Source of the DNA: a virus
IMG/VR virus record: IMGVR_UViG_3300031364_000006
Coordinates: 1 to 45,582 of that record
DNA: 45,582 nt
Strand: one strand, 5' to 3'
In this document: positions 1 through 45,582 of the stretch, piece by piece
Layout: each line of letters starts with the position of its first letter
Numbering within the stretch: the stretch's first letter is position 1
Translations under genes and position numbers: made by a program
Notes under the pieces: generated by a model
Database searches by the model: none
Told to the model about the DNA's origin: nothing
The model's input: the letters and a program-made list of their open reading frames with translations, nothing else

Positions 1-127
1 AACAATAGTTTTGCGGTTGGAAAGAATGTCGGATTTGATATTGCTGGTAGTCAGAGCGTCAGCAGATGCTTCGGAAGTAGATTCATTCACAAGGCAAGCC
101 AGCCCTGTAAGAGTATATCCCTGTGCG
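1..127. repeat. Terminal direct repeat, left copy (circular contig overlap)
   Basis: These 127 bases are identical to 45456-45582. An exact overlap of this size at the two ends of a contig is what an assembler leaves when it walks round a circular or circularly permuted molecule. The capsid reading frame continues perfectly through the join, so the repeat is an assembly overlap and not a biological terminal repeat within a gene. The unit genome is 45,455 bp. Confidence 0.95.
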
Positions 128-465
128 CATTCCTGAATTGCAAGGGACAATTCTGCTTCTGCTTTTGGAAATCCGACAGCTGCGGCCTGAACACCGAAAA
201 TTTTACGGGAGCGCATGAAGTTATTGTTCAATGTGATCTGTACCAACGTATCCGCAACGTTTGCGTCAGAAAAATCACGGCCAGGAGTACCCGGAGTGAT
301 AGAACTGATACCAGGTTTATGGACATAAAGGCCACCGGCAGGTCCAGTCTGATATTTGTCTGTGAACGTCACGTTCGGCTGAAAAACATTCGAGTAAAAT
401 AGATTTGGCTCAAGGATAGATGCGTATTTTTCATCAACATATACGGAATTATAAAGAACTGACAT
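1..465 (-). CDS. Major capsid protein, N-terminal part (continues at the right end)
   Basis: This is the first 155 codons of a 297-residue protein whose remaining part lies at 45027-45455. It starts at the ATG at 465 (MSVLYNSVYVDEKYASILEP...) with a short spacer to the scaffold gene. Its position directly after a GP20-type scaffold and before the head-tail connectors, its length and its Ala/Thr-rich beta character fit a phage major capsid protein, probably of the P22-coat-like group seen in Firmicutes phages. The subfamily is an inference. The break is only the arbitrary cut of a circular genome. Confidence 0.85.
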   Translation of the reverse strand, partial: MSVLYNSVYVDEKYASILEPNLFYSNVFQPNVTFTDKYQTGPAGGLYVHKPGISSITPGTPGRDFSDANVADTLVQITLNNNFMRSRKIFGVQAAAVGFPKAEAELSLAIQECAQGYTLTGLACLVNESTSEASADALTTSNIKSDILSNRKTIV

Positions 466-480
466 GTAATTACCTCATTT

Positions 481-1020
481 CTATGTTTTGGGTTTGAAGT
501 ATGGGTTTTTACCATACTTGTCATTTAAATACTGCTGATCTGCGTTTGGCGTTGGAATACCTCCTGATTGCCTAAGTCCTCCAGCTCCGGGTGCTGCAGG
601 CTGCTCAAAAGCCCATTTTTCCGTTTCTTTCAACTCTGTGATCTGTTCGTCAAGGCCAGTGATTTCGCCTTTTTCATCAGTCGCGATTTTGGACATATCC
701 AGCAATGCGGAAACAGCTTTCGGGTTTACCGCGCGTTCTTTCATCAGGCGGCTTTCAATGGTATAGCCGAGTTTCATGTTGCTAATTTCAGACTGTAGTT
801 TTTCGGACTGCGCCGCTTGGGTTTTCAACGTTTCAAGATCGATACCATCGAACTGCTTTTTTTGTTCTCCGATCTGCTTATCTACTTCGGTTTTTACCGC
901 ATCATCAAATTCAGATTTCAGCTGATAATCCGCCAGTGATGTGCCGTGCAAAGCCATGATTTTGTCAAGCTGTTCATCAGTAACGCCGATATCTTTCAAC
1001 GCTCTACGGGTAAATGCCAT
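481..1020 (-). CDS. Scaffold protein, phage GP20 family
   Basis: This 179-residue, highly charged, largely helical protein would guide coat assembly inside the prohead and then be lost. Residues about 30-130 are Lys/Glu/Gln-rich and predicted to form a coiled coil (KTEVDKQIGEQKKQFDGID...), followed by a Gly/Pro-rich linker and a short basic C-terminus (KYGKNPYFKPKT), the layout of GP20 minor structural or scaffold proteins. A clear GAGGGAG ribosome binding site precedes the ATG. It lies immediately upstream of the capsid gene, the usual place for a scaffold, and downstream of a strong terminator. Confidence 0.85.
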   Translation of the reverse strand: MAFTRRALKDIGVTDEQLDKIMALHGTSLADYQLKSEFDDAVKTEVDKQIGEQKKQFDGIDLETLKTQAAQSEKLQSEISNMKLGYTIESRLMKERAVNPKAVSALLDMSKIATDEKGEITGLDEQITELKETEKWAFEQPAAPGAGGLRQSGGIPTPNADQQYLNDKYGKNPYFKPKT

Positions 1021-1120
1021 ATTATTACTCCCTCTTTAACGTCCTGTGAGTGGACGAATTTAGGCAGTTTAACGACTTAACTTATGGGTCGAATAATGCT
1101 TTAACGCCTGCATTTAGGCG

Positions 1121-1162
1121 AAAAAAATGAGCCCCACTAATCGATTAAGATTAATGGGGCTC
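1121..1162 (-). terminator. Intrinsic terminator upstream of the scaffold-capsid genes
   Basis: Read on the minus strand, GAGCCCCA pairs with TGGGGCTC (1155-1162 with 1129-1136). The stem extends through five more pairs to a six-base loop and is followed directly by seven T residues. It should stop leftward transcription just before the scaffold gene, which implies read-through, antitermination or a separate promoter for scaffold and capsid. No consensus promoter is visible in 1021-1120. Confidence 0.8.
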
Positions 1163-1174
1163 AAAGGCTCTCTT

Positions 1175-1459
1175 TTATTCAACTATTATTTTAGTGCCAA
1201 AAAAATGTGGTGCTCCATCTCCAAATTCAAAGTTTAATCCAAGCGTTTCGCAAAGTAATTGATATGCTTCTGTTGACATTTTAATTTCATCGGTATGTAT
1301 TCCCAACGAATGCATTTTAAGAATTAATTTTTTTACTTCTTCCTCATATTCATGTGGTTCAAAAGATTTATTAATTTCCCCACATCGAGGACATTTTATT
1401 TCATATGTTCCTTCAATTTTTCCAAGCAATTTGTTGCATTTCTTACATCGGGCATCCAT
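1175..1459 (-). CDS. Com-like zinc-ribbon protein with unknown C-terminal half
   Basis: The 94-residue protein begins MDARCKKCNKLLGKIEGTYEIKCPRCGEIN, four cysteines in two CxxC pairs 18 residues apart, resembling the Mu Com family of small zinc proteins that act as translational regulators. Residues 35-94 are an unrecognised helical extension ending in a hydrophobic strand. The gene has a GGAGGT ribosome binding site and is bracketed by a terminator hairpin on each side. No mom-like DNA modification gene is visible, so a Com-like regulatory role is only inferred from the motif. Confidence 0.55.
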   Translation of the reverse strand: MDARCKKCNKLLGKIEGTYEIKCPRCGEINKSFEPHEYEEEVKKLILKMHSLGIHTDEIKMSTEAYQLLCETLGLNFEFGDGAPHFFGTKIIVE

Positions 1460-1473
1460 GTGTCTCTACCTCC

Positions 1474-1498
1474 ATAAAAATACCGCCCTGTTAGGCGG
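1474..1498 (-). terminator. Hairpin-plus-T-tract between two small late genes
   Basis: On the minus strand CCGCC-TAACAG-GGCGG is followed by TATTTTTA and then by the ribosome binding site of the zinc-ribbon gene. It overlaps the stop codon of the 45-residue gene upstream. The stem is only five pairs, so partial termination or an mRNA 3' end stabiliser are both possible. Confidence 0.45.
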
Positions 1499-1628
1499 CT
1501 ATAATAACATCATCGATTGCAAAGCATTTTCCGAACCACATGCGCCATACGCAAAAATGCTTTCCGCGTTCATCGGAATAATGCGTCCGGTAAAGGAATG
1601 GGAACAACTGTTTAAGATACCATTTCAT
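1491..1628 (-). CDS. Small Trp/aromatic-rich protein, 45 residues
   Basis: The reading frame encodes MKWYLKQLFPFLYRTHYSDE and ends WRMWFGKCFAIDDVIIAA. It has an excellent AGGAGG ribosome binding site eight bases before the ATG at 1628 and sits snugly between neighbouring late genes, which supports it as real despite its length. It has four Trp and no obvious membrane segment or catalytic motif. Function unknown. Confidence 0.6.
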   Translation of the reverse strand: MKWYLKQLFPFLYRTHYSDERGKHFCVWRMWFGKCFAIDDVIIAA

Positions 1629-1642
1629 CGTGTGTCCTCCTG

Positions 1643-1903
1643 TTAATAATATTCTTCATCGTCGTCTGGTTCTGCCGGGTCGATGTTGTCTGTAGAATTG
1701 TATTTTGTAACAATTTCAATCGCGTCTTGACTGATTTTAGATTCTGCTGCTATAACTTTATCCGAAAATGCAAGCAATTCGGTTTTTGCTGCATCATCAA
1801 TGGTTGTATCAGCTTTAATATCAGCGACCATTTGCTGCGTACAATTCATACGATAATTATTTCCCGCTATATTTGTGATGCCATTCAAGATTTTAACATT
1901 CAA
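1643..1903 (-). CDS. Small acidic phage protein, unknown function
   Basis: The frame is open further upstream, but that part overlaps the 46-residue basic gene. A GGGGG ribosome binding site eight bases before a TTG at 1903 gives an 86-residue protein (MNVKILNGITNIAGNNYRMNC...). The middle is helical and the C-terminus is strongly acidic (DPAEPDDDEEYY). It lies in the block of small genes between minor capsid protein and scaffold. No known family recognised. The start choice is an inference from the ribosome binding site. Confidence 0.6.
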   Translation of the reverse strand: MNVKILNGITNIAGNNYRMNCTQQMVADIKADTTIDDAAKTELLAFSDKVIAAESKISQDAIEIVTKYNSTDNIDPAEPDDDEEYY

Positions 1904-1904
1904 T

Positions 1905-2045
1905 TCATTTTCCCCCTTTCCCTTTGTATCCATTGGCATATGCCGCCCTACCTTGCTCTTCGGCTTTCTTTTTAGCATCCTTGCCTTTGAATATCTTACC
2001 GCTGGTCCCCCATTGATATCCGCCTTTAACTTTACGCACCGGCAT
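1905..2045 (-). CDS. Small basic conserved phage protein, 46 residues
   Basis: The protein reads MPVRKVKGGYQWGTSGKIF and then a Lys/Ala-rich helix ending YANGYKGKGGK. Very similar small basic proteins with the KVKGGYQWG motif occur next to head genes in many phages (from memory of the families). A GAGGCGG ribosome binding site precedes the ATG at 2045, the start overlaps the upstream gene by 14 bases, and its TGA lies two bases before the TTG start of the next gene. Charge suggests nucleic acid or capsid binding; function unproven. Confidence 0.7.
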   Translation of the reverse strand: MPVRKVKGGYQWGTSGKIFKGKDAKKKAEEQGRAAYANGYKGKGGK

Positions 2046-2304
2046 CGTCATTCACCGCCTCAAATGCATTTTTAAAATTTGGGGGGCTATATGCATAAAT
2101 TTTATTGCTTTTTGCTTTAACAATATAATATCCTATTGGAACTTCTATTTCGCCTATATCTGCTTTCAATGTAATAAAAATTGGATCTCCACCATATTCT
2201 GAAATCTTTATTTTGTTGCCGCAGAATTCACAAACGTCATTATAGTTTTTCTCATTATAGCGCATTGCGTCTACTACTATAGGATGGCTATTCTGATATT
2301 TCAT
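2032..2304 (-). CDS. PGDYG-like small protein, paralogue 3 of 3
   Basis: This 90-residue protein is the most diverged of three tandem paralogues (2032-2880). It keeps the N-terminal pattern MKYxxxPxxVDAMRYN and the C-terminal AFEAVND, but its central GDY motif is altered to GYY. The three copies probably arose by tandem duplication. Related one-domain proteins with a central GDYIV motif are common in phages and are of unknown function. Confidence 0.65.
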   Translation of the reverse strand: MKYQNSHPIVVDAMRYNEKNYNDVCEFCGNKIKISEYGGDPIFITLKADIGEIEVPIGYYIVKAKSNKIYAYSPPNFKNAFEAVNDDAGA

Positions 2305-2572
2305 TATCGTTCACCGCCTCATAAAACTTTTCAAATGTATCATGTTCACGGCATCCAAATTCTCCATATTCATTACGAATAATATAATCTCCTTGTATTC
2401 CGCACAAGTTATGTTCATGTATACTGTCGATTTCAATTAAAAATCCTTCTGGTTGGCCTATATACCGTTTTGTTGTTATAATTTTTGCTTTAGTAAACTC
2501 TTGCACTTCAGAACAATTGTTTCCAGTCCATTGAATAGCATCCACAAGAATTGGCTTTCTACGATATTTCAT
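2288..2572 (-). CDS. PGDYG-like small protein, paralogue 2 of 3
   Basis: The 94-residue protein begins MKYRRKPILVDAIQWTGNN and has the family core QGDYIIRNEYGEFGCREHDTFEKFYEAVND. It overlaps the downstream paralogue by 17 bases and the upstream one by four, so the three are translated as a coupled unit. No catalytic residue set is apparent. Function unknown. Confidence 0.7.
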   Translation of the reverse strand: MKYRRKPILVDAIQWTGNNCSEVQEFTKAKIITTKRYIGQPEGFLIEIDSIHEHNLCGIQGDYIIRNEYGEFGCREHDTFEKFYEAVNDNEISE

Positions 2573-2880
2573 TTCCCCAAGACCTCATATTTTTCCACAA
2601 ATGTATCATGATCGCAACAAGTATATTCTCCGCTTTCACCACGGACAATATAATCGCCTTTATTCGCTATAGCGGTACCTCCTATTGTGTCAATAGCGAT
2701 TTGTTTTTCTTTTGCGATAGCCTCAGTGGTAATCCATCCATCTTCATCCGTAGTGGTAGATATTTCAGGTTCATTATACACAATGCTAAATTTAACCTTT
2801 ATAAATCGTGTAATTTCTGTTTCATTGTTTCCATTCCATTGGATAGCTTCTAATACAACCGGTTTTTTACGGCACTTCAT
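2569..2880 (-). CDS. PGDYG-like small protein, paralogue 1 of 3
   Basis: The start is placed at the ATG at 2880 (MKCRKKPVVLEAIQWNGNN) because it aligns with the starts of the two downstream paralogues; an in-frame GTG lies four codons upstream. The protein has 103 residues with the core KGDYIVRGESGEYTCCDHDTFVEKYE. It contains an extra insertion of about 25 residues in the middle relative to its paralogues. Confidence 0.7.
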   Translation of the reverse strand: MKCRKKPVVLEAIQWNGNNETEITRFIKVKFSIVYNEPEISTTTDEDGWITTEAIAKEKQIAIDTIGGTAIANKGDYIVRGESGEYTCCDHDTFVEKYEVLGK

Positions 2881-2900
2881 GTTCTGTCTCACTTTCTGTT

Positions 2901-3305
2901 TTAATTTAGCCGCTCAATCGTCTGACCCTTATCGTTCATTAAATAGGCTTTTTGATTTGTGACAAGTTGTACTGCATCATATTCTTTGCAGTTTTCAAGA
3001 TATAATAGAATTGATGAAGCGGGCATATCCATTTTGTTTTCGTCGAGAAGATTTTCAGAGTGGAGATTTATTCCCTCTTCTGGAATGTATGTTGCGACGC
3101 AAAATGCCTTGTTAGACTTCACGATATTTTCCGGAAGTTTATCCCCATTTAAATATTCAGCCTGGTCGTTATAACCCCGGCTGCAAATATGCAGCTCTGG
3201 ATCATATTTTTCAGCCAGTCCGTCAATATCAATATCTTTATGTGCTGCTTGCCTCACGTTGTCTATGAATTCCCATGATCCATTAGTTTCATACTTCAAA
3301 ATCAT
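2901..3305 (-). CDS. Late-region protein of unknown function, 134 residues
   Basis: An acidic, soluble protein (MILKYETNGSWEFIDNVRQAAHKDIDIDG...) with two scattered cysteines and no signal or membrane segment. It has an AAAGG ribosome binding site and is co-directional with the head genes. I do not recognise the family. Its position between capsid-associated genes and small accessory genes gives no firm clue to its job. Confidence 0.65.
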   Translation of the reverse strand: MILKYETNGSWEFIDNVRQAAHKDIDIDGLAEKYDPELHICSRGYNDQAEYLNGDKLPENIVKSNKAFCVATYIPEEGINLHSENLLDENKMDMPASSILLYLENCKEYDAVQLVTNQKAYLMNDKGQTIERLN

Positions 3306-3357
3306 AATTATCTACCTTTCTTTACCTTCTATCTACCTGCTTAATGCAGATAAACGA

Positions 3358-3492
3358 CTATTTTTTCTTTTTGGCTTTACGCTGCACGCTATAAGCAATA
3401 GCCACGGCCTGTTTCGGGTCTTTGCCTGTTTTGATTTCAGTGGAAATGTTCTTTTGCAATGATTTCTTTGACTTGCCTTTCGATAATGGCAT
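3358..3492 (-). CDS. Small basic phage protein, DUF6496-like, 44 residues
   Basis: The protein reads [18 protein letters not shown], then [18 protein letters not shown] and a Lys-rich tail. The pattern KGKSKKxxxKNISxEIxxGKxxKQAVAIA is a recognisable short motif found in many phage and bacterial mini-proteins. A GTGAGGT ribosome binding site precedes the ATG at 3492. The basic charge suggests nucleic acid binding. Function unknown. Confidence 0.7.
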
Positions 3493-3529
3493 ACTATTTA
3501 CCTCACTTTCTATTCAGTCGGTTTATATA

Positions 3530-3748
3530 TCATTTTGATTTCCCAATCCTATATACACTATGAATATATCCTATTCCAAATAAAACAACGAAAGCCATGA
3601 AAGCTAATTCATACTTCCAAAATGTTAGGAAAAATCTGATTTGTGTCAAATCAGGATATTTGAACATGAGATAAAAAATATACGCCATAATTGGGGCAGC
3701 TCCGGTAAGCCCAACAACAATTAAAAGTGAGTCAATTTTGCTTTTCAT
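3530..3748 (-). CDS. Two-span membrane protein in the head gene block
   Basis: The start is the ATG at 3748, which overlaps the minor capsid stop codon as ATGA and has a GAGGGAGAGGAT ribosome binding site. The longer open frame is overlap with that gene. The 72-residue protein has two hydrophobic segments (about residues 8-26 and 44-62) separated by a short polar stretch, and a basic C-terminus. A membrane protein here is probably an accessory (moron-type) function such as host membrane modification; this is inference. Confidence 0.6.
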   Translation of the reverse strand: MKSKIDSLLIVVGLTGAAPIMAYIFYLMFKYPDLTQIRFFLTFWKYELAFMAFVVLFGIGYIHSVYRIGKSK

Positions 3749-4842
3749 TTTTTTGCTATCCTCTCCCTCTGATATTGGCGCGTCAGTCCAGTTTCTTTCA
3801 AAAATGTTCGCTGTTTCTTTTGCCATTCAGTCACTTTTGACTTTGCCGTAGAAGAATCAACTCCACCGGCTTCAAGTGTTGATTCTCGTTTCTTCCAGCT
3901 TCGTATCATTCTCTCATTATATCTCTGCGTTTGCTCGTTCTGATATGTTGTTTCATCGTATTTTTCTTTTGGCAGTTTGTCAGACACACCCTCCACATAA
4001 GGATAAAAGCTGTGGCGACAGTTTGCCCCGCATAGTCCAGTAACATCACCATATCCAGTAGCTTCGGCAAGGTTTTCATATTTATCATTGCTGCCGTTTA
4101 GCTTATATATTTTACCCTGCCATACCGCATGTTCTGGACGCGCGTCGCTGTGGCTTGTGACTTCAACAAGATTAGTACCGAGAGCGTCAGCGTTGTTCTC
4201 ACTAATCTGTGCAGCCGCCTGATTGACGCCTGTTACTGCCGCACGTCTTACAGCGGATTCTATCGGTGTTCTTACACCACTTGCATAATCGAATGTAGCA
4301 ACACCGTCACGGGCAAAACGGTCAACACTAAGATTAATTGCTTTGTCTTGCGAAAACCCGCCTGATTGAATTAAGAGTTGACATTGATCCATATACTTAT
4401 TTAGCTGCCCGCTTGCGTCCTGCGCAATCGTACCAGTCATATTCTTTAGCGAGTTGTTTGTTTTTAGAAGATTTGCATTAAGGACTTGTGTAAATGATTC
4501 CGCCGCAGTAAGTGGGATTGCATCTTCAGGCAATAAACCTTTCTTAATCATTTCATTTTGCAGTGTTGTATCTTGCTTGCAGGTTTTTATTCCCGCATCT
4601 TTGAACATCTGCAAAACTTCTTTTTGCGATTTACCTGTTATCTTTGCGATTTGTTCTGCAATGTATTTCTGTGACATGCCGATCTGTTCCAGTTTATATG
4701 TCTGCCATTGTGCCGAAGACATCAAATAATCAGCCTTTGAAATACGCCGTGCCAAATCCCGCATGATTGATATTTCAAGTTGCGAATATATCTCTTGCAG
4801 ATTTTCGGATACTCCGGATAAATAAGAAGGTGTTAATCCCAT
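3745..4842 (-). CDS. Phage minor capsid protein 2 (SPP1 gp7-like)
   Basis: A 365-residue protein of the minor capsid type that follows the portal gene and is thought to sit inside the head at the portal vertex. The diagnostic C-terminal part is visible: VTSHSDARPEHAVWQGKIY at about 226-244 and the GLCGANCRHSFYPY segment at about 267-280, with two Cys and a His. The N-terminal third is a long helical region. It follows the 106-residue gene without a gap and overlaps the membrane gene by four bases. Length and order match Phage_min_cap2 proteins. Confidence 0.85.
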   Translation of the reverse strand: MGLTPSYLSGVSENLQEIYSQLEISIMRDLARRISKADYLMSSAQWQTYKLEQIGMSQKYIAEQIAKITGKSQKEVLQMFKDAGIKTCKQDTTLQNEMIKKGLLPEDAIPLTAAESFTQVLNANLLKTNNSLKNMTGTIAQDASGQLNKYMDQCQLLIQSGGFSQDKAINLSVDRFARDGVATFDYASGVRTPIESAVRRAAVTGVNQAAAQISENNADALGTNLVEVTSHSDARPEHAVWQGKIYKLNGSNDKYENLAEATGYGDVTGLCGANCRHSFYPYVEGVSDKLPKEKYDETTYQNEQTQRYNERMIRSWKKRESTLEAGGVDSSTAKSKVTEWQKKQRTFLKETGLTRQYQRERIAKK

Positions 4843-5163
4843 TTAATCACCGCCGAATAAAGTCTTTATTCCTTCCAAGTCTGTATTAATCCATTTATGC
4901 GCCGCCGCTTTTACATATGCAATAAATTTATATTTTATTCCACCTATTTTATCAAGGTGAATTTCTTTAATACCTCTACTATACATTTTGCCGTCCGCAT
5001 AAATTCCGCAATTCCCATTTTTTCTTAATACAATAATTGCATCGATTTCTCCATCTTTTTCAGTTACGATCGTTTGTGTGTTGTTTAAAAAATTTACAGC
5101 ATAAGAATTTCCAGATTCAAGATAATTGTCAATAGCATTGTTTGTGCTTTCGTCCATTTCCAT
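4843..5163 (-). CDS. Small protein between portal and minor capsid genes
   Basis: The ATG at 5163 is preferred over the TTG just before it, with GGGGTGTG as ribosome binding site overlapping the portal stop. The 106-residue protein (MEMDESTNNAIDNYLESG...) has an alpha/beta core with a GNCGIYADGKMYSRGIKEIHLDK segment and no membrane span. I do not recognise the family. Its position between two portal-vertex genes suggests, weakly, a head role. Confidence 0.6.
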   Translation of the reverse strand: MEMDESTNNAIDNYLESGNSYAVNFLNNTQTIVTEKDGEIDAIIVLRKNGNCGIYADGKMYSRGIKEIHLDKIGGIKYKFIAYVKAAAHKWINTDLEGIKTLFGGD

Positions 5164-5166
5164 CAA

Positions 5167-6564
5167 TCACACCCCAAATCCGGTTTCAATTGTAGGCTGG
5201 CTATTCGCGTATTGCTCGATATCATTGGCTTCATCTTCGGTATAATTTTCATATGTTTGCAGATATTTCGCAAGAGGATATTTGCCTTGCGTTACCAAAG
5301 ACAACATTCTTGTGCGCTCGCTGTCTTTGTCCTCCACAATGGAATCATCAAAATCAACTTTGATTTCAAGGCTTTTAGGATCAATGCCAGACATTTTAGC
5401 AAGCACTTTTGTCATTCCGATTAAGGCAGATTCAAGTACAATTTCATTCTTTTTGACAACCTGGTACATATCGGACTTTTCAGAGATAACCTGTGTTGCC
5501 GTCTGAGGCTGCCCTTGCTCAAATTTATATCGGTCTGCACCTAACCCGCATTTGTCGCCGAGCAAAGAAAGGAACCGCTGCAATCCCGCTTCATGTGGTT
5601 CAGAACGCAATTCCATATTGATTTCATGTATAGGCTCTTTTTTGCTTTTTTCATCGTCTGGCATAGAATAAAAAGTTACATCATTTGGATCAAAAATCGG
5701 AGTATAATTGCCTTCTGGTGTTATTTTTTGGTTAAGTATATCTGTGCTTACAAAAATGCGTTTTTTGCCTAACACGAATTCGTTGACATAACTATCATAA
5801 GCTACATCAACCGCTTTCAACTCATCAATCGCGTTTGCGAACACTGAGATTCCCATCGGGCAATCATAGTCAACATTGTTCACAATATTCGGCATGATGA
5901 TTTGGAAACGCGGCAGCGTCGATCCTGTTTCTACAATAGAGTCTATTGTTTTCCCGTTAACTTCATATTGTCCGTTTTCATCAGTCGGTTTTTCGTTCCC
6001 GTCCTTTTGTGAAACAAATTTGTTTTCTACGCGATAAAATCCTTTTTCATCTAATCTGTGAATGTTGATATAATAATATTTTGTTCCTTCAATCATTCTA
6101 AGTGATGCAAATGCACATTCTGTAATATCTCCATTATCATCGGATATGGGATAGATCATTGGGGCGCGTACAAAGTCAATGATTGGGCTCCCGCCCACAT
6201 CCGGATATTCAACAAAAGCGCCGGTTCCCAGTGCAAATGTGATTTCCACAAGCTGATTCGCGCGAACACGAAAATTATTGCGCTGGAAAATATTTTTTAA
6301 TATTTCATCGAACATATCATTTCCAGTGCTAATGTCTACTTTTTCGTTCATCAGTAGGTTGGCATGATCTTCGCAGACTTTTTTTGCCATGCCGAGCGCA
6401 TACATTTTCCGATTAACAAAAGTTGTGCCATTGTATTGCTTATAAGAATGGAAGTCGGAGAAATATCCTTTATACCAATCATTCCAGTCTTGAATATAGC
6501 TATAAAAACTCTCGGCTACAGTATTATAGCCTTTGTTTTTAAGATATTGCCTTATTGTATCCAT
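5167..6564 (-). CDS. Portal protein, SPP1 gp6-like
   Basis: This 465-residue protein would form the dodecameric portal ring through which DNA enters and leaves the head. Family-like features include the N-terminal NRKMYALGMAKKVCEDHANLLMNE helix region (about 50-75), the ALGTGAFVEY segment (about 111-120) and the C-terminal KIxVxFDDSIVEDKDSERTR stretch. It starts just two bases from the stop of the large terminase and is followed by the minor capsid genes, the normal packaging order. Confidence 0.9.
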   Translation of the reverse strand: MDTIRQYLKNKGYNTVAESFYSYIQDWNDWYKGYFSDFHSYKQYNGTTFVNRKMYALGMAKKVCEDHANLLMNEKVDISTGNDMFDEILKNIFQRNNFRVRANQLVEITFALGTGAFVEYPDVGGSPIIDFVRAPMIYPISDDNGDITECAFASLRMIEGTKYYYINIHRLDEKGFYRVENKFVSQKDGNEKPTDENGQYEVNGKTIDSIVETGSTLPRFQIIMPNIVNNVDYDCPMGISVFANAIDELKAVDVAYDSYVNEFVLGKKRIFVSTDILNQKITPEGNYTPIFDPNDVTFYSMPDDEKSKKEPIHEINMELRSEPHEAGLQRFLSLLGDKCGLGADRYKFEQGQPQTATQVISEKSDMYQVVKKNEIVLESALIGMTKVLAKMSGIDPKSLEIKVDFDDSIVEDKDSERTRMLSLVTQGKYPLAKYLQTYENYTEDEANDIEQYANSQPTIETGFGV

Positions 6565-6565
6565 T

Positions 6566-7810
6566 TCACACCGCCTTTCTCAATCCTACCGTAATTAAAT
6601 CTTTGCCATATTTTTCAATCGCATATTCTGTCGCGTCAAGAACATCAACATTAAATGTACCATTATCAAGGCGCACATCTTCCATTGCCTTAGAATCCCA
6701 CACAGCGGATTGCAATGAATTGATTGTCTCTTTGCAGCTACGCATGATCTTAAAGCGCCCTTGCGCCATCAGCGAACACGTGAGCCGTATTCTGTTGTTG
6801 ATATCACCTTTTAAAGCGTTCCTGATTTCAATCGGAATTCTTTCGCGGATGCTTGCGACTTTAAGCCCTTGGATCAATGTCTGCTCCGCGCTGTCTGCGT
6901 AACATTCAACCACTTTGTATTTTTCTCTGCATTTACGAGCAAAGTCTATATAATCATGGTAAATATCTTCCGGGCTTTTTATTCCATCCTTGAAATGTTC
7001 ATCGAGGATTACAACTTCCTGCAAGCCTTTCGTAAATCCAACACAAATAAAAGCGTCGCCAGAACGATTCCCGCCCCAGTCAACGCCTATATTGGCAAAC
7101 CATATATTTTCAGGTGCTTTGTCGATTATGTAATCTGCCGGATGGTCTGCAAACAATCGGTATATAGCTCCCTCGGCTGCTTTCCACTGGCCTAAAATAA
7201 ACCGATCATAATAAACTGTGCCGCGATATTCATTCTTTAGATTCTCAACAAATCCCGGGTCATTGAAGGGATTATCGTCAAGGATAAACTGCATTGAATA
7301 AATGTCGGCATCCGAATCTAAAAACTTTTTGAACCAATGATTAGGATTGTCAGGATTGCTTGTACCGTCAAAGTAGCTTGTAGGTTTATCCAAACGGCTC
7401 TTGAGCATCGTGAATACGTCTTCATTCCACGTCGCTATTTCATCTCCATAGCAATATGACAGGCCGGAGCCTTGCAGCTTCGATACCTGGTTGACTTTGT
7501 CAGCGCCCAGGGCATAACATTCTTTGCCAAACAGGCGTATTTTGTTATTGCTCCCGATTGTGCCGACAAGCGCCGGGGTCCATATCTTCCGTAACGGATC
7601 TAATATATTGCGTTCAAGAGTACCCTTCGTGTTGCCAAGCAAAAGAATAAGCCCCTCGTTTGATGCGTTGCGAATGCGATAGGGGAGCTTGAAATAATCA
7701 AGATATGTTTTCCCAGAACGGGTCGCCCCATAACTTACATTCCACCTATGCGGTGTCTCAACCGATTCGTTCCATATTTGCTTTTGTTTTTTGCTGAAAT
7801 CAAGTTCCAT
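6566..7810 (-). CDS. terL: Terminase large subunit (PBSX-type ATPase-nuclease)
   Basis: The packaging motor subunit, 414 residues. The Walker A motif GATRSGKT is at residues 28-35, the Walker B-like acidic pair is in YCYGDEIATW (about 119-128), and the RNase H-like nuclease begins at VDWGGNRSGDAF (about 248-259), with further acidic residues at ECYADSAEQ and near the C-terminus (VDVLDATEYA). Length and motifs match PBSX-type large terminases. It overlaps a small membrane gene by 11 bases, an unusual arrangement between the two terminase genes. Confidence 0.93.
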   Translation of the reverse strand: MELDFSKKQKQIWNESVETPHRWNVSYGATRSGKTYLDYFKLPYRIRNASNEGLILLLGNTKGTLERNILDPLRKIWTPALVGTIGSNNKIRLFGKECYALGADKVNQVSKLQGSGLSYCYGDEIATWNEDVFTMLKSRLDKPTSYFDGTSNPDNPNHWFKKFLDSDADIYSMQFILDDNPFNDPGFVENLKNEYRGTVYYDRFILGQWKAAEGAIYRLFADHPADYIIDKAPENIWFANIGVDWGGNRSGDAFICVGFTKGLQEVVILDEHFKDGIKSPEDIYHDYIDFARKCREKYKVVECYADSAEQTLIQGLKVASIRERIPIEIRNALKGDINNRIRLTCSLMAQGRFKIMRSCKETINSLQSAVWDSKAMEDVRLDNGTFNVDVLDATEYAIEKYGKDLITVGLRKAV

Positions 7811-8078
7811 CGTTTGTCTCTCTGTATTCCGCTTCTGTTGCTAAAAGTATTTTGCCTCGCTGCATAAGCATTATAAATGCAGCAATTATATTGAAGAATG
7901 GTATTGATAATATTGCAATTGCGGGAAGTCTGCGCGATATCAATTCAAGGATTCCATACTTTTCAATTTTATGGTTTGGATATTTGTGCTTTAATTCGCT
8001 CATAATTCCCATAAAGTATAGTTTTATTACAATACCAATTATTACGGTGCTGATAATCCAAAATTTAATGAACCACAT
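7800..8078 (-). CDS. Membrane protein encoded between terminase subunits
   Basis: This 92-residue protein has two hydrophobic segments, residues about 3-25 and 52-74, separated by a basic loop (KHKYPNHKIEKYG). Its ATG overlaps the small terminase stop (TAATG) and its end overlaps terL, so it is translationally coupled to both. A membrane protein embedded in the packaging operon is atypical. It may be a moron or a superinfection-exclusion type protein; I have no motif to prove it. Confidence 0.65.
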   Translation of the reverse strand: MWFIKFWIISTVIIGIVIKLYFMGIMSELKHKYPNHKIEKYGILELISRRLPAIAILSIPFFNIIAAFIMLMQRGKILLATEAEYRETNDGT

Positions 8079-8533
8079 TACCCTTCGCCGCTTTCTTTCA
8101 TGCTTCCATTGAGTGCTTTTAGAATATTGTCAAGATGGGAAATCGTATCTTGATCGTCTTCGGCCGGATGATCGCGCCATCCTTTGAAGTTGTTTGCGAG
8201 ACTGAATTTAGCGCCCATTGCGCCGTCACGATCGAACAAACGGGACTCGGTATATTCCTCGCAACGGGCCTTCGCGCGCGTAATCGTGTCCACAAACTGT
8301 TTCTTTCCCTGATAATTCAATAGTGTTTGTCTGGAATTAAATCCTAACGCAAGTGCGAGTCCAGTAACCGTTGGAGGCCTTCTCTTCACAATTACTGGTT
8401 GCCCGTATTTATCGCATACAACGCTCCCATCAGTATCCTTCAAAATAGTTCCTTCACAATCTTTGAAATATGCGTCAATTGCTTTTTGCAGCTCTTCTGC
8501 TGTTTTGTATTTTAATGGTCTCCCAACGCTCAC
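8078..8533 (-). CDS. terS: Terminase small subunit (gp3-like DNA-packaging protein)
   Basis: A 151-residue DNA-recognition subunit that selects concatemeric phage DNA for packaging. It begins at a GTG with GAGGTG eight bases upstream (MSVGRPLKYKTAEELQKAIDAYF). The PPTVTGLALALGFNSRQTLLNY segment (about 53-74) is a helix-turn-helix-like region, followed by TRAKARCEEYTESRLFDRDGAMGAKFSLANNFKGW, characteristic of the P22 gp3/PF16677-like group. It is the first typical late structural gene downstream of the large non-coding RNA. Confidence 0.88.
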   Translation of the reverse strand: MSVGRPLKYKTAEELQKAIDAYFKDCEGTILKDTDGSVVCDKYGQPVIVKRRPPTVTGLALALGFNSRQTLLNYQGKKQFVDTITRAKARCEEYTESRLFDRDGAMGAKFSLANNFKGWRDHPAEDDQDTISHLDNILKALNGSMKESGEG

Positions 8534-8556
8534 CGCATTTCACCTCTTTTTATAGT

Positions 8557-8736
8557 CTAATGCTTTTTGTTCTCTATTATTTGCATGAAACAATATATAT
8601 TAATGCTTGCTATTACACACAACATAGACATTATTTCTTTGTTGGTAATTTCTGCTGCTATAAAAATAGCCCATATTATAACTCCCACAAAAAACATTGA
8701 AAGAATAGGTAAAAGTACAGTATTAAATTTCTTCAT
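8557..8736 (-). CDS. Small membrane protein, 59 residues
   Basis: An open frame starting at the ATG at 8736 with AAAGGG as ribosome binding site, overlapping the upstream gene by 14 bases. It begins MKKFNTVLLPILSMFFVGVI and has two predicted membrane segments (about 6-28 and 37-53) and a basic C-terminus (ENKKH). Snug spacing and the typical KK-hydrophobic start support it as a gene. Function unknown. Confidence 0.6.
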   Translation of the reverse strand: MKKFNTVLLPILSMFFVGVIIWAIFIAAEITNKEIMSMLCVIASINIYCFMQIIENKKH

Positions 8737-9049
8737 CTGTTGTCCCTTTATAATCTAAATTATCTTCAATTGTAGGCGTACCTTTCTCTATTAGATTAGG
8801 CAGAATCCCAAGCATAAGCATAAACAAATATTTTAATTGGTTATTCCTATTTTTACATCCAATTTCTTTTGCACAATCTTCTAATTCTTCTTTTTCCCAA
8901 AAATCAAGTAATGCCATAATTATCTTTATTGATTCATCAAGGCTAAATCCGCCTTTTTTTAATCTTGCATATGTAAATCCAATATTGTTCTCAATGCGAT
9001 TGTTCACTTTGCATTTTGCAAAAAAGATAGATTTTTCAAAATTAGTCAT
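8723..9049 (-). CDS. Unknown protein, 108 residues, upstream of terminase
   Basis: A mostly helical, Cys-containing soluble protein (MTNFEKSIFFAKCKVNNRIENNIGF...). Its start overlaps the stop of the upstream gene (ATGA at 9049). I recognise no family. It is the second gene after the large RNA and the gene before the small membrane protein and terS. Confidence 0.6.
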   Translation of the reverse strand: MTNFEKSIFFAKCKVNNRIENNIGFTYARLKKGGFSLDESIKIIMALLDFWEKEELEDCAKEIGCKNRNNQLKYLFMLMLGILPNLIEKGTPTIEDNLDYKGTTDEEI

Positions 9050-9279
9050 CAGCTATTCTCCCTAACCGCATCCACGCACAGCATCAGCCTATTCCATTCC
9101 ATATTCAGCTCTGCCAGTCTTGCGCGTTCTGCAATAGTCAAATGCGGCTTGCGCTTCAATGCTATTTTTTCAGCATATATATCTCTGCGCTGGGCCATAA
9201 TACACTTTGAAAACGGGCAAACATTCTCGTTCGTTTTTTTGTGCTGATTCCACACGCAGGTTTCGTCGATACAAAGCAT
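9049..9279 (-). CDS. Small cysteine-containing protein, first gene after the large RNA
   Basis: The start is set at the ATG at 9279, with GGAGG six bases before it; an upstream in-frame ATG lies inside that ribosome binding site. The 76-residue protein has four Cys in its first third (MLCIDETCVW...VCPFSKC), spaced like a small zinc or iron site, then a charged helical region (LTIAERARLAELNMEWNRLM). It follows the UUCG terminator closely. Function unknown. Confidence 0.65.
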   Translation of the reverse strand: MLCIDETCVWNQHKKTNENVCPFSKCIMAQRRDIYAEKIALKRKPHLTIAERARLAELNMEWNRLMLCVDAVRENS

Positions 9280-9293
9280 TATATCCTCCATAG

Positions 9294-9318
9294 AAAAAGG
9301 ACGGCCCGAAGGTCGTCC
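9294..9318 (-). terminator. Terminator with UUCG tetraloop at the 3' end of the large RNA
   Basis: Read on the minus strand, GGACGACC-TTCG-GGCCGTCC forms an eight-pair stem with one A-C mismatch closed by a C(UUCG)G tetraloop, followed by five T residues. This defines a clean 3' end for the transcript spanning 9.3-10.2 kb and separates it from the late gene block, although read-through must occur for terminase expression unless another promoter exists. Confidence 0.85.
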
Positions 9319-10195
9319 AATATAATTATTAAACCATACCGCAGTTTTCGTCTGCGGCGCGACGTGTGCTTGCTATTTGACTGTTAGCAAGCGCAATCCG
9401 GAATGCACCAGTTAGGAGCCGATCATGCAGCTATCATTCCGTGCCTATTGCAAAATATACGTATGGTGCGCATATTCAGAGGCGTTGCGGATTTCATCAA
9501 AGATAAAGGTTATCGGGCAAGGATTTGCACCTTGCAAACTGGTTTTTCTCAGCATTAGACATTTTAATGGGTGTCACCCCTGGTGCCCCTTTTTCGCTGC
9601 GTGGTCTCAACTGCCGCGCATCCAGCAAATCGTCTGACACGACCATGCTGATTTTTATTTTGCGTTTACCTATTCCGCCACCGATAACCGTTGCTCTGGC
9701 ATTCGCCTGCCTGTAGGATTATCTACCGGCTTTGAAGCTTTTGTGCCAGCGTCAGCCTCATGCGGCCTTTGCTGACATGTTGGCCGCTACTTTCCATCAT
9801 TACGCCGACACTGCAGCTTGGCGCTCCGGATTTCGCGGTTACTCACTTGCGTATCAAGAGGGTTTCTCTATATAGCGCCTTGGTTCATCCGTGAGAAGAT
9901 GATTGGTGCCAGCTTTAAGTTAACTCGCTCTCAACTGACAAATACGCGGCGGCGCGCCTAGTTTAAGGTCTTTCCACCGCCGCATTTCAAATTCTACCGC
10001 AGACGATCAACCCTGCGGGCAACCCTTTGGCTTGCGTGTCAGCATCACCCGTTGTCGCGCCGTGCAATGCTATGTGTTCCGGTTCCACTTTAGGGCACCG
10101 GCAAGTATAAGCAGTCCGTGAGTTAATCCGCTCCGGGCCGCGTATCTGCGCCGTCGCATGGGCGGCGCGAAAAGGAGAAGAATGTGGAAAATGAA
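9299..10195 (-). ncRNA. Candidate giant structured non-coding RNA (GOLLD/ROOL-like class by size and setting)
   Basis: About 900 nt with no credible reading frame on either strand, visibly richer in G+C than its surroundings, ending at an intrinsic terminator on the minus strand. Many perfect or near-perfect stems can be read: GCTTGCT/AGCAAGC (9368-9374 with 9386-9392), GGAATG/CATTCC (9400-9405 with 9435-9440), CCGCAG/CTGCGG (9339-9344 with 9352-9357), a six-pair stem closing 9820-9879, a seven-pair GCGGCGG/CCGCCGC stem near 9949-9986, a CCGCAG/CTGCGG stem near 9999-10020 and GCGCCG/CGGCGC near 10149-10169. A tRNA-like domain lies inside. Phage-borne giant RNAs such as GOLLD and ROOL have this size and setting, but I cannot confirm membership without a covariance search. 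The 5' end is approximate and no clear promoter was found. Confidence 0.65.
9508..9689 (-). ncRNA. tRNA-Leu-like domain inside the large RNA
   Basis: On the minus strand GGTTATCGG at the 5' end pairs with CCGATAACC at the 3' end. The next bases, TGGCGGAATAGGTAAACGC, match a tRNA-Leu D arm including the GG of the D loop. At the 3' side GCAAGG-TGCAAAT-CCTTGC matches a T arm, with one change in the T loop. Between them, where anticodon and variable arms belong, is an insert of about 120 nt with further hairpins, including a five-pair arm with a seven-base loop lacking U33. No CCA is encoded. It is therefore a tRNA-like fold and not a normal tRNA gene. Confidence 0.65.
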
Positions 10196-10237
10196 AGCTT
10201 GTAATCATACTTTAGGCTTTTTCTATTTTATAGAATA

Positions 10238-10675
10238 TCACGATATAGAGTGTAATGGGGTGTCCACTTTCACTAATTGTATGGCTTTTTTGTGCATTTT
10301 AAAAACATTTTTCCCGTCAGGTGAATAATGCAATCTACGCGCAATATCTATTGGTCTCATATGATTTATGTACCAATATTCAAGCAAAATTCTAAGATTG
10401 TTATCCTCAAGAGATTTTATTGCGCCCATAATTTCCACTTTAATGTCCTGCATATCGTCTATATCTGAATTGATTTGATCGTCTATTTCTTCCATCTTTT
10501 CAATTGCTGTTTGGATTTTATTTTCTTCGCTAGCTGCTTTCGGCATATCCGATAAAGTCGGAGTTATTTTAGTCGCTTTTGACCACCACCCTGCGCGTTC
10601 ATCCAACAGGCGATCTATTTCTTTGTCTTTGTCTTTATATCGGCTTAACCATAGAATTTTTTCTTTATATGTCAT
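10238..10675 (-). CDS. DUF1492/ArpU-type late transcription regulator
   Basis: A 145-residue sigma-factor-like regulator that in related phages activates the late operon. The N-terminal coiled part (WLSRYKDKDKEIDRLLDER...WWSKATKITPTLSDMPK) is the DUF1492 signature. The C-terminal part (LLEYWYINHMRPIDIARRLHYSPDGKNVFKMHKKAIQLV, about 100-137) resembles sigma-70 region 4 with a helix-turn-helix. It is the last early gene before the large RNA and the terminase genes, the usual place for this regulator. Confidence 0.85.
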   Translation of the reverse strand: MTYKEKILWLSRYKDKDKEIDRLLDERAGWWSKATKITPTLSDMPKAASEENKIQTAIEKMEEIDDQINSDIDDMQDIKVEIMGAIKSLEDNNLRILLEYWYINHMRPIDIARRLHYSPDGKNVFKMHKKAIQLVKVDTPLHSIS

Positions 10676-10866
10676 ACTTCCTCCTTTGCCTGATTCTGAA
10701 TTTTTTGGAATTCATTTATTTGTGCTTTTATGATTTTGCTGTAACAATCATCACACACATCCATTACCTTGAAAATTGGATTTCCGCTAATATCTGTTCT
10801 AACAAGGATTTTTCGATGTTCAACAGTTTTTTCTTTCATGCAAATATCGCAAAAAGTCTTTGTCAT
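10672..10866 (-). CDS. Small zinc-binding protein, 64 residues
   Basis: Two CxxC pairs (CDIC at 6-9 and CDDC at 38-41) separated by a beta-rich segment predict a zinc ribbon, followed by a helical tail. It overlaps the late regulator by four bases (ATGA), suggesting coupled expression. It may bind nucleic acid or assist the regulator. No specific family recognised. Confidence 0.7.
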   Translation of the reverse strand: MTKTFCDICMKEKTVEHRKILVRTDISGNPIFKVMDVCDDCYSKIIKAQINEFQKIQNQAKEEV

Positions 10867-10874
10867 ATGCCCTC

Positions 10875-11084
10875 CTATTCAAATTTTGATTCCTCCATAT
10901 TTTCATTCGCGGTACTTCTTACTTTATCTGCCAACTTTGCCGCCATATCTGCGTCGTAAGCAATTTCGGATAGACAACCATCAACCGATATAGGAGATGC
11001 GGTTAACGCGTTATAGCCGCGCTGAATTGATTCTACAGCATGCTGCAAGGCGACGATTGACATACCGATAGATGAATAGTTCAT
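10875..11084 (-). CDS. Small helical protein, 69 residues
   Basis: An Ala-rich, probably all-helical protein (MNYSSIGMSIVALQHAVESIQRGY...AAKLADKVRSTANENMEESKFE). It overlaps the upstream ASCH gene by four bases and is followed by the zinc protein. Function unknown. Confidence 0.6.
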   Translation of the reverse strand: MNYSSIGMSIVALQHAVESIQRGYNALTASPISVDGCLSEIAYDADMAAKLADKVRSTANENMEESKFE

Positions 11085-11365
11085 GGTTCACCTTCCAATT
11101 TTACCGATTGAATGCACAGCGTGATATATTTCTTGCCCGGTTCAGCGCCCCATTCGGTACGACCGGTTTTTATGCGTGGTATTACTTCGCAGATTGCAGA
11201 CGGACTATCTTCGCGGTACCCATTGCGTAGCCTTATAGTAATCCGTTTGCAAAAATGTGCTTTAAACCGACTAAAATAATATGGGGTGTTATCTCGGTAT
11301 TCTTCTTTCTTTTCGCCTGAAACAATCATTTCGAACCATTTCTTTTTGATTGGCAAAGTAATCAT
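11081..11365 (-). CDS. ASCH domain protein
   Basis: The 94-residue protein matches the small ASCH family: it begins MITLPIKKKWFEMIVSGEKKEEYRDNTPYYFSRF, the basic Lys/Glu/Arg patch typical of the fold's nucleic-acid-binding cleft, followed by ITIRLRNGY and a beta-rich end (YITLCIQSVKLEG). ASCH proteins bind RNA or act on modified nucleosides; the exact substrate here is unknown. It is coupled by ATGA overlaps to both neighbours. Confidence 0.8.
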   Translation of the reverse strand: MITLPIKKKWFEMIVSGEKKEEYRDNTPYYFSRFKAHFCKRITIRLRNGYREDSPSAICEVIPRIKTGRTEWGAEPGKKYITLCIQSVKLEGEP

Positions 11366-11715
11366 GTTTTACGCTCCTTCAATGCAGCTTTGGCAGATTC
11401 ACGGGTAAGAAAAACGGTTTTTCCGATTTCTTTTATGCTGAATTCTCCGTCGTCCCAAAGTTCAGTTAATTTATAGCTCACGTCATATTGAGCCCACCTA
11501 AAAATAATGTCACCCTTGATAATTACAATTTCTTCTATTCGTGAAACAACTCGGTTTGTATTAATGACATATACCGTGTCGCCCACCTTGCACGGCAGCG
11601 CCACAATTTTCCTGTTGTCTGCCGCCTGAAACAGTTCAGGCAACAGAGTTTTTATGATTTCAGCATATTGTCCGGTTGAATATGCGTCTTTTAGGCGCTG
11701 GATAATATCAGGCAT
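11362..11715 (-). CDS. Early phage protein with an SH3-like beta region, unknown function
   Basis: The ATG at 11715 is chosen because AAAGG lies nine bases upstream and overlaps the end of the previous gene; the open frame extends further but without support. The 117-residue protein has a short helical start (MPDIIQRLKDAYSTG) and a beta-rich core with VALPCKVGDTVYVIN, often seen in small phage proteins with an SH3-like barrel. Function not known. Confidence 0.6.
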   Translation of the reverse strand: MPDIIQRLKDAYSTGQYAEIIKTLLPELFQAADNRKIVALPCKVGDTVYVINTNRVVSRIEEIVIIKGDIIFRWAQYDVSYKLTELWDDGEFSIKEIGKTVFLTRESAKAALKERKT

Positions 11716-12280
11716 ATTCATCATCCTTTCCGTCCATCCGAGCACCACAGAAAGGACAATAATCATGTTCAGCATCGCAATTTTCCTTACAAGCTGAACA
11801 CTTTATAACGTTGTGAGAGCCTCCCATGCCATCTTCGTTTGGGACACTTGTGTAATTCCAGTATGCATGAATAATTGGCGCAAATTCGCCAGATGAAATA
11901 CGGCGAAGGAATCCTGGGTCACGCGCTAATATCAGCGCTTTTTTCAGCGAGGCATTTTCAGCCTGAAGCATTTTTTTCTTATCCAATAATTCATCAAAAC
12001 TTTTGCTGTTTTTATATACCATGTATCCATAGCCGTTTGCAAGAGAAGAAATTAAATCATTCTCTTTTGTCAGCCGTTCCACCTCGGAAATCAGCGCGGG
12101 AATATCGGTGCGGGCATGGGCAATAAAGACGGCATCATCGTGATAGTAAACTTCTGCAATAAAAACCCTGTCTGCTCCTGGCTCCAATATCTCAAAATCG
12201 CATTTTTCTGCAACGGTTCCTACCGTCCAATTTTCCCCACTTGCCGCCTGCTCTCTTGCCTTTATTTCTTCAATGTTCAT
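11708..12280 (-). CDS. Ead/Ea22-like protein with C-terminal zinc ribbon
   Basis: A 190-residue modular protein. Residues 1-75 resemble Ead/Ea22-like early proteins (MNIEEIKAREQAASGENWTVG...FIAHARTDIPALISEVERL), residues 75-115 form a coiled coil, and residues 137-183 form a zinc ribbon with CSAC and CPFC pairs (IKCSACKENCDAEHDYCPFCGARMDG). Such proteins vary from phage to phage by module exchange. Role unknown. Confidence 0.7.
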   Translation of the reverse strand: MNIEEIKAREQAASGENWTVGTVAEKCDFEILEPGADRVFIAEVYYHDDAVFIAHARTDIPALISEVERLTKENDLISSLANGYGYMVYKNSKSFDELLDKKKMLQAENASLKKALILARDPGFLRRISSGEFAPIIHAYWNYTSVPNEDGMGGSHNVIKCSACKENCDAEHDYCPFCGARMDGKDDEYA

Positions 12281-12602
12281 ACTTTTCTCCTTTCGGCGGC
12301 TGTGGAAGAGGCTGCCAATAAATTACATCCATTTCAACGCAAGCGTTCGGCATAATCTTCCATTTCTTCAATGATTGGATGTATAACACTGGCTCGACAT
12401 TTCCCCACTTGTCGCAGCCGATTACGGTATCATTTGGCTTTTCCTTGCTCACCGGAATCCACTGCGGAATTTCTTCCGGTTCAAGGCCGGTATTCCTGTA
12501 AGCATCAATCAGTGCAGCCGCGTACATTTGTGCAGGCTGTTCGCTTAATCGAAGCAATTCGGATATTTGATTGTTCATTTCTAGGTATAGATTAATTTCC
12601 AT
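12270..12602 (-). CDS. DUF551 protein
   Basis: The middle and C-terminal part carries the DUF551 pattern: QWIPVSKEKPNDTVIGCDKWGNVEPVLY and, at the end, VIYWQPLPQPPKGEK. The N-terminal 40 residues are helical and unrelated. GAGG precedes the ATG at 12602, and a perfect six-pair hairpin with an AAAA loop lies just upstream at 12621-12636. DUF551 proteins are common phage accessory proteins of unknown function. Confidence 0.8.
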   Translation of the reverse strand: MEINLYLEMNNQISELLRLSEQPAQMYAAALIDAYRNTGLEPEEIPQWIPVSKEKPNDTVIGCDKWGNVEPVLYIQSLKKWKIMPNACVEMDVIYWQPLPQPPKGEKYEH

Positions 12603-12643
12603 GCCGTTTCCTCGCTTTCTGCCGGGTTTTCCCGGCCTTTGCG

Positions 12644-12901
12644 TTATTTGTCTACTTGCTTATAATCTTCACGATCGAATTTAATTTTCATCTGATCGAT
12701 TAACAGTTTGTCAGCGTGTTCCCAAAATACAGGATCACATTTTTCTTCGTCGGATAATTTACTGATTCCGTCCATAACCCTGCTTAACCTGTCAATTCCA
12801 AAACCGAAATCGTTATGTAGAACGATACAAAGGAGCTTTATCCAACGGCGCATTTGCGATAGATTTTTTCGGCTTGTACCTGGAATAATTCGAGCTTTCA
12901 T
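12644..12901 (-). CDS. Unknown early protein, 85 residues
   Basis: The ATG at 12901 is used, with a GGGGGAAG ribosome binding site before it. The protein (MKARIIPGTSRKNLSQMRRWIKLLC...) is helical, with a basic N-terminus and acidic middle. It lies between RusA-like and DUF551 genes. No family recognised. Confidence 0.6.
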   Translation of the reverse strand: MKARIIPGTSRKNLSQMRRWIKLLCIVLHNDFGFGIDRLSRVMDGISKLSDEEKCDPVFWEHADKLLIDQMKIKFDREDYKQVDK

Positions 12902-12939
12902 TTCTTCCCCCAATCAACTCGTATCCGATTCCAACAAAT

Positions 12940-13308
12940 TTACTCACAAGGAATTATCTCGACTTCTGTCCTCGGGTTTTTCCGGTCGATCACAAATTCA
13001 TCCGTGAATCCTTTTACCCATTTGCGGGTGTCATTTGGCAGGATCCCCATAGTCACCATAGCGTCTAAAACAAACTTTTTGGAGAACGCCACGTTGTCAA
13101 TATCTTTCTTTGCCGTCCTGCTTGCCCACAAGAAACGAATTTGTACTGGTTGAGTAATTTTATACTCTCGTCTTATCTGCGCTCTTATGGCCCACTGGAT
13201 AGCTTCTTGCGTGTCTTGCTTCATTTTGTTTCCAATGTGGCGGTTCCGATTGATAGCATGTATGTATTCGTTCAGCGAAGGAAGTTCTCCGTGAATTATA
13301 AATATCAT
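12940..13308 (-). CDS. rusA: RusA-like Holliday junction resolvase
   Basis: A 122-residue endodeoxyribonuclease that would resolve recombination or replication branches. The start at 13308 (MIFIIHGELPSLNEYIHAINRNR) fits the family start, which has a short beta-strand and SxNxY motif. The key acidic segment KKDIDNVAFSKKFVLDAMVTMGILPNDTRKW (about 68-98) contains the conserved DxDN and the second acidic group. It overlaps the upstream gene by four bases and belongs to the recombination and replication block. Confidence 0.88.
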   Translation of the reverse strand: MIFIIHGELPSLNEYIHAINRNRHIGNKMKQDTQEAIQWAIRAQIRREYKITQPVQIRFLWASRTAKKDIDNVAFSKKFVLDAMVTMGILPNDTRKWVKGFTDEFVIDRKNPRTEVEIIPCE

Positions 13309-13652
13309 TTGCTCACTGGCTCCCGTGCATAAGCAAGCCATAGTTTGTCGTAATCAGCAAAATTGCAAGATTTTGTAAAATCCCTTGCTGCCGGGCTACT
13401 CGATTTAGTATCAATTAGCATCCAACCATTTACTCCTGCCTCAAGTTCACGTTTGCCAACTACCCATACCGGTTTTTTATTCATCTGTTTTAGCTGTTCT
13501 AGTGTCAGCGGCTTATTCTCTTTTTCCCTATTTGCCTGTTCTTGTAGGGAAGAAATGGCTGCATCTATTGCCCGCGTAAATCCATAATCCTTACGCCTTA
13601 CCATTGTTTTAAGCTCTTGCATTGCCCTGATTGTATAATCAATCTTGTTCAT
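13305..13652 (-). CDS. Protein with C-terminal LTLxQLxQM domain
   Basis: A 115-residue protein with a helical N-terminus and a C-terminal domain beginning NKPLTLEQLKQMNKKPVWV and ending LWLAYAREP. The same domain forms the C-terminal part of the zinc-ribbon protein at 20769-21167 (NKPLTLKQLQQMDGAPVWI...CFAYAHKPEG). It looks like a small recurrent beta domain in phage accessory proteins. Function unknown. Confidence 0.7.
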   Translation of the reverse strand: MNKIDYTIRAMQELKTMVRRKDYGFTRAIDAAISSLQEQANREKENKPLTLEQLKQMNKKPVWVVGKRELEAGVNGWMLIDTKSSSPAARDFTKSCNFADYDKLWLAYAREPVSK

Positions 13653-13682
13653 AAAATCACCTCAATCTGTAATTCCGGTTTT

Positions 13683-14894
13683 TTATTCATATCGTGTTTC
13701 CACCTCCGAAAAGCGTTGCACATCGGGTTGAAAGTCCAGCTTGATTTTCCCGCATATTCCCTCCTTGTTTTTTGCAATTTTTAGTGTTCTTTCCTCCGGT
13801 TTGTTTTCGTCGTAATCCATCAGCAAAATGCAGTCTGCATCCTGCTCAAATTGTCCGGAATCTCTCAGTGCTGTCATGTCAAGATTTTTCTTTCCGTCGC
13901 GGTTTAGCTGGGAAAGTGCAATAACTGTGATATTATTTTTCTGTGCCAATGTATGTAGCCCTTTTGAAATAACCGTGGCTTGCTCAACAAGCCCATCACC
14001 TTTTTGATTAATTAGTGTGACATAATCTACAAAAATAACCTGTGCGTGAAGCTGTAACGCCTTTGCCCGTATCTGATCCAATGTGAATCCTGCTGCCTTA
14101 ACAGAATGAAATTTTAGCTTTTTAAATTCGTCGTACCCGGCGCTGATTTTTTGCCATTCCTGTTCAGAAATTGAATTGGTTTTTATCTCTGTCAGTGAAA
14201 CATTGTTGAAACTTCCAACTAATCGATCAAAAATTTTTTCGTTGTTTGTTTCCAAAGAAAAATATGCAGTTTCATATTTTTTTGAAATGTTCCTGAGTAG
14301 TTGAAGTGTAAACGCTGTTTTTCCTGCACTCGGTCTTCCCCCAACAATCACATAATCCCCAAGTTCCCAATATGTGTATTTATCAAGTGTGGAAAACCCG
14401 GTCCAAATGTATTCTTTAGGTCTGTCCTGCCTCTCGCAAAATTTTAAATATCCTTCCGCCGCTGAAACGGTATCATCTTGATCCGGTTCGTCAAAACATT
14501 TGAGAATTTCTTCCGCTTGGTCTTGGCATTCTTTTACGCCCTGCTGGCTCTGTAAGGCGTCGGAAAGCCCAATAGTCAAATTATATGCCCTACCCCTTTG
14601 CGCGGCCTCTCGGACGATTCTGGCATACTCTATTACGTGATTGATGGACGGGGTTATATTTGCTGATGTTAAAATGGTTGATTTATAGGAATCCCCGGTT
14701 ATGCTCAGAACAGATATCCCATCAATCGGTTTATCCTCTCGATAGAGCTTTAAACAGGCGTTATATACTGTCCTTAATTCGGAAAATTGAAAATCTTTTG
14801 GCTCAATTAGCTGCTGTACAATCGCCATCGTTTCATTCCCGCCTAAAACGATACTGCCTAACAAAGATTGTTCCGCTTCAATATTCGCAATCAT
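13683..14894 (-). CDS. Replicative DNA helicase, DnaB-type
   Basis: A 403-residue hexameric helicase. The N-terminal DnaB domain is recognisable (MIANIEAEQSLLGSIVLGGNE..., residues 1-105), followed by a linker and a RecA-like domain with Walker A GGRPSAGKT at 185-193 and Walker B VIFVDYVTLI near 287. The SQLNRDGKK and LRDSGQFEQDADCILLM segments are typical DnaB motifs 3 and 4. It is slightly shorter than bacterial DnaB, as usual in phages. It overlaps the initiator gene by four bases. Confidence 0.92.
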   Translation of the reverse strand: MIANIEAEQSLLGSIVLGGNETMAIVQQLIEPKDFQFSELRTVYNACLKLYREDKPIDGISVLSITGDSYKSTILTSANITPSINHVIEYARIVREAAQRGRAYNLTIGLSDALQSQQGVKECQDQAEEILKCFDEPDQDDTVSAAEGYLKFCERQDRPKEYIWTGFSTLDKYTYWELGDYVIVGGRPSAGKTAFTLQLLRNISKKYETAYFSLETNNEKIFDRLVGSFNNVSLTEIKTNSISEQEWQKISAGYDEFKKLKFHSVKAAGFTLDQIRAKALQLHAQVIFVDYVTLINQKGDGLVEQATVISKGLHTLAQKNNITVIALSQLNRDGKKNLDMTALRDSGQFEQDADCILLMDYDENKPEERTLKIAKNKEGICGKIKLDFQPDVQRFSEVETRYE

Positions 14895-15637
14895 GTGAGA
14901 TATTCGTCCTTCCTGCCTTGCGATACTTCATCTTCCCAACGGCGTTGATTCAGCCAAGTAGCCGGGTTTGGTATGTATTGGCCCCCGTCTTTTTTCCACT
15001 GATCGGAATCTTTCTGAGTGCATATGGCTTTCATCATGACAGATAGGAGTGAATCATCAGGTTTGTATTTTTTAAAAGATTTCTCTGCCGCGCCCTTGCC
15101 TACCTTTTTCGGATAGGCGCTCCAAAATGTTTTGAACCGTTCATCCGCTTTCGTTTCTTTTAAAACATCGTCTTCGCCTTTGGGGACTATAGGGGGGATT
15201 GGATTGGATTCCGTATTGGATTGGATTGGATTGGATTGGATTACGGTAACATTTGATTTCTCTTGATTACATATGATATCAAGTGATATCCGATTGCTTT
15301 TATCATCACCTGGTAATGGATACTTTGGGCGTTTTGCTCTAATCTGTTGATGCCGCTCCCAGCTTGACATTTTTAAGTATGGACGATCTAAATTTTCATA
15401 GAAAAATATCATTTTTTGCGTTTCCAATTCGGTTAACCATGATATCAATTGATTGTCAGTGATATCAGGCGATTTCAATGGAAAACATTTGCTTTTTATG
15501 ATCGGTAACCGAGCGTCAAGTGTGCCAAAATCGTCACAGTTTACAATCAGTCTATAAAATAATCGCTCTGCTTCAATGCTCAAATGGTCTATACTGTCGC
15601 TTGTACAGATGGATTCCTTGATAATCCGGTTTGGCAT
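14891..15637 (-). CDS. Phage replication initiator protein (replisome organiser)
   Basis: A 248-residue protein with a winged-helix-like N-terminus (MPNRIIKESICTSDSIDHLSIEAERLFYRLIVNCDDFG, then a PLKSPDITDNQLISWLTELETQKMI segment), a low-complexity linker at about 130-150 encoded by iterons, and a conserved C-terminal part FKTFWSAYPKKVGKGAAEKSFKK...YIPNPATWLNQRRWEDE (about 168-237), which in homologues may engage the helicase or loader. It lies just upstream of the helicase gene, giving an O-P-like pair, and likely contains the origin. Confidence 0.85.
   Translation of the reverse strand: MPNRIIKESICTSDSIDHLSIEAERLFYRLIVNCDDFGTLDARLPIIKSKCFPLKSPDITDNQLISWLTELETQKMIFFYENLDRPYLKMSSWERHQQIRAKRPKYPLPGDDKSNRISLDIICNQEKSNVTVIQSNPIQSNTESNPIPPIVPKGEDDVLKETKADERFKTFWSAYPKKVGKGAAEKSFKKYKPDDSLLSVMMKAICTQKDSDQWKKDGGQYIPNPATWLNQRRWEDEVSQGRKDEYLT
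15196..15242. repeat. GGATT iterons, candidate replication origin
   Basis: Eight copies of GGATT occur in 47 bases, three from 15196 to 15210 and five from 15218 to 15242, inside the linker region of the initiator gene. Four copies of TGATATC also lie nearby (15274, 15284, 15440, 15460), the members of each pair spaced 10 or 20 bases apart. Lambda-type phages place initiator-binding iterons inside the initiator gene, so this is the best origin candidate. Confidence 0.55.
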
Positions 15638-15658
15638 TTCACCACCTCTTCTCGCTCT

Positions 15659-16033
15659 TTAAAAATGCAATTGATTTTCAATCTGTCTTTTCGGTTCCGC
15701 AGTTTTGTGTTTCTTCCGCACATATCCATGAACGGCTACTATATTACAATCTGATTCTCCGGTAAGAAATTTGTTTACTCCGCCAAGTGATTTTTGAAGC
15801 GAACATATTCGCGCTTCGGTTTGCCTTTTCCAGCGCAAGGCCAAATCTCGTTCTTTTTCTGTTGGCCTAAAATAGCCTTTGCCGTCTTGCATATTAAGAA
15901 TCGCATAATTGGCTCTTGCAGTTTCTACCTCGTTACGCGTTATGCGATCATCATTGATATTTGAAACCTTTGGGAGTTCTTTCCGGCTGATTGCGTTATC
16001 CTTGCCATAGGGAATATAGTCAATGATGTTCAT
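15659..16033 (-). CDS. Winged-helix-like DNA-binding protein of the replication block
   Basis: A 124-residue protein starting MNIIDYIPYGKDNAISRKELPKVSNINDDRITRNEVETARANYAILN with the pattern of a small wHTH domain: the AISRKEL helix, a second RNEVETAR recognition-like helix and a wing with GKGYF. The rest is a basic helical tail. The family is frequent next to SSB and replication genes of Firmicutes phages. It may regulate early genes or assist replication. Confidence 0.65.
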   Translation of the reverse strand: MNIIDYIPYGKDNAISRKELPKVSNINDDRITRNEVETARANYAILNMQDGKGYFRPTEKERDLALRWKRQTEARICSLQKSLGGVNKFLTGESDCNIVAVHGYVRKKHKTAEPKRQIENQLHF

Positions 16034-16041
16034 TTTTCACC

Positions 16042-16482
16042 TCAAAAAGGCAAGTCAGAATCCGATGGCATCTCTTCGAAATTTCCGGAATCTGCTGAAA
16101 CGTCCGGCGCTTTTTCTGCCTCGCGATATGGATTATTGTCCCCGGTCCTCGGCCCATCATTGCGCTTCGGCTCGGCAAAATGCACGTTGTCAGCGACTAC
16201 TTCAAAAGCGGTGCGCTTGTTTCCTTCTCGGTCTGTATATTTGCGGGTCTGGATACTGCCTTGTACGGCAATTAATTGTCCCTTTGTAAAATATTTACAG
16301 ACATGCTCCGCAAGGCCGCGCCATGCAACAATATCAATAAAATCAGTTTGTTTATCCTTACCTTTCGGCGTGTAGGAACGATCAACAACAAGTGTAAAGC
16401 TGGTTACGGATATGCCGTTCGGAGTGTGGCGCAATTCAGGATCAGCAACGAGGCGGCCCATCAAAACAGCTACATTAAGCAT
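16042..16482 (-). CDS. ssb: Single-stranded DNA-binding protein
   Basis: A 146-residue SSB. The start at 16482 (MLNVAVLMGRLVADPELRHTPNG) matches family starts and has AAGG nine bases upstream. The OB-fold spans about residues 1-105 with the typical FIDIVAWRGLAEHVCKYFTKGQLIAVQGSIQTRKY and the tail ends SDSDLPF, the acidic C-terminus that recruits replication partners. Its start overlaps the upstream stop region. Confidence 0.95.
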   Translation of the reverse strand: MLNVAVLMGRLVADPELRHTPNGISVTSFTLVVDRSYTPKGKDKQTDFIDIVAWRGLAEHVCKYFTKGQLIAVQGSIQTRKYTDREGNKRTAFEVVADNVHFAEPKRNDGPRTGDNNPYREAEKAPDVSADSGNFEEMPSDSDLPF

Positions 16483-17101
16483 CTTTATCATCCTTTTTAA
16501 AATAATCAGGGTTTCCGACGAACTTTACAATTTTTCCGTTTTCGATATAGACAAACCCTGCAACGTATTTCTCAATCTTTGAAAACGGGATATCCTCGCA
16601 TTCGTCTGTTTCTTCGTTGTAATGGCTAAACCAATATTCAACGCCATCATCACAACTGGAATTTTTAAAGATAAAGAATGGGAATTTCTGCTCGTCAATC
16701 GCGGCAATTGCATCCGAAATCTCATTGAACCTTTTGAAAATATGTTCTTGCCGGAGTTCTTCGCAATCAGAATGAACTTCAAGAAATCTTCGGATTTGGT
16801 CTGACACAAACTGCTTATCTTTAGAAAAAAATACTTGCTGATTGCCCAATTCCCACAGCACGCGGTCGGCCTGTTCGTCTGAACGATTGATTTTCTCATT
16901 CATGTCGCCGCTAATCGTATCGTGGAACATTATTTCTGAAATGAAATGCGTTTTTCCTCCGTCAAACGCTCTGACATACGGCAGATACCTCCAAAGCAAA
17001 ACGTCCAATGCAACAGGAGTAAAAAGCCAAGAATTTCCGAACTCAGAATCTTCGTATCCGAAGTATTCTTTATCCATAACCCAAAGTGAACTACTGCTCA
17101 T
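16475..17101 (-). CDS. Unknown early protein, 208 residues
   Basis: A soluble, acidic and aromatic-rich protein (MSSSSLWVMDKEYFGYEDSEFGNSWLFTPVALDVLLW...) with AAAGG before the ATG. A hairpin GCCGC-TTT-GCGGC lies just upstream. No family recognised, although the regular alpha/beta pattern and position upstream of SSB suggest a role in early DNA metabolism. It overlaps the SSB start by eight bases. Confidence 0.65.
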   Translation of the reverse strand: MSSSSLWVMDKEYFGYEDSEFGNSWLFTPVALDVLLWRYLPYVRAFDGGKTHFISEIMFHDTISGDMNEKINRSDEQADRVLWELGNQQVFFSKDKQFVSDQIRRFLEVHSDCEELRQEHIFKRFNEISDAIAAIDEQKFPFFIFKNSSCDDGVEYWFSHYNEETDECEDIPFSKIEKYVAGFVYIENGKIVKFVGNPDYFKKDDKDA

Positions 17102-17139
17102 GATTTATCCTTTCAGCCGCAAAGCGGCGTCACAAATAA

Positions 17140-17400
17140 TTAATTACTGTCGTCTACATCAAATTTTGTTCCGCATCTTGGGCATTTCCAATGCTCAGTC
17201 CAGTATTCAGTTCCATCATATCCGTAACTGTGATTAGATGTTCCCAAGCAATGCTCATTAGGGAAATCTTCATCTGCTGTATTCCAAAAGCAAACGGGGC
17301 ATTTATAATAATCTGGACGTTCGCTATATGGAATCTCAACACCGTGGTATATATACCAAATCCTTATCCTTGCAAAAATAAACCAAAACAGCTTTATCAT
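17140..17400 (-). CDS. Membrane-associated zinc-ribbon protein, 86 residues
   Basis: The ATG at 17400 with GGGAGG upstream is preferred. The protein begins with a short hydrophobic, aromatic stretch (MIKLFWFIFARIRIWYIY) followed by a CPVC and a CPRC pair (about residues 33-36 and 75-78) and a tail. It may be a small zinc protein at the membrane. Function unknown. Confidence 0.6.
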   Translation of the reverse strand: MIKLFWFIFARIRIWYIYHGVEIPYSERPDYYKCPVCFWNTADEDFPNEHCLGTSNHSYGYDGTEYWTEHWKCPRCGTKFDVDDSN

Positions 17401-17693
17401 AGGTAGTTCCTCCCAAATTGGCTTATAAACTGCTGTATGTTCCATCCGTAATAATCCATTGCCGACCGCTGCCCGACACGCTTCAAAATCAGATCGTTTT
17501 CGTGGTAGTTATGTACTGCATAATCGCCCATGTTATGCATATCAGGTGTGATGAAAACGACAAGTCCATACTTGATAGACTTCTGCCGAAATCCAGTACC
17601 GAAAAAAATCTCATGGCGTACAAGACCAGGGCGGCGTTTGTTTTCCCAAAATTCGCCGGAAGGCACAATGCAGAATTCTACTTTTCTTCCCAT
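17397..17693 (-). CDS. HNH-fold-like phage protein
   Basis: A compact 98-residue protein (MGRKVEFCIVPSGEFWENKRRPGLVRHEIFFGTGFRQKSIKYGLVVFITPDMHNMGDYAVH...). The pattern RHEIFFGTGxRxKS...GLVVxxxPDxHN...VH, with conserved His and Asn residues, resembles compact HNH-like phage proteins. Cys pairs of the classical HNH zinc site are missing, so activity is uncertain. It is coupled with its neighbours in the recombination block. Confidence 0.5.
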   Translation of the reverse strand: MGRKVEFCIVPSGEFWENKRRPGLVRHEIFFGTGFRQKSIKYGLVVFITPDMHNMGDYAVHNYHENDLILKRVGQRSAMDYYGWNIQQFISQFGRNYL

Positions 17694-18211
17694 AACGCCT
17701 CCATCTTTGCGATCTCGTCCGGCGTTCGTACATCAATATCAAGTTCTTTCGCTTGATCGACAACGTATTCCAAAAGAACGCTCATGGCTTTCGTATCGTA
17801 GACAGACGAACCGTAATAGCAGACAATCTGTGTGAATCCGTTGCGCTGATAGTCTGTTCGCTCCGCAATCCATCCTATCCCTCGGCCGTTCCAATTATGG
17901 ATAAATGTTTCAGCTGCTTCATCCGCAATCAAAACGAAATCAAACTTTCCAGCGCATTTGACGGATTCACGGTAAACGTACTCTTTGGTGATGTTTCCGA
18001 CCGCTCCGGCAATCTTTTGGCACAGCGTCCAGAGATAGGCATTAGCATCCAACGAGCGCCGCTCTCTGTAAACTTTAAAGTCTGCATCATAGGTCTTAGG
18101 CTTCATGGAACTGATGAACCGGCGGGCTTGCATCACATCCAGAAGATGAATTGAAAGCCAATGGCCGGTTTCATCGTGGGATAATTTTGCGCGGTCAAAT
18201 TGGATCGTCAT
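17678..18211 (-). CDS. NinB-like recombination protein
   Basis: The start is set at the ATG at 18211, which overlaps the ERF stop (ATGA). The 177-residue protein contains RRSLDANAYLWTLCQKIAGAVGNITKEYVYRESVKCAGKFDF, the signature seen in phage NinB-type proteins, and the C-terminal GFTQIVCYYGSSVYDTKAMSVLLEYVVDQAKELDI. In lambda NinB is a ssDNA-binding recombination accessory protein; the assignment here is by motif and by its position directly after the ERF gene. Confidence 0.55.
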   Translation of the reverse strand: MTIQFDRAKLSHDETGHWLSIHLLDVMQARRFISSMKPKTYDADFKVYRERRSLDANAYLWTLCQKIAGAVGNITKEYVYRESVKCAGKFDFVLIADEAAETFIHNWNGRGIGWIAERTDYQRNGFTQIVCYYGSSVYDTKAMSVLLEYVVDQAKELDIDVRTPDEIAKMEALWEEK

Positions 18212-18828
18212 TTCGATTTTGCCGCTTCTTTCTCTTTTTTCAGGCATTCATAGCAAACACCGTAAATGTCGGCTACATCTTGTGCGGTAAGCTCTTTACC
18301 GCTTCTTAGTTTCATTGCGGTTATTGGAGCACCGCATTTTGAACATACAAGTGGTTTATGCTTAAAATTGCTTGCATTTTTTGATTTTTCATGTGCTTTC
18401 TTTTCAGCTTCTTTTTTTGCCTTTTCGTCGAGTTCAGCAGATGGTACCTTGTCAGGGTCCTCGCCGGTCGGAATTGCAAATACACGGAGCCACATATACT
18501 TAAATGCGTATGTCATAGCCTTTCCAGAACCTTTATCCTGTGAATCCGCGCCGTCGCCGCAGGAAACTATTTCGATGAATTCATCCGGATTTTCGACATT
18601 TACCAGCCGATACTTTGTGTCAACATGGGTGATGTTTCCGGTCCTGTTTGCATCTTGCGCGATTGGAAATACAACCAGTTTGTTTTTTATCAGTTCTTCG
18701 CGCATAATCGAAGTAACTTTTTCTTCTGAAAGCGCTTTGTAATTAGTAGAACCGAATTGCACATGATCGTCTTTTGCAAGATATTGAACGTCTTGCATGA
18801 TCGCAAGAATCTTTTCATAGATGTTCAT
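18208..18828 (-). CDS. erf: ERF-family single-strand annealing protein
   Basis: A 206-residue recombinase that anneals complementary single strands. The start at 18828 (MNIYEKILAIMQDVQYLAKD) has GAGG upstream. The core features VTSIMREELIKNKLVVFPIAQD and GDGADSQDKGSGKAMTYAFKYMWLRVFAIPTGEDPD are diagnostic of ERF. The C-terminal third adds a linker and a zinc-ribbon-like part (CSKC...CYEC), probably for DNA or partner binding. It works with Gp157 upstream and SSB downstream. Confidence 0.9.
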   Translation of the reverse strand: MNIYEKILAIMQDVQYLAKDDHVQFGSTNYKALSEEKVTSIMREELIKNKLVVFPIAQDANRTGNITHVDTKYRLVNVENPDEFIEIVSCGDGADSQDKGSGKAMTYAFKYMWLRVFAIPTGEDPDKVPSAELDEKAKKEAEKKAHEKSKNASNFKHKPLVCSKCGAPITAMKLRSGKELTAQDVADIYGVCYECLKKEKEAAKSK

Positions 18829-18836
18829 TCCGCACC

Positions 18837-19331
18837 TCACTTAATCTGCAAATTCTGTTTTGTCCGCAGCTCTGCGCCGCTGATTTCCTGCCCATTTTTC
18901 AACATCTTTGCAATGTCAGCCCGCGGGATAGTGACAACCAATTCTTTCTTGCACAGGTCTGTATGCCGCTGCTTGAAGTCTTCTTCGTCAGGGATGAAGC
19001 AAGAAGTTGATTTGCGGAACGAAATAGCGTTGCGGGCGGTTTCAACCTTTGAAATTTTCATTGACTCCATTGCGTAAGACAAATACGCTTTCAAGCTTTC
19101 TTCGCGGTGCTGTTTCGATTTGATTCTTTCGTTCAGCGCGTCGCGCTCAGTCTTGATGGCTGTGACCTCCGCTGAAAGGTTTTTGATGATACAGGCGATA
19201 TTGTCAGCCTTTTCGTTGAAATCGCCCTGTATGATTTCCAGCGTGTCAGCTATGGCTTCTTCCGGAATATCTCCGGATTCGATTGCGTTCATGAATTCCG
19301 TATATGTATTGCTAATTTCATAAAGTGTCAT
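18837..19331 (-). CDS. Siphovirus Gp157-family protein
   Basis: A 164-residue protein whose long central coiled coil (about 45-95: KADNIACIIKNLSAEVTAIKTERDALNERIKSKQHREESLKAYL) and following FRKSTSCFIPDEEDF element are typical of Gp157. These proteins are nearly always encoded next to phage annealing proteins. Gp157 was linked to phage resistance in Streptococcus; the molecular role is not settled. Start chosen at 19331 with AAAGGATG upstream. Confidence 0.88.
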   Translation of the reverse strand: MTLYEISNTYTEFMNAIESGDIPEEAIADTLEIIQGDFNEKADNIACIIKNLSAEVTAIKTERDALNERIKSKQHREESLKAYLSYAMESMKISKVETARNAISFRKSTSCFIPDEEDFKQRHTDLCKKELVVTIPRADIAKMLKNGQEISGAELRTKQNLQIK

Positions 19332-19647
19332 TAAAATCATCCTTTCTGTTCTCAATCAGTTCCTTTTCCAGCGCATTCAGCGATTCAAGCAAATCACGAA
19401 GCTGTTTTTCGGCATCAGCGCGGTCAAGATATATCCATGTTTTCAACGGCTGATAGGTACGAATTGGATATTCTATTCCATCAACAACGTGCATGGATTC
19501 GTTAGGGTATCCATTTTTGTACCCGTCGCACTCAACGGCGGAAAGAATTCCGTTAATTGAAAACATTATTTCTGCTTTTGTCATTTCGTTGATGCAAAGC
19601 ACTTCCGATGCGCAATCAAGTACAAGTTGGTTTACTGTATCGTTCAT
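19318..19647 (-). CDS. Unknown early protein, 109 residues
   Basis: A soluble acidic protein (MNDTVNQLVLDCASEVLCINEMTKAEIMFSING...) ending in a coiled segment ALEKELIENRKDD. It overlaps the following gene by 14 bases and the upstream one by four. No family recognised. Confidence 0.65.
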   Translation of the reverse strand: MNDTVNQLVLDCASEVLCINEMTKAEIMFSINGILSAVECDGYKNGYPNESMHVVDGIEYPIRTYQPLKTWIYLDRADAEKQLRDLLESLNALEKELIENRKDDFNDTL

Positions 19648-20066
19648 TTTGATTCCTCTCTTTCCAGATAGGCGGCAGCATCGAATGGACTGTTCTGGAT
19701 GGTTATTTGAGGAAGCACTTTTTCAGGTAAATAAAGTAGATAATCTGCTTTTCCAGAAACCATTAACTGATTATCTTGCCCCCGCACTTCGCCACGCACA
19801 AACGTTGAATACCCAGCAGAAACATATAGCCGCATTAATGCCTTTTCGTCCTCGCTGAACTGCGGGCGGCGGATGATCTTTTCAGGGTGGTTGATAGCGT
19901 CGTAAAGAACCCATACTTCGGCAATCTCTCTGCCCCATGTCATAACGCCATTCTCATTGATGTGATATCCTGTGGCATCCCCGTCAACATCGAATTCTTC
20001 TCCCACTTTCAGCGGATTTTCTTCTCCTCCGAGTACAGAGCAAATGCGCGGTGATTTATCCCCCAT
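19644..20066 (-). CDS. Early protein, paralogue of the gene at 22224
   Basis: The ATG at 20066 (MGDKSPRICSVLGGEENPLKVGEEFDVDGDATGYHINENGVM) is preferred with AAAGGA upstream, because it aligns with the start of the paralogue at 22224-22691. Shared features are SPRIC near the N-terminus, ENPLKVGExF, a YxIxxxGVM strand and a late QFSEDEKAL/QYSEDENML segment. 140 residues. Role unknown. Confidence 0.65.
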   Translation of the reverse strand: MGDKSPRICSVLGGEENPLKVGEEFDVDGDATGYHINENGVMTWGREIAEVWVLYDAINHPEKIIRRPQFSEDEKALMRLYVSAGYSTFVRGEVRGQDNQLMVSGKADYLLYLPEKVLPQITIQNSPFDAAAYLEREESK

Positions 20067-20099
20067 TTGACAAATCTTCCTTTCTGTCATACAATAAAT

Positions 20100-20395
20100 T
20101 TAGATTGTTTTCCTATCACCGCTTGACTGCGCCAACAGTCTTGCGGCTCTTTTTTTGTGTTTTAAAGCGGTGCCATATTCGGCCCGTGTAATCCCCATCC
20201 GTGCGCATATTGTTTGCAAATCGTAACCTATGGATAGCATTCGATTGGCTGTTTTTTCGATTGATTCTAATCTCCACCCATAAAAAACGCCTTTTAAAAT
20301 TGAAGATTCCCATCGTGTCAGTGCCCTGAATTATCGATGCAATCGGGATATGGGCAATTGAAACAATCATGATTGCATTTCGGTTTATTCCTCAC
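20100..20395 (-). pseudogene. Frameshifted cysteine-cluster plus HTH protein
   Basis: A GTG at 20395 with AAGGAG eight bases upstream starts a frame encoding MRNKPKCNHDCFNCPYPDCI, which stops after 25 codons (TGA at 20318). In the -1 frame the sequence continues as a well-formed protein (LTRWESSILKGVFYGWRLESIEK..., then TANRMLSIGYDLQTICARMGITRAEYGTALKHKK) to the TAA at 20100, with no ATG/GTG/TTG at its head. The two parts look like one gene: a Cys cluster followed by a helix-turn-helix-like C-terminus. Recent mutation, sequencing error or programmed frameshift are all possible; no classical slippery site is seen. Confidence 0.6.
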
Positions 20396-20399
20396 ATCC

Positions 20400-20600
20400 T
20401 TATCTCCTTTTTGAGTGCGCGTGTTGATAATGTATTTCTTTTGTTTGCCGATCAAAAAAGTATTTATCAAATTCAACGTCTGCTTTGTGCTGCTGATCCG
20501 CCTCCTGATTTTTTTTGTACGTGCTGCATATTTTATCGCACACATTATGATTAAATGGGCTTTTACATGCTCGGCAGCAAGGATATTCTTTGTGCGCCAT
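20400..20600 (-). CDS. Small cysteine/histidine-rich protein, 66 residues
   Basis: The protein MAHKEYPCCRACKSPFNHNVCDKICSTYKK... has six Cys and several His in the first half, suggesting a zinc site, and a polar tail. GGAGG lies six bases before the ATG. It begins just after the stop of the small membrane gene and ends just before the ribosome binding site of the frameshifted gene. Confidence 0.65.
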   Translation of the reverse strand: MAHKEYPCCRACKSPFNHNVCDKICSTYKKNQEADQQHKADVEFDKYFFDRQTKEIHYQHAHSKRR

Positions 20601-20601
20601 T

Positions 20602-20766
20602 TCATGCCTCCGTTTCGATGCAGCCTACTGTTCCAATCGCCATAAGGGAAACCGAACCGATAATCCCTAAAATAGATCCAGAGGGCAGAGAAGCGATAAA
20701 TAATCCTAACCCAATGCAAACGGCAAACTTTAGCGCAGTGCGAACATGACCAATTCTAACCGGCAC
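20602..20766 (-). CDS. Small two-span membrane protein, 54 residues
   Basis: The GTG at 20766 with AGGA upstream is chosen, because the longer frame overlaps the previous gene deeply. The protein starts MPVRIGHVRTALKF and has two hydrophobic segments (about 12-27 and 32-50) joined by a short turn. Function unknown. Confidence 0.5.
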   Translation of the reverse strand: MPVRIGHVRTALKFAVCIGLGLFIASLPSGSILGIIGSVSLMAIGTVGCIETEA

Positions 20767-20768
20767 GA

Positions 20769-21167
20769 TTAATCGCTTCCTTCCGGTTTGTGAGCGTAAG
20801 CAAAGCATGTTTTGCCATATTTTCCTCCACAAATTTCTGGGTCTGTAAAGCCGTAAATAAACCATTCGGAGCTGCCCACAATGCACCATTTACTTTCCAT
20901 CCCATTTTCAATCCACACCGGTGCTCCGTCCATCTGCTGTAGCTGTTTCAGCGTTAGCGGCTTGTTTAGTAGCTTGTTTTTCGGGTCGGCGCGGCGGTTC
21001 CATTTTCTAGTAGCAATTTTTTTATTGTAAAAACTGTCACTTGTAAAATCGCAACAGTAGCACCAGATAAATCCGGTCGTGGTATTTTTAATCAGCTGTT
21101 TTTCATCTGGGACAAATTCAACCATATCGCTCCCACAGAATGGGCACGGTTTCAGTTCTTTCATCAT
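20769..21167 (-). CDS. Lar-like zinc-ribbon protein with LTLxQLxQM domain
   Basis: A 132-residue two-domain protein. Residues 1-62 match the Lar restriction-alleviation zinc ribbon pattern (MMKELKPCPFCGSDMVEF...IWCYCCDFTSDSF...ATRKWNRRAD). Residues 68-132 repeat the domain found at 13305-13652 (NKPLTLKQLQQMDGAPVWI...CFAYAHKPEG). Rac Lar modulates type I restriction, but many Lar-like ribbons are untested, so an anti-restriction role is only a possibility. Confidence 0.7.
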   Translation of the reverse strand: MMKELKPCPFCGSDMVEFVPDEKQLIKNTTTGFIWCYCCDFTSDSFYNKKIATRKWNRRADPKNKLLNKPLTLKQLQQMDGAPVWIENGMESKWCIVGSSEWFIYGFTDPEICGGKYGKTCFAYAHKPEGSD

Positions 21168-21397
21168 ATTTCTCCTTTCTTTCCTGCGGCTTTTACCGCT
21201 GTTTCCACGGCATCCGTTGGTGAAAGCACTTTATAGAGTACAAGCAATCGTATCCACGACGCTATGACCGCAGCGGCTATATCCGGGTCAACGGGGAGCC
21301 TGGGAATTGCCACTTCGTCCGTATCGGCGTAATAATACGTCGGAAAAAATGCTTCATTTGAATTACTTTGCACTGGCAATTCGGTTATGTTGCTCAT
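21164..21397 (-). CDS. Unknown early protein, 77 residues
   Basis: The ATG at 21397 overlaps the stop of the small membrane gene (ATGA), with GGCGGTGG upstream. Protein: MSNITELPVQSNSNEAFF... with a helical C-terminal half (DPDIAAAVIASWIRLLVLYKVLSPTDAVETAVKAAGKKGEI). The longer open frame is overlap with the preceding gene. No family recognised. Confidence 0.6.
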   Translation of the reverse strand: MSNITELPVQSNSNEAFFPTYYYADTDEVAIPRLPVDPDIAAAVIASWIRLLVLYKVLSPTDAVETAVKAAGKKGEI

Positions 21398-21543
21398 GGT
21401 ACTGCCACCGCCGCCCCGACCATGAAAGCAAGATACAAAAAATTGATTGCAGTATGGTAATGCTTCGGGACAATCTTTGAATCTTCTCCGCGCTGGTAAC
21501 CTATCCACAAGGCCAGCACGATCAAAACAGATACAAATTTCAT
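21394..21543 (-). CDS. Small membrane protein, 49 residues
   Basis: Begins MKFVSVLIVLALWIGYQRGE and ends NFLYLAFMVGAAVAVP: two hydrophobic segments around a polar loop. Its ATG overlaps the previous stop (ATGA at 21540-21543) and its stop overlaps the next start, so it is flanked by translational couplings on both sides, strong support for a real small gene. Function unknown. Confidence 0.65.
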   Translation of the reverse strand: MKFVSVLIVLALWIGYQRGEDSKIVPKHYHTAINFLYLAFMVGAAVAVP

Positions 21544-21767
21544 AGATCGTACCCCGTTTTATAGATCGCTTCGCACCCTGCCATTAAACCTTCCATAACC
21601 GAATCACCAATCTGATGATAGAAATTTTTAAGCCCGCAAATAGATTCCATCGTTTCAGCGCGTATACTTTGCTTGGCCTGAGCGTTCATAAGATCGAAAT
21701 ACATTTCTGTTTCCCATTTAGGATTTGCTAAGGTAGCTAAAATCTCTTGATGCTCAAACTTGTTCAT
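21540..21767 (-). CDS. Unknown early protein, 75 residues
   Basis: A soluble helical protein (MNKFEHQEILATLANPKWETEMYFDLMNAQ...GLMAGCEAIYKTGYDL). AAAGGGTG lies upstream of its ATG. It is followed by an ATGA coupling to the small membrane gene. No family recognised. Confidence 0.6.
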   Translation of the reverse strand: MNKFEHQEILATLANPKWETEMYFDLMNAQAKQSIRAETMESICGLKNFYHQIGDSVMEGLMAGCEAIYKTGYDL

Positions 21768-21814
21768 AAAGACACCCTTTCATTTGGTATGTATTCGGGT
21801 TGCCTTTGAACGTC

Positions 21815-22177
21815 CTAAAACTTTAATGATTCGATAATTTCGACTTGCTCTTTTTTGAATATGTGCCATACGTCCGAACAATAATTTCCGCTGTCCCACA
21901 CTTGATTGAAGTCCGACCGGTTATTGATGAAAGTTCCTGTTTCAGAATCCTGTTCCATTAGATAAGCCGCTTCTTTTGCATCAATCTGATTTTCCATACC
22001 CATGTACCAAAATTCATTTGGTCCGTCAAGGCTGTCTACAACTATTGCTTCTTTCCCATCCAAAAACCGATTTAGCTTGATGATCTGATCAATGTCTCTT
22101 GAATTGATATCTGGGAATTCTGCTTTGATTGATTCAGCTGTAATGTCTCCCGTATGCAAAATTGCTTTATATAACGT
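21815..22177 (-). CDS. Unknown early protein with apparent ACG start
   Basis: The frame runs LYKAILHTGDITAESIKAEFPDINSRDIDQIIKLNRFLDG... The only canonical in-frame start is a TTG at 22159, which has no ribosome binding site. A strong AAAGGAG lies nine bases before an in-frame ACG at 22175-22177, so initiation at ACG (120 residues) is the better reading of the signals. Acidic, soluble; ends EIIESLKF. The TAG stop is embedded in an 18-base repeat shared with the gene at 22224. Confidence 0.55.
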   Translation of the reverse strand, partial: TLYKAILHTGDITAESIKAEFPDINSRDIDQIIKLNRFLDGKEAIVVDSLDGPNEFWYMGMENQIDAKEAAYLMEQDSETGTFINNRSDFNQVWDSGNYCSDVWHIFKKEQVEIIESLKF

Positions 22178-22223
22178 TTTGCGTCTCTCCTTTCAAAATT
22201 TTATGTAAGTGCCTTTGAACGTC

Positions 22224-22691
22224 CTAATCTTTGTGAGATATTTTGTACCCAAAACAATTTTCCACATAATCGGATACATTCATAATCTGATTACAAGGAA
22301 GACTTGGCAAAATGCCTTTGCCAAAATGATAAGATCCGTAAGGGATAACATAATCGCCGTTTTTCAGTTCTGGTTCACTGTCAGTAACCCATAAAGAATT
22401 TTCATTTTGTCTAAACCAATAATCACAGCCAAGTTCATGGAATGCCTTAAAAAGCATATTTTCATCCTCGCTGTACTGCGATAAGCGAATGATTTTTCTT
22501 TGCCCATTAAGCAATTTATAAATTGCAGAATCAGATATATTATTTTCTGTGCCTTTTCTAGTGTCGTGCATTACTCCATATTTATCTATATAAAAATAAG
22601 TAAGATATTCTTCGACTCCAAAAATTTCTCCGACTTTTAGCGGATTTTCTGGGCAAAGGATCTCGCAAATGCGCGGTGATTCGTTTTCCAT
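22224..22691 (-). CDS. Early protein, paralogue of the gene at 19644
   Basis: A 155-residue protein (MENESPRICEILCPENPLKVGEIFGVEEYLTYFYIDKYGVMHDTR...). Relative to its paralogue it keeps SPRIC, ENPLKVGEIF, GVM and QYSEDENML. GGAAGGAG precedes the ATG. Role unknown. Its stop codon is followed by the repeat also seen after the gene at 21815. Confidence 0.65.
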   Translation of the reverse strand: MENESPRICEILCPENPLKVGEIFGVEEYLTYFYIDKYGVMHDTRKGTENNISDSAIYKLLNGQRKIIRLSQYSEDENMLFKAFHELGCDYWFRQNENSLWVTDSEPELKNGDYVIPYGSYHFGKGILPSLPCNQIMNVSDYVENCFGYKISHKD

Positions 22692-22931
22692 TTAATAATC
22701 TCCTTCCAAAGTGTTCTGTTTCCCGCTCATAATTGCGACAAAAGCGTCTTTCGGAATTTTGATTCGGTTACCGATAATCATTACCGGAAATCCAAGGGAA
22801 TCGGTGTGTTGCTTTTTGTCCCGACGCACGGTGTCGCGTAAAATGTGTGGATCGCCTCCCATATAACGGCATACTTCCTCGGGCGACAACATGGTTTTGC
22901 TAATCTTTTTAATGTCTTCTAATGTCTGCAC
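22692..22931 (-). CDS. Helix-turn-helix DNA-binding protein (excisionase-like)
   Basis: The GTG at 22931 is preferred because AAAGG lies nine bases upstream; an ATG three codons further upstream touches that site. The 79-residue protein contains MLSPEEVCRYMGGDPHILRDTVRRDKKQHTDSLGFPVMIIGNRIKIPKDAFV, a MerR/Xis-like winged HTH: recognition helix, then a basic turn and the conserved xVxIxGNRIxIPK wing. It could be the excisionase or an early regulator. Confidence 0.65.
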   Translation of the reverse strand: MQTLEDIKKISKTMLSPEEVCRYMGGDPHILRDTVRRDKKQHTDSLGFPVMIIGNRIKIPKDAFVAIMSGKQNTLEGDY

Positions 22932-22946
22932 GGTTAACATCCTTTC

Positions 22947-22975
22947 TTGAATTTATTTCCTTATTGGTGTAATAT
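22947..22975 (+). promoter_or_regulatory. Sigma-70-like promoter for the plus-strand membrane moron
   Basis: TTGAAT at 22947-22952 and TAATAT at 22970-22975 are separated by 17 bases, pointing rightward, 23 bases before the ATG of the plus-strand gene. Four of six positions match consensus in each box. This supports independent expression of a gene lying against the direction of the early operon. Confidence 0.5.
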
Positions 22976-22998
22976 GGCTGAAAAGGGAGTGGATTTGT

Positions 22999-23307
22999 AT
23001 GTGTGAAATTGGAATCGGTATCCTCGCGAATTTGATTTGTGCTACATTGATTTTTGTTTATCGCAAAATTAAACGGACTCAAACGCCTAAAAAATATTAC
23101 TTGGAATTGAAAATAATTTTTGTTGCAGAACTAATTACTGGAATTGCTTCGCTTATTTTTGCTTTATATGTTTTTAAAAACGCAATTGCATATTTGCTGT
23201 TGTTTGTTTCATCATTTTTTAGTTTTTTTTCCGTCTCGTTTATCTTTTTTTTCGTTGTGAACACATTGGAAATAACTGATAATTGTATGGACAAATTCGG
23301 CAAGTAA
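22999..23307 (+). CDS. Membrane protein moron, four hydrophobic segments
   Basis: A 102-residue protein (MCEIGIGILANLICATLIFVYRKIKRTQTPKK...) with hydrophobic segments at about 4-20, 40-58, 61-74 and 74-88, a basic cytoplasmic loop after the first, and a polar C-terminus. AAAGGGAG lies nine bases upstream and a promoter-like sequence precedes it. Oriented against the early genes, it is probably expressed from the prophage. Such proteins often protect lysogens from other phages; this is inference. Confidence 0.65.
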   Translation: MCEIGIGILANLICATLIFVYRKIKRTQTPKKYYLELKIIFVAELITGIASLIFALYVFKNAIAYLLLFVSSFFSFFSVSFIFFFVVNTLEITDNCMDKFGK

Positions 23308-23396
23308 AAAACCAAACAAGAAAAGCAAAACAGAATGTAAAATAAGATCACCTCCTCCCGCTTTTGCAGTGTTCTGTTCGCTGAATCATTCCTTTC

Positions 23397-24110
23397 TTAA
23401 TAAAATTTCATCTGAGCGTCTTCATTTGCAAAACGTTCGTCCAGCATGTGGACTGTAGTCCCATCAGGTTTAAATGTTACTGGGCTATCGTTATCCCATT
23501 TCATCATCAACGCCCAATATTTGGGGTATTGCTTGCGTAAAAGTCTTAACTGGCTTATGCTTTGGTTGTGGCAAAACCAACATCCGCCTCGCGCTGACTG
23601 TGTATAAATTGGAGATAGCAAACCTAACTTTTCCGCTCGCTCTCTTGCCACTGCTTCGGTTATGTCACACTCGACCAGTGGAGATCGCTTGCGGTCTGTG
23701 AGATTGTGGAAACGGTTTGGCTCGTCTGCGGCTATGCCAATGTAAGAAATATTGTTTTTTAGTACTTTATTTATTGCATTCATTTTAAGTTGGCTATTGC
23801 ACCAATTTCCGTGAATAAGTGGGAAGCCCCAAATAGCGCCAACTCTTTTCCCCCTTTGGAACTTTTGGTAAAAACATTCTTCATAGCTTTTCTTTGCGCG
23901 TAAATGCTCAACCTCAATTCCATACCGCTCCTTGATAATCCGGTCTGCCTTTTTCTTAAATTCCATCATTGGAGGCAAGTCTGCCGGTATGGTATCCGTT
24001 GCCATGATTTCAACGTGTACAATTCGGTCTAACGGCAGTCCGTGTTCTTTGCACATTTCAGGAATGATGATGCTGTCCTTTCCATAACTTAATGATGCAA
24101 TATATTGCGT
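23397..24110 (-). CDS. PAPS-reductase/PP-loop family protein with apparent ACG start
   Basis: A 237-residue PP-loop ATP-pyrophosphatase. If initiation is at the ACG at 24108-24110, behind a perfect AAAGGAGG, the protein begins directly with the first beta strand and the PP-loop SLSYGKDS (residues 6-13), exactly where the family puts it. The open frame continues to a TTG at 24182 without a ribosome binding site. Later features are RAKKSYEECFYQKFQRGKRVGAIWGFP, a CNSQLKMNAINK helix and a GGCWFC motif. Relatives include PAPS reductases and sulfur-modification DndC; the substrate is unknown and no Dnd partners are present. Confidence 0.8.
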   Translation of the reverse strand, partial: TQYIASLSYGKDSIIIPEMCKEHGLPLDRIVHVEIMATDTIPADLPPMMEFKKKADRIIKERYGIEVEHLRAKKSYEECFYQKFQRGKRVGAIWGFPLIHGNWCNSQLKMNAINKVLKNNISYIGIAADEPNRFHNLTDRKRSPLVECDITEAVARERAEKLGLLSPIYTQSARGGCWFCHNQSISQLRLLRKQYPKYWALMMKWDNDSPVTFKPDGTTVHMLDERFANEDAQMKFY

Positions 24111-24178
24111 TGAATCGCCTCCTTTCTGCGACGCTCCGCGCTGCCAAAGCGCCGCTATTGCACAACAACTATTTAAAA

Positions 24179-24367
24179 TCAATCGGTATGTGTAACTAAT
24201 TCATAACCGCGAGAAAGTAATTCATCACCTGTGACTTTGACGATAGTTACTTTGCCTTGCCCATTTTTGTTGTCTGGGTAATGAAATTTTTCCATCCATC
24301 CGTGTGTGGCATATCCATCTGCATAATCAATTTTTTCGTGCTTGCATTTATTCGTGTAAATATCCAT
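24179..24367 (-). CDS. First early gene, small protein of 62 residues
   Basis: Protein MDIYTNKCKHEKIDYADGYATHGWMEKFHYPDNKNGQGKVTIVKVTGDELLSRGYELVTHTD with AGGAGG upstream. It is a small alpha/beta protein with a Cys/His pair near the start. It is the first gene of the leftward early operon after a 350-base leader. No family recognised. Confidence 0.65.
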   Translation of the reverse strand: MDIYTNKCKHEKIDYADGYATHGWMEKFHYPDNKNGQGKVTIVKVTGDELLSRGYELVTHTD

Positions 24368-24720
24368 GCGGTTCCCTCCTGCCGCTTAACGTCCGGCTGA
24401 CGTATTTGTGGGAAGCGGACCGGATACAGGCCAATCCGCCGGGTGCCTGCTGGGAGACTCTTTCCGGTTCCAGCTCCGGAGCGCGGTCACGCCGCGCGGT
24501 ATTTGCACCACCAAACTACACAATTTTCTATTTCGGTTTTAGTTATAAAGTAGATTGTTGTCTTAAAACAGTTTTATTTGGTGATTTAAGGTTGACTTTC
24601 CGCACGAAAAAGATTATTATTTCCATTGTTGAGTTAGAAAAAAATAATCCTTTCATGCGCTAAAAGTGTACCTTTTTCGGTTTGGTATGCTATGCGTGTG
24701 GTGTGCTATGGTTTGATTAC
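24368..24720 (-). other. Leader of the leftward early transcript, no gene seen
   Basis: About 350 bases between the early promoter and the first gene with no credible coding frame. It contains a strong hairpin GCGCGG-CGTGA-CCGCGC (24481-24497) without a T-tract, a GC-rich segment around it, an AT-rich upstream part, and two near copies of a GCTATG motif close to the promoter. It could hold an antitermination or processing site; I cannot assign a specific element. Confidence 0.5.
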
Positions 24721-24726
24721 AATGCT

Positions 24727-24755
24727 ATTATATTCGGGAACTTCCCGAATGTCAA
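24727..24755 (-). promoter_or_regulatory. Consensus early leftward promoter with operator in the spacer
   Basis: On the minus strand TTGACA (24750-24755), a 17-base spacer and TATAAT (24727-24732) make a perfect sigma-70 promoter. The spacer is exactly the dyad TTCGGGAA-C-TTCCCGAA, so a bound repressor would sit between the two boxes and block polymerase. It faces the early operon; the start site should be near 24720. Confidence 0.9.
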
Positions 24756-24771
24756 CAGTTTAGGCAAATAT

Positions 24772-24792
24772 TTCTCGGGAAAATCCCGGGAA
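24772..24792. promoter_or_regulatory. Second operator of the immunity region
   Basis: TTCTCGGGA-AAA-TCCCGGGAA is a near-perfect dyad. It shares the CGGGA-N3-TCCCG core with the operator in the early promoter; the centres are 41 bp apart. It lies where the -35 region of the weak repressor promoter would be (a TATACAAT -10-like box is at 24802-24809), which suggests autoregulation of the repressor. Confidence 0.7.
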
Positions 24793-24824
24793 GTTTTCTT
24801 TTATACAATAGGTGGTATAGTTTT

Positions 24825-25160
24825 ATGGATGATATACAAAATAAGCTAATCTCTCTTTTGGATAACTCCGGAAAAGATGATGCAGTTATAGAGCGTGAGC
24901 TTAATTTGCCGCGTTCTACTATTTATGATTGGAGAAAATGTAGAAGTAAGTCTTACAAAAAATATCTTTTAGAACTTGCAACCTATTTTAAAGTTTCGGC
25001 TGATTATCTTCTCGGAAATGAGCAAAAAAATAAGCCCGCCGCAAAACGCGACGAGCTAAAAGAAGAAATATTAAATTTGTTTACCGGGCTTTCGAATGAA
25101 GATAAGCAGGAATTAATTGCTTTTGCGCGTTACAAGGTTGAACACCAGACAGAGAAATAG
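24825..25160 (+). CDS. Phage repressor, Cro/CI-type HTH
   Basis: A 111-residue protein with an XRE-type HTH (about 1-64: LISLLDNSGKDDAVIERELNLPRSTIYDWRKCRSKSYKKYLLELATYFKVSADYLLGNE), typical of short phage and SOS-independent repressors, followed by a helical C-terminal part that may mediate dimerisation (LKEEILNLFTGLSNEDKQELIAFARYKVEH). There is no LexA-like peptidase domain, so induction would need another signal. AGGTGG lies nine bases upstream. The two operators sit upstream of its start. Confidence 0.88.
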   Translation: MDDIQNKLISLLDNSGKDDAVIERELNLPRSTIYDWRKCRSKSYKKYLLELATYFKVSADYLLGNEQKNKPAAKRDELKEEILNLFTGLSNEDKQELIAFARYKVEHQTEK

Positions 25161-25245
25161 CCTTTTCTTCAATTGATATCAGAGATTTTCCATTTGCCTT
25201 TTTCAGAAGTTCAATAAATTCAATTGGTATATCATCATTTTTCAT
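25081..25245 (-). CDS. Possible small antisense gene at the repressor 3' end
   Basis: A 54-codon frame (MKNDDIPIEFIELLKKANGK...) has a GGAGG ribosome binding site eight bases before the ATG at 25245 and a promoter-like TTAGAC-N18-TATATA further upstream on the same strand. Its second half overlaps the repressor gene. If real, its mRNA would be antisense to the repressor 3' end. Could be chance. Confidence 0.3.
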   Translation of the reverse strand: MKNDDIPIEFIELLKKANGKSLISIEEKAISLSGVQPCNAQKQLIPAYLHSKAR

Positions 25246-25269
25246 TATTTTTTCCTCCGCTTATGTGTT

Positions 25270-25297
25270 CCGCAGTCTTGTGACTGCGGTTTTGTTT
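25270..25297 (+). terminator. Terminator of the repressor transcript
   Basis: CCGCAGTC-TTGT-GACTGCGG, a perfect eight-pair stem, is followed by TTTTGTTT. It stops rightward transcription from the repressor before the integrase. The remaining 230 bases up to the integrase hold only AT-rich promoter-like sequence. Confidence 0.85.
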
Positions 25298-25491
25298 ATC
25301 CGTCCGTAAAATTGTATATAGGTTTCGGGTGGGGTTACGTCTAAAGCATGTGCATATCGCATAGAACATCTACGGCTGAAATAAATACATCCTAAATAAT
25401 GATCATCAGCTTACAATTTTTTCCAATTTAAATATAGCACAATATTTGTCTTTTGTGTGGAATAAATAATGCAAATTTGTAACGAATTTTT

Positions 25492-25510
25492 TATATACGA
25501 TTTGTATATA
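25492..25510. promoter_or_regulatory. Palindrome in the integrase leader
   Basis: TATATAC-GATTT-GTATATA is a perfect seven-base dyad 22 bases before the integrase start. It lies close to TTGTAA-like and TATATA-like promoter elements and may be an operator or part of the integrase promoter. Confidence 0.4.
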
Positions 25511-25531
25511 TTTTTTGTGGGAGAGGAAAAC

Positions 25532-26623
25532 ATGAATTGCCGAAAGTGCAAGCGGGAAATTCCGGATGATGCCGTGTATTGTTGTTACTGCGGCAAAAAA
25601 ATATCAAACGAACACAAAACGCGGAGTAGAGCTAATGGTACTGGATCAGTGTGGAAAACAATTGATAACCGCTGGAAGGGCCAAAAGGTATTATATTACT
25701 ATACGGGAAAAGATGGAAAGCGAAAAAAGAAAACGTCCACCAGAATATTCGACAGAAAGACAGATGCAATTCAATTTGCGGATAGCTCTGAAAAATCTGA
25801 AACAATTTCCATAACGTTGAACAATCTATACGGAATATTTATACAGTCGAAAAAATATGATCGGCTAAGTAAATCGCAACAAGAAAAATTAGGTTATGCG
25901 TGGAATAAAATGCAACCGATTCAGTTTGAAAAATTTTCAGATATCACAATAGACCAAATGCAGGAAGTAATTGACAATGCAACTAAAACTTATTATCCGG
26001 CGCGAGATATGAAAGTATTGCTGTCCCACTTGTACACGCTGGCCATTCAGCGCCAGCAAGAGACGATAAACAAATCAGAGTACATAGAATTACCCGATGC
26101 GCCTAAAGCAAAGCGAGAAGCATTCACGGTGCAAGAGCGGAGTATTCTATGGGTAGATTATGCTGGAAAATTACACAATGAATTTACAGGATACATTTTG
26201 ATTATGATTTATACCGGGATGCGGGTAGGCGAACTGTTTGGAATTGAGAAAAAGAATGTCCATTTAAAAAAACATTATATGATAGGCGGAGAAAAAACCG
26301 CCGCAGGACGTGATCGGGAGATACCTATATCAGATGTGATTTATCCCATTATAAAACATTTTTACGATAAAGGCAAAACAAAATTAATTCATAAGAATAA
26401 ATGGGATTTTTATGATGATTATAAATCTACACTTAGACGGCTTGGAATACGTCCATTGCCGCCACAAACATGCCGCCACACATATTTTACTATGTTGGCG
26501 CAAAACAATGTACACCCAGCACTTATCGCCGCTATGGGAGGCCATGCGCAATATAAAACGGCAATTGACAACTATAATCGGCTCCCATTGATTGACAAAA
26601 TAGCAGCAGTCAATAAAATTTGA
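25532..26623 (+). CDS. int: Tyrosine integrase with N-terminal zinc ribbon
   Basis: A 363-residue site-specific recombinase. The ATG at 25532 follows GGGAGAGG, so the upstream extension of the frame is not used. Residues 1-24 form a zinc ribbon (CRKC at 3-6 and CCYC near 17-20), then a basic arm-binding-type region, a core-binding domain (about 90-185) and the catalytic domain. Catalytic residues visible are R231 (TGMRVGEL), K255, R315 and H316 (TCRHTY), H338 (GGHAQ) and Tyr348 (DNYNR). The His of the usual HxxR box is replaced by Gln312. It lies beside attP and would join it to a tRNA-Ser gene. Confidence 0.92.
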   Translation: MNCRKCKREIPDDAVYCCYCGKKISNEHKTRSRANGTGSVWKTIDNRWKGQKVLYYYTGKDGKRKKKTSTRIFDRKTDAIQFADSSEKSETISITLNNLYGIFIQSKKYDRLSKSQQEKLGYAWNKMQPIQFEKFSDITIDQMQEVIDNATKTYYPARDMKVLLSHLYTLAIQRQQETINKSEYIELPDAPKAKREAFTVQERSILWVDYAGKLHNEFTGYILIMIYTGMRVGELFGIEKKNVHLKKHYMIGGEKTAAGRDREIPISDVIYPIIKHFYDKGKTKLIHKNKWDFYDDYKSTLRRLGIRPLPPQTCRHTYFTMLAQNNVHPALIAAMGGHAQYKTAIDNYNRLPLIDKIAAVNKI

Positions 26624-26627
26624 TCTA

Positions 26628-26868
26628 TTCCTAACGCGTTCCTATTTCGTGCAGCGCAGACCGCATGAATGCTACATAAGTGTTTCCCCTGCTAAGGGAG
26701 TAGGTCGGGTAACCGGCGCGAGAGTTCGAATCTCTCTTTCTCCGCCAAAAATAACCGGAAACCGCTTGAATGCTAAATTCTTGCGACTTCCGGTTTTCCA
26801 TTTACGGATTTTTAAGGCTTGCTGTGGTTATATGCGGATTGTTGTGTTCCTAACAGCGTTCCTAACAG
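26628..26868. other. attP: attP: tRNA-Ser(GCU) 3' half with flanking arm repeats
   Basis: Bases 26686-26747 match the 3' half of a tRNA-Ser(GCU): anticodon loop CTGCTAA, long variable arm, T arm GAGAG-TTCGAAT-CTCTC (26720-26736), acceptor strand TTTCTCC, discriminator G and CCA. This is the core that restores the host gene upon integration. Two repeats flank it: ACCGCWTGAATGCTA at 26660-26674 and 26761-26775, and TTCCTAAC(A)GCGTTCCTA at 26628-26645 and 26847-26865, likely arm-type integrase sites. The tRNA itself is truncated and not functional here. Confidence 0.85.
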
Positions 26869-26960
26869 ATTTTACTCTTAAAAAATTAATTTAGCGGAGT
26901 TGCCATTGTTGTCTATTACCTTATGGATAAAAAAATTTTTAAAAAATATGCAAAATCCTA

Positions 26961-26989
26961 TTGACATTGTGGCTACCACGTGGTACAAT
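26961..26989 (+). promoter_or_regulatory. Strong rightward promoter with palindromic operator
   Basis: TTGACA (26961-26966) and TACAAT (26984-26989) are 17 bases apart. The perfect palindrome TACCACGTGGTA (26974-26985) overlaps the spacer and the -10 box. It drives the three plus-strand genes to 28024 and is probably autoregulated by the ribbon-helix-helix protein of the same cassette. A TTGTTCC/GGAACAA hairpin follows in the leader (26994-27014). Confidence 0.85.
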
Positions 26990-27054
26990 ATAATTGTTCC
27001 AAAGAAAGGAACAAAATAACGCGGCCCGGCGACAAGGGCAAAGGAGAAATTAAC

Positions 27055-27354
27055 ATGATTAAAACCGAAAGCATCAAAAAACTGGCAGCAGATACATTAG
27101 CGGTTGTAGAAAATCAAATGAAAAAATCGATGCCAGCGAACGACAAAGCAGAGCTTGACAATGTAGTAAATTTCCTATGTGGCGTAATCGAATCAGAAGA
27201 AGACGCAAAATACGGATATGCCGAAGAGGAAACCGTCCGTGGATTTTTAAGCAAAGTTTATTACACGCATCCGCAAATGAAAATGACCGGAGAAGGAATG
27301 TTTCGGGATATGTTCCAATTGCTGGCCAATGCAGCGCAGTATTACAAAATTTGA
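27055..27354 (+). CDS. First gene of the plus-strand lysogenic cassette
   Basis: A 99-residue helical protein (MIKTESIKKLAADTLAVVENQMKKSMPANDKAELDNVVNFLCGVIESEEDAKYGYAEEETVRGFLSKV...). AAGGAG lies eight bases upstream; the frame remains open before it, but the ribosome binding site fixes the start. It is transcribed from the operator-controlled promoter. I recognise no family; it could be part of an immunity or maintenance module. Confidence 0.7.
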   Translation: MIKTESIKKLAADTLAVVENQMKKSMPANDKAELDNVVNFLCGVIESEEDAKYGYAEEETVRGFLSKVYYTHPQMKMTGEGMFRDMFQLLANAAQYYKI

Positions 27355-27362
27355 ACTATAAT

Positions 27363-27378
27363 GGCCGGGAAACCGGCC
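27363..27378 (+). terminator. GAAA-loop hairpin between the first two cassette genes
   Basis: GGCCGG-GAAA-CCGGCC, a perfect six-pair stem with a GNRA loop, is followed by CTTTCTCT. The tail is not a full T-tract, so it may be an attenuator or stabiliser that makes the first gene more abundant than the next. Confidence 0.5.
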
Positions 27379-27399
27379 CTTTCTCTAAGGGGGATTTTT

Positions 27400-27747
27400 A
27401 TGTTAATAAATGGTGCATGGTATATTGATTCACTTCCAACCGCGATTGTAGCTGAAATGCCGGAAGGCAAGTTGTTTTATTTCAATTTAACTCCATTCCG
27501 AAAAATATCTGATGTTGATTTAAAACCGTACAATGGCTATCATCCACGCAAAATGAAAGGCAATCCATTGCCTGATTATTTATATCGGTTCTACGGATTA
27601 GAAAAGAATAACGAAAGCCTGTCAGAAGTTATCAGAGTCCGCGTAAATCCGTCAGAAAAAAACAAATTTGAAGCATACGCGGCAAGTCTTGATCCGCGCC
27701 AAAGCGTTTCTGACGTTTTGAGGGAATTTATCAGATCGAAGGTATAA
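27400..27747 (+). CDS. Protein with C-terminal ribbon-helix-helix domain
   Basis: A 115-residue protein starting at 27400 (MLINGAWYIDSLPTAIVAEMPEGKLFYF) behind AAGGGGG. Its N-terminal 70 residues are an unfamiliar alpha/beta domain, while the C-terminal 42 residues (EVIRVRVNPSEKNKFEAYAASLDPRQSVSDVLREFIRSKV) read as an RHH fold with a beta strand (VIRVRV) and two helices. It is a good candidate for the regulator that binds TACCACGTGGTA at the cassette promoter. Confidence 0.7.
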   Translation: MLINGAWYIDSLPTAIVAEMPEGKLFYFNLTPFRKISDVDLKPYNGYHPRKMKGNPLPDYLYRFYGLEKNNESLSEVIRVRVNPSEKNKFEAYAASLDPRQSVSDVLREFIRSKV

Positions 27748-27778
27748 AAATTTATAAATAATTGAGGGGGTAAAAATT

Positions 27779-28024
27779 TTGAAAAGTAAATTTGGTGTTG
27801 GAGGGTACACGTATACTGATAAAAAGGGGGTAGAACACGACGTCGATATTTATATGACGCGCATTATAAGCAAAACAGAAAAAATTTGTTTTTGGTATGA
27901 TGAAAAAAGCAGCAAAATATTTGGAACCAGCACTGTAATAAAAGATGATGGATGGGGAGAAGATCCTGGAACAATTCAAATGGAAGGGTCATTCGCACAA
28001 CTTGCATTCGATCCACTTAGATAA
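27779..28024 (+). CDS. Third gene of the plus-strand cassette, 81 residues
   Basis: TTG start at 27779 with GGGGG eight bases upstream. The protein (KSKFGVGGYTYTDKKGVEHDVDIYMTRIISKTEKICFWYDEKSSKIFG...) is beta-rich and soluble. It ends at a bidirectional terminator. Function unknown. Confidence 0.6.
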   Translation: MKSKFGVGGYTYTDKKGVEHDVDIYMTRIISKTEKICFWYDEKSSKIFGTSTVIKDDGWGEDPGTIQMEGSFAQLAFDPLR

Positions 28025-28030
28025 AAAAAT

Positions 28031-28056
28031 AAGCCCCCGGATTTCTCCGAGGGCTT
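28031..28056. terminator. Bidirectional terminator between plus cassette and lysis genes
   Basis: AAGCCC-C-CGGA-TTTC-TCCG-A-GGGCTT forms a stem with one mismatch; it is followed by TTTTCTTATTTT on the plus strand and by a T7 tract on the minus strand. It closes both the rightward cassette and the leftward late operon. Confidence 0.85.
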
Positions 28057-28064
28057 TTCTTATT

Positions 28065-28349
28065 TTATTCTTTTTTCCCGTTCTTCGCCCGCAGGATTGC
28101 CGCGTAAGCGCCGTTTGCAGAAGTCGATACAATTACCGCATTGAGCGGTATAAGTGCCCATACAGCCGCAGGAGCTGTCCACATCGTTGTAAACCCGGTC
28201 GCAAGCACCAGCACAACAATCGAAAGTATGTATGACAACCATTGCGTTGGGATTTTAATTGTGTCTTTGAAAAACTGCGTCAAAATCCCGACCGCCAAAG
28301 ATGCGCCCGCCAAAGTAACTAATGTCTCCCATGTAAAAAACTGATCCAT
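28065..28349 (-). CDS. Holin
   Basis: A 94-residue protein with two or three hydrophobic stretches (about 9-25, 36-54, 58-76) and a charged C-terminus (LRAKNGKKE), next to the endolysin. It would form the membrane hole that releases the lysin. Order lysin-then-holin on the minus strand is as in many Firmicutes phages. Specific holin family not determined. Confidence 0.7.
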   Translation of the reverse strand: MDQFFTWETLVTLAGASLAVGILTQFFKDTIKIPTQWLSYILSIVVLVLATGFTTMWTAPAAVWALIPLNAVIVSTSANGAYAAILRAKNGKKE

Positions 28350-28361
28350 TTTATACCTCCG

Positions 28362-29198
28362 TTATTTTATTCTTACTGTAAACAATTTTTTCCCGCCCTC
28401 GGCGTAGATGCCAACGGTTTGACCAGGAAATTCTATTGGGACGATATGCCACAATATAAAATCAGGCCATACGCACCGTATGATCTGCACTCGTGCGGAT
28501 GTTGCGGATTTCCCGGCGATAAGGTTTACAGACCCGGTCGTCTTCGCTGTGTAGCAACCGCCTACATTAATATCAACCGTTCCTGACGTATCACACGTAA
28601 ACGGCAATGCGCCGAAATCTTTGTACGATACATTCAAATCAACATTCCCGGTTATTCCGCTAACCTTTCCATTGCTTGCATACTGCCATATATCGCACAT
28701 TCCGGACCGGTCCGTATCGTTTGGTGTAGCGTTATTGTGCCATGCTAACCAGATCGGAATACCAGCCGCACGAAGACGATCAATATCAACCAGATCCGCG
28801 ATATAGAACCAATTGCGGTTACTGTATACCATTGGTTTGTATCCAGCAGCTTTGATTCTGGTGCAGAAGTCAAGTATCATTCCGGTCAATTTGTCTTTGC
28901 CGAGCGCGGCAAGTTCACCGGATTCTACGTCCAGCGCTGCGGGCCATGTAATAGAGTAAGGTTTGATTGCCGCGATAAAATCCGCTGCCTGATCTGCCAC
29001 GGAGCCAGACCGCAGAAGATGGTATACCCCCACTGGAATGCCCGCTGCAATCGCAGATTTAATGTTTGCCGTAAAGCATGGGTCAACATAGTTTATCCCC
29101 TCCGTAGCCTTAATCATTGCGTACTGGATACCGGCGGCTTTTACTTTTGCAAAGTCTGGTTTTCCCTGCCAATGGGAAATGTCAATGCCATAAATCAT
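28362..29198 (-). CDS. Endolysin, GH25 muramidase
   Basis: A 278-residue N-acetylmuramidase of the lysozyme GH25 family. Catalytic features: GIDISHWQG (Asp6), IKATEG (Glu33) and ALDVE (Asp90, Glu92) followed by YSN and WLAWH segments and a WQYASNGKVSGITGNVDLN strand, the usual barrel end. The last 65 residues form an SH3-like cell-wall-binding domain. There is no signal peptide, so it needs the holin. It overlaps the upstream XhlA-like gene by four bases. Confidence 0.93.
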   Translation of the reverse strand: MIYGIDISHWQGKPDFAKVKAAGIQYAMIKATEGINYVDPCFTANIKSAIAAGIPVGVYHLLRSGSVADQAADFIAAIKPYSITWPAALDVESGELAALGKDKLTGMILDFCTRIKAAGYKPMVYSNRNWFYIADLVDIDRLRAAGIPIWLAWHNNATPNDTDRSGMCDIWQYASNGKVSGITGNVDLNVSYKDFGALPFTCDTSGTVDINVGGCYTAKTTGSVNLIAGKSATSARVQIIRCVWPDFILWHIVPIEFPGQTVGIYAEGGKKLFTVRIK

Positions 29199-29458
29199 GC
29201 GTTTTTCTCCTTTAATCCTTTAATATCGATTTTAATATCGGAAATATCGTTCTTTATTTCGTTTTGTTCTTGTTCAATAAGCGCAGTCTTTTTTTCAAGA
29301 TTATAAGTTCTGTCAATCACTTGATTGTGTTTTTCCACTTTTTTTTCAAGCTGGCTGATCCTGTAATTGCTTAGCTTATTCGCGGTCATAATACCGCTGA
29401 AAGTGCCTATAACGGTGCCCAAAAGTGATAATATTCCTATAATAATTTCGCGCGGCAT
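29195..29458 (-). CDS. XhlA-like lysis-associated membrane protein
   Basis: An 87-residue protein with an N-terminal membrane segment (about 5-25: IIIGILSLLGTVIGTFSGIM) and a long coiled coil (about 30-86: LSNYRISQLEKKVEKHNQVIDRTYNLEKKTALIEQEQNEIKNDISDIKIDIKGLKEK). The layout matches hemolysin XhlA/holin-associated proteins of Firmicutes phages, though with the membrane span at the N-terminus. It precedes the lysin and may act in lysis. Confidence 0.65.
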   Translation of the reverse strand: MPREIIIGILSLLGTVIGTFSGIMTANKLSNYRISQLEKKVEKHNQVIDRTYNLEKKTALIEQEQNEIKNDISDIKIDIKGLKEKNA

Positions 29459-29468
29459 GTTCCCGCCT

Positions 29469-29879
29469 CTATTCTTTTTTGATAAATTCTTTCAACGTAT
29501 CAGCGGTACATTTCCGTCTGACTTCGACCCATATAATTAGTAACGCGCCTATAACAATTAATACACACGAAAATGACAACGCAAAAACAAAAATTTCAAG
29601 CCGACACGTATCATATGCGCAGAAATGATGTTCTATAATCTTCGATTTTGTAATCCCAATTCCGCTGATTTTTTCTATATCGTGGATCTGATAAAACGGT
29701 ACATTATTTTTCAGTTTTATAATGGTTTCGGTTCCGATTCCGTTGATGTGCTGGCAACTCTGCCAATCGGCGGAAGTCATGCGGTTAACATTAATTTTAT
29801 TGTTCGCCCCGCAAAACACAATGCCTATCAGTCCAATAACTAATAGGCATATCCCAAATTTTAAAGCTTTGTGTTTCAT
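29469..29879 (-). CDS. Membrane protein with extracytoplasmic ComEA-like helix-hairpin-helix domain
   Basis: A 136-residue protein with a membrane segment at about 7-24, a domain INVNRMTSADWQSCQHINGIGTETIIKLKNNVPFYQIHDIEKISGIGITKSKIIEHH at about 29-86, and a second membrane segment at about 95-118 followed by a basic tail. The central domain has the two-helix-hairpin-helix pattern of ComEA (NGIG and SGIG hairpins), a DNA-binding fold. Charges place the N- and C-termini inside and the domain outside. It is coupled to the upstream tail gene and lies before the lysis genes. Confidence 0.7.
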   Translation of the reverse strand: MKHKALKFGICLLVIGLIGIVFCGANNKINVNRMTSADWQSCQHINGIGTETIIKLKNNVPFYQIHDIEKISGIGITKSKIIEHHFCAYDTCRLEIFVFALSFSCVLIVIGALLIIWVEVRRKCTADTLKEFIKKE

Positions 29880-30220
29880 AGCTTCGCCACCAGTGCCGAT
29901 TTCTCGGAAGGAGTGATATAGTTTTCACTTTCCGCCGCGTTAATGGTGTTTTTCATGATGTATTTTCCAAGCATAATGTGATCCGGATAAATTGAATCAC
30001 AAGCCGCTTCAAGCGCGGAAAAAATTGTGTATGTAGTCGTACCATTAGAAATTGTTTTCGCCGTGGTGTCGAACGTATACCCTAAATAGGCGCAGAACGC
30101 AACACAATTGTCATTTGTGATTTTTTGCATCATCCAATACGCTAAGGCAAACATGATCCGTAGCAACGCGGGCCAGCTACTTTTCTCGATGCATTCCTGC
30201 ACTAATTGGTAATCTGTCAT
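29876..30220 (-). CDS. Tail/lysis-region protein of unknown function
   Basis: A 114-residue soluble helical protein (MTDYQLVQECIEKSSWPALLRIMFALAYWMMQKITNDNCVAFCAYLGYTFD...). It is coupled by ATGA overlaps with its neighbours. Proteins of this type occur between tail fibre and lysis genes in related phages; function not known. Confidence 0.65.
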   Translation of the reverse strand: MTDYQLVQECIEKSSWPALLRIMFALAYWMMQKITNDNCVAFCAYLGYTFDTTAKTISNGTTTYTIFSALEAACDSIYPDHIMLGKYIMKNTINAAESENYITPSEKSALVAKL

Positions 30221-30504
30221 TTCGCCACCCCCTGATTATAATCAGCGATTGATTCCAATAACGCGATTGTCAGTTGTGTGTTTAATAGATCATCTTTTAT
30301 TTTTTTCATCGAAAGAGCTAATGTTTCCGCTGGTTTCGCTTTTTTTCTGTAGTGTGTTAGATTTTTGTTTGAATCAACCGCTTCAACCGTTATCGTGTAT
30401 ATGTCCAGATCAAAAATTGTATCGCTGATACAATAATTATCTACGGTTGGGGTTTCGTTTTGTGCTGATGTGATTACCCCGGTTCTATCATAAATATAAT
30501 ACAT
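30217..30504 (-). CDS. Small tail-fibre-region protein
   Basis: The start is the ATG at 30504 behind TTAGGAGG. The 95-residue protein begins MYYIYDRTGVITSAQNETPTVDNY and ends with a helical part (LSMKKIKDDLLNTQLTIALLESIADYNQG). It follows the fibre gene and may be an XkdX-like or fibre-assembly protein. Beta-rich N-terminus, coiled C-terminus. Confidence 0.6.
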   Translation of the reverse strand: MYYIYDRTGVITSAQNETPTVDNYCISDTIFDLDIYTITVEAVDSNKNLTHYRKKAKPAETLALSMKKIKDDLLNTQLTIALLESIADYNQGVAK

Positions 30505-30512
30505 GTTTCCTC

Positions 30513-31471
30513 CTAACTTAAAAATGCGCAAGCGTTGCTATTACCTGTAGGCAACGTAGCTGGGTTAGATAGCTTTGTAAATGTATCCCCACTTCGTTTG
30601 TAAATCGTAATATAAGGACTGGAATCATGCGCTACAGCTAAATATGTATTGTCAGCACTAAACGCGCAACCTTCTCCTGTTCCCGTCGGCAGCGTAGCAG
30701 GGTCAGATAGTTTCGTAAATGTGTCACCGCTGCGCTTGTAAATCGTAATGTAGGGACTACTCAAATGTGCAACAGCCAAATATGTTCCATCCGTGCTAAA
30801 AGCACAACCATATCCGGTTCCTGTCGGCAACGTAGCTGGATTAGACAGCTTTGTAAATGTATCCCCACTCCGTTTATAAATCGTGATGTAGGGGCTTGTA
30901 ATATGTGCTACAGCTAAATATATTCCATCATTACTAAATGCGCAACCTAATCCGGCATTTGCCGGCAGTGTAGCGGGATCAGCTAATTTTGTGAATGTAT
31001 CACCGCTGCGCTTGTAAATCGTAATGTAGGGACTTGTATAATGTGCTACAGCTAAATATATTCCATCATTACTAAATGCGCAACCTTCTCCTACTCCCGC
31101 CGGCAACGTAGCTGGATTAGACAGCTTTGTAAATGTATCCCCACTCCGTTTGTAAATCGTAATATAAGGACTGGAATCATGCGCTACAGCTAAATATGCT
31201 CCGTCTGTGCTGAATGCACATCCATTTGCTCCGCTCGTAGGTAAAGCCGCGGGATCAGCTAATTTTGTGAATGTATCACCATTACGCTTGCAAATCGTAA
31301 TATAGGGACTATTGGAGTGTGCTATGGCTAAATATATTCCGTCTGTGCTGAATGCGCATCCATATCCATTACCTGCAGGCAAAGTAGATGGAGTCGTTGT
31401 TGACGGAAAAGTATCTCCACTATGATTGTAAATCGTAATATAGGGGTTTGTAATATGTGCTACAGCTAAAT
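30513..31471 (-). repeat. Seven 138-bp tandem repeats encoding propeller blades
   Basis: Each 138-bp unit encodes one 46-residue blade. Conserved parts are nearly identical at the DNA level, while differences cluster at the codons after AVAH (IT, SN, DS, YT, IT, LS, DS in order) and in the loop preceding CAFS. The last copy is truncated after CAF. Such repeats can expand, contract or recombine between copies. Confidence 0.9.
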
Positions 31472-32708
31472 AACTGCCTTGCTGCGAAATCATTGTCCAT
31501 GCTGAACCGTTCCATATATACGCTGTTTCAATGTTTAAAACATCGGAGAGACGGCTATAAACTACTGGGTATTTACGCTTAATGTCAATAATTGTTCCTG
31601 CTTTGCTGTAATCTCCTGTTTGCCAAGAAAGCGTATCGCTGTTTTGCGAATATCTGTGGCTTGCGAAAGTCATTGATTGTCCAGAAACCTTTTTGGGCTG
31701 AGTAATATTATCTTCGCCGTTGTTTGTATCGTCAACAATTAACATCAAGTATCCGTTTGTATAGGAAACCCGTGCAGAATCATCCAAAACAACATTTGTG
31801 AAATCGGATACATCAGCATGGTCTACCCATATATGCCCGGTCGCTAATGGCGTTGGCTCAGTTTCTGAAATTGTCAGCGGGAAGTTAAAAATTTCGGCCG
31901 TACTTCCCGCCGACTTAAAATTTAGTTTTTCACCGCTGATATCATAAATAAACGGAACGGTTGCGCCAGTTTTAAAAAATTCGTCTGGAAGGGACTCTCC
32001 GTCTTGAAGTTGGGCAGTTGTAGCGGCGGTATACGTTACATCTGTGTTTGTAGATGTATTCAACTCTAAAAGGGATACAGTCAAATCAATTGTATTAATC
32101 GTATATCGTATATAATACGCCGTTGCGGGTGATGTATATGTATCGTTACCGGTTGCGCCGCCGTAATTAACACCGCTGATATATACGCCGGACGAGTCAT
32201 ACCACGCAAGCCCGATGTCTGCAACCGGCTGAGTGTATGTGTGCCCGACAATTTTATAGGCTGTAGAGGAAGATATAATAATCAGTGGGGAAGAATAGTT
32301 TCCAATTGCGGAAGCATTTAACGTACCATCTGTATCATCTATAGATCCGGCAACCGCTAAATCTTTGTTGAATAACTGATCTGTTGGATTGATTCGAAAA
32401 ATATCGCCTAAATCATAATCGGCAGGTACTGAAAATCTGCCATTGACAGGAGAATTACTGTTTTTCAGATCGTAAACAGTTCCGGTTTTTGTGCATGTAT
32501 AGGCATCAACCCCCATTTCAATAAATGCGTCATTAACACGTCCATCAAATCCGTTTAAGTTTGTGGCGTTGATTTTGTCACCCTCTGTGGTTATGGTACC
32601 TTCGGCACGGACAACATCGAATGTATCTGTAATTCCAGTCTCGTCAAGACGGCGCCGTGTCGGATGCTCTGCTACTCTGTCAACCCATGTTTTAGGTTCG
32701 TAAGACAA
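30513..32708 (-). CDS. Tail fibre/receptor-binding protein with seven-bladed propeller
   Basis: A 731-residue protein. Residues about 1-410 form a fibre-like part, beginning with an AEHPTRRRLDETGITD anchor element and continuing with a serine/threonine-rich beta region. Residues about 413-731 contain seven near-identical repeats of 46 residues with the core YLAVAHxxSPYITIYKRSGDTFTKL, which should fold as a seven-bladed beta-propeller. The two residues after AVAH and the loop before CAF vary from copy to copy. The TTG start overlaps the previous stop; the ribosome binding site lies in the last codons of that gene. Confidence 0.8.
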   Translation of the reverse strand: MSYEPKTWVDRVAEHPTRRRLDETGITDTFDVVRAEGTITTEGDKINATNLNGFDGRVNDAFIEMGVDAYTCTKTGTVYDLKNSNSPVNGRFSVPADYDLGDIFRINPTDQLFNKDLAVAGSIDDTDGTLNASAIGNYSSPLIIISSSTAYKIVGHTYTQPVADIGLAWYDSSGVYISGVNYGGATGNDTYTSPATAYYIRYTINTIDLTVSLLELNTSTNTDVTYTAATTAQLQDGESLPDEFFKTGATVPFIYDISGEKLNFKSAGSTAEIFNFPLTISETEPTPLATGHIWVDHADVSDFTNVVLDDSARVSYTNGYLMLIVDDTNNGEDNITQPKKVSGQSMTFASHRYSQNSDTLSWQTGDYSKAGTIIDIKRKYPVVYSRLSDVLNIETAYIWNGSAWTMISQQGSYLAVAHITNPYITIYNHSGDTFPSTTTPSTLPAGNGYGCAFSTDGIYLAIAHSNSPYITICKRNGDTFTKLADPAALPTSGANGCAFSTDGAYLAVAHDSSPYITIYKRSGDTFTKLSNPATLPAGVGEGCAFSNDGIYLAVAHYTSPYITIYKRSGDTFTKLADPATLPANAGLGCAFSNDGIYLAVAHITSPYITIYKRSGDTFTKLSNPATLPTGTGYGCAFSTDGTYLAVAHLSSPYITIYKRSGDTFTKLSDPATLPTGTGEGCAFSADNTYLAVAHDSSPYITIYKRSGDTFTKLSNPATLPTGNSNACAFLS

Positions 32709-33107
32709 TTAGATCACTCCTATCGTTTCTCCGGAATAAATTTCATCTGCGTAAAATACATCTTGCGAATTTGCGTCATACAGTGCTTTTATATCGTTTA
32801 AAATTTTCTCAATGTCATTCGCTTTAAGATAGGTGTTGTACGGCGTGTCAGGCGTTGCAGGCGTATTAACATACGTGTGATAGGCATTACGCACAGCGAC
32901 GATATTGTTTTTTATACGGTTCATTTCTGACAATGTCGGAAAATCTGTACGCGTCCATTCTTTTGTTGTAATCGTGACACCAAAAAGGACCGCGAGATAA
33001 TCGCAGTCCTGTTCGATTCGGTTTAAATCTATGTAATTGTAATAGCCTTTTGCGGTTTTATTTGTTACATCTAATTGCGCACGGTCATAGATCGGTGTTA
33101 CCCACAA
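32709..33107 (-). CDS. Tail-tip-associated protein, unknown function
   Basis: A 132-residue mostly helical protein (MWVTPIYDRAQLDVTNKTAKGYYNYIDLNRIEQDCDYLAVLFG...) with a TTG start and the ribosome binding site GGGGTGATG inside the last codons of the preceding gene. It ends YSGETIGVI, whose codons in turn carry the ribosome binding site of the fibre gene. Co-occurs with tail tip and fibre genes in related phages. Confidence 0.65.
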   Translation of the reverse strand: MWVTPIYDRAQLDVTNKTAKGYYNYIDLNRIEQDCDYLAVLFGVTITTKEWTRTDFPTLSEMNRIKNNIVAVRNAYHTYVNTPATPDTPYNTYLKANDIEKILNDIKALYDANSQDVFYADEIYSGETIGVI

Positions 33108-33108
33108 A

Positions 33109-34836
33109 TTACATCACCCCTATGTCTTCACCGACGTATTTCTCGTTAAGATAATCAGCGGAAACAATATTTGTGCCGTTGCCTAATGTGGTGAGCTGCG
33201 CAGTAAATCCGCCAACTAAATCAATAGCCATTTTTTCAATAGTTTCCATCGTATAATCAGTACCATTTGCCCGCTGCATTGCCGCTTTTTCGCCGGTTAA
33301 CTCATTTTCTAATTCTATTTCAACTGATGTTTGATAACGCAATTGATAATAATTGAAAAGTTCTTGCGCGATTTCCGCGACATTGGAAAGAGACATTAAA
33401 GTCGCATCTTTGCAAGACACAACATTTCTTCCAGCTCCGGAAGGCAGATTCGCAACACTGTAATTGTAAATGCTTGAGCTGTCTGTATATTTTTTGCCAG
33501 TTAAAGTAACAGTTCCTTCCGCACTTACGGTTATCACACAATAATTTGGATGGGATTCTGTAATTGTTGCGCCGGTTGCCGATAAATCAGATACAGCCGT
33601 GTCGAATTGGATTTCATATGTTCCAGCGGCATAAGTGCCGGTCGATATCTGTTCCGAACTATCTTTCAAAACGTAATTATGCGCGGTTAAATTAATGTCT
33701 GATACATAGGTCAACAGGTCTGTTGATCCGCCGCTGAACTTGCGGCTGCGCGGTATAACCCTGCCGTAAGATTGCGCACCATCATAAATTTTGATTGTAT
33801 TTCCACGACTATCATCCACAATAGCATTTAATGCAAACGCTACCTGTTGCAGTGCTTCGCGGTGTGTGCATATTGGTATCCATCCGGACAATGTTATGGA
33901 TTTTAAATCATCGGCAATCGTATAATCCGCAATTCCCGCAGAATCCATAATCGCGTCTATAATATTTTCTGCTGTTTCGTTAACATAAATTTGGCCTAAT
34001 TTGAAATCAGTTTTATCTATCAATCCAACCGCGTCAACTGCTGTAAACTCCGCATTATATTCGTCGGGGCTTTTCCATGTGTCAAGATAAAATGTCCCCA
34101 TTTGTTTTGTTTCTGTATCGAACACTTGCGAAATATGTACTTTCTGCGTTTGCTGAAATAGTTTATAAACGCCATGCAATCCGGTTAAATCAAAATCTCC
34201 GTTATCGTTGTGTAATGCAAAATTAGCTGTATTAATAGATATTTCGGAAGATATAGGATTAATTTCCTCATTAATTGTCGTTGAAGCTAATTCATCATAT
34301 GAAAATTCCTTGTATACTCCGTAATCTATTTTCTCTAATTTTACATATCGATATGGATTTGTCTTTGTAAATTCGATTGTAATTTTTCCAAAATCCTCTA
34401 TTTGATTATCACAAAAATAATATAATGCGTCCGGTTCAAATATTTTTTCAGATATTTTAACATCGGTAAGCGTGTACCACTTTACATTGATTTCAAGCGG
34501 GTAATCCTCCAAAAACGTCAAAGTCAATCCTGCGCTTGTATGATTTTCAGTAAAGTCTATTTCAAGCACAGGATTTATTGTAAATTCGCCGTTTTCGTCT
34601 GATTGAGATAAACTCCAATATCCCATATCTTCACTTGCGGGCGTTTCGGGAAATGGTTCAAAAGAGCCATCAAGCAGAAAAAAATTATCTTCCAGCGTCG
34701 CGTACTTTGATACTGAAAGACTATCACTTTTTAATTGTGTTAAATCAACAAAGGTTTGTTTATCCGTTGAAGTAGGGGAACTATCAGATTTCGCGGTTAC
34801 ATCAATTAAATCCAGTGCTATAACTGTTCGCTCCAT
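33109..34836 (-). CDS. Tail tip / baseplate hub protein
   Basis: A 575-residue protein after the tape measure and distal tail genes. It has an N-terminal beta domain (about 1-170), then KFSYDELASTTINEEINPISSEISINTANFALHN and VHISQVFDTETKQMGTFYLDTWKSPDEYNAEFTAVDAVGLIDKTDF, typical of gp27-like hub domains of Firmicutes siphoviruses, and a later QVAFALNAIVDDSRGNTIKIYDG. It probably joins the tail tube to the fibres. There is no recognisable peptidase or lysozyme domain. Confidence 0.7.
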   Translation of the reverse strand: MERTVIALDLIDVTAKSDSSPTSTDKQTFVDLTQLKSDSLSVSKYATLEDNFFLLDGSFEPFPETPASEDMGYWSLSQSDENGEFTINPVLEIDFTENHTSAGLTLTFLEDYPLEINVKWYTLTDVKISEKIFEPDALYYFCDNQIEDFGKITIEFTKTNPYRYVKLEKIDYGVYKEFSYDELASTTINEEINPISSEISINTANFALHNDNGDFDLTGLHGVYKLFQQTQKVHISQVFDTETKQMGTFYLDTWKSPDEYNAEFTAVDAVGLIDKTDFKLGQIYVNETAENIIDAIMDSAGIADYTIADDLKSITLSGWIPICTHREALQQVAFALNAIVDDSRGNTIKIYDGAQSYGRVIPRSRKFSGGSTDLLTYVSDINLTAHNYVLKDSSEQISTGTYAAGTYEIQFDTAVSDLSATGATITESHPNYCVITVSAEGTVTLTGKKYTDSSSIYNYSVANLPSGAGRNVVSCKDATLMSLSNVAEIAQELFNYYQLRYQTSVEIELENELTGEKAAMQRANGTDYTMETIEKMAIDLVGGFTAQLTTLGNGTNIVSADYLNEKYVGEDIGVM

Positions 34837-34848
34837 CTATATTCCCCC

Positions 34849-35220
34849 TTATGGTGTCCGTGCCGGAGATTTTGCCGTAAAGTCAACTGTTAATCCAGTC
34901 CAATGATTTTTGCCGTCTTTGCGTTTTTTAAGATTGTCACCGACGTTCGCAAAATACGCCGTGAACGTGTATGTACTATCGTCAGACGGTACTATTACCG
35001 TGTGAAATTCTGTAGGTTCGGAAAGTTTGTTCCAAACCGCATCATAGGCGGTTGTTGAATCACTTCCGCCAAGGGTTAGCGAATAATTGAAATATACTCC
35101 AATTAACTTTCTCGCTAATCCCCCATCTTCGGTGCGATTTGCATATCGGTCGAGGAAAGCGGCGGTTCGTTTCAGCGAAACAATAGGGATATCGTATGCA
35201 GTTCCATCAATCGTTATCAA
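34849..35220 (-). CDS. Distal tail-like protein
   Basis: A 123-residue beta-rich protein (MITIDGTAYDIPIVSLKRTAAFLDRYANRTEDGGLARKLIGVYFNYSLTLGG...). The size and place between tape measure and tail tip fit a short Dit-like or tail-tube-end protein. Its start overlaps the tape measure stop by four bases (ATGA). No specific motif for Dit is visible. Confidence 0.6.
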   Translation of the reverse strand: MITIDGTAYDIPIVSLKRTAAFLDRYANRTEDGGLARKLIGVYFNYSLTLGGSDSTTAYDAVWNKLSEPTEFHTVIVPSDDSTYTFTAYFANVGDNLKKRKDGKNHWTGLTVDFTAKSPARTP

Positions 35221-38012
35221 TACCGGCCGCCTCCCACTACTAATTTTGTACCGACTCTTGCAGTTTCTTTGTCCAGGCTGAATTTAATGTATTTGATTAG
35301 TCCTGCATCATCGCCAGAAGCAATGATATTTATGGATTGTGGAACGTTGCTTTGTGTGCCGGATTCCGAAAGCGCGGCCTTGAATGCTTCGACCATTGTA
35401 TCCAATGGTGTTTCAATGTTAGTCCCGCTTGTCTGATCTCCGAGTATTGCCATGAATTGACGGTTTGGAGGTATTACAGCTCCTTGTGCTAATCTTGGGA
35501 TTGACACATCGTTAAATGGGGTAATATTAAACCCAAACGATTTAATCCCGGTTATTTTTGTTACCCAATCTGGTGCTTTAATATTTAATCGATTGAGATA
35601 GCTTATTAACGCATTAAATCCGCTAATTATAAAGTTAATAAAAGATTCGACTCCCGCGATAATATCGTTATTTATAATTCCTTTAATACTGTTCCATATG
35701 CTTTTTATTTTATCAGGAATTGCGTTCCAGTTTGGTGCAACTGCGGCTGCCAGTGAAACACCTCCGGCAATTAAAAGGCCAATGCCCAAAGGAATCCCAA
35801 CACCGGAAAAACACAAGATCGCGCCAAGTGCAAGCAAAGAAACACCTACGAGCGCAGTTACAACTCCTATTGGGCCCTGTAATGCAGTTATAATTGTGTC
35901 CCAGTTAAGAGCTACAACAGCGGTTAAACCTGCCGCTCCAACCGCCATAAGAGCGATCCCTAAAGGAAGTCCAACACCGCTAAATGCTAACAAAGCGCCA
36001 AGCGCTAAAAACGCAATACTAACAGCCGCGACCACTTCGCCTATAGGGCCTTGTAACGCAGTTTGAATTGTTTCCCAGTTTAACGCTGTTACTGCAACTA
36101 AAGAAGCCGCTCCGATTGCCATAAGAGCTATCCCTAAAGGTAATGCAACACCGCTGAACGCAAGCACAGCGCCTAATACTAAAAATGCCGCGCCGACTAA
36201 TGCAGTTATTCCGCCTATAGGACCTTGCAACGCATTTGGTACGCTGTTCCAATTTATTGCAACTGATGCAGCAAGCGCAGAGGCTCCGGCTACCATTAAG
36301 GCTATTCCAAGAGGCAAACTTCCTCCTGTAAATACCATTACTGCGCCAATAGCTAATAGTGCGCCTGCTAAAATTCCTGTAATTATGCTTATGGTGCTGC
36401 CAATATGATTGCTTGTGCTGTTCCAATCTACCGCGACTGCTGCCGCTAATGATGCTGCGCCAATTGCTATTAAGGCTATACCAAGAGGGATATTCGCCCC
36501 AAGAAAACAAAGCAGTACACCTAAAACAAGGAAAGCACTTGATACTAATCCTAAAATTGTGCTTAATGTATTCGATATACTATCGCTCATGCTTCCCCAA
36601 TTAACAGCAACAGCCGTTGCTAAATTTACTGCTCCTGCAATCATTAATCCGATTCCAAGCGGTACGGCAATACCTGAAAAAGCAAGTATCGCTCCAATTA
36701 CTAACAATGCTCCTCCAATGATAGCTTGCAATGCACTTACTTGTTCCTTTAAAGTCTGTTCAAGGCTTCCCCATTCTAAGGCGCCAGCAGAAGCAATTCC
36801 AATTGCTCCGGCAGCCATAAGTGCAATTCCGATAATAGGGTGTCCGCTAAAAGCAAGAATAGTTCCGATAGCAAGCAACGCACTGCTTACAATCAAAATA
36901 GAATAAATTCCATCAAGAGATGATTTTATTTTATTTGAAAGAGTATTGTCTGCGCCACCCGTAGGGGATACTCCAAGTGTGCTACTTAAATCGGAAGGAG
37001 AAATAGCTCCCCCAGATGAACCCGAAGTTTTTTGAGCTAATGTATTGATTTTATCAAAACTTGCCAAATTATTTGATGCTTCTTTAGTTGCCTTGCTGCT
37101 TTTTTTCGTCGCTGCGGTTCCATTTTTTGTTGAATTTGTTAATCCGTCAATGGAATTTGATGCTCCCGCTGCGCTTGAAGCGATTTTATCATATCCTGTT
37201 GATTGAACTCCAAATAAATTTGCGATCACTTGCGCTACAGAATTAGCCAAAAAAGCGACATATTCAAGCCAATTTGCAAATTTTTGAAGCACCGGTATAA
37301 ATACTATTTCAATCTGTGTAATGGCCTTTCCAAACTGTTCATTTACATCACCCATAACATTTGACAATTGTTTTTGACGACCTAACGGAGTGTTTGCAAG
37401 AGCTTGATTCATTTCGCCCACATTGTTTGTTATAATTTCAGCAAGAACCGCCGCGCGCTGTGTTTTATCACCAAACTGAATCGTTTTTTTCTGTGCGTCG
37501 GATAAAGAAATTCCGACACGTGTCAAAGCCCCAGTTTGTCCTTCCAAGGCACGGCCCATCATGTTTGCAACGGCTACGGCAGACTCCGTCGTTGCATCAT
37601 ATCCATATTGCTGTGCGACAAGATTATTCATTGCTGGAATTAATTCTTTTAATTGCCCTGTTGTTGTTGTAAAAGTAGCTAACTGTTGCGCACCGGCAAG
37701 TTGTACTTCGTCACCGATTACGCCCAATTTTTGCTGTGCAGCGGTAAGATCAAGAATCGATTGTATTTGTTCATTTGTTGCGTTAGTGCGTTTGCGCATT
37801 ACGGTCGCCAATTTGGTTTCTGCCGTCGTTTGCGCAGACCAGGCTTCTTTCGCTGCTTTTTCCCAATTAACTACAGTCGTAATACTGAAAGCAATACCAA
37901 CCATTTTGGCAAACTTTTTTAAACCCGAGGTAATTTTTGATATGCCTGTTTCAACTCCGGATGTGTCTATTTTACTGTTAATTCTGACGCTGCCATCATA
38001 AATAGCCGCCAT
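35217..38012 (-). CDS. Tail tape measure protein
   Basis: A 931-residue protein setting tail length. The N-terminal third is helical (MAAIYDGSVRINSKIDTSGVETGISKITSGLKK, then ANTPLGRQKQLSNVMGDVNEQFG). The central part consists of about seven hydrophobic repeats of 58 residues with the core LPLGIALMAIGAASLxAxxALNW, which may function in membrane penetration. The C-terminal part ends TARVGTKLVVGGGRY. Gene order (Gp15 upstream, distal tail downstream) confirms it. Confidence 0.92.
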   Translation of the reverse strand: MAAIYDGSVRINSKIDTSGVETGISKITSGLKKFAKMVGIAFSITTVVNWEKAAKEAWSAQTTAETKLATVMRKRTNATNEQIQSILDLTAAQQKLGVIGDEVQLAGAQQLATFTTTTGQLKELIPAMNNLVAQQYGYDATTESAVAVANMMGRALEGQTGALTRVGISLSDAQKKTIQFGDKTQRAAVLAEIITNNVGEMNQALANTPLGRQKQLSNVMGDVNEQFGKAITQIEIVFIPVLQKFANWLEYVAFLANSVAQVIANLFGVQSTGYDKIASSAAGASNSIDGLTNSTKNGTAATKKSSKATKEASNNLASFDKINTLAQKTSGSSGGAISPSDLSSTLGVSPTGGADNTLSNKIKSSLDGIYSILIVSSALLAIGTILAFSGHPIIGIALMAAGAIGIASAGALEWGSLEQTLKEQVSALQAIIGGALLVIGAILAFSGIAVPLGIGLMIAGAVNLATAVAVNWGSMSDSISNTLSTILGLVSSAFLVLGVLLCFLGANIPLGIALIAIGAASLAAAVAVDWNSTSNHIGSTISIITGILAGALLAIGAVMVFTGGSLPLGIALMVAGASALAASVAINWNSVPNALQGPIGGITALVGAAFLVLGAVLAFSGVALPLGIALMAIGAASLVAVTALNWETIQTALQGPIGEVVAAVSIAFLALGALLAFSGVGLPLGIALMAVGAAGLTAVVALNWDTIITALQGPIGVVTALVGVSLLALGAILCFSGVGIPLGIGLLIAGGVSLAAAVAPNWNAIPDKIKSIWNSIKGIINNDIIAGVESFINFIISGFNALISYLNRLNIKAPDWVTKITGIKSFGFNITPFNDVSIPRLAQGAVIPPNRQFMAILGDQTSGTNIETPLDTMVEAFKAALSESGTQSNVPQSINIIASGDDAGLIKYIKFSLDKETARVGTKLVVGGGRY
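35720..36850 (-). repeat. 174-bp tandem repeats in the tape measure gene
   Basis: About seven degenerate repeats of 58 codons (for example LPLGIALMAVGAAGLTAVVA with a following LNWDTI). Hydrophobic strands and Trp-containing turns recur. Related hydrophobic repeats are known from tape measures of Firmicutes phages. Confidence 0.8.
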
Positions 38013-38035
38013 TTTATCACCTACCTTTTGGGCAT

Positions 38036-38066
38036 AAAAAAATCACCTCGAATTAACAAGATGATT
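38036..38066 (-). terminator. Terminator after the zinc-ribbon moron, before the tape measure gene
   Basis: On the minus strand AATCATCTTG-TTAATT-CGAGGTGATT (ten pairs including two G-U) is followed by an uninterrupted T tract. It ends the transcript of the zinc-ribbon gene 24 bases before the tape measure start. Confidence 0.8.
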
Positions 38067-38081
38067 TAAAATATTACGTTT

Positions 38082-38522
38082 TTATCTTTTCCCCGGATAA
38101 AATTTATGTCCACATTTCAAGCATGTTATTCGCACTTTTTTCGAACCAGAAAAGCCACATAATATTCCAATAATAATTCCAGATATAATTCCTATTATCC
38201 CTAAAAAGGAACCAAAGAATCCAAAAAACAAGGCTCCAAAGAATCCGCTTAAAGGGCTATATCCTCTTATGCTTGTTTGGACGGATGTAGAATAGCATTT
38301 AGGACAACAAATAGTATCGTTCGATTTCGCATTACCATTATATGCATTTTTCCATTTTGGTTTATCTCTTTTCTCTGGATGCGGGACAGAACTTATAATT
38401 TCTTCAATCTTTTCCTTATCATTCGAATCAACAATAGGAAAATTTTTAGCATTTTTCCTGCATGTAGGGCAATATGTAGCTTTGTCTAATAATTTTTCCC
38501 CGCAGTTCGTGCATATTTTCAT
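38082..38522 (-). CDS. Zinc-ribbon membrane protein moron
   Basis: The ATG at 38522 lies behind AAAGGGGG. The 146-residue protein starts with a zinc ribbon (MKICTNCGEKLLDKATYCPTCRK), has a second Cys set (CCPKC, about 72-76) completed near the C-terminus (CLKCGHKFYPGKR), and a Gly-rich hydrophobic hairpin between (about 92-124). It has its own promoter and terminator inside the tail operon, so it is probably expressed from the prophage. Function unknown. Confidence 0.7.
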   Translation of the reverse strand: MKICTNCGEKLLDKATYCPTCRKNAKNFPIVDSNDKEKIEEIISSVPHPEKRDKPKWKNAYNGNAKSNDTICCPKCYSTSVQTSIRGYSPLSGFFGALFFGFFGSFLGIIGIISGIIIGILCGFSGSKKVRITCLKCGHKFYPGKR

Positions 38523-38545
38523 ATTCCATTTCCCCCTTTTCCACA

Positions 38546-38574
38546 ATTATACTTTTCTATGCGAGATGTTGCAA
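38546..38574 (-). promoter_or_regulatory. Promoter of the zinc-ribbon moron
   Basis: On the minus strand TTGCAA (38569-38574), 17 bases, TATAAT (38546-38551). It lies between the Gp15 gene and the zinc-ribbon gene and points at the latter. Together with the terminator at 38036-38066 it defines a moron unit. Confidence 0.8.
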
Positions 38575-38588
38575 GAGGAAATGTTATG

Positions 38589-39131
38589 TTATTTAATCTG
38601 TGAATAAAAATCATCCAGAATATTTTCTTCTTCCTCGGTAATCTGGTTCGGCAAGGCTACGCTTTGCTTTGCACGAATCACTTTTTCGCGTGATTTTACA
38701 TCCTTTACAGATGAAATGTCGTAATTTCGGATATCACGGACACGATTTAGAATGCAATCGTCTGTAAGCCCCTGCAATAGATTGCAAAATTTCCACCAGT
38801 GCATTTTTACATCATCAAGATCAATCTTATAATCCGACATGAACGACGATTTGATATAGTTCTCGTCGTTTTCAAAATTCATATCAGGTTGTCTTTCTTC
38901 CTGCGGCTGTGGTTCTTTTCCACATTGCAAATATTTAATTGCCATCCGGAGCGCCTCTTGCAAATTTGGCGGTTCCTGTTTGTAGAGAATACCTATAATG
39001 CCGTATCCACGTTCCGTGTCGCTGATTTCTTTATCATTGATGCACTGATAGCAGGCTAATCCATATCTAAAATCGGTGTTAATTTCATAGTCTTTACCAT
39101 CAACCGTAATCAGTTCCGGGTAATCGGTCAT
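38589..39131 (-). CDS. Gp15-family tail assembly protein
   Basis: A 180-residue protein of the bacteriophage Gp15 family, the second of the pair encoded upstream of tape measure genes. Typical features: FRYGLACYQCINDKEISDTERGYGIIGILY, then LQEALRMAIKYLQCGKE, a low-complexity stretch, and KIDLDDVKMHWWKFCNLLQGLTDDCILNRVRDIRNYDIS. It overlaps the preceding gene by four bases (ATGA) with a preceding AAAA. Confidence 0.88.
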   Translation of the reverse strand: MTDYPELITVDGKDYEINTDFRYGLACYQCINDKEISDTERGYGIIGILYKQEPPNLQEALRMAIKYLQCGKEPQPQEERQPDMNFENDENYIKSSFMSDYKIDLDDVKMHWWKFCNLLQGLTDDCILNRVRDIRNYDISSVKDVKSREKVIRAKQSVALPNQITEEEENILDDFYSQIK

Positions 39132-39622
39132 TTTAGTGATCTCCGGCCCTCACGATTCGGTGAATATTTGTTTACAACTTTTGCTTTGAGATTTTGGGAA
39201 TTTATTCCCATCTTTTCAAAATGCGGCTTTAGCTGTTCGGCAAGATCGTCAAACATATTGTAATAATTGCTGTCGCCAAAAATCTTTTGGCAGGCTCCTT
39301 TACCAAGAAAAGAATCAAGCGTTTCGCGGGACTTTTGATACAATTCATCAATCATTGTTGCGCCATCATATTGATTTTTGGTAATCAGCGTCTTTTCTTT
39401 GCCTTCAATTGTTGCAATTTTGAATGGTTCATCCGGTCGGTTATCAATTTCTTTTGCCTTTTCCTGATATTCTTCCACCAAATCATTGACTTTGTCAAAT
39501 GTACGCACCATTTTTGTTGCGAGGCCGGTATCTGAAATGTCAAATGCGATTGTGTCTCCATTATCGTTAACTTCAATTGTATAGATTGAGCTGGATTTTA
39601 CTCTAATTTTGCCGTTTGCCAT
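39128..39622 (-). CDS. Tail assembly chaperone-like protein
   Basis: A 164-residue protein (MANGKIRVKSSSIYTIEVNDNGDTIAFDISDTGLATKMVRTFDKVNDLVEEYQEKAKEI...). Position between the major tail protein and Gp15/tape measure is that of the first tail assembly chaperone (G-like). Helical C-terminal half. A -1 slip on the terminal AAAA would fuse it to Gp15, but coupled reinitiation is as likely. Confidence 0.7.
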   Translation of the reverse strand: MANGKIRVKSSSIYTIEVNDNGDTIAFDISDTGLATKMVRTFDKVNDLVEEYQEKAKEIDNRPDEPFKIATIEGKEKTLITKNQYDGATMIDELYQKSRETLDSFLGKGACQKIFGDSNYYNMFDDLAEQLKPHFEKMGINSQNLKAKVVNKYSPNREGRRSLK

Positions 39623-39644
39623 AATGCCTCCAATTAAATTAATA

Positions 39645-39663
39645 GGGCGGGGAAATCCCGCCC
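39645..39663 (-). terminator. Hairpin after the major tail gene
   Basis: GGGCGGG-ATTTC-CCCGCCC on the minus strand (perfect seven-pair stem) followed by TATTAATTTAATT. Weak T tract, so an attenuator or mRNA stabiliser that keeps the major tail mRNA abundant relative to the chaperones. Confidence 0.5.
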
Positions 39664-39669
39664 AAATTT

Positions 39670-40155
39670 TTAAACCGTTTCTGTAAACACTGGGACCCCT
39701 GCTGTGATTACTGTGGTTCCGACTGTAGGCGCACCATTATAATAGACTGTGCCGCTTAAAGTCTGCGGGCTACCGCCTGTCATTGTGTGGGTACCAATCG
39801 CCACAGTAGCGCTCCGCAAAAATGATGAATATGGACTTGTAGTTGTCAAATCAACTTCAAGGATTTCTGATTCTGCGTCTGCACCAGTTGCCAAAGTATC
39901 GCGTAATCCTTCTAAATAGGCATGTGCTGGGGCTGTAGTGGCGTCCCAAAGGGTGATGTCCAACCCTGCGCTTGCCTGATAACTGTCAACGCTTGTGTTT
40001 GCGGCATCTTCGTCAATGTATGTTTCCGTTGTGGTCTGTGCGCCAAAATCTATGGCGAGAGACGTAATGCCTTTGCCAAGGCTTGCCCATGTAGGACTCG
40101 CTGACGTTCCTGTGTTGATAAAATAGGCCCTTAAAGAGCTTTTAATTTTTGCCAT
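39670..40155 (-). CDS. Major tail protein
   Basis: A 161-residue Thr/Ala-rich beta protein (MAKIKSSLRAYFINTGTSASPTWASLGKGITSLAIDFGAQTTTETYIDEDAANTSVDSYQ...). Composition, size and order (tail completion proteins before, chaperones after) fit the tail tube subunit. It has a strong GGAGG ribosome binding site and is bracketed by hairpins. Confidence 0.82.
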   Translation of the reverse strand: MAKIKSSLRAYFINTGTSASPTWASLGKGITSLAIDFGAQTTTETYIDEDAANTSVDSYQASAGLDITLWDATTAPAHAYLEGLRDTLATGADAESEILEVDLTTTSPYSSFLRSATVAIGTHTMTGGSPQTLSGTVYYNGAPTVGTTVITAGVPVFTETV

Positions 40156-40173
40156 TGTTTAACCTCCAAGCAT

Positions 40174-40196
40174 AAAAATAACGCCTATTCAGGCGC
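40174..40196 (-). terminator. Hairpin with T tract before the major tail gene
   Basis: GCGCCT-GAAT-AGGCGT followed by TATTTTTA overlaps the stop codon of the upstream gene, then comes the GGAGG of the major tail gene. The form is close to that at 1474-1498. It probably uncouples strong tail-tube expression from the upstream operon. Confidence 0.45.
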
Positions 40197-40634
40197 TTCA
40201 TCATAAGTAAGTGTATAGGTTGCCAAAAACGTCGCATTCCCGGAACCATCTTTCCCAGTCATATCCATAGGTGCGCGCGTCATGATGATTCGATCAGGGG
40301 TGCGGCGTTCTCCGATATCAAGCCCAAGCGGGCCGTTTGCTTTAAACCATGCGCCCAAATCATTTAAAGGCTTATAGATGGAAGTCGCATCGTCAGGAAT
40401 GACATTGACTGTGTTATAAATGATAAATGGAATTTCAGCCGAAAAACTATTATCAATACATTCTTCGATGATATTCCCGCCATTGGCTTTGATGCATAGT
40501 CCAAGCCCGGTTGAATCTTCTGTGTATTCGAGATGCACTGTTTCCGTTATAATTTCAAGTCCGTTAATCCATTCTTGCAATGCCGCGACTATCTGCGTAA
40601 TATCAGTCGCATCTAAGGGTTTTTCGTCTGCCAT
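40185..40634 (-). CDS. Tail terminator / minor capsid-like protein
   Basis: The start at 40634 (MADEKPLDATDITQIVAALQEWING) has GGAGGCGG upstream and overlaps the previous stop (TAATG). The 149-residue protein has the alpha-beta layout of tail terminator/minor capsid proteins in this position (VxxxLQxWINGLxxITETVHLEYTE...). It would close the tail tube at the head side. Confidence 0.7.
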   Translation of the reverse strand: MADEKPLDATDITQIVAALQEWINGLEIITETVHLEYTEDSTGLGLCIKANGGNIIEECIDNSFSAEIPFIIYNTVNVIPDDATSIYKPLNDLGAWFKANGPLGLDIGERRTPDRIIMTRAPMDMTGKDGSGNATFLATYTLTYDEAPE

Positions 40635-41083
40635 TATCCGCCTCCTCCAAGTTTTTTCGCTCCAGCAAGCCATTTATTTTTATTTATTCCTTTTGCAACC
40701 TCAAACCACATTCTTGTCGCTTGCGGGTGAGATTGCTTTGAATACGTCAAATCACGGTTTGTTAGTACCTTCGCAACACCTGGGCGAGAAAACCATCCGT
40801 CGTTTGTCAAAAATCCCGCTGCTCCGGTTTCTGGATCAACCATTATTTTTCCATAATACTGATAACGCGCGTAAGGGCTATTATAGACAATTTCTCCGGA
40901 GCCTATTACAGTTCCGGAGATTCCAGACCGTTCCAGTGCGCCGGTTAATCGTGGCACATATGGCGTAGAATCCTTTAAAATTTCGTTATCAAGCCAGCGT
41001 TGTGCCATTTTGTTTGCGGCTTTCAATCTTGCTTTTGTTGCCGCAGGGCTAAAAGTTATTTTCGTCGTTATTTTGCTCGCCAT
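40634..41083 (-). CDS. Minor capsid protein 2-like tail completion protein
   Basis: A 149-residue protein with KMAQRWLDNEILKDSTPYVPRLTGALERSGISG and NSPYARYQYYGK, a strong signature of Minor_capsid_2/HK97 gp10-like proteins of Firmicutes phages, which join head and tail. A downstream WFEVAKGINKNKWL helix is also typical. Confidence 0.85.
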   Translation of the reverse strand: MASKITTKITFSPAATKARLKAANKMAQRWLDNEILKDSTPYVPRLTGALERSGISGTVIGSGEIVYNSPYARYQYYGKIMVDPETGAAGFLTNDGWFSRPGVAKVLTNRDLTYSKQSHPQATRMWFEVAKGINKNKWLAGAKKLGGGG

Positions 41084-41087
41084 ATTA

Positions 41088-42281
41088 TCACGTCCAGCTT
41101 ACAGTATGTCGCGTTGTACCCTCAGTGAAATATAAGTTTGTTCCGTCATATTCAAATGTGCCATCAAGTTGCCCCGCTGCTACCGAGCCGGCAGGAAATA
41201 ACGCCGAACTTCTAAGCCTAATGGGCGCCATTGCCAAAGGTATAGCGCCCAAGCCGCCATTAAGCGTTGAGTTCCCGCCAACACCTGTGCTGCCATAAAC
41301 CAGCGCCATAAATACAAACGCGCCAACACCGTCTATTGCATAAGTTGCAGACGCAGTTGTGATAACGGCACTTGTAAGCAATGACGGGGTTACATTTGTG
41401 GAATTATGTACAATTGTTGGAACCGTAGCGGTTGTAAGTGCCGTCAGTGTAATATTAAATCTTGCTGTGTTAGCTGTAACTACTTGACCGTTGATAGCGT
41501 CCTGCGTGTGCGTCCAAACGATTGCACCGCCCAAACTGATACATACATTATCTGTGCTATCGCTGATCTGTACGGTCGCCATCTGCATAATAATATTGCC
41601 TGCCGCAGTTTCAGAGCTTGTAAATGCCGTGCCTCCGCCAGAAGATATTGCTTGCGTAAGATTCCCATCTACTTGTTGTATCTTGCTCGATGCATTTGTG
41701 TTTGTCCAGTAAACGCAGTGTCCATCTCCACTTGTATGCTCAAAATTGCAAATGCGGCACTGCAAATTTTGTACTCCGGTTCCAAAAAAATTCAGCGTGT
41801 TATCCGCACCAGAAGTTTTAAAAATGATACGTTCACAACAAACCGTACCAGCGATGTTAAATGTAACTGTACCGACAATATAAACTGAAAATTTTGACTG
41901 ACCGGCAAGATTTACGCCAGGTTTCAAAGTCAAATCTTCGGTGTATGTTCCCGGCCAAATATAGATTGTATCGCCTGAGTTTGCCGCTGTGATAGCCGCT
42001 GAAATTGTCTTGTACGGATAAATAGTACTGCCATCCGCCGTATATTCATCTGTCCTTGAACCATCCACATATTGGATATTGGTTGCCATTGCTTCACCGA
42101 CAGCGGTTATCTCAGTATCTATCATGGTTTGCGTGTAGGTTGCATCTGGTAACTGTTTGTTTCCGCTACTGGAGCCAAACCAAAACTGTGGCGGTGTTGT
42201 ATTGCTGGTCACCATAAATTCGCCGGGATTCATTTTATGGATTCCTGAACTATTGCGTAATTTCCACTTTGAAAAGGCCAT
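41088..42281 (-). CDS. Capsid-associated fibre-like protein, beta-helix type
   Basis: A 397-residue protein. The first 45 residues (MAFSKWKLRNSSGIHKMNPGEFMVTSNTTPPQFWFGSSSGNKQLPDA) are related to the N-terminus of the next gene upstream, so both probably share one anchor. Then comes a pectate-lyase-like beta-helix start (SRTDEYTADGSTIYPYKTISAAITAANSGDTIYIWPGTYTED), a long Thr/Ala-rich part and a C-terminal GTFEYDGTNLYFTEGTTRH motif common in phage structural proteins. Location between connector and tail-completion genes suggests a head fibre or decoration. Confidence 0.65.
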   Translation of the reverse strand: MAFSKWKLRNSSGIHKMNPGEFMVTSNTTPPQFWFGSSSGNKQLPDATYTQTMIDTEITAVGEAMATNIQYVDGSRTDEYTADGSTIYPYKTISAAITAANSGDTIYIWPGTYTEDLTLKPGVNLAGQSKFSVYIVGTVTFNIAGTVCCERIIFKTSGADNTLNFFGTGVQNLQCRICNFEHTSGDGHCVYWTNTNASSKIQQVDGNLTQAISSGGGTAFTSSETAAGNIIMQMATVQISDSTDNVCISLGGAIVWTHTQDAINGQVVTANTARFNITLTALTTATVPTIVHNSTNVTPSLLTSAVITTASATYAIDGVGAFVFMALVYGSTGVGGNSTLNGGLGAIPLAMAPIRLRSSALFPAGSVAAGQLDGTFEYDGTNLYFTEGTTRHTVSWT

Positions 42282-42295
42282 TTAATTCACCGCCT

Positions 42296-43003
42296 TTATA
42301 AATCGATGAAGAAATAGGAATCCACCGCCGTTCCATTTAATGCGCTATTCAGATCAATTGTGTTGCTTTCGATTGCCGATGCGCTGACTGTAACTGTTGG
42401 TTCTGTAGATTCTGCGACATTGTTAAGAAATGTTTGCTTGTAGAGGTTTGTTTTCCTTGCGAGCAGCCACGGAAGGCCGAGAACGTCCCCCCAACCAATC
42501 GCAGTTGTCGCACCCGTTCCGTCATGGGCCGGGATAACAATTTCTGTAACAGTCTTGAACGCTTTTGAACCGCTGACAATCCCTGCCGTATTGACCGTGA
42601 AAGCCGGAAGAGTTTCAGTTATTTCTTCGCCATCATAGTTTGTTCCAGTAATTACGACTTGGATTGCGCCAATATCTGCGGCTGTGCCTCCCGCCGTTGC
42701 TGTGATGTTACGCGGAATTGCCGGGTCTGTGATATCCGTCGTGATTGTCTGTTCTTCTCCGGTATCTGTAACCGCTGCATGGATACCGTCAGTATCAGCC
42801 GCGACAGCGTCAGCCGCCGCCGCGTGATATTGTCTGATAGTTACAGCTGTTTCAGTGCTATCATATGTGGGGATTTCGACATTCCCTGCGTTTGTCCCCA
42901 TAAACATGCCGCGCGGAGTACCGTCTTCGGTCACAAGATATTCGCCCGGGCCAAGCTTTTTAATACTTGCTACGTTTCTGCGTTTATAATGTGCAAATGC
43001 CAT
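42296..43003 (-). CDS. Capsid-associated decoration-like protein
   Basis: A 235-residue protein whose first 46 residues (MAFAHYKRRNVASIKKLGPGEYLVTEDGTPRGMFMGTNAGNVEIP) resemble those of the neighbouring protein; a linker with HAAAADAVAADTDGIHAAVTD and an Ig- or beta-sandwich-like C-terminal part with many Thr/Val/Gly follow. Likely a capsid-bound fibre or decoration. The plus-strand cassette lies immediately upstream. Confidence 0.6.
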   Translation of the reverse strand: MAFAHYKRRNVASIKKLGPGEYLVTEDGTPRGMFMGTNAGNVEIPTYDSTETAVTIRQYHAAAADAVAADTDGIHAAVTDTGEEQTITTDITDPAIPRNITATAGGTAADIGAIQVVITGTNYDGEEITETLPAFTVNTAGIVSGSKAFKTVTEIVIPAHDGTGATTAIGWGDVLGLPWLLARKTNLYKQTFLNNVAESTEPTVTVSASAIESNTIDLNSALNGTAVDSYFFIDL

Positions 43004-43043
43004 AAGATCATCTCCTAAAAATAAAAAAATTTTTGTTTGCTTA

Positions 43044-43072
43044 TTGACTTCTTATGTAATCTGTAGTATAAT
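43044..43072 (+). promoter_or_regulatory. Promoter of the plus-strand four-gene cassette
   Basis: TTGACT (43044-43049), 17 bases, TATAAT (43067-43072), an excellent sigma-70 promoter facing right, 29 bases before the first ATG. Confidence 0.85.
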
Positions 43073-43101
43073 TTAATTATACCAAATAGGAGGCTATAAA
43101 G

Positions 43102-43296
43102 ATGTACTACAATTACCACGCTACAGCTAAAAAGCTGATTGCAGACGGGCATTTGACTGGCTATAATTTCGTTAAAAAATACAATAATATTAGCCCATGC
43201 CTGCTTTTGATGTTTGACAATCATCGGCCTATGCCAATTAGGAAATATCGATGGGCCGAATATATACCGCTAATCAGAAAGGGAATACCTGCATGA
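43102..43296 (+). CDS. Conserved small phage protein (MYYNYHATAKKLI type)
   Basis: The 64-residue protein MYYNYHATAKKLIADGHLTGYNFVKKYNNISPCLLLMFDNHRPMPIRKYRWAEYIPLIRKGIPA is close to a family of small proteins frequent in clostridial genomes and phages, usually paired with a small HTH protein as here. AGGAGG precedes the ATG. Role unknown; the two-gene pairing resembles a regulatory or toxin-antitoxin-like arrangement but is unproven. Confidence 0.7.
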   Translation: MYYNYHATAKKLIADGHLTGYNFVKKYNNISPCLLLMFDNHRPMPIRKYRWAEYIPLIRKGIPA

Positions 43297-43496
43297 ATCT
43301 AATCACCGCCGCAGAATGGGCGAGACGTAACGGTCACCACGAAAAAACCGGAGTGCTTGAAATCCGGCGCGGTAAAGTACCGCAAGCCGTAAAAGTAGGT
43401 CATCAATGGATATTGCCGGATAATACACCGTGGCCAGAAGATAAAAGACATACAAGATATAAGAAAAATAGCGAGAGAAAGGAGGCGCAAAAATGA
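43293..43496 (+). CDS. Small HTH (excisionase-like) protein
   Basis: The start at 43293 overlaps the previous stop (ATGA). The 67-residue protein reads MNLITAAEWARRNGHHEKTGVLEIRRGKVPQAVKVGHQWILPDNTPWPEDKRH: an HTH/excisionase domain (ITAAEWARRNG helix, VLEIRRGKVPQAVKVGHQWIL wing) and a basic tail. Partner of the preceding gene. Confidence 0.7.
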   Translation: MNLITAAEWARRNGHHEKTGVLEIRRGKVPQAVKVGHQWILPDNTPWPEDKRHTRYKKNSERKEAQK

Positions 43497-43816
43497 AAAT
43501 AATTATATCAATTGGTTTATTTTTGGGAATTTGTTATATTATCTTCTTGATTTTAACAAATCCAATATATAGGCGTGTACGTGTTCCGCATAGAAAGCAT
43601 TATGTATATAGTTCCGGAAATAATGCAATTTCAGAATTTTGCGATTCTATAACATTAGAAATACCTTGTAACCCATTGCTGAATTTTTTGGGGCTTTTAC
43701 ATTTTGATAAAAATAAAAACGCTTTTAATCCCGTTGATGAATGGGAATTTGATTCTGAAAAGTCGGAAATGATTTGGAAAAAAATTAAAGAAATTGAAAG
43801 TGAGGGATCAAAATGA
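43493..43816 (+). CDS. Membrane-anchored protein of the plus cassette
   Basis: A 107-residue protein with one N-terminal membrane segment (about 3-22: IIISIGLFLGICYIIFLILT) and a soluble domain with two Cys (EFCDSITLEIPCNPLLNF) and a charged end (DSEKSEMIWKKIKEIESEGSK). Overlaps both neighbours by four bases. Function unknown. Confidence 0.65.
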   Translation: MKIIISIGLFLGICYIIFLILTNPIYRRVRVPHRKHYVYSSGNNAISEFCDSITLEIPCNPLLNFLGLLHFDKNKNAFNPVDEWEFDSEKSEMIWKKIKEIESEGSK

Positions 43817-44166
43817 GAGAAATTTTGTTCCGTTTTGTGTTCAAAAATAGAGAAACCGGAGAAATCCGTAAAGAAATATTTAGCCTTAATGAGATTCAAT
43901 CTGGATGCGCAAAATTAATTTATTTACTCAGAAATAGCTCTTTAGAATTAATAGCACGTGACGAGTTTACTGGTATTACAGATAAAAACGGCAAAAAGAT
44001 TTTTGAGAATGATATTGTTAAATCCGACTGGGGATATGGAGAATTAAATACTAAAGTTGAATTTCAGGATATATTTTTTGCTGATAACGAATGCACGATT
44101 TCTGAAAATATAGAAGTAATCGGAAATATCTTTGATAATCCTGATTTATTAGACGGCTCCAAATAG
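43813..44166 (+). CDS. YopX-family protein
   Basis: A 117-residue protein with MREILFRFVFKNRETGEI, then FTGITDKNGKKIFENDIVK and the C-terminal NIEVIGNIFDNPDLL, the three hallmark segments of phage YopX proteins. These are common accessory proteins with unknown function. It is the last gene of the plus cassette and ends at a terminator. Confidence 0.85.
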   Translation: MREILFRFVFKNRETGEIRKEIFSLNEIQSGCAKLIYLLRNSSLELIARDEFTGITDKNGKKIFENDIVKSDWGYGELNTKVEFQDIFFADNECTISENIEVIGNIFDNPDLLDGSK

Positions 44167-44183
44167 GGGCCGTCTTTTATTTT
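44152..44183 (+). terminator. Terminator of the plus-strand cassette
   Basis: GACGGCTCC-AAATA-GGGGCCGTC (nine pairs with one G-U) followed by TTTTATTTT. It ends the cassette transcript at the edge of the head-closure gene. Confidence 0.85.
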
Positions 44184-44617
44184 GCTGTCACCGATAAGAT
44201 AATCGGCGTTCCACTATCGCTTGCGGGAATTCCAACGCCAGTAATCGAATAGCACCGGTATTTTTTTAGCATTTCTGCTTTTGTGGTTGTGGGCATTGTT
44301 TCAGCAGCTTCACCGGCAACAAAAAAATCATGATTTGTGTTGAATGTAAAATATCCGGTTTTATCAACCAGCGCCGCCCATGCGTCATAGGCTAAAAACG
44401 TGCGGTCACTTGTCGCTTCAATGTCCCGTAAGTCAATCATCAAAGAAGCCGTGTTAGTGGTGCTTACGCCGCGTTGTGCGAGACGCATTTGATAGTTTAG
44501 GTCAATTGATACACGCTCTATGAAAGTTCGTTGGAACGTCATTACGCCGCTTGCAGTAGAGACATAATTATAGAGCGTAATATTGTAGGGCCTTGACCGC
44601 CTCGACATTACTTTCAT
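44177..44617 (-). CDS. Head-tail connector/closure protein
   Basis: The start at 44617 overlaps the upstream stop (ATGA). The 146-residue protein (MKVMSRRSRPYNITLYNYVSTASGVMTFQRTFIERVSIDLNYQMRLAQRGVSTTNTASLMIDLRDI...) has the beta-barrel-like outline of head closure proteins in this gene position. Family assignment is by order rather than motif. Confidence 0.6.
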   Translation of the reverse strand: MKVMSRRSRPYNITLYNYVSTASGVMTFQRTFIERVSIDLNYQMRLAQRGVSTTNTASLMIDLRDIEATSDRTFLAYDAWAALVDKTGYFTFNTNHDFFVAGEAAETMPTTTKAEMLKKYRCYSITGVGIPASDSGTPIILSVTAK

Positions 44618-45009
44618 GCCATACACACCACCGAACTAAATCCACCGCGCTGTAGATACGTCCACGCCTGTTGCCTTGCTGTGCTTAATGCCGCGTTTAC
44701 TGACGCTTGATCAATTCCAGAATAACTATATCCATTGACTGCTTCGGATGATGCCATAAGGCCCGCGCTGTCTGTAGCCGTGTCAATCTGTGCAAGTGAT
44801 TCAGCGAGCGCGCAGGTAGCCAGTTTTATGGCCTCCTGTGCGTCTGCGCTGTAGCTTGCAAGTCCGTTCAAACGGACTATATTAACAGTAAGCCGGTCAA
44901 GTTCATCCGACGCCCTCAACGCAATGCGAGGGAAAATCGTACTATCAATCGGAACGCCTGCATATGTGCCTGTATAAAACGCGCTGTCAATGTAAGCTGT
45001 ATAGCTCAA
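44614..45009 (-). CDS. Head-tail adaptor protein
   Basis: The start is the TTG at 45009 with GGAGG eight bases upstream; the upstream in-frame GTG lies within that site. The 131-residue, mainly helical protein (MSYTAYIDSAFYTGTYAGVPIDSTIFPRIALRASDELDRLTVN...) fits gp6/gp15-type adaptors directly after the capsid gene. It is rich in Ala/Ser and ends ARQQAWTYLQRGGFSSVVCMA. Confidence 0.65.
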   Translation of the reverse strand: MSYTAYIDSAFYTGTYAGVPIDSTIFPRIALRASDELDRLTVNIVRLNGLASYSADAQEAIKLATCALAESLAQIDTATDSAGLMASSEAVNGYSYSGIDQASVNAALSTARQQAWTYLQRGGFSSVVCMA

Positions 45010-45026
45010 CCGGATCACCTCCTAAA

Positions 45027-45582
45027 TTATGATACCGGATTCGTGGTTTTGCGGCATACGGCGCGAGCTGAATTTGTAAGCCTGTAACCGCTGTTCATTT
45101 CGACCTGTGCAAGAGAACCAACGAACCGCTCGGAATCCACCATACGGGTTGTTTCAAAATTGGTCAGGATAGAAAATGCGTCACTGTCATACATCACATA
45201 GTCAACATAATCTGCTTCCGCAACGGCGGTCTGGAATGTCACGGTGCGGAGAACCCCGCCATAATCATAATATGTTGCTGTAGAAGCGGAAAGGCCATTT
45301 GCCTCGATTACAGTAAAGCCAAGCCATGATCCAACACGTCCAGAGGCATTCAGAGCGTCGTTCATCGTAGGCGTAAAGTCACTGCCAGCGTATTCCAGAA
45401 TTGTCGCATAGGTCTTCGTGGAGCAAAGCAACACGTTTGCCATAGCGCCAGCATCAACAATAGTTTTGCGGTTGGAAAGAATGTCGGATTTGATATTGCT
45501 GGTAGTCAGAGCGTCAGCAGATGCTTCGGAAGTAGATTCATTCACAAGGCAAGCCAGCCCTGTAAGAGTATATCCCTGTGCG
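45027..45582 (-). CDS. Major capsid protein, C-terminal part (continues at the left end)
   Basis: The frame is open to the window edge and continues in phase at 1-465; the last 127 bases repeat the left end. C-terminal sequence includes KTIVDAGAMANVLLCSTKTYATILEYAG and VEMNSGYRLTNSARAVCRKTTNPVS. Unit protein length is 297 residues. A GTG within the frame is not the true start; the ATG at 465 is. Confidence 0.85.
   Translation of the reverse strand, partial: AQGYTLTGLACLVNESTSEASADALTTSNIKSDILSNRKTIVDAGAMANVLLCSTKTYATILEYAGSDFTPTMNDALNASGRVGSWLGFTVIEANGLSASTATYYDYGGVLRTVTFQTAVAEADYVDYVMYDSDAFSILTNFETTRMVDSERFVGSLAQVEMNSGYRLTNSARAVCRKTTNPVS
45456..45582. repeat. Terminal direct repeat, right copy
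   Basis: Exact copy of bases 1-127; removing one copy gives a circle in which the capsid gene is uninterrupted. Confidence 0.95.

What the first reader, a model, noticed from the sequence alone, without database searches (positions are those of the whole stretch)
9299..10195. Giant non-coding RNA candidate between early and late genes
About 900 nt without a credible gene, richer in G+C than its surroundings, with many perfect short stems and an intrinsic terminator with a UUCG tetraloop at one end. In a genome where nearly every base is coding this is striking. Size and phage setting recall GOLLD and ROOL, large ornate RNAs often carried by phages, which form cage-like multimers. It may be a divergent member or a new class.
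Basis: partly seen in the sequence, partly recalled or inferred. Interest (0 to 1): 0.88.

Follow-up and report, generated by a model that had tools for sequence, protein, structure and literature searches.

The report
Phage RNA resembling a rebuilt tRNA
The non-coding stretch next to this phage's DNA-packaging genes contains a tRNA-shaped RNA whose anticodon arm is replaced by a variable domain, one of a large unnamed family found here in more than 180 distinct versions, mostly in phages and prophages of Gram-positive (Bacillota) hosts; its function is unknown and it is not the giant GOLLD or ROOL RNA first suspected.

Summary
In detail: 9292-10237 is the largest gene-free stretch (946 nt; next 308), G+C 0.50, on the minus strand between a RinA/ArpU-type regulator and the packaging genes, ending in a UUCG terminator. 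Rfam has no match at E<=5, so GOLLD and ROOL are not supported, and a single 900-nt RNA is unproven. What is conserved is a 178-nt core (9510-9687, minus): a tRNA-Leu-like fold with a 7-bp acceptor-like stem, 3-bp D-arm, 6-bp T-arm with loop UGCAAAU, and a variable domain (126 nt here) in place of the anticodon arm. Pattern scans recovered 183 distinct relatives, unannotated in the phage records opened. Acceptor sequences are nearly free (109 different 7-mers) yet pair; 11 of 16 pairs show double changes, more than in any of 500 shuffles. A covariance model that excluded the window finds it at E=1.2e-14. The element often lies between the late regulator and terminase, often just before a terminator, sometimes in tRNA islands or beside ROOL. 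Likely a non-translating tRNA mimic released from a phage transcript; release and function are inferred. The 550 nt upstream fold better than shuffles (z -3.0) but lack homologues.

The parts
10238..10675 (-). RinA/ArpU-type late transcription regulator, upstream neighbour
   Evidence: phrog_36 E 1.6e-16, phrog_248 E 4e-10
9292..10237 (-). whole gene-free region
   Evidence: largest gap in the window, G+C 0.50
9688..10237 (-). 5' domain, about 550 nt, possibly a structured RNA, no homologues beyond partial similarity to L004
   Evidence: z -3.0 on minus strand, -1.2 on plus; no nhmmer hits in 350 flanks
9744..9777 (-). hairpin UGUCAGC...GCUGGCA, shared with L004 (UGUCAGC...GCUGACA)
   Evidence: alignment
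9510..9687 (-). tRNA-like element, the conserved core
   Evidence: model R1, which did not contain it: 57.2 bits, E 1.2e-14; next best in window 10.3 bits
9681..9687 (-). acceptor-like stem, 5' strand UUAUCGG (extendable to 9 bp)
9662..9678 (-). D-arm, 3-bp stem GCG/CGC with loop GAAUAGGUAAA
9536..9661 (-). variable domain, 126 nt, in the place of the anticodon arm
9517..9535 (-). T-arm, 6-bp stem GCAAGG/CCUUGC with loop UGCAAAU
9510..9516 (-). acceptor-like stem, 3' strand CCGAUAA; no CCA follows
9319..9509 (-). 3' part, no detectable homologues
9294..9318 (-). intrinsic terminator with UUCG loop, one stem mismatch
9049..9291 (-). small ORF downstream; likely true start at about 9279, after GGAGG
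   Evidence: a similar small ORF precedes terS in L338 by eye
8078..8533 (-). terminase small subunit
   Evidence: PF16677 E 2e-20, phrog_606
6566..7810 (-). terminase large subunit
   Evidence: phrog_2 E 2.8e-40

Best explanation
The region is a non-coding leader between the late regulator and the packaging genes. Its core is a tRNA-like RNA of an unnamed, widespread phage family: acceptor-like stem, D-arm, T-arm and the nucleotides of the tRNA elbow are kept, and the anticodon arm is replaced by a domain that differs from phage to phage. Shown: family, fold, covariation, gene context, excess of terminators downstream. Inferred: it is transcribed from the minus strand, cut out by tRNA-processing enzymes such as RNase P, and persists as a small RNA that cannot decode (no anticodon, almost never an encoded CCA, 6-bp T-stem, G where tRNAs have U55). 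It then acts in trans by looking like a tRNA, as a decoy, inhibitor or scaffold for tRNA-binding factors, with the variable domain as phage-specific payload.
For: Scans with D-arm and T-arm patterns gave 183 distinct cores. T-arms were looked up from D-arm hits and D-arms from T-arm hits: 127 T-arm hits gave 114 distinct cores with a D-arm. Where the D-arm was located without using the acceptor, 77 of 80 acceptor stems pair at 6 or more of 7 positions; shuffled 12%. On 45 dissimilar members: 97.5% of cells paired, 11 of 16 pairs with changes on both sides, covariation score 0.607 against 0.159 shuffled, reached by 0 of 500 shuffles. tRNA elbow nucleotides U8-A14, R15-Y48, G18, G19, U54-A58 and C56 are kept in 176 of 183, a count partly helped by the search patterns. 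The middle helix ends exactly 2 nt before the T-stem in 100 of 183. ARAGORN calls no tRNA in the window. The model gives ordinary tRNA-Leu genes about 30-44 bits, showing kinship, and the window 57. Context: regulator phrog_36/248/2198 upstream, terminase or HNH downstream (annotated phages BtpYZU01, VEsP-1, LP-101, B054). Terminators within 300 nt downstream 31%, upstream 8%, random 9%.
Against: No transcript, processing or phenotype data were available. Without an encoded CCA, RNase P and RNase Z cleavage is not assured. Nothing tested here shows binding to a tRNA-recognising factor. Frequent placement just before terminators fits a cis role equally well.
Confidence: 0.55

Rival explanations
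1. Cis-acting late-leader element: the folded RNA controls termination or processing in the transcript running from the late regulator into the terminase operon, comparable in position to the lambda Q/6S/tR' leader or to put-type antitermination RNAs.
For: Position between RinA/ArpU-type genes and terminase and terminators close downstream, 26 of 162 starting within 75 nt.
Against: It also lies in tRNA clusters of lytic and very large phages, for example Grass and L085; most members have no recognised terminator within 300 nt; the middle domain is unconserved.
Confidence: 0.2
2. One giant structured RNA of about 900 nt, a new class like ROOL or GOLLD, with the tRNA-like core embedded as GOLLD sometimes embeds tRNAs.
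For: 5' domain z -3.0 on the minus strand against -1.2 on the plus strand; L004 has the same layout and a shared hairpin; ROOL occupies the position directly upstream of the core in L128; GOLLD linkers can hold tRNAs (PMC12286853).
Against: No Rfam match; 5' and 3' parts have no homologues beyond L004; other phages carry the core with about 80 nt of upstream gap; close relative L338 lacks the core.
Confidence: 0.15
3. Packaging RNA: the folded RNA assists the terminase or portal, as pRNA does in phi29.
For: Frequent neighbour of terminase genes.
Against: Also lies in tRNA islands; no Rfam family matches the region; a close relative, L338, has the terminase genes without the core.
Confidence: 0.05
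4. Decayed tRNA-Leu pseudogenes.
For: D-arm nearly identical to tRNA-Leu; model kinship.
Against: Decay does not give two-sided compensatory changes, a nearly invariant GGUGCAAAUCC arm and a fixed 2-nt joint across unrelated phages.
Confidence: 0.03

Closest known systems
tRNA-Leu (class II tRNA)
   Same: D-arm sequence, 3-bp D-stem, 7-bp acceptor, elbow nucleotides; model R1 gives tRNA-Leu genes about 30-44 bits
   Different: No anticodon arm, 6-bp T-stem, G55 instead of U55, CCA encoded in 2 of 183, variable domain of 8-232 nt
tmRNA (RF00023)
   Same: tRNA-like end domain with the anticodon arm replaced by a long domain (from general knowledge)
   Different: No Rfam or ARAGORN tmRNA match in the window; has a D-stem; no conserved reading frame seen by inspection
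ROOL (RF03087) and GOLLD
   Same: Phage setting, near tRNA islands; ROOL lies directly upstream of the core in L128 and about 1.4 kb downstream in L085
   Different: No match in the window at E<=5; two ROOL loci from Bacilli genomes lack the core
YrlA (bacterial Y RNA) and mascRNA/MALAT1
   Same: Non-translating tRNA-like modules attached to other RNA (from general knowledge)
   Different: No YrlA match in the Rfam scan; mascRNA is eukaryotic and was not compared

Membership tests
ROOL | match to the curated covariance model RF03087 | tested here: not met
   no match in window at gathering or E<=5; positive control L128 260.7 bits
GOLLD | match to its curated Rfam covariance model | tested here: not met
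ROOL/GOLLD-like nanocage RNA | homo-oligomeric cage | not testable with these tools
   needs cryo-EM or native gel
functional tRNA-Leu | anticodon arm | tested here: not met
   ARAGORN none; arm position holds 126 unrelated nt
functional tRNA-Leu | acceptor, D-arm, T-arm and elbow nucleotides | tested here: met
   except 6-bp T-stem and G55
tmRNA | tmRNA model match and tag reading frame | tested here: not met
   tag frame judged by eye only
YrlA | Rfam model match | tested here: not met
phage tRNA-like family described here (model R1) | two-part core with paired acceptor, found by a model that excludes the window | tested here: met
   57.2 bits, E 1.2e-14; true tRNA-Leu reach at most about 44 bits

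The most novel reading that the evidence does not exclude
A widespread, unnamed class of phage RNA that mimics tRNA, carries a phage-specific payload in place of the anticodon arm, and acts on the host's tRNA or translation machinery during the switch to late genes; in this phage it may be embedded in a new large RNA that occupies the same slot as ROOL.
Probability: 0.35. Interest if true: 0.9.

Novelty: new variant of a known kind. Interest (0 to 1): 0.74.

Why it matters
If real as an RNA, this is a tRNA-like RNA class present in many phages, including model ones such as phi3T of Bacillus subtilis, SPO1-like Grass and Listeria B054, where it has gone unannotated. It often sits at the early-late switch next to packaging genes and in the neighbourhood where ROOL and tRNA islands occur, so it could help explain what those RNAs do. 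It can be tested at once in laboratory phages.

Tried and rejected
GOLLD, ROOL, tmRNA and every other Rfam family: no match at E<=5. Protein gene: 73-aa ORF without relatives. DNA-level relatives of the whole region in phages and plasmids: none of note. Relatives of the 5' and 3' parts: none in 350 flanks or 391 Clostridia genomes apart from the core. Search from the late regulator: no relatives. Search from the neighbouring ASCH-like gene: 80 relatives, core only in L340 (same contig as L004) and L374. Antisense pairing of the variable domain with the rest of the phage: longest exact complement 12 nt, taken as chance. Promoter-like sequence directly upstream of the core: 13 of 162 (8%) against 4% at random, too weak to claim. 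Some genome-collection hits to the short D-arm pattern were ordinary coding DNA or true tRNA-Leu and were excluded. Literature searches (nine of ten used) found no description of such a family; subscription journals and preprints are mostly not held, and an attempt to open the 2017 paper I remember as describing ROOL failed, so absence from the literature is not proven.

Full report
WHAT IS THERE. The window is a 45.6-kb virus record. The flagged stretch is its largest gene-free gap, 9292-10237, 946 nt with G+C 0.50; the next gap is 308 nt. Genes on both sides run on the minus strand: a RinA/ArpU-type regulator (10238-10675) upstream; downstream small ORFs, terminase small subunit (8078-8533) and large subunit (6566-7810). 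The gap ends with a UUCG intrinsic terminator at 9294-9318, just before the listed start of the next ORF; a GGAGG with ATG at about 9279 suggests that the true start is slightly later. No ORF in the gap that was tested has relatives.

NOT GOLLD OR ROOL. Rfam 15 gives nothing in the window at gathering scores, and nothing in the region at E<=5. The method does detect ROOL elsewhere: 260.7 bits in L128, 292.3 in L085, 170 in L414.

THE CONSERVED CORE. Among relatives of the small terminase, one contig (L004) had weak similarity at the same place. The shared ends read as a tRNA-Leu D-arm and a T-arm closed by a common stem. Collected, these give 183 distinct cores of 60-284 nt, median 123. Layout: 7-bp acceptor-like stem; UG; 3-bp D-arm; variable domain of 8-232 nt; usually AU; 6-bp T-arm with loop UGCAAAU; acceptor return strand.

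TEST OF STRUCTURE. Acceptor sequences are nearly free (109 different 7-mers) yet 178 of 183 pair at 6 or more of 7 positions; part of this set was selected for pairing. In the subset where the D-arm was found without using the acceptor, 77 of 80 pair at 6 or more, against 12% after shuffling. On 45 dissimilar members 11 of 16 pairs show two-sided changes and none of 500 shuffles reaches the observed value on any measure; sliding the partners by 1-3 columns destroys the pairing. Even the conserved D-stem shows compensatory exchanges, G-C to A-U and C-G to U-A. The nucleotides that hold the tRNA elbow together are kept in 176 of 183. This count, and the G55 count, are inflated by the search patterns. 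In the scan that did not require the T-loop sequence, a handful of expanded elements show other loops, for example L125 and L123 with UUCAAAU, so G55 is prevalent rather than universal. The middle helix ends exactly 2 nt before the T-stem in 100 of 183.

MEMBERSHIP OF THE WINDOW. A covariance model built without the window or L004 finds 9510-9687 at 57.2 bits, E 1.2e-14; the next match in the window has 10.3 bits. Ordinary tRNA-Leu genes score about 30-44 bits, so the family is kin to tRNA-Leu but separable, although L004 at 46.7 bits and VEsP-1 at 42.8 lie close to or within the border zone. In 250 Bacilli genomes 5 had clear members of 59 bits or more.

CONTEXT. Upstream neighbours are often late regulators (phrog_36 in 19, phrog_248 in 16 of 73 proteins scanned, overlapping), downstream neighbours often terminases or HNH endonucleases (phrog_2606 in 11, phrog_51 in 10 of 89). 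Annotated phages show the order directly: BtpYZU01 regulator-core-terminase; VEsP-1 ArpU-core-tRNA-Arg-terminase across the record ends; LP-101 RinA-core-HNH; B054 near the genome end, with terS at the start. In the SPO1-like phage Grass it lies in a tRNA cluster. In the records opened it is unannotated or partly overlaid by a hypothetical ORF. Terminators follow within 300 nt in 31%, against 8% upstream and 9% at random.

THE REST OF THE REGION. The 550 nt upstream fold better than shuffles on the minus strand (z -3.0) and not clearly on the plus strand, but have no relatives apart from L004, which shares the hairpin at 9744-9777 and a few short collinear pieces of no statistical weight. The close relative L338 has the regulator and terminase without the core. 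Whether 9294-10237 is one RNA or several is open.

INTERPRETATION. Best supported is a tRNA-like RNA class with a replaceable domain. Release by tRNA-processing enzymes and action in trans as a tRNA mimic are inferences. A cis role in late transcription is the main rival; a single giant RNA and a packaging RNA are less likely; pseudogenes are contradicted by the covariation.

LIMITS. No expression data. Sampling is by pattern and capped, so numbers are lower bounds, not frequencies. The literature held is partial.

Noticed in passing
L128 667-1248 and 1262-1384: A ROOL RNA ends 13 nt before the tRNA-like core; L085 has ROOL about 1.4 kb downstream of the core in a tRNA island.
   Followed up: partly
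L360 7122-7953 and L375 7132-7943: Gene-free stretches of about 820 nt, richer in G+C than their phages, 65.6% alike over 843 nt, followed by a tRNA, with no Rfam match other than that tRNA at E<=0.5: another unnamed large RNA candidate.
   Followed up: partly
L381 6389-7302: A 913-nt gap with several tRNA-like pieces, among them a 149-nt Leu-like tRNA with an expanded middle, ordinary T-loop and CCA (Rfam tRNA 35.3 bits).
   Followed up: partly
L109 and L153, upstream of the core: Short tRNA-like sequences of about 60 nt with acceptor, D-arm and T-arm but only 8 nt where the anticodon arm should be.
   Followed up: partly
L118 5678-5737: Smallest member of the family, 60 nt, with only 8 nt between D-arm and T-arm.
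   Followed up: no
L075 and L093: Similar variable domains joined to different acceptor stems, and one acceptor (GTGCTTG) joined to different domains, suggesting modular exchange.
   Followed up: no
L094 14441-14508: Type II hammerhead ribozyme match (48.8 bits) in a contig that also carries the core.
   Followed up: no
window 11081-11365: Small protein weakly similar to the ASCH domain (below Pfam's cut-off; phrog_625, unknown function) near the region; 201 relatives in viral contigs.
   Followed up: partly

What the first reader, a model, noticed from the sequence alone, without database searches (positions are those of the whole stretch)
9508..9689. tRNA-Leu-like elbow with a long insert inside the RNA
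A nine-pair acceptor-like helix, a D arm almost identical to that of tRNA-Leu and a T arm with a near-canonical loop enclose about 120 nt where the anticodon and variable arms should be. The D loop GG and T loop C needed for the elbow contact are kept, but U33, a normal anticodon and CCA are not. It seems to be a tRNA captured as a structural module or a mimic recognised by tRNA-binding enzymes.
Basis: partly seen in the sequence, partly recalled or inferred. Interest (0 to 1): 0.75.

Follow-up and report, generated by a model that had tools for sequence, protein, structure and literature searches.

The report
tRNA-shaped phage RNA carrying swappable inserts
Many phages of Gram-positive (Bacillota) bacteria, among them the classic SPP1, carry a previously unannotated RNA built on a tRNA frame in which the anticodon part is replaced by a hypervariable insert that unrelated phages exchange; the window holds one, and its job is unknown.

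Summary
On the MINUS strand, 9687-9510, a 7-bp acceptor stem, tRNA-Leu-like D arm and 6-bp T arm (loop UGCAAAU) enclose 126 nt; no anticodon, no CCA. ARAGORN and Rfam 15 find nothing.

It is one member of a large family. Independent scans keyed on D plus T arms, D arm only, T arm only or insert only all converge on it: 209 unique copies, nearly all from Bacillota phages or prophages, in well-known phages (SPP1, phi3T, EFDG1, LP65, B025) without annotation. Acceptor, D and T stems covary, as do a stem and a pseudoknot inside the window's insert class (19 sequences, 94% of cells paired, 22 of 28 pairs with two-sided changes, 0/500 shuffles).

Inserts are hypervariable (208 inserts, 152 clusters), range from 8 to about 190 nt, and move between unrelated phages with borders exactly at the acceptor ends (98.6% identity between a 39-kb siphovirus and a 147-kb myovirus, nothing outside). 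Acceptors follow host genus. Usual sites: between late activator and terminase, or tRNA arrays. It is not GOLLD.

Mechanism (inferred): a stable late RNA, ends matured by tRNA-processing enzymes, displaying an interchangeable RNA effector, probably for host takeover or counter-defence.

The parts
9510..9687 (-). whole tRNA-framed RNA element (178 nt with 7-bp acceptor; 9508-9689 with two extra pairs in this copy)
9681..9687 (-). acceptor 5' strand TTATCGG
   Evidence: covarying, all four WC pairs across the family
9662..9678 (-). D arm GCG-GAATAGGTAAA-CGC (U8 G9 precede it at 9680-9679)
   Evidence: recovered from T-arm-only and insert-only searches; stem covaries GCG/CGC, ACG/CGT, GTG/CAC
9536..9661 (-). 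hypervariable insert (126 nt) in place of anticodon and variable arms
9645..9651 (-). insert stem P2, 5' strand TCAGCAT
   Evidence: covaries with 9549-9555
9549..9555 (-). insert stem P2, 3' strand ATGCTGA
9622..9625 (-). pseudoknot 5' strand CTGG
   Evidence: CTGG/CCAG here; CGGTC/GACCG, CTGTC/GACAG, TGGAC/GTCCA, CGGGC/GCCCG, CGGCC/GGCCG in relatives
9539..9542 (-). pseudoknot 3' strand CCAG
9517..9535 (-). T arm GCAAGG-TGCAAAT-CCTTGC (6-bp stem)
9510..9516 (-). acceptor 3' strand CCGATAA; no CCA follows
9294..9318 (-). intrinsic terminator GGACGACC-TTCG-GGCCGTCC-TTTTT, likely 3' end of the transcript
   Evidence: read directly from the sequence; closes the ORF-poor stretch. The consensus scan did not list it
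9293..10237 (-). ORF-poor, GC-rich (up to 57%), folded intergenic stretch containing the element; rest without detected relatives
   Evidence: (z -3.5)
10238..10675 (-). ArpU/RinA-type late transcription activator, upstream neighbour
   Evidence: phrog_36/248
8078..8533 (-). terminase small subunit, downstream
   Evidence: phrog_606
6566..7810 (-). terminase large subunit, downstream
   Evidence: phrog_2

Best explanation
It is a phage noncoding RNA built as a portable chassis with cargo. SHOWN by comparative sequence analysis: acceptor stem, D arm, T arm and conserved core positions make a tRNA-shaped frame with a 13-bp acceptor/T stack; the region of the anticodon and variable arms is replaced by an independently folding, hypervariable insert; the unit, with borders at the acceptor ends, passes between unrelated phages. 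INFERRED: it is transcribed with late genes or tRNA arrays; RNase P and 3' tRNA-processing enzymes, which clamp the elbow, cut it out and leave a stable small RNA with paired ends; the frame protects and displays the insert; the insert is the effector, interchanged under an arms race. Most likely role: host takeover or counter-defence at or next to tRNA-dependent machinery (decoy or inhibitor). I put the chassis-and-cargo architecture at about 0.9, processing by tRNA enzymes at about 0.6, and the counter-defence role at about 0.3.
For: Family recovered by D+T arms, D arm alone (in one search, 71 of 113 hits are the element and 22 are genuine tRNA-Leu-like), T arm alone in GTDB genomes and insert motif alone. 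Covariation in all helices. Core positions kept, CCA absent. 208 inserts of 20 nt or more fall into 152 clusters. 435 of 653 pairs with homologous elements lose homology within 12 nt of both borders; VEsP-1/EFDG1 98.6% over the element only. Same locus and acceptor with the insert swapped or deleted in Enterococcus phages. Acceptor tracks host genus without insert or flank homology: >=6/7 identical in 29/130 within-genus vs 22/1471 between-genus pairs, 0/2000 permutations. Activator within 1.5 kb upstream in 21/145 and downstream in 0/167; TerL within 4 kb downstream in 22/119 and upstream in 0/67. Terminator-like sites within 100 nt 3': 42/203 vs 18 mirrored upstream vs 3 shuffled. Others sit in tRNA arrays. 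Elbow-binding enzymes are reviewed in PMC4810234.
Against: No expression, processing or phenotype data. A 13-bp stack, G55 and absent CCA may weaken recognition by some tRNA enzymes. Copies with 8-27 nt inserts, and phiFL2A/IME197 with the insert and part of the D arm deleted, show that the insert is dispensable or decays. No partner protein or defence system was linked.
Confidence: 0.55

Rival explanations
1. Leader of the late operon: the tRNA shape is only a processing or stability signal, cut by RNase P/Z so that late mRNA gets a defined 5' end; the insert is filler.
For: Position between late activator and terminase, co-oriented; some copies end 27-28 nt before the next start codon; short inserts exist.
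Against: About a fifth of copies are followed by a terminator-like site within 100 nt; others lie in tRNA arrays; insert structure is conserved and pseudoknotted within a class, which filler would not need.
Confidence: 0.2
2. Packaging RNA: a terminase- or portal-associated RNA comparable in role to phi29 pRNA.
For: Often next to terminase genes and near genome ends.
Against: In Herelleviridae and other large phages it sits in tRNA arrays; near-identical copies occur in unrelated phage types; hypervariable insert.
Confidence: 0.1
3. Selfish mobile RNA: a tRNA-derived element that spreads itself between phages with exact ends, like a bacterial counterpart of tRNA-derived retroposons.
For: Exact-border transfer between unrelated phages; several different copies in one phage.
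Against: No mobility protein of its own; strongly preferred genomic sites; host-linked acceptor; target duplications were not examined.
Confidence: 0.12
4. Interrupted or degenerate tRNA-Leu whose insert is spliced to give an ordinary tRNA.
For: D arm is that of tRNA-Leu; some large phages do carry tRNAs with insertions.
Against: No anticodon arm fits in 8-27 nt inserts; 6-bp T stem and mostly G55 shared by the family; the D-arm scan separates it from real tRNA-Leu with 31-34 nt spacing.
Confidence: 0.03

Closest known systems
tRNA-Leu
   Same: D arm sequence, U8, A14, A15-U48, D-loop GG, C56
   Different: no anticodon or variable arm, insert 8-192 nt, 6-bp T stem, mostly G55, no CCA, variable acceptor
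tmRNA
   Same: tRNA-like ends enclosing a long RNA; phage EFDG1 has a real tmRNA directly upstream of its element
   Different: full D stem, no CCA, no fixed G3-U70, no Rfam or ARAGORN tmRNA match
GOLLD and ROOL RNAs
   Same: phage RNAs near tRNA islands, expression tied to lysis reported for GOLLD (PMC12286853); ROOL sits in the same phage as the element in LP65 and L003
   Different: no sequence or structure match; GOLLD not matched in 28 element-bearing records; the element is about 60-240 nt
mascRNA/MEN-beta and plant-virus tRNA-like structures
   Same: tRNA mimicry used to recruit tRNA-processing enzymes (PMC4810234; names from own knowledge)
   Different: those are 3'-end domains of long RNAs or genomes; here the frame encloses the cargo
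rli62 and mcrA RNAs
   Same: curated RNAs in the same intergenic slot: Listeria phage LP-101 has rli62, the element, then mcrA
   Different: the element itself matches neither family

Membership tests
tRNA (RF00005) | scores as tRNA (Infernal/ARAGORN) | tested here: not met
tRNA (RF00005) | anticodon stem-loop with U33 | tested here: not met
   insert classes, incl. 8-27 nt inserts
tRNA (RF00005) | D/T elbow positions (G19-C56, 15-48) kept | tested here: met
   sequence conservation; the contact itself was not probed
tmRNA (RF00023) | Rfam/ARAGORN tmRNA match | tested here: not met
   in EFDG1 the tmRNA match is the neighbouring gene
GOLLD (RF02032) | match to covariance model | tested here: not met
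   for the window; no match in 28 related phage records, though the control genomes did not ring either
ROOL (RF03087) | match to covariance model | tested here: not met
   separate ROOL genes in L003 and LP65
tRNA with spliceable intron | removal leaves an ordinary tRNA | tested here: not met
   no anticodon arm in short-insert copies
this element's own family | 7-bp acceptor + TGGCGGAAYAGGTARACGC-like D arm + 6-bp T stem with TGCAAAT or TTCGAAT loop, insert between | tested here: met
this element's own family | made as a discrete RNA with ends at the acceptor | not testable with these tools
   no expression data available

The most novel reading that the evidence does not exclude
Phages of Bacillota share a pool of interchangeable RNA effectors mounted in a standard tRNA-shaped chassis: the frame serves as processing signal, protective clamp and recombination handle, and the inserts are exchanged between unrelated phages of one host genus like protein accessory genes, but made of RNA.
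Probability: 0.45. Interest if true: 0.93.

Novelty: categorically new. Interest (0 to 1): 0.85.

Why it matters
A very common structured RNA has gone unannotated in well-known phages, including the model phage SPP1, and is absent from Rfam 15. Its frame is conserved across siphoviruses, myoviruses and large phages, yet its insert differs almost everywhere and is traded with exact borders, a pattern usual for arms-race proteins and not, to my knowledge, described for an RNA. It gives a directly testable entry to RNA-based phage weapons or counter-defences, and a natural version of the tRNA scaffold used in RNA engineering.

Tried and rejected
GOLLD/ROOL membership. Search by the flanking 80-aa protein: no relatives. 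Search for relatives of the rest of the 940-nt region by local blast and two pattern scans: no blast relatives; one pattern gave 3 unanalysed matches, the other none. BLAST of the window region in named phages: none. Listeria A118 was checked for a copy because of its prophage sRNA rliG: none found. E. coli genomes: none. Literature: ten full-text searches in the open-access library found no description; papers outside that library could not be searched. A first script paired the acceptor in the wrong register and another was off by one base; both were redone. A group I intron-like reading of the conserved GAGACUACG motif was considered and dropped: too short and no Rfam match.

Full report
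Observation. The element lies on the minus strand at 9687-9510 (9689-9508 with two extra pairs), in a 940-nt, GC-rich, ORF-poor gap between an ArpU/RinA-type activator and the packaging genes. It has an acceptor stem, U8-G9, a D arm GCG-GAAUAGGUAAA-CGC, 126 nt, and a T arm GCAAGG-UGCAAAU-CCUUGC. ARAGORN and Rfam 15 find nothing in the window, and Rfam nothing in the region even at E<=5. The fold beats shuffles (z -3.1). A terminator (GGACGACC-TTCG-GGCCGTCC-TTTTT) ends the gap at 9318-9294; I read it by eye, the simple scan did not list it.

Family. A gapped D-arm plus T-arm pattern hit 100 stretches of IMG/VR. To avoid circularity I then searched with single parts. D arm only: the hits separate into genuine tRNA-Leu (5-bp T stem, UUCRANY loop, mostly 31-34 nt spacing) and the element (6-bp T stem, UGCAAAU, 8-192 nt); a later strict count gave 71 elements, 22 tRNA-Leu-like and 20 unresolved. 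T arm only, in one genome per GTDB species: 57 of 96 hits score at least 23 of 26 for acceptor plus D arm, and nine more have looser D arms; all but one are from Bacillota or Tenericutes, the exception being a Methanobrevibacter MAG. Insert motif only, in viral contigs: 25 contigs; on reading, every one shows the tRNA frame, two of them (L320, L336) with an insertion in the T loop. A 49-nt frame query hits 186 annotated phage records (some are only D-arm matches to tRNA-Leu, e.g. Synechococcus phages). Named carriers whose frame I read include Leuconostoc Ln-9, Enterococcus EFDG1 and VEsP-1, Listeria B025 and LP-101, Lactobacillus LP65, Satyr and phiJL-1, and Bacillus SPP1, phi3T, SPbetaL4 and Grass. 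None is annotated as an RNA there. No match in 5,426 E. coli genomes.

Structure. In 162 unique copies acceptor positions 1-6 show all four Watson-Crick pairs and the T stem covaries. These copies were selected for at least 5 of 7 acceptor pairs, so the percentage paired is biased, but the change of pair type is not. In the window's insert class (19 sequences, alignment A3) acceptor, D stem (GCG/CGC, ACG/CGT, GTG/CAC), T stem, an insert stem P2 and a pseudoknot are supported: 93.9% of cells paired, 22 of 28 pairs with two-sided change, 0 of 500 shuffles reaching the covariation score, and slid controls far lower. The last insert base is U in 99% of 209 copies (Levitt partner of A15). T loops UUCGAAU and UGUAAAU occur too. 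CCA is absent.

Variability and exchange. 208 inserts of 20 nt or more form 152 clusters. Some inserts contain a complete tRNA-Ile (L067, L072) or a tRNA-like stretch (L085); others appear to hold tRNA parts in permuted order (L009, L070; by eye). Where two elements share an insert, homology usually ends at the acceptor: 435 of 653 pairs within 12 nt on both sides (pairs are not independent, since classes contribute many pairs). VEsP-1 and EFDG1 are 98.6% identical over the element and unrelated outside; window and Desulfosporosinus L240 85%. At one Enterococcus locus with conserved flanks the insert is of the window class (L023), a 152-nt type (VEsP-1), or deleted with part of the D arm (phiFL2A, IME197). 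Acceptor sequences are shared within a host genus by elements with no insert or flank homology (29/130 vs 22/1471 pairs at >=6/7; 0/2000 permutations): for example GTGCTTG in four Lactobacillus plantarum phages of 36 to 131 kb, and ATACTCG in three Listeria elements.

Context. With a handful of query proteins (so these are lower bounds), the late activator is found within 1.5 kb upstream in 21/145 and never downstream; TerL within 4 kb downstream in 22/119 and never upstream. Other copies lie in tRNA arrays, directly after a phage tmRNA (EFDG1), with a ROOL gene (LP65), or between rli62 and mcrA RNAs (LP-101). Terminator-like sites follow 42 of 203 copies within 100 nt, against 18 in the mirrored upstream stretch and 3 in shuffles.

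Mechanism. The frame keeps what elbow-binding enzymes use (PMC4810234 lists RNase P, RNase Z, CCA-adding enzyme, LeuRS and the ribosome), but lacks what translation needs. The simplest account is a transcript trimmed to the acceptor by tRNA-processing enzymes, leaving a compact RNA that displays the insert. Hypervariability, exchange within a host's phage pool and occurrence in accessory sites (tRNA arrays, activator-terminase gap) point to an arms-race role. A late-operon leader, a packaging RNA and a selfish element are ranked lower for the reasons in the Rival explanations section. Nothing here shows expression or function.

Limits. The novelty claim rests on Rfam 15, the annotation of named phages and an open-access literature search; work outside these could exist.

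Noticed in passing
L022:2384-3003 (and L044): Large rumen phage with three elements in tandem carrying different inserts, followed at 3003-3120 by a tRNA interrupted by an insertion (Rfam tRNA match 118 nt long); another such tRNA match lies at 4289-4420.
   Followed up: partly
L067:477-547, L072:3021-3091, L085:1753-1825: A complete tRNA-Ile (L067, L072) or a tRNA-like sequence (L085) lies inside the insert of the element, i.e. a tRNA nested in a tRNA frame.
   Followed up: partly
L009:2902-3060 and L070 insert: Inserts seem to hold a 3' tRNA half before a 5' half, like a circularly permuted tRNA inside the frame (by eye).
   Followed up: no
L343 (SPP1 X89721) after locus position 3104: Directly 3' of the SPP1 element lies a small acceptor-plus-T-arm-like hairpin (GGAC...GGGTTCAATTCCCGGAGTCC).
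   Followed up: no
L338:2145-2495 (EFDG1): Phage-encoded tmRNA, not annotated in the record, abuts the element.
   Followed up: no
L341:2312-2737 (LP-101): rli62, the element and mcrA RNA lie in a row between the late activator and the next genes.
   Followed up: no
window 9690-10237 and 9293-9508: Rest of the intergenic stretch is GC-rich and folds well (z -3.5 for the whole), but no relatives were recognised.
   Followed up: partly
window 23397-24182: PAPS reductase-like protein (phrog_424) encoded by the phage.
   Followed up: no
L227, L265, L278, L288, L304, L309: Patescibacteria hits look like ordinary-sized tRNAs with the unusual T loop UGCAAAU (G55).
   Followed up: no

Follow-up and report, generated by a model that had tools for sequence, protein, structure and literature searches.

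A known domain, the ComEA-type helix-hairpin-helix (HhH), is present in a new setting, within phage lysis cassettes, and the gene that carries it is not a one-off, since similar genes occupy the same place in several other phages. The gene lies in a 45,582-base virus contig (IMG/VR record IMGVR_UViG_3300031364_000006), hereafter referred to as the window. Bases 1-127 of the window are identical to bases 45456-45582, and because of this exact 127-base terminal repeat the record most likely represents a complete circular assembly. The phage carrying the HhH gene is of gut type and temperate; the record includes an integrase (PF00589 match), as well as terminase, portal and tail genes named by eye. 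An Oscillospirales relative of Caproicibacter fermentans is the probable host, to judge by the 56-59% identity of the endolysin to those of prophages in that species. Elsewhere in the window, an ORF with a PAPS-reductase-like start (SYGKDS; labeled by eye) lies near the integrase end (23397-24182), a tape-measure-like protein (35217-38012) contains a hydrophobic hairpin unit repeated several times, and the tail-fibre-like protein carries several near-identical propeller-type repeats (GCAFS.DG.YLAVAH...) that are possibly strain-variable.

The minus-strand late block of the window terminates in lysis genes and a terminator-like hairpin (Table 1). A first-pass annotation of the bare sequence had assigned the HhH gene to a lysis cassette; its coordinates for the ORF are exact, and the assignment holds, with a GH25 endolysin as the second gene downstream of the HhH gene, followed by a putative holin and then by the hairpin. 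The gene in between encodes a coiled-coil protein of the kind found 3′ of the HhH gene in relatives. The start codon of the HhH gene overlaps the stop codon of the upstream gene and 10 bases separate it from the next gene, an arrangement that makes translation as part of the late operon most likely. Promoter-like sites showed no excess (8 found versus 11.7 expected). A 13-pair stem (29850-29821, minus strand), which may be due to chance, extends over the TM1 codons at the start of the gene.

Table 1. Features of the HhH gene, its 136 aa product and the neighboring late genes in the window.
Feature	Position	Strand	Evidence or remark
Tail-fibre-like gene	30513-32708	-	Propeller repeats; close to tail-module end
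Upstream gene, 114 aa	29876-30220	-	Homologue also precedes the HhH gene in the L062 orthologue locus
HhH membrane protein gene, 136 aa	29469-29879	-	ATG overlaps stop of upstream gene
TM1, residues 5-23, after MKHK	29811-29867	-	Hydropathy; AlphaFold2 helix 2-24
ComEA-type (HhH)2 domain, residues 27-90	29610-29801	-	Profile homology, AlphaFold2 model, structure comparison
Hairpin 1, GIG 47-49, then T50 E51 T52	29733-29741	-	Kept in L062 orthologue; ComEA Lys at T52 position
Hairpin 2, GIG 73-75	29655-29663	-	K78 kept in L062 orthologue
TM2, residues 98-116, then WVEVRRK	29532-29588	-	Hydropathy; AlphaFold2 helix 91-135
TM + coiled-coil protein, 87 aa, BhlA/XhlA-like	29195-29458	-	phrog_1863 E 1.9e-11, phrog_3999 E 3.8e-5
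GH25 endolysin, 278 aa	28362-29198	-	PF01183 E 3.5e-39
Putative holin, 94 aa, hydrophobic	28065-28349	-	Position and weak phrog_1299 holin match only (E 0.039)
Terminator-like hairpin with T tail	28031-28056	-	3′ of cassette

Domain, fold and predicted topology of the HhH protein

Searched against the 371 window ORFs (stop-to-stop, at least 50 aa), a ComEA HhH HMM returned the HhH ORF as its sole match at E ≤ 10 (E 2.8e-9), and the HhH domain scored 34.3 bits against a maximum of 14.3 bits among 5,000 shuffles, a margin of 20 bits. Comparison with ComEA (reference set of 14 Clostridia ComEA proteins) of a profile combining the window protein with its orthologue, described below, gave a probability of 97.5 and an E of 6e-12 in hhalign. 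These matches, together with the predicted fold, bear out the ComEA-type HhH domain proposed in the first-pass annotation. Scores against curated models were below the respective cut-offs for TIGR01259 comEA (E 0.0013, 18.7 versus 152.35 bits), TIGR00426 (E 0.0042, 17.1 versus 53.1 bits) and PF12836 (E 0.017, 15.7 versus 27 bits). The window and orthologue profile matched in 85 of 391 Clostridia genomes (E ≤ 0.001), and where loci were retrieved for such matches, the extracted ORFs were ComEA-like, with the HhH C-terminal in nearly all. No holin family was found for the HhH protein in Pfam or PHROGs; in PHROGs, the window protein had no family at E ≤ 1, and neither the L062 nor the L106 relative had one at E ≤ 0.01. 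Two readings were rejected, namely that the window protein is ComEA itself (scores under the curated cut-offs, a TM2 after the HhH, Thr at the K164 position and no oligomerization domain), and that the phage took comEA as such (given the additional TM, the missing linker and the shortened first motif).

An AlphaFold2 model built with seven viral relatives (mean pLDDT 82.7, pTM 0.51) predicts two HhH motifs of four short helices (36-42/49-58 and 65-70/76-85) with the GIG hairpins between them (block pLDDT 83-91), flanked by two long membrane helices; a poor single-sequence model (pLDDT 60.6) was set aside. The best Foldseek match in the PDB was a Thermus ComEA-related protein (E 0.016, probability 1.00), with none at E ≤ 0.001, and a Foldseek viral library likewise gave no match at E ≤ 0.001, its weak top matches being ComEA/HhH proteins of giant viruses. 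VIA-align scored the Thermus ComEA-related protein 2duy (Z 7.9, 2.8 Å, 63 residues), Geobacillus stearothermophilus ComEA 8dss (Z 7.5, 1.8 Å, 60 residues), Tex (Z 7.4) and PsbU chains (Z 5-7). Structure prediction and comparison with ComEA, which had been named as a check on the domain assignment, yielded an HhH fold with ComEA-type proteins (2duy, 8dss) as the nearest solved folds; the Z values are equal or almost equal, and DNA binders and PsbU are not told apart by the fold alone. For hairpin 1, two MAFFT alignments (A4 and A10) pair HIN of the window protein with GIG of ComEA, and the register adopted here, GIG with GIG and a helix one turn shorter, is that of hhalign, the ComEA HMM and alignment A11. 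The AlphaFold2 model is not independent of this register, because it was built on A11.

Kyte-Doolittle 19-residue maxima of 2.6 and 2.9 mark two hydrophobic segments on either side of a 74-residue middle part, and both segments correspond to long helices in the AlphaFold2 model, in agreement with the two membrane spans that had been proposed to surround the HhH. Net charges of the N-flank, C-flank and middle part are +2/+2/+1 in the window protein and +5/+2/+1 in its orthologue. Since the charges lie on the outer TM flanks, the positive-inside rule predicts an N-in/C-in arrangement, which would place both termini inside and the HhH domain outside the cytoplasm, as previously suggested. A lipoprotein reading was rejected, as VFCG is no lipobox and the orthologue lacks a Cys at that site (by eye).

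Relatives of the HhH gene in phage lysis cassettes

The sole close match of the window HhH protein in 394 genomes of the order is encoded by a prophage (L062, contig 186 of genome G057); two tail proteins of this prophage were compared with those of the window and showed 76% identity. The L062 orthologue is a 141 aa protein of the same architecture and in the same place, with 33-39% identity to the window protein. It is preceded by a homologue of the 29876-30220 product (28% identity, E 9e-13 in pairwise comparison) and followed by a coiled-coil gene of which 53 codons precede the contig end, so that no TM is visible. Over 43 residues, the visible coil shares 42% identity with the product of a Caproicibacter prophage lysis-region gene, for which XhlA was matched only weakly (24.4 bits versus a cut-off of 34.7). 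No match to the window coil protein was found in G057, and GH25 matches in that genome sit on other contigs. The identities of the two adjacent products (28% for 29876-30220 and 33-39% for 29469-29879), set against 76% for tail genes, point to fast evolution at the tail/lysis border.

The HhH gene is accessory. It was not seen in three related Caproicibacter prophage cassettes (L027, L030, L031), PF12836 had no match over cut-off in the 23 records of related viruses searched, which included many fragments (22 of 25 terminase-relative loci and L027), and a two-sequence HMM found no HhH relative among 2,035 ORFs of L002-L049. Close-relative scans of viral and bacterial genome contigs with the window HhH protein returned nothing, tblastn of the same protein against INPHARED gave no match at E ≤ 10, a DNA-level search for the window cassette found no match, and neighbor-gene and tail-gene scans were likewise empty.

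Viral contigs were scanned with a ComEA profile (39 loci) and again with a profile of the first phage members (14 loci, 8 of them on contigs already found); the 45 distinct contigs identified were assigned to architecture classes by eye. Ten encode a short protein with a single TM and a C-terminal HhH, 16 a protein whose hydrophobic, holin-like N-terminus is joined by a charged linker to an HhH at the C-terminus, 13 a terminal HhH in a protein of structural type or without a clear TM, and five host-like or other proteins; one (L145) has no relevant gene. On all ten TM+HhH contigs the gene lies directly 5′ of a TM/coiled-coil gene, followed by holin and/or endolysin genes, and in most of the ten cases the HhH gene is immediately preceded by short genes that close the tail module. 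A TM+HhH profile (E ≤ 1e-9) matched in 260 of 391 Clostridia genomes, mostly host ComEA as judged by match range, and two further cassette proteins were obtained from these 391 genomes. These two come from the only loci, among 56 genomic ComEA-like loci examined (26 + 30), in which a coil HMM built from the window coil protein and seven relatives matched, and both have phage-type neighbors. Searches of 50,697 phage records (INPHARED) by tblastn with the L062 protein, one host ComEA and six relatives from viruses or prophages returned partial matches only; the five such records inspected were bacterial-type stretches by eye, with no coil HMM match.

After merging of identical or 95% identical proteins, the set of TM-HhH cassette proteins comprises 11 distinct members: those of the window and L062, and nine others (L106, L112, L115, L126, L129, L134 with L133, L140 with L141 and L142, L146 and L161). 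The window belongs to the set as it is defined, with a membrane-anchored ComEA-type HhH encoded directly 5′ of a TM/coil gene and an endolysin nearby. All 11 are followed immediately by a gene for a TM/coiled-coil or coiled-coil protein, at a spacing from a 17-base overlap to a 10-base gap. Endolysins scoring above the Pfam cut-off were found in six of the 11 cassettes and fall into five families: GH25 (window), phage lysozyme (L129), Amidase_2 (L134 and L140), NlpC/P60 with PG_binding_1 (L112) and Amidase_3 (L146). L129 and L134 also encode a Hol44 holin above cut-off. A VanY match in L161 is below cut-off, the L106 endolysin candidate has no Pfam match, and for L115 and L126 the endolysin was assigned by eye alone. 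The four coil neighbors tested (L129, L106, L112, L140) all matched phrog_1625, annotated as "involved in bacteriocin production or immunity"; that of L140 also matched phrog_2429 and fell just under the BhlA holin cut-off (22.1 versus 22.6 bits). Because the endolysin varies among cassettes, the HhH and coil genes appear as a lasting pair, and we infer that the two are functionally coupled. This recurrent pairing with a BhlA/XhlA-type gene, which is not part of the first-pass annotation, points no less to lysis control than to DNA capture.

A tree was built from 38 HhH domains (62 columns). Grouping of the nine TM+HhH phage proteins in it is weak (93/33), and the proteins of the window and L062 stand apart on a long branch; a single clade for all 11 cassette proteins was not rejected (p-AU 0.49, few columns). 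The one-turn-shorter first motif (GIGxKKAxxIIxNRPY) is common to many relatives, and its length matches that of the window motif, GIGTETIIKLKNNVPF.

The scans also brought up other HhH-bearing phage proteins. The 16 contigs of the holin-like class (L096:3704-4186, for instance, and L097, L098, L103, L107, L109, L110, L111, L114, L117-L120, L123, L127 and L131) encode proteins in which a charged linker connects one or two hydrophobic segments to a ComEA-type HhH at the C-terminus, predicted to be cytoplasmic (three of them were searched with PF12836 and gave E values from 1e-15 to 8e-20); the loci mapped have a TM/coil gene nearby and, downstream, a 308 aa papain-type-peptidase-like gene (by eye). 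Tail-completion-type proteins with a C-terminal ComEA-type HhH occur at L124:1404-2030, L125:3611-4237 (PF11367 E 7e-9) and L100:3608-4240, and soluble phage proteins of L104, L105, L108, L113, L116 and L128 likewise terminate in such a domain. At L102:3788-4783, the gene for a soluble 162 aa HhH-ending protein directly precedes one for a holin (PF05105 E 1e-31) and one that is amidase-like, which places a soluble HhH alongside a lysis cassette.

Possible roles of the HhH protein

We take K164 of Bacillus subtilis ComEA to be the third residue after the first G-h-G (ComEA numbering). At this position, Thr is found in the window protein (Thr52), its L062 orthologue and L161, Leu in L140, and Lys in seven of the 11 cassette proteins (L106, L112, L115, L126, L129, L134 and L146). 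By the same reckoning, K78 of the window protein, which is kept in L062, falls at the position of T196 in G. stearothermophilus ComEA. In the available parts of the ComEA report (PMC9747964), DNA is contacted by hairpin backbone amides and a few lysines, the most important being K164 of B. subtilis, and T196 is a DNA contact in the G. stearothermophilus model. The net charge of the window domain is only +1. A K164-type Lys is mostly absent, too, from the Oscillospirales ComEAs aligned here, which makes it a weak criterion for ComEA. DNA binding by the window HhH domain appears plausible, because the backbone elements are kept, though the main side chain is lost. PsbU has the same fold and is not a DNA-uptake protein; this precedent, together with the Thr at the K164 position, speaks against a simple ComEA-like DNA binder.

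Our first, tentative choice is a late inner-membrane protein of the lysis cassette with a ComEA-derived (HhH)2 on the outer face, which would act with the BhlA/XhlA-type partner and the holin. Gene order and overlapping genes suggest that it would be made together with the tail and lysis proteins, and the flank charges that its termini would both be cytoplasmic, with the HhH toward the envelope. Judging by its fold, the domain could there bind the phosphate backbone of outer-face DNA released by superinfecting phages or lysed neighbors. More speculatively, such binding might alter the contact with lysis partners, so that lysis is delayed or gated, and might also hinder DNA entry. The arrangement would have a parallel in the RI/T switch of T4, whose antiholin-holin complex is strengthened by superinfecting DNA in the periplasm, although the domain proposed here is unrelated. 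A DNA-responsive lysis partner is placed first because a surface HhH would be the simplest Gram-positive counterpart of the RI/T logic, and it is supported by the fold and homology, the membrane flanks, the position among late lysis genes, the recurrence in 11 cassettes, the Lys kept in seven of these, and the conservation of architecture and place in L062 despite 33-39% identity, versus 76% for tail genes. The coil part is probably cytoplasmic, across the membrane from the HhH, and this counts against a partnership; the Thr or Leu at the K164 position in four of the proteins, the low net charge of the window domain and the accessory nature of the gene also weigh against the proposal. We know of no superinfection-triggered lysis inhibition in Gram-positive phages. 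Decidedly doubtful is a broader version, in which Gram-positive phages would have recruited the ComEA domain as an extracytoplasmic DNA sensor, part of a DNA-gated antiholin module that decides lysis time with the BhlA/XhlA-type partner; by the same doubtful reading, the module would measure superinfection or neighbor lysis, in analogy to T4 and with an independent origin.

Two alternatives follow closely behind a DNA-responsive lysis partner. The protein might be a structural accessory of the lysis complex, its HhH making PsbU-like protein contacts with the BhlA/XhlA-type partner or the holin and having no DNA function, a possible, if somewhat doubtful, explanation. It would account for the presence of PsbU chains among the best structural matches, the loss of the key Lys in the window, L062, L161 and L140 proteins, and the constant pairing of coil and HhH genes, whereas the retention of both GIG hairpins (the backbone-phosphate element) in the window protein and its orthologue despite 33% identity, and of the Lys in seven of 11 relatives, argues against it. 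A superinfection-exclusion trap, in which the surface HhH would bind or stall the DNA of competing phages independently of lysis timing, a role along the lines suggested in the first-pass annotation, seems rather unlikely. Temperate phages usually carry their exclusion genes in the lysogeny region, whereas the HhH gene is placed and coupled with late lysis genes. What speaks for such a trap is the predicted outside location, the DNA-uptake-type fold, and the existence of proteins halting phage DNA at or near the surface, as described in the available text of PMC11436027.

The other explanations are considerably weaker. The position of the gene after the tail module would suit a virion or tail-tip membrane protein, carried on the particle and aiding the passage of phage DNA through the host membrane, yet the HhH gene adjoins or overlaps the coil gene in every case, and we regard this role as improbable. 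Still less probable is a blocker of host DNA uptake that competes with ComEA/ComEC and shields the prophage from transformation-driven removal; the ComEA homology, a comEA-like gene in a host-type genome and prophages that lower host transformation, described in the available portion of PMC12637031, are consistent with it, but the late lysis-cassette position is not. Least probable of all, and a conjecture, is the binding of other envelope phosphate polymers, such as the teichoic acids of Gram-positive bacteria, by which lysis proteins would be anchored and with which the predicted envelope location would agree. We know of no HhH domain that binds teichoic acids. HhH domains grip the phosphate backbone mainly via backbone amides, according to the available parts of PMC9747964, and this would favor such binding.

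Relation to known systems

In the literature passages retrieved on HhH or ComEA with holins or phages, and on DNA-responsive antiholins, no such phage gene is described, which sustains the earlier remark that no phage system of this form was known. HhH genes in the phage papers examined belong, in the portions available, to replication, capsid-neighbor or repair contexts, not to lysis. A recurrent, position-conserved and predicted surface domain of ComEA type joins competence DNA receptors with phage lysis control, two subjects unconnected in the literature searched. If the HhH senses DNA, Gram-positive phages could detect superinfection at the membrane.

ComEA (PDB 8dss, 8dfk; TIGR01259) is the Gram-positive competence DNA receptor, and the window protein resembles it in its (HhH)2 without connector helix, its membrane anchor and its predicted extracytoplasmic placement. 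The two differ in that ComEA has one N-terminal TM and a C-terminal HhH, whereas the HhH of the window protein lies between two TMs; in that Gram-positive ComEA has a linker/oligomerization domain between TM and HhH, where the window protein has a few residues only; and in the first motif of the window protein, one turn shorter, its Thr at the Lys164 position and its locus, which is not comE. The nine TM+HhH cassette proteins (L106, L112, L115, L126, L129, L134, L140, L146 and L161) share with the window protein a membrane anchor, the position directly 5′ of the TM/coil gene and, in most, the short-helix HhH variant, but have a single TM and a C-terminal HhH in place of an HhH between two TMs. 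The BhlA/XhlA/UviB lysis-associated proteins combine a TM with a coiled coil, have no HhH, and correspond to the neighbor gene in every cassette examined.

The proposed logic, in which extracytoplasmic DNA would act on a lysis-cassette membrane protein, is akin to that of the RI antiholin and T holin of T4. In the available parts of two reports (PMC11413866, PMC12642591), RI and T meet in the periplasm in a complex that binds DNA, and periplasmic DNA of superinfecting phages leads to lysis inhibition. Unlike the window phage, T4 is a Gram-negative phage, and those parts do not describe RI as an HhH protein. With the superinfection-exclusion membrane proteins SieA and Imm, the window protein may share an outcome, the hindrance of DNA entry.
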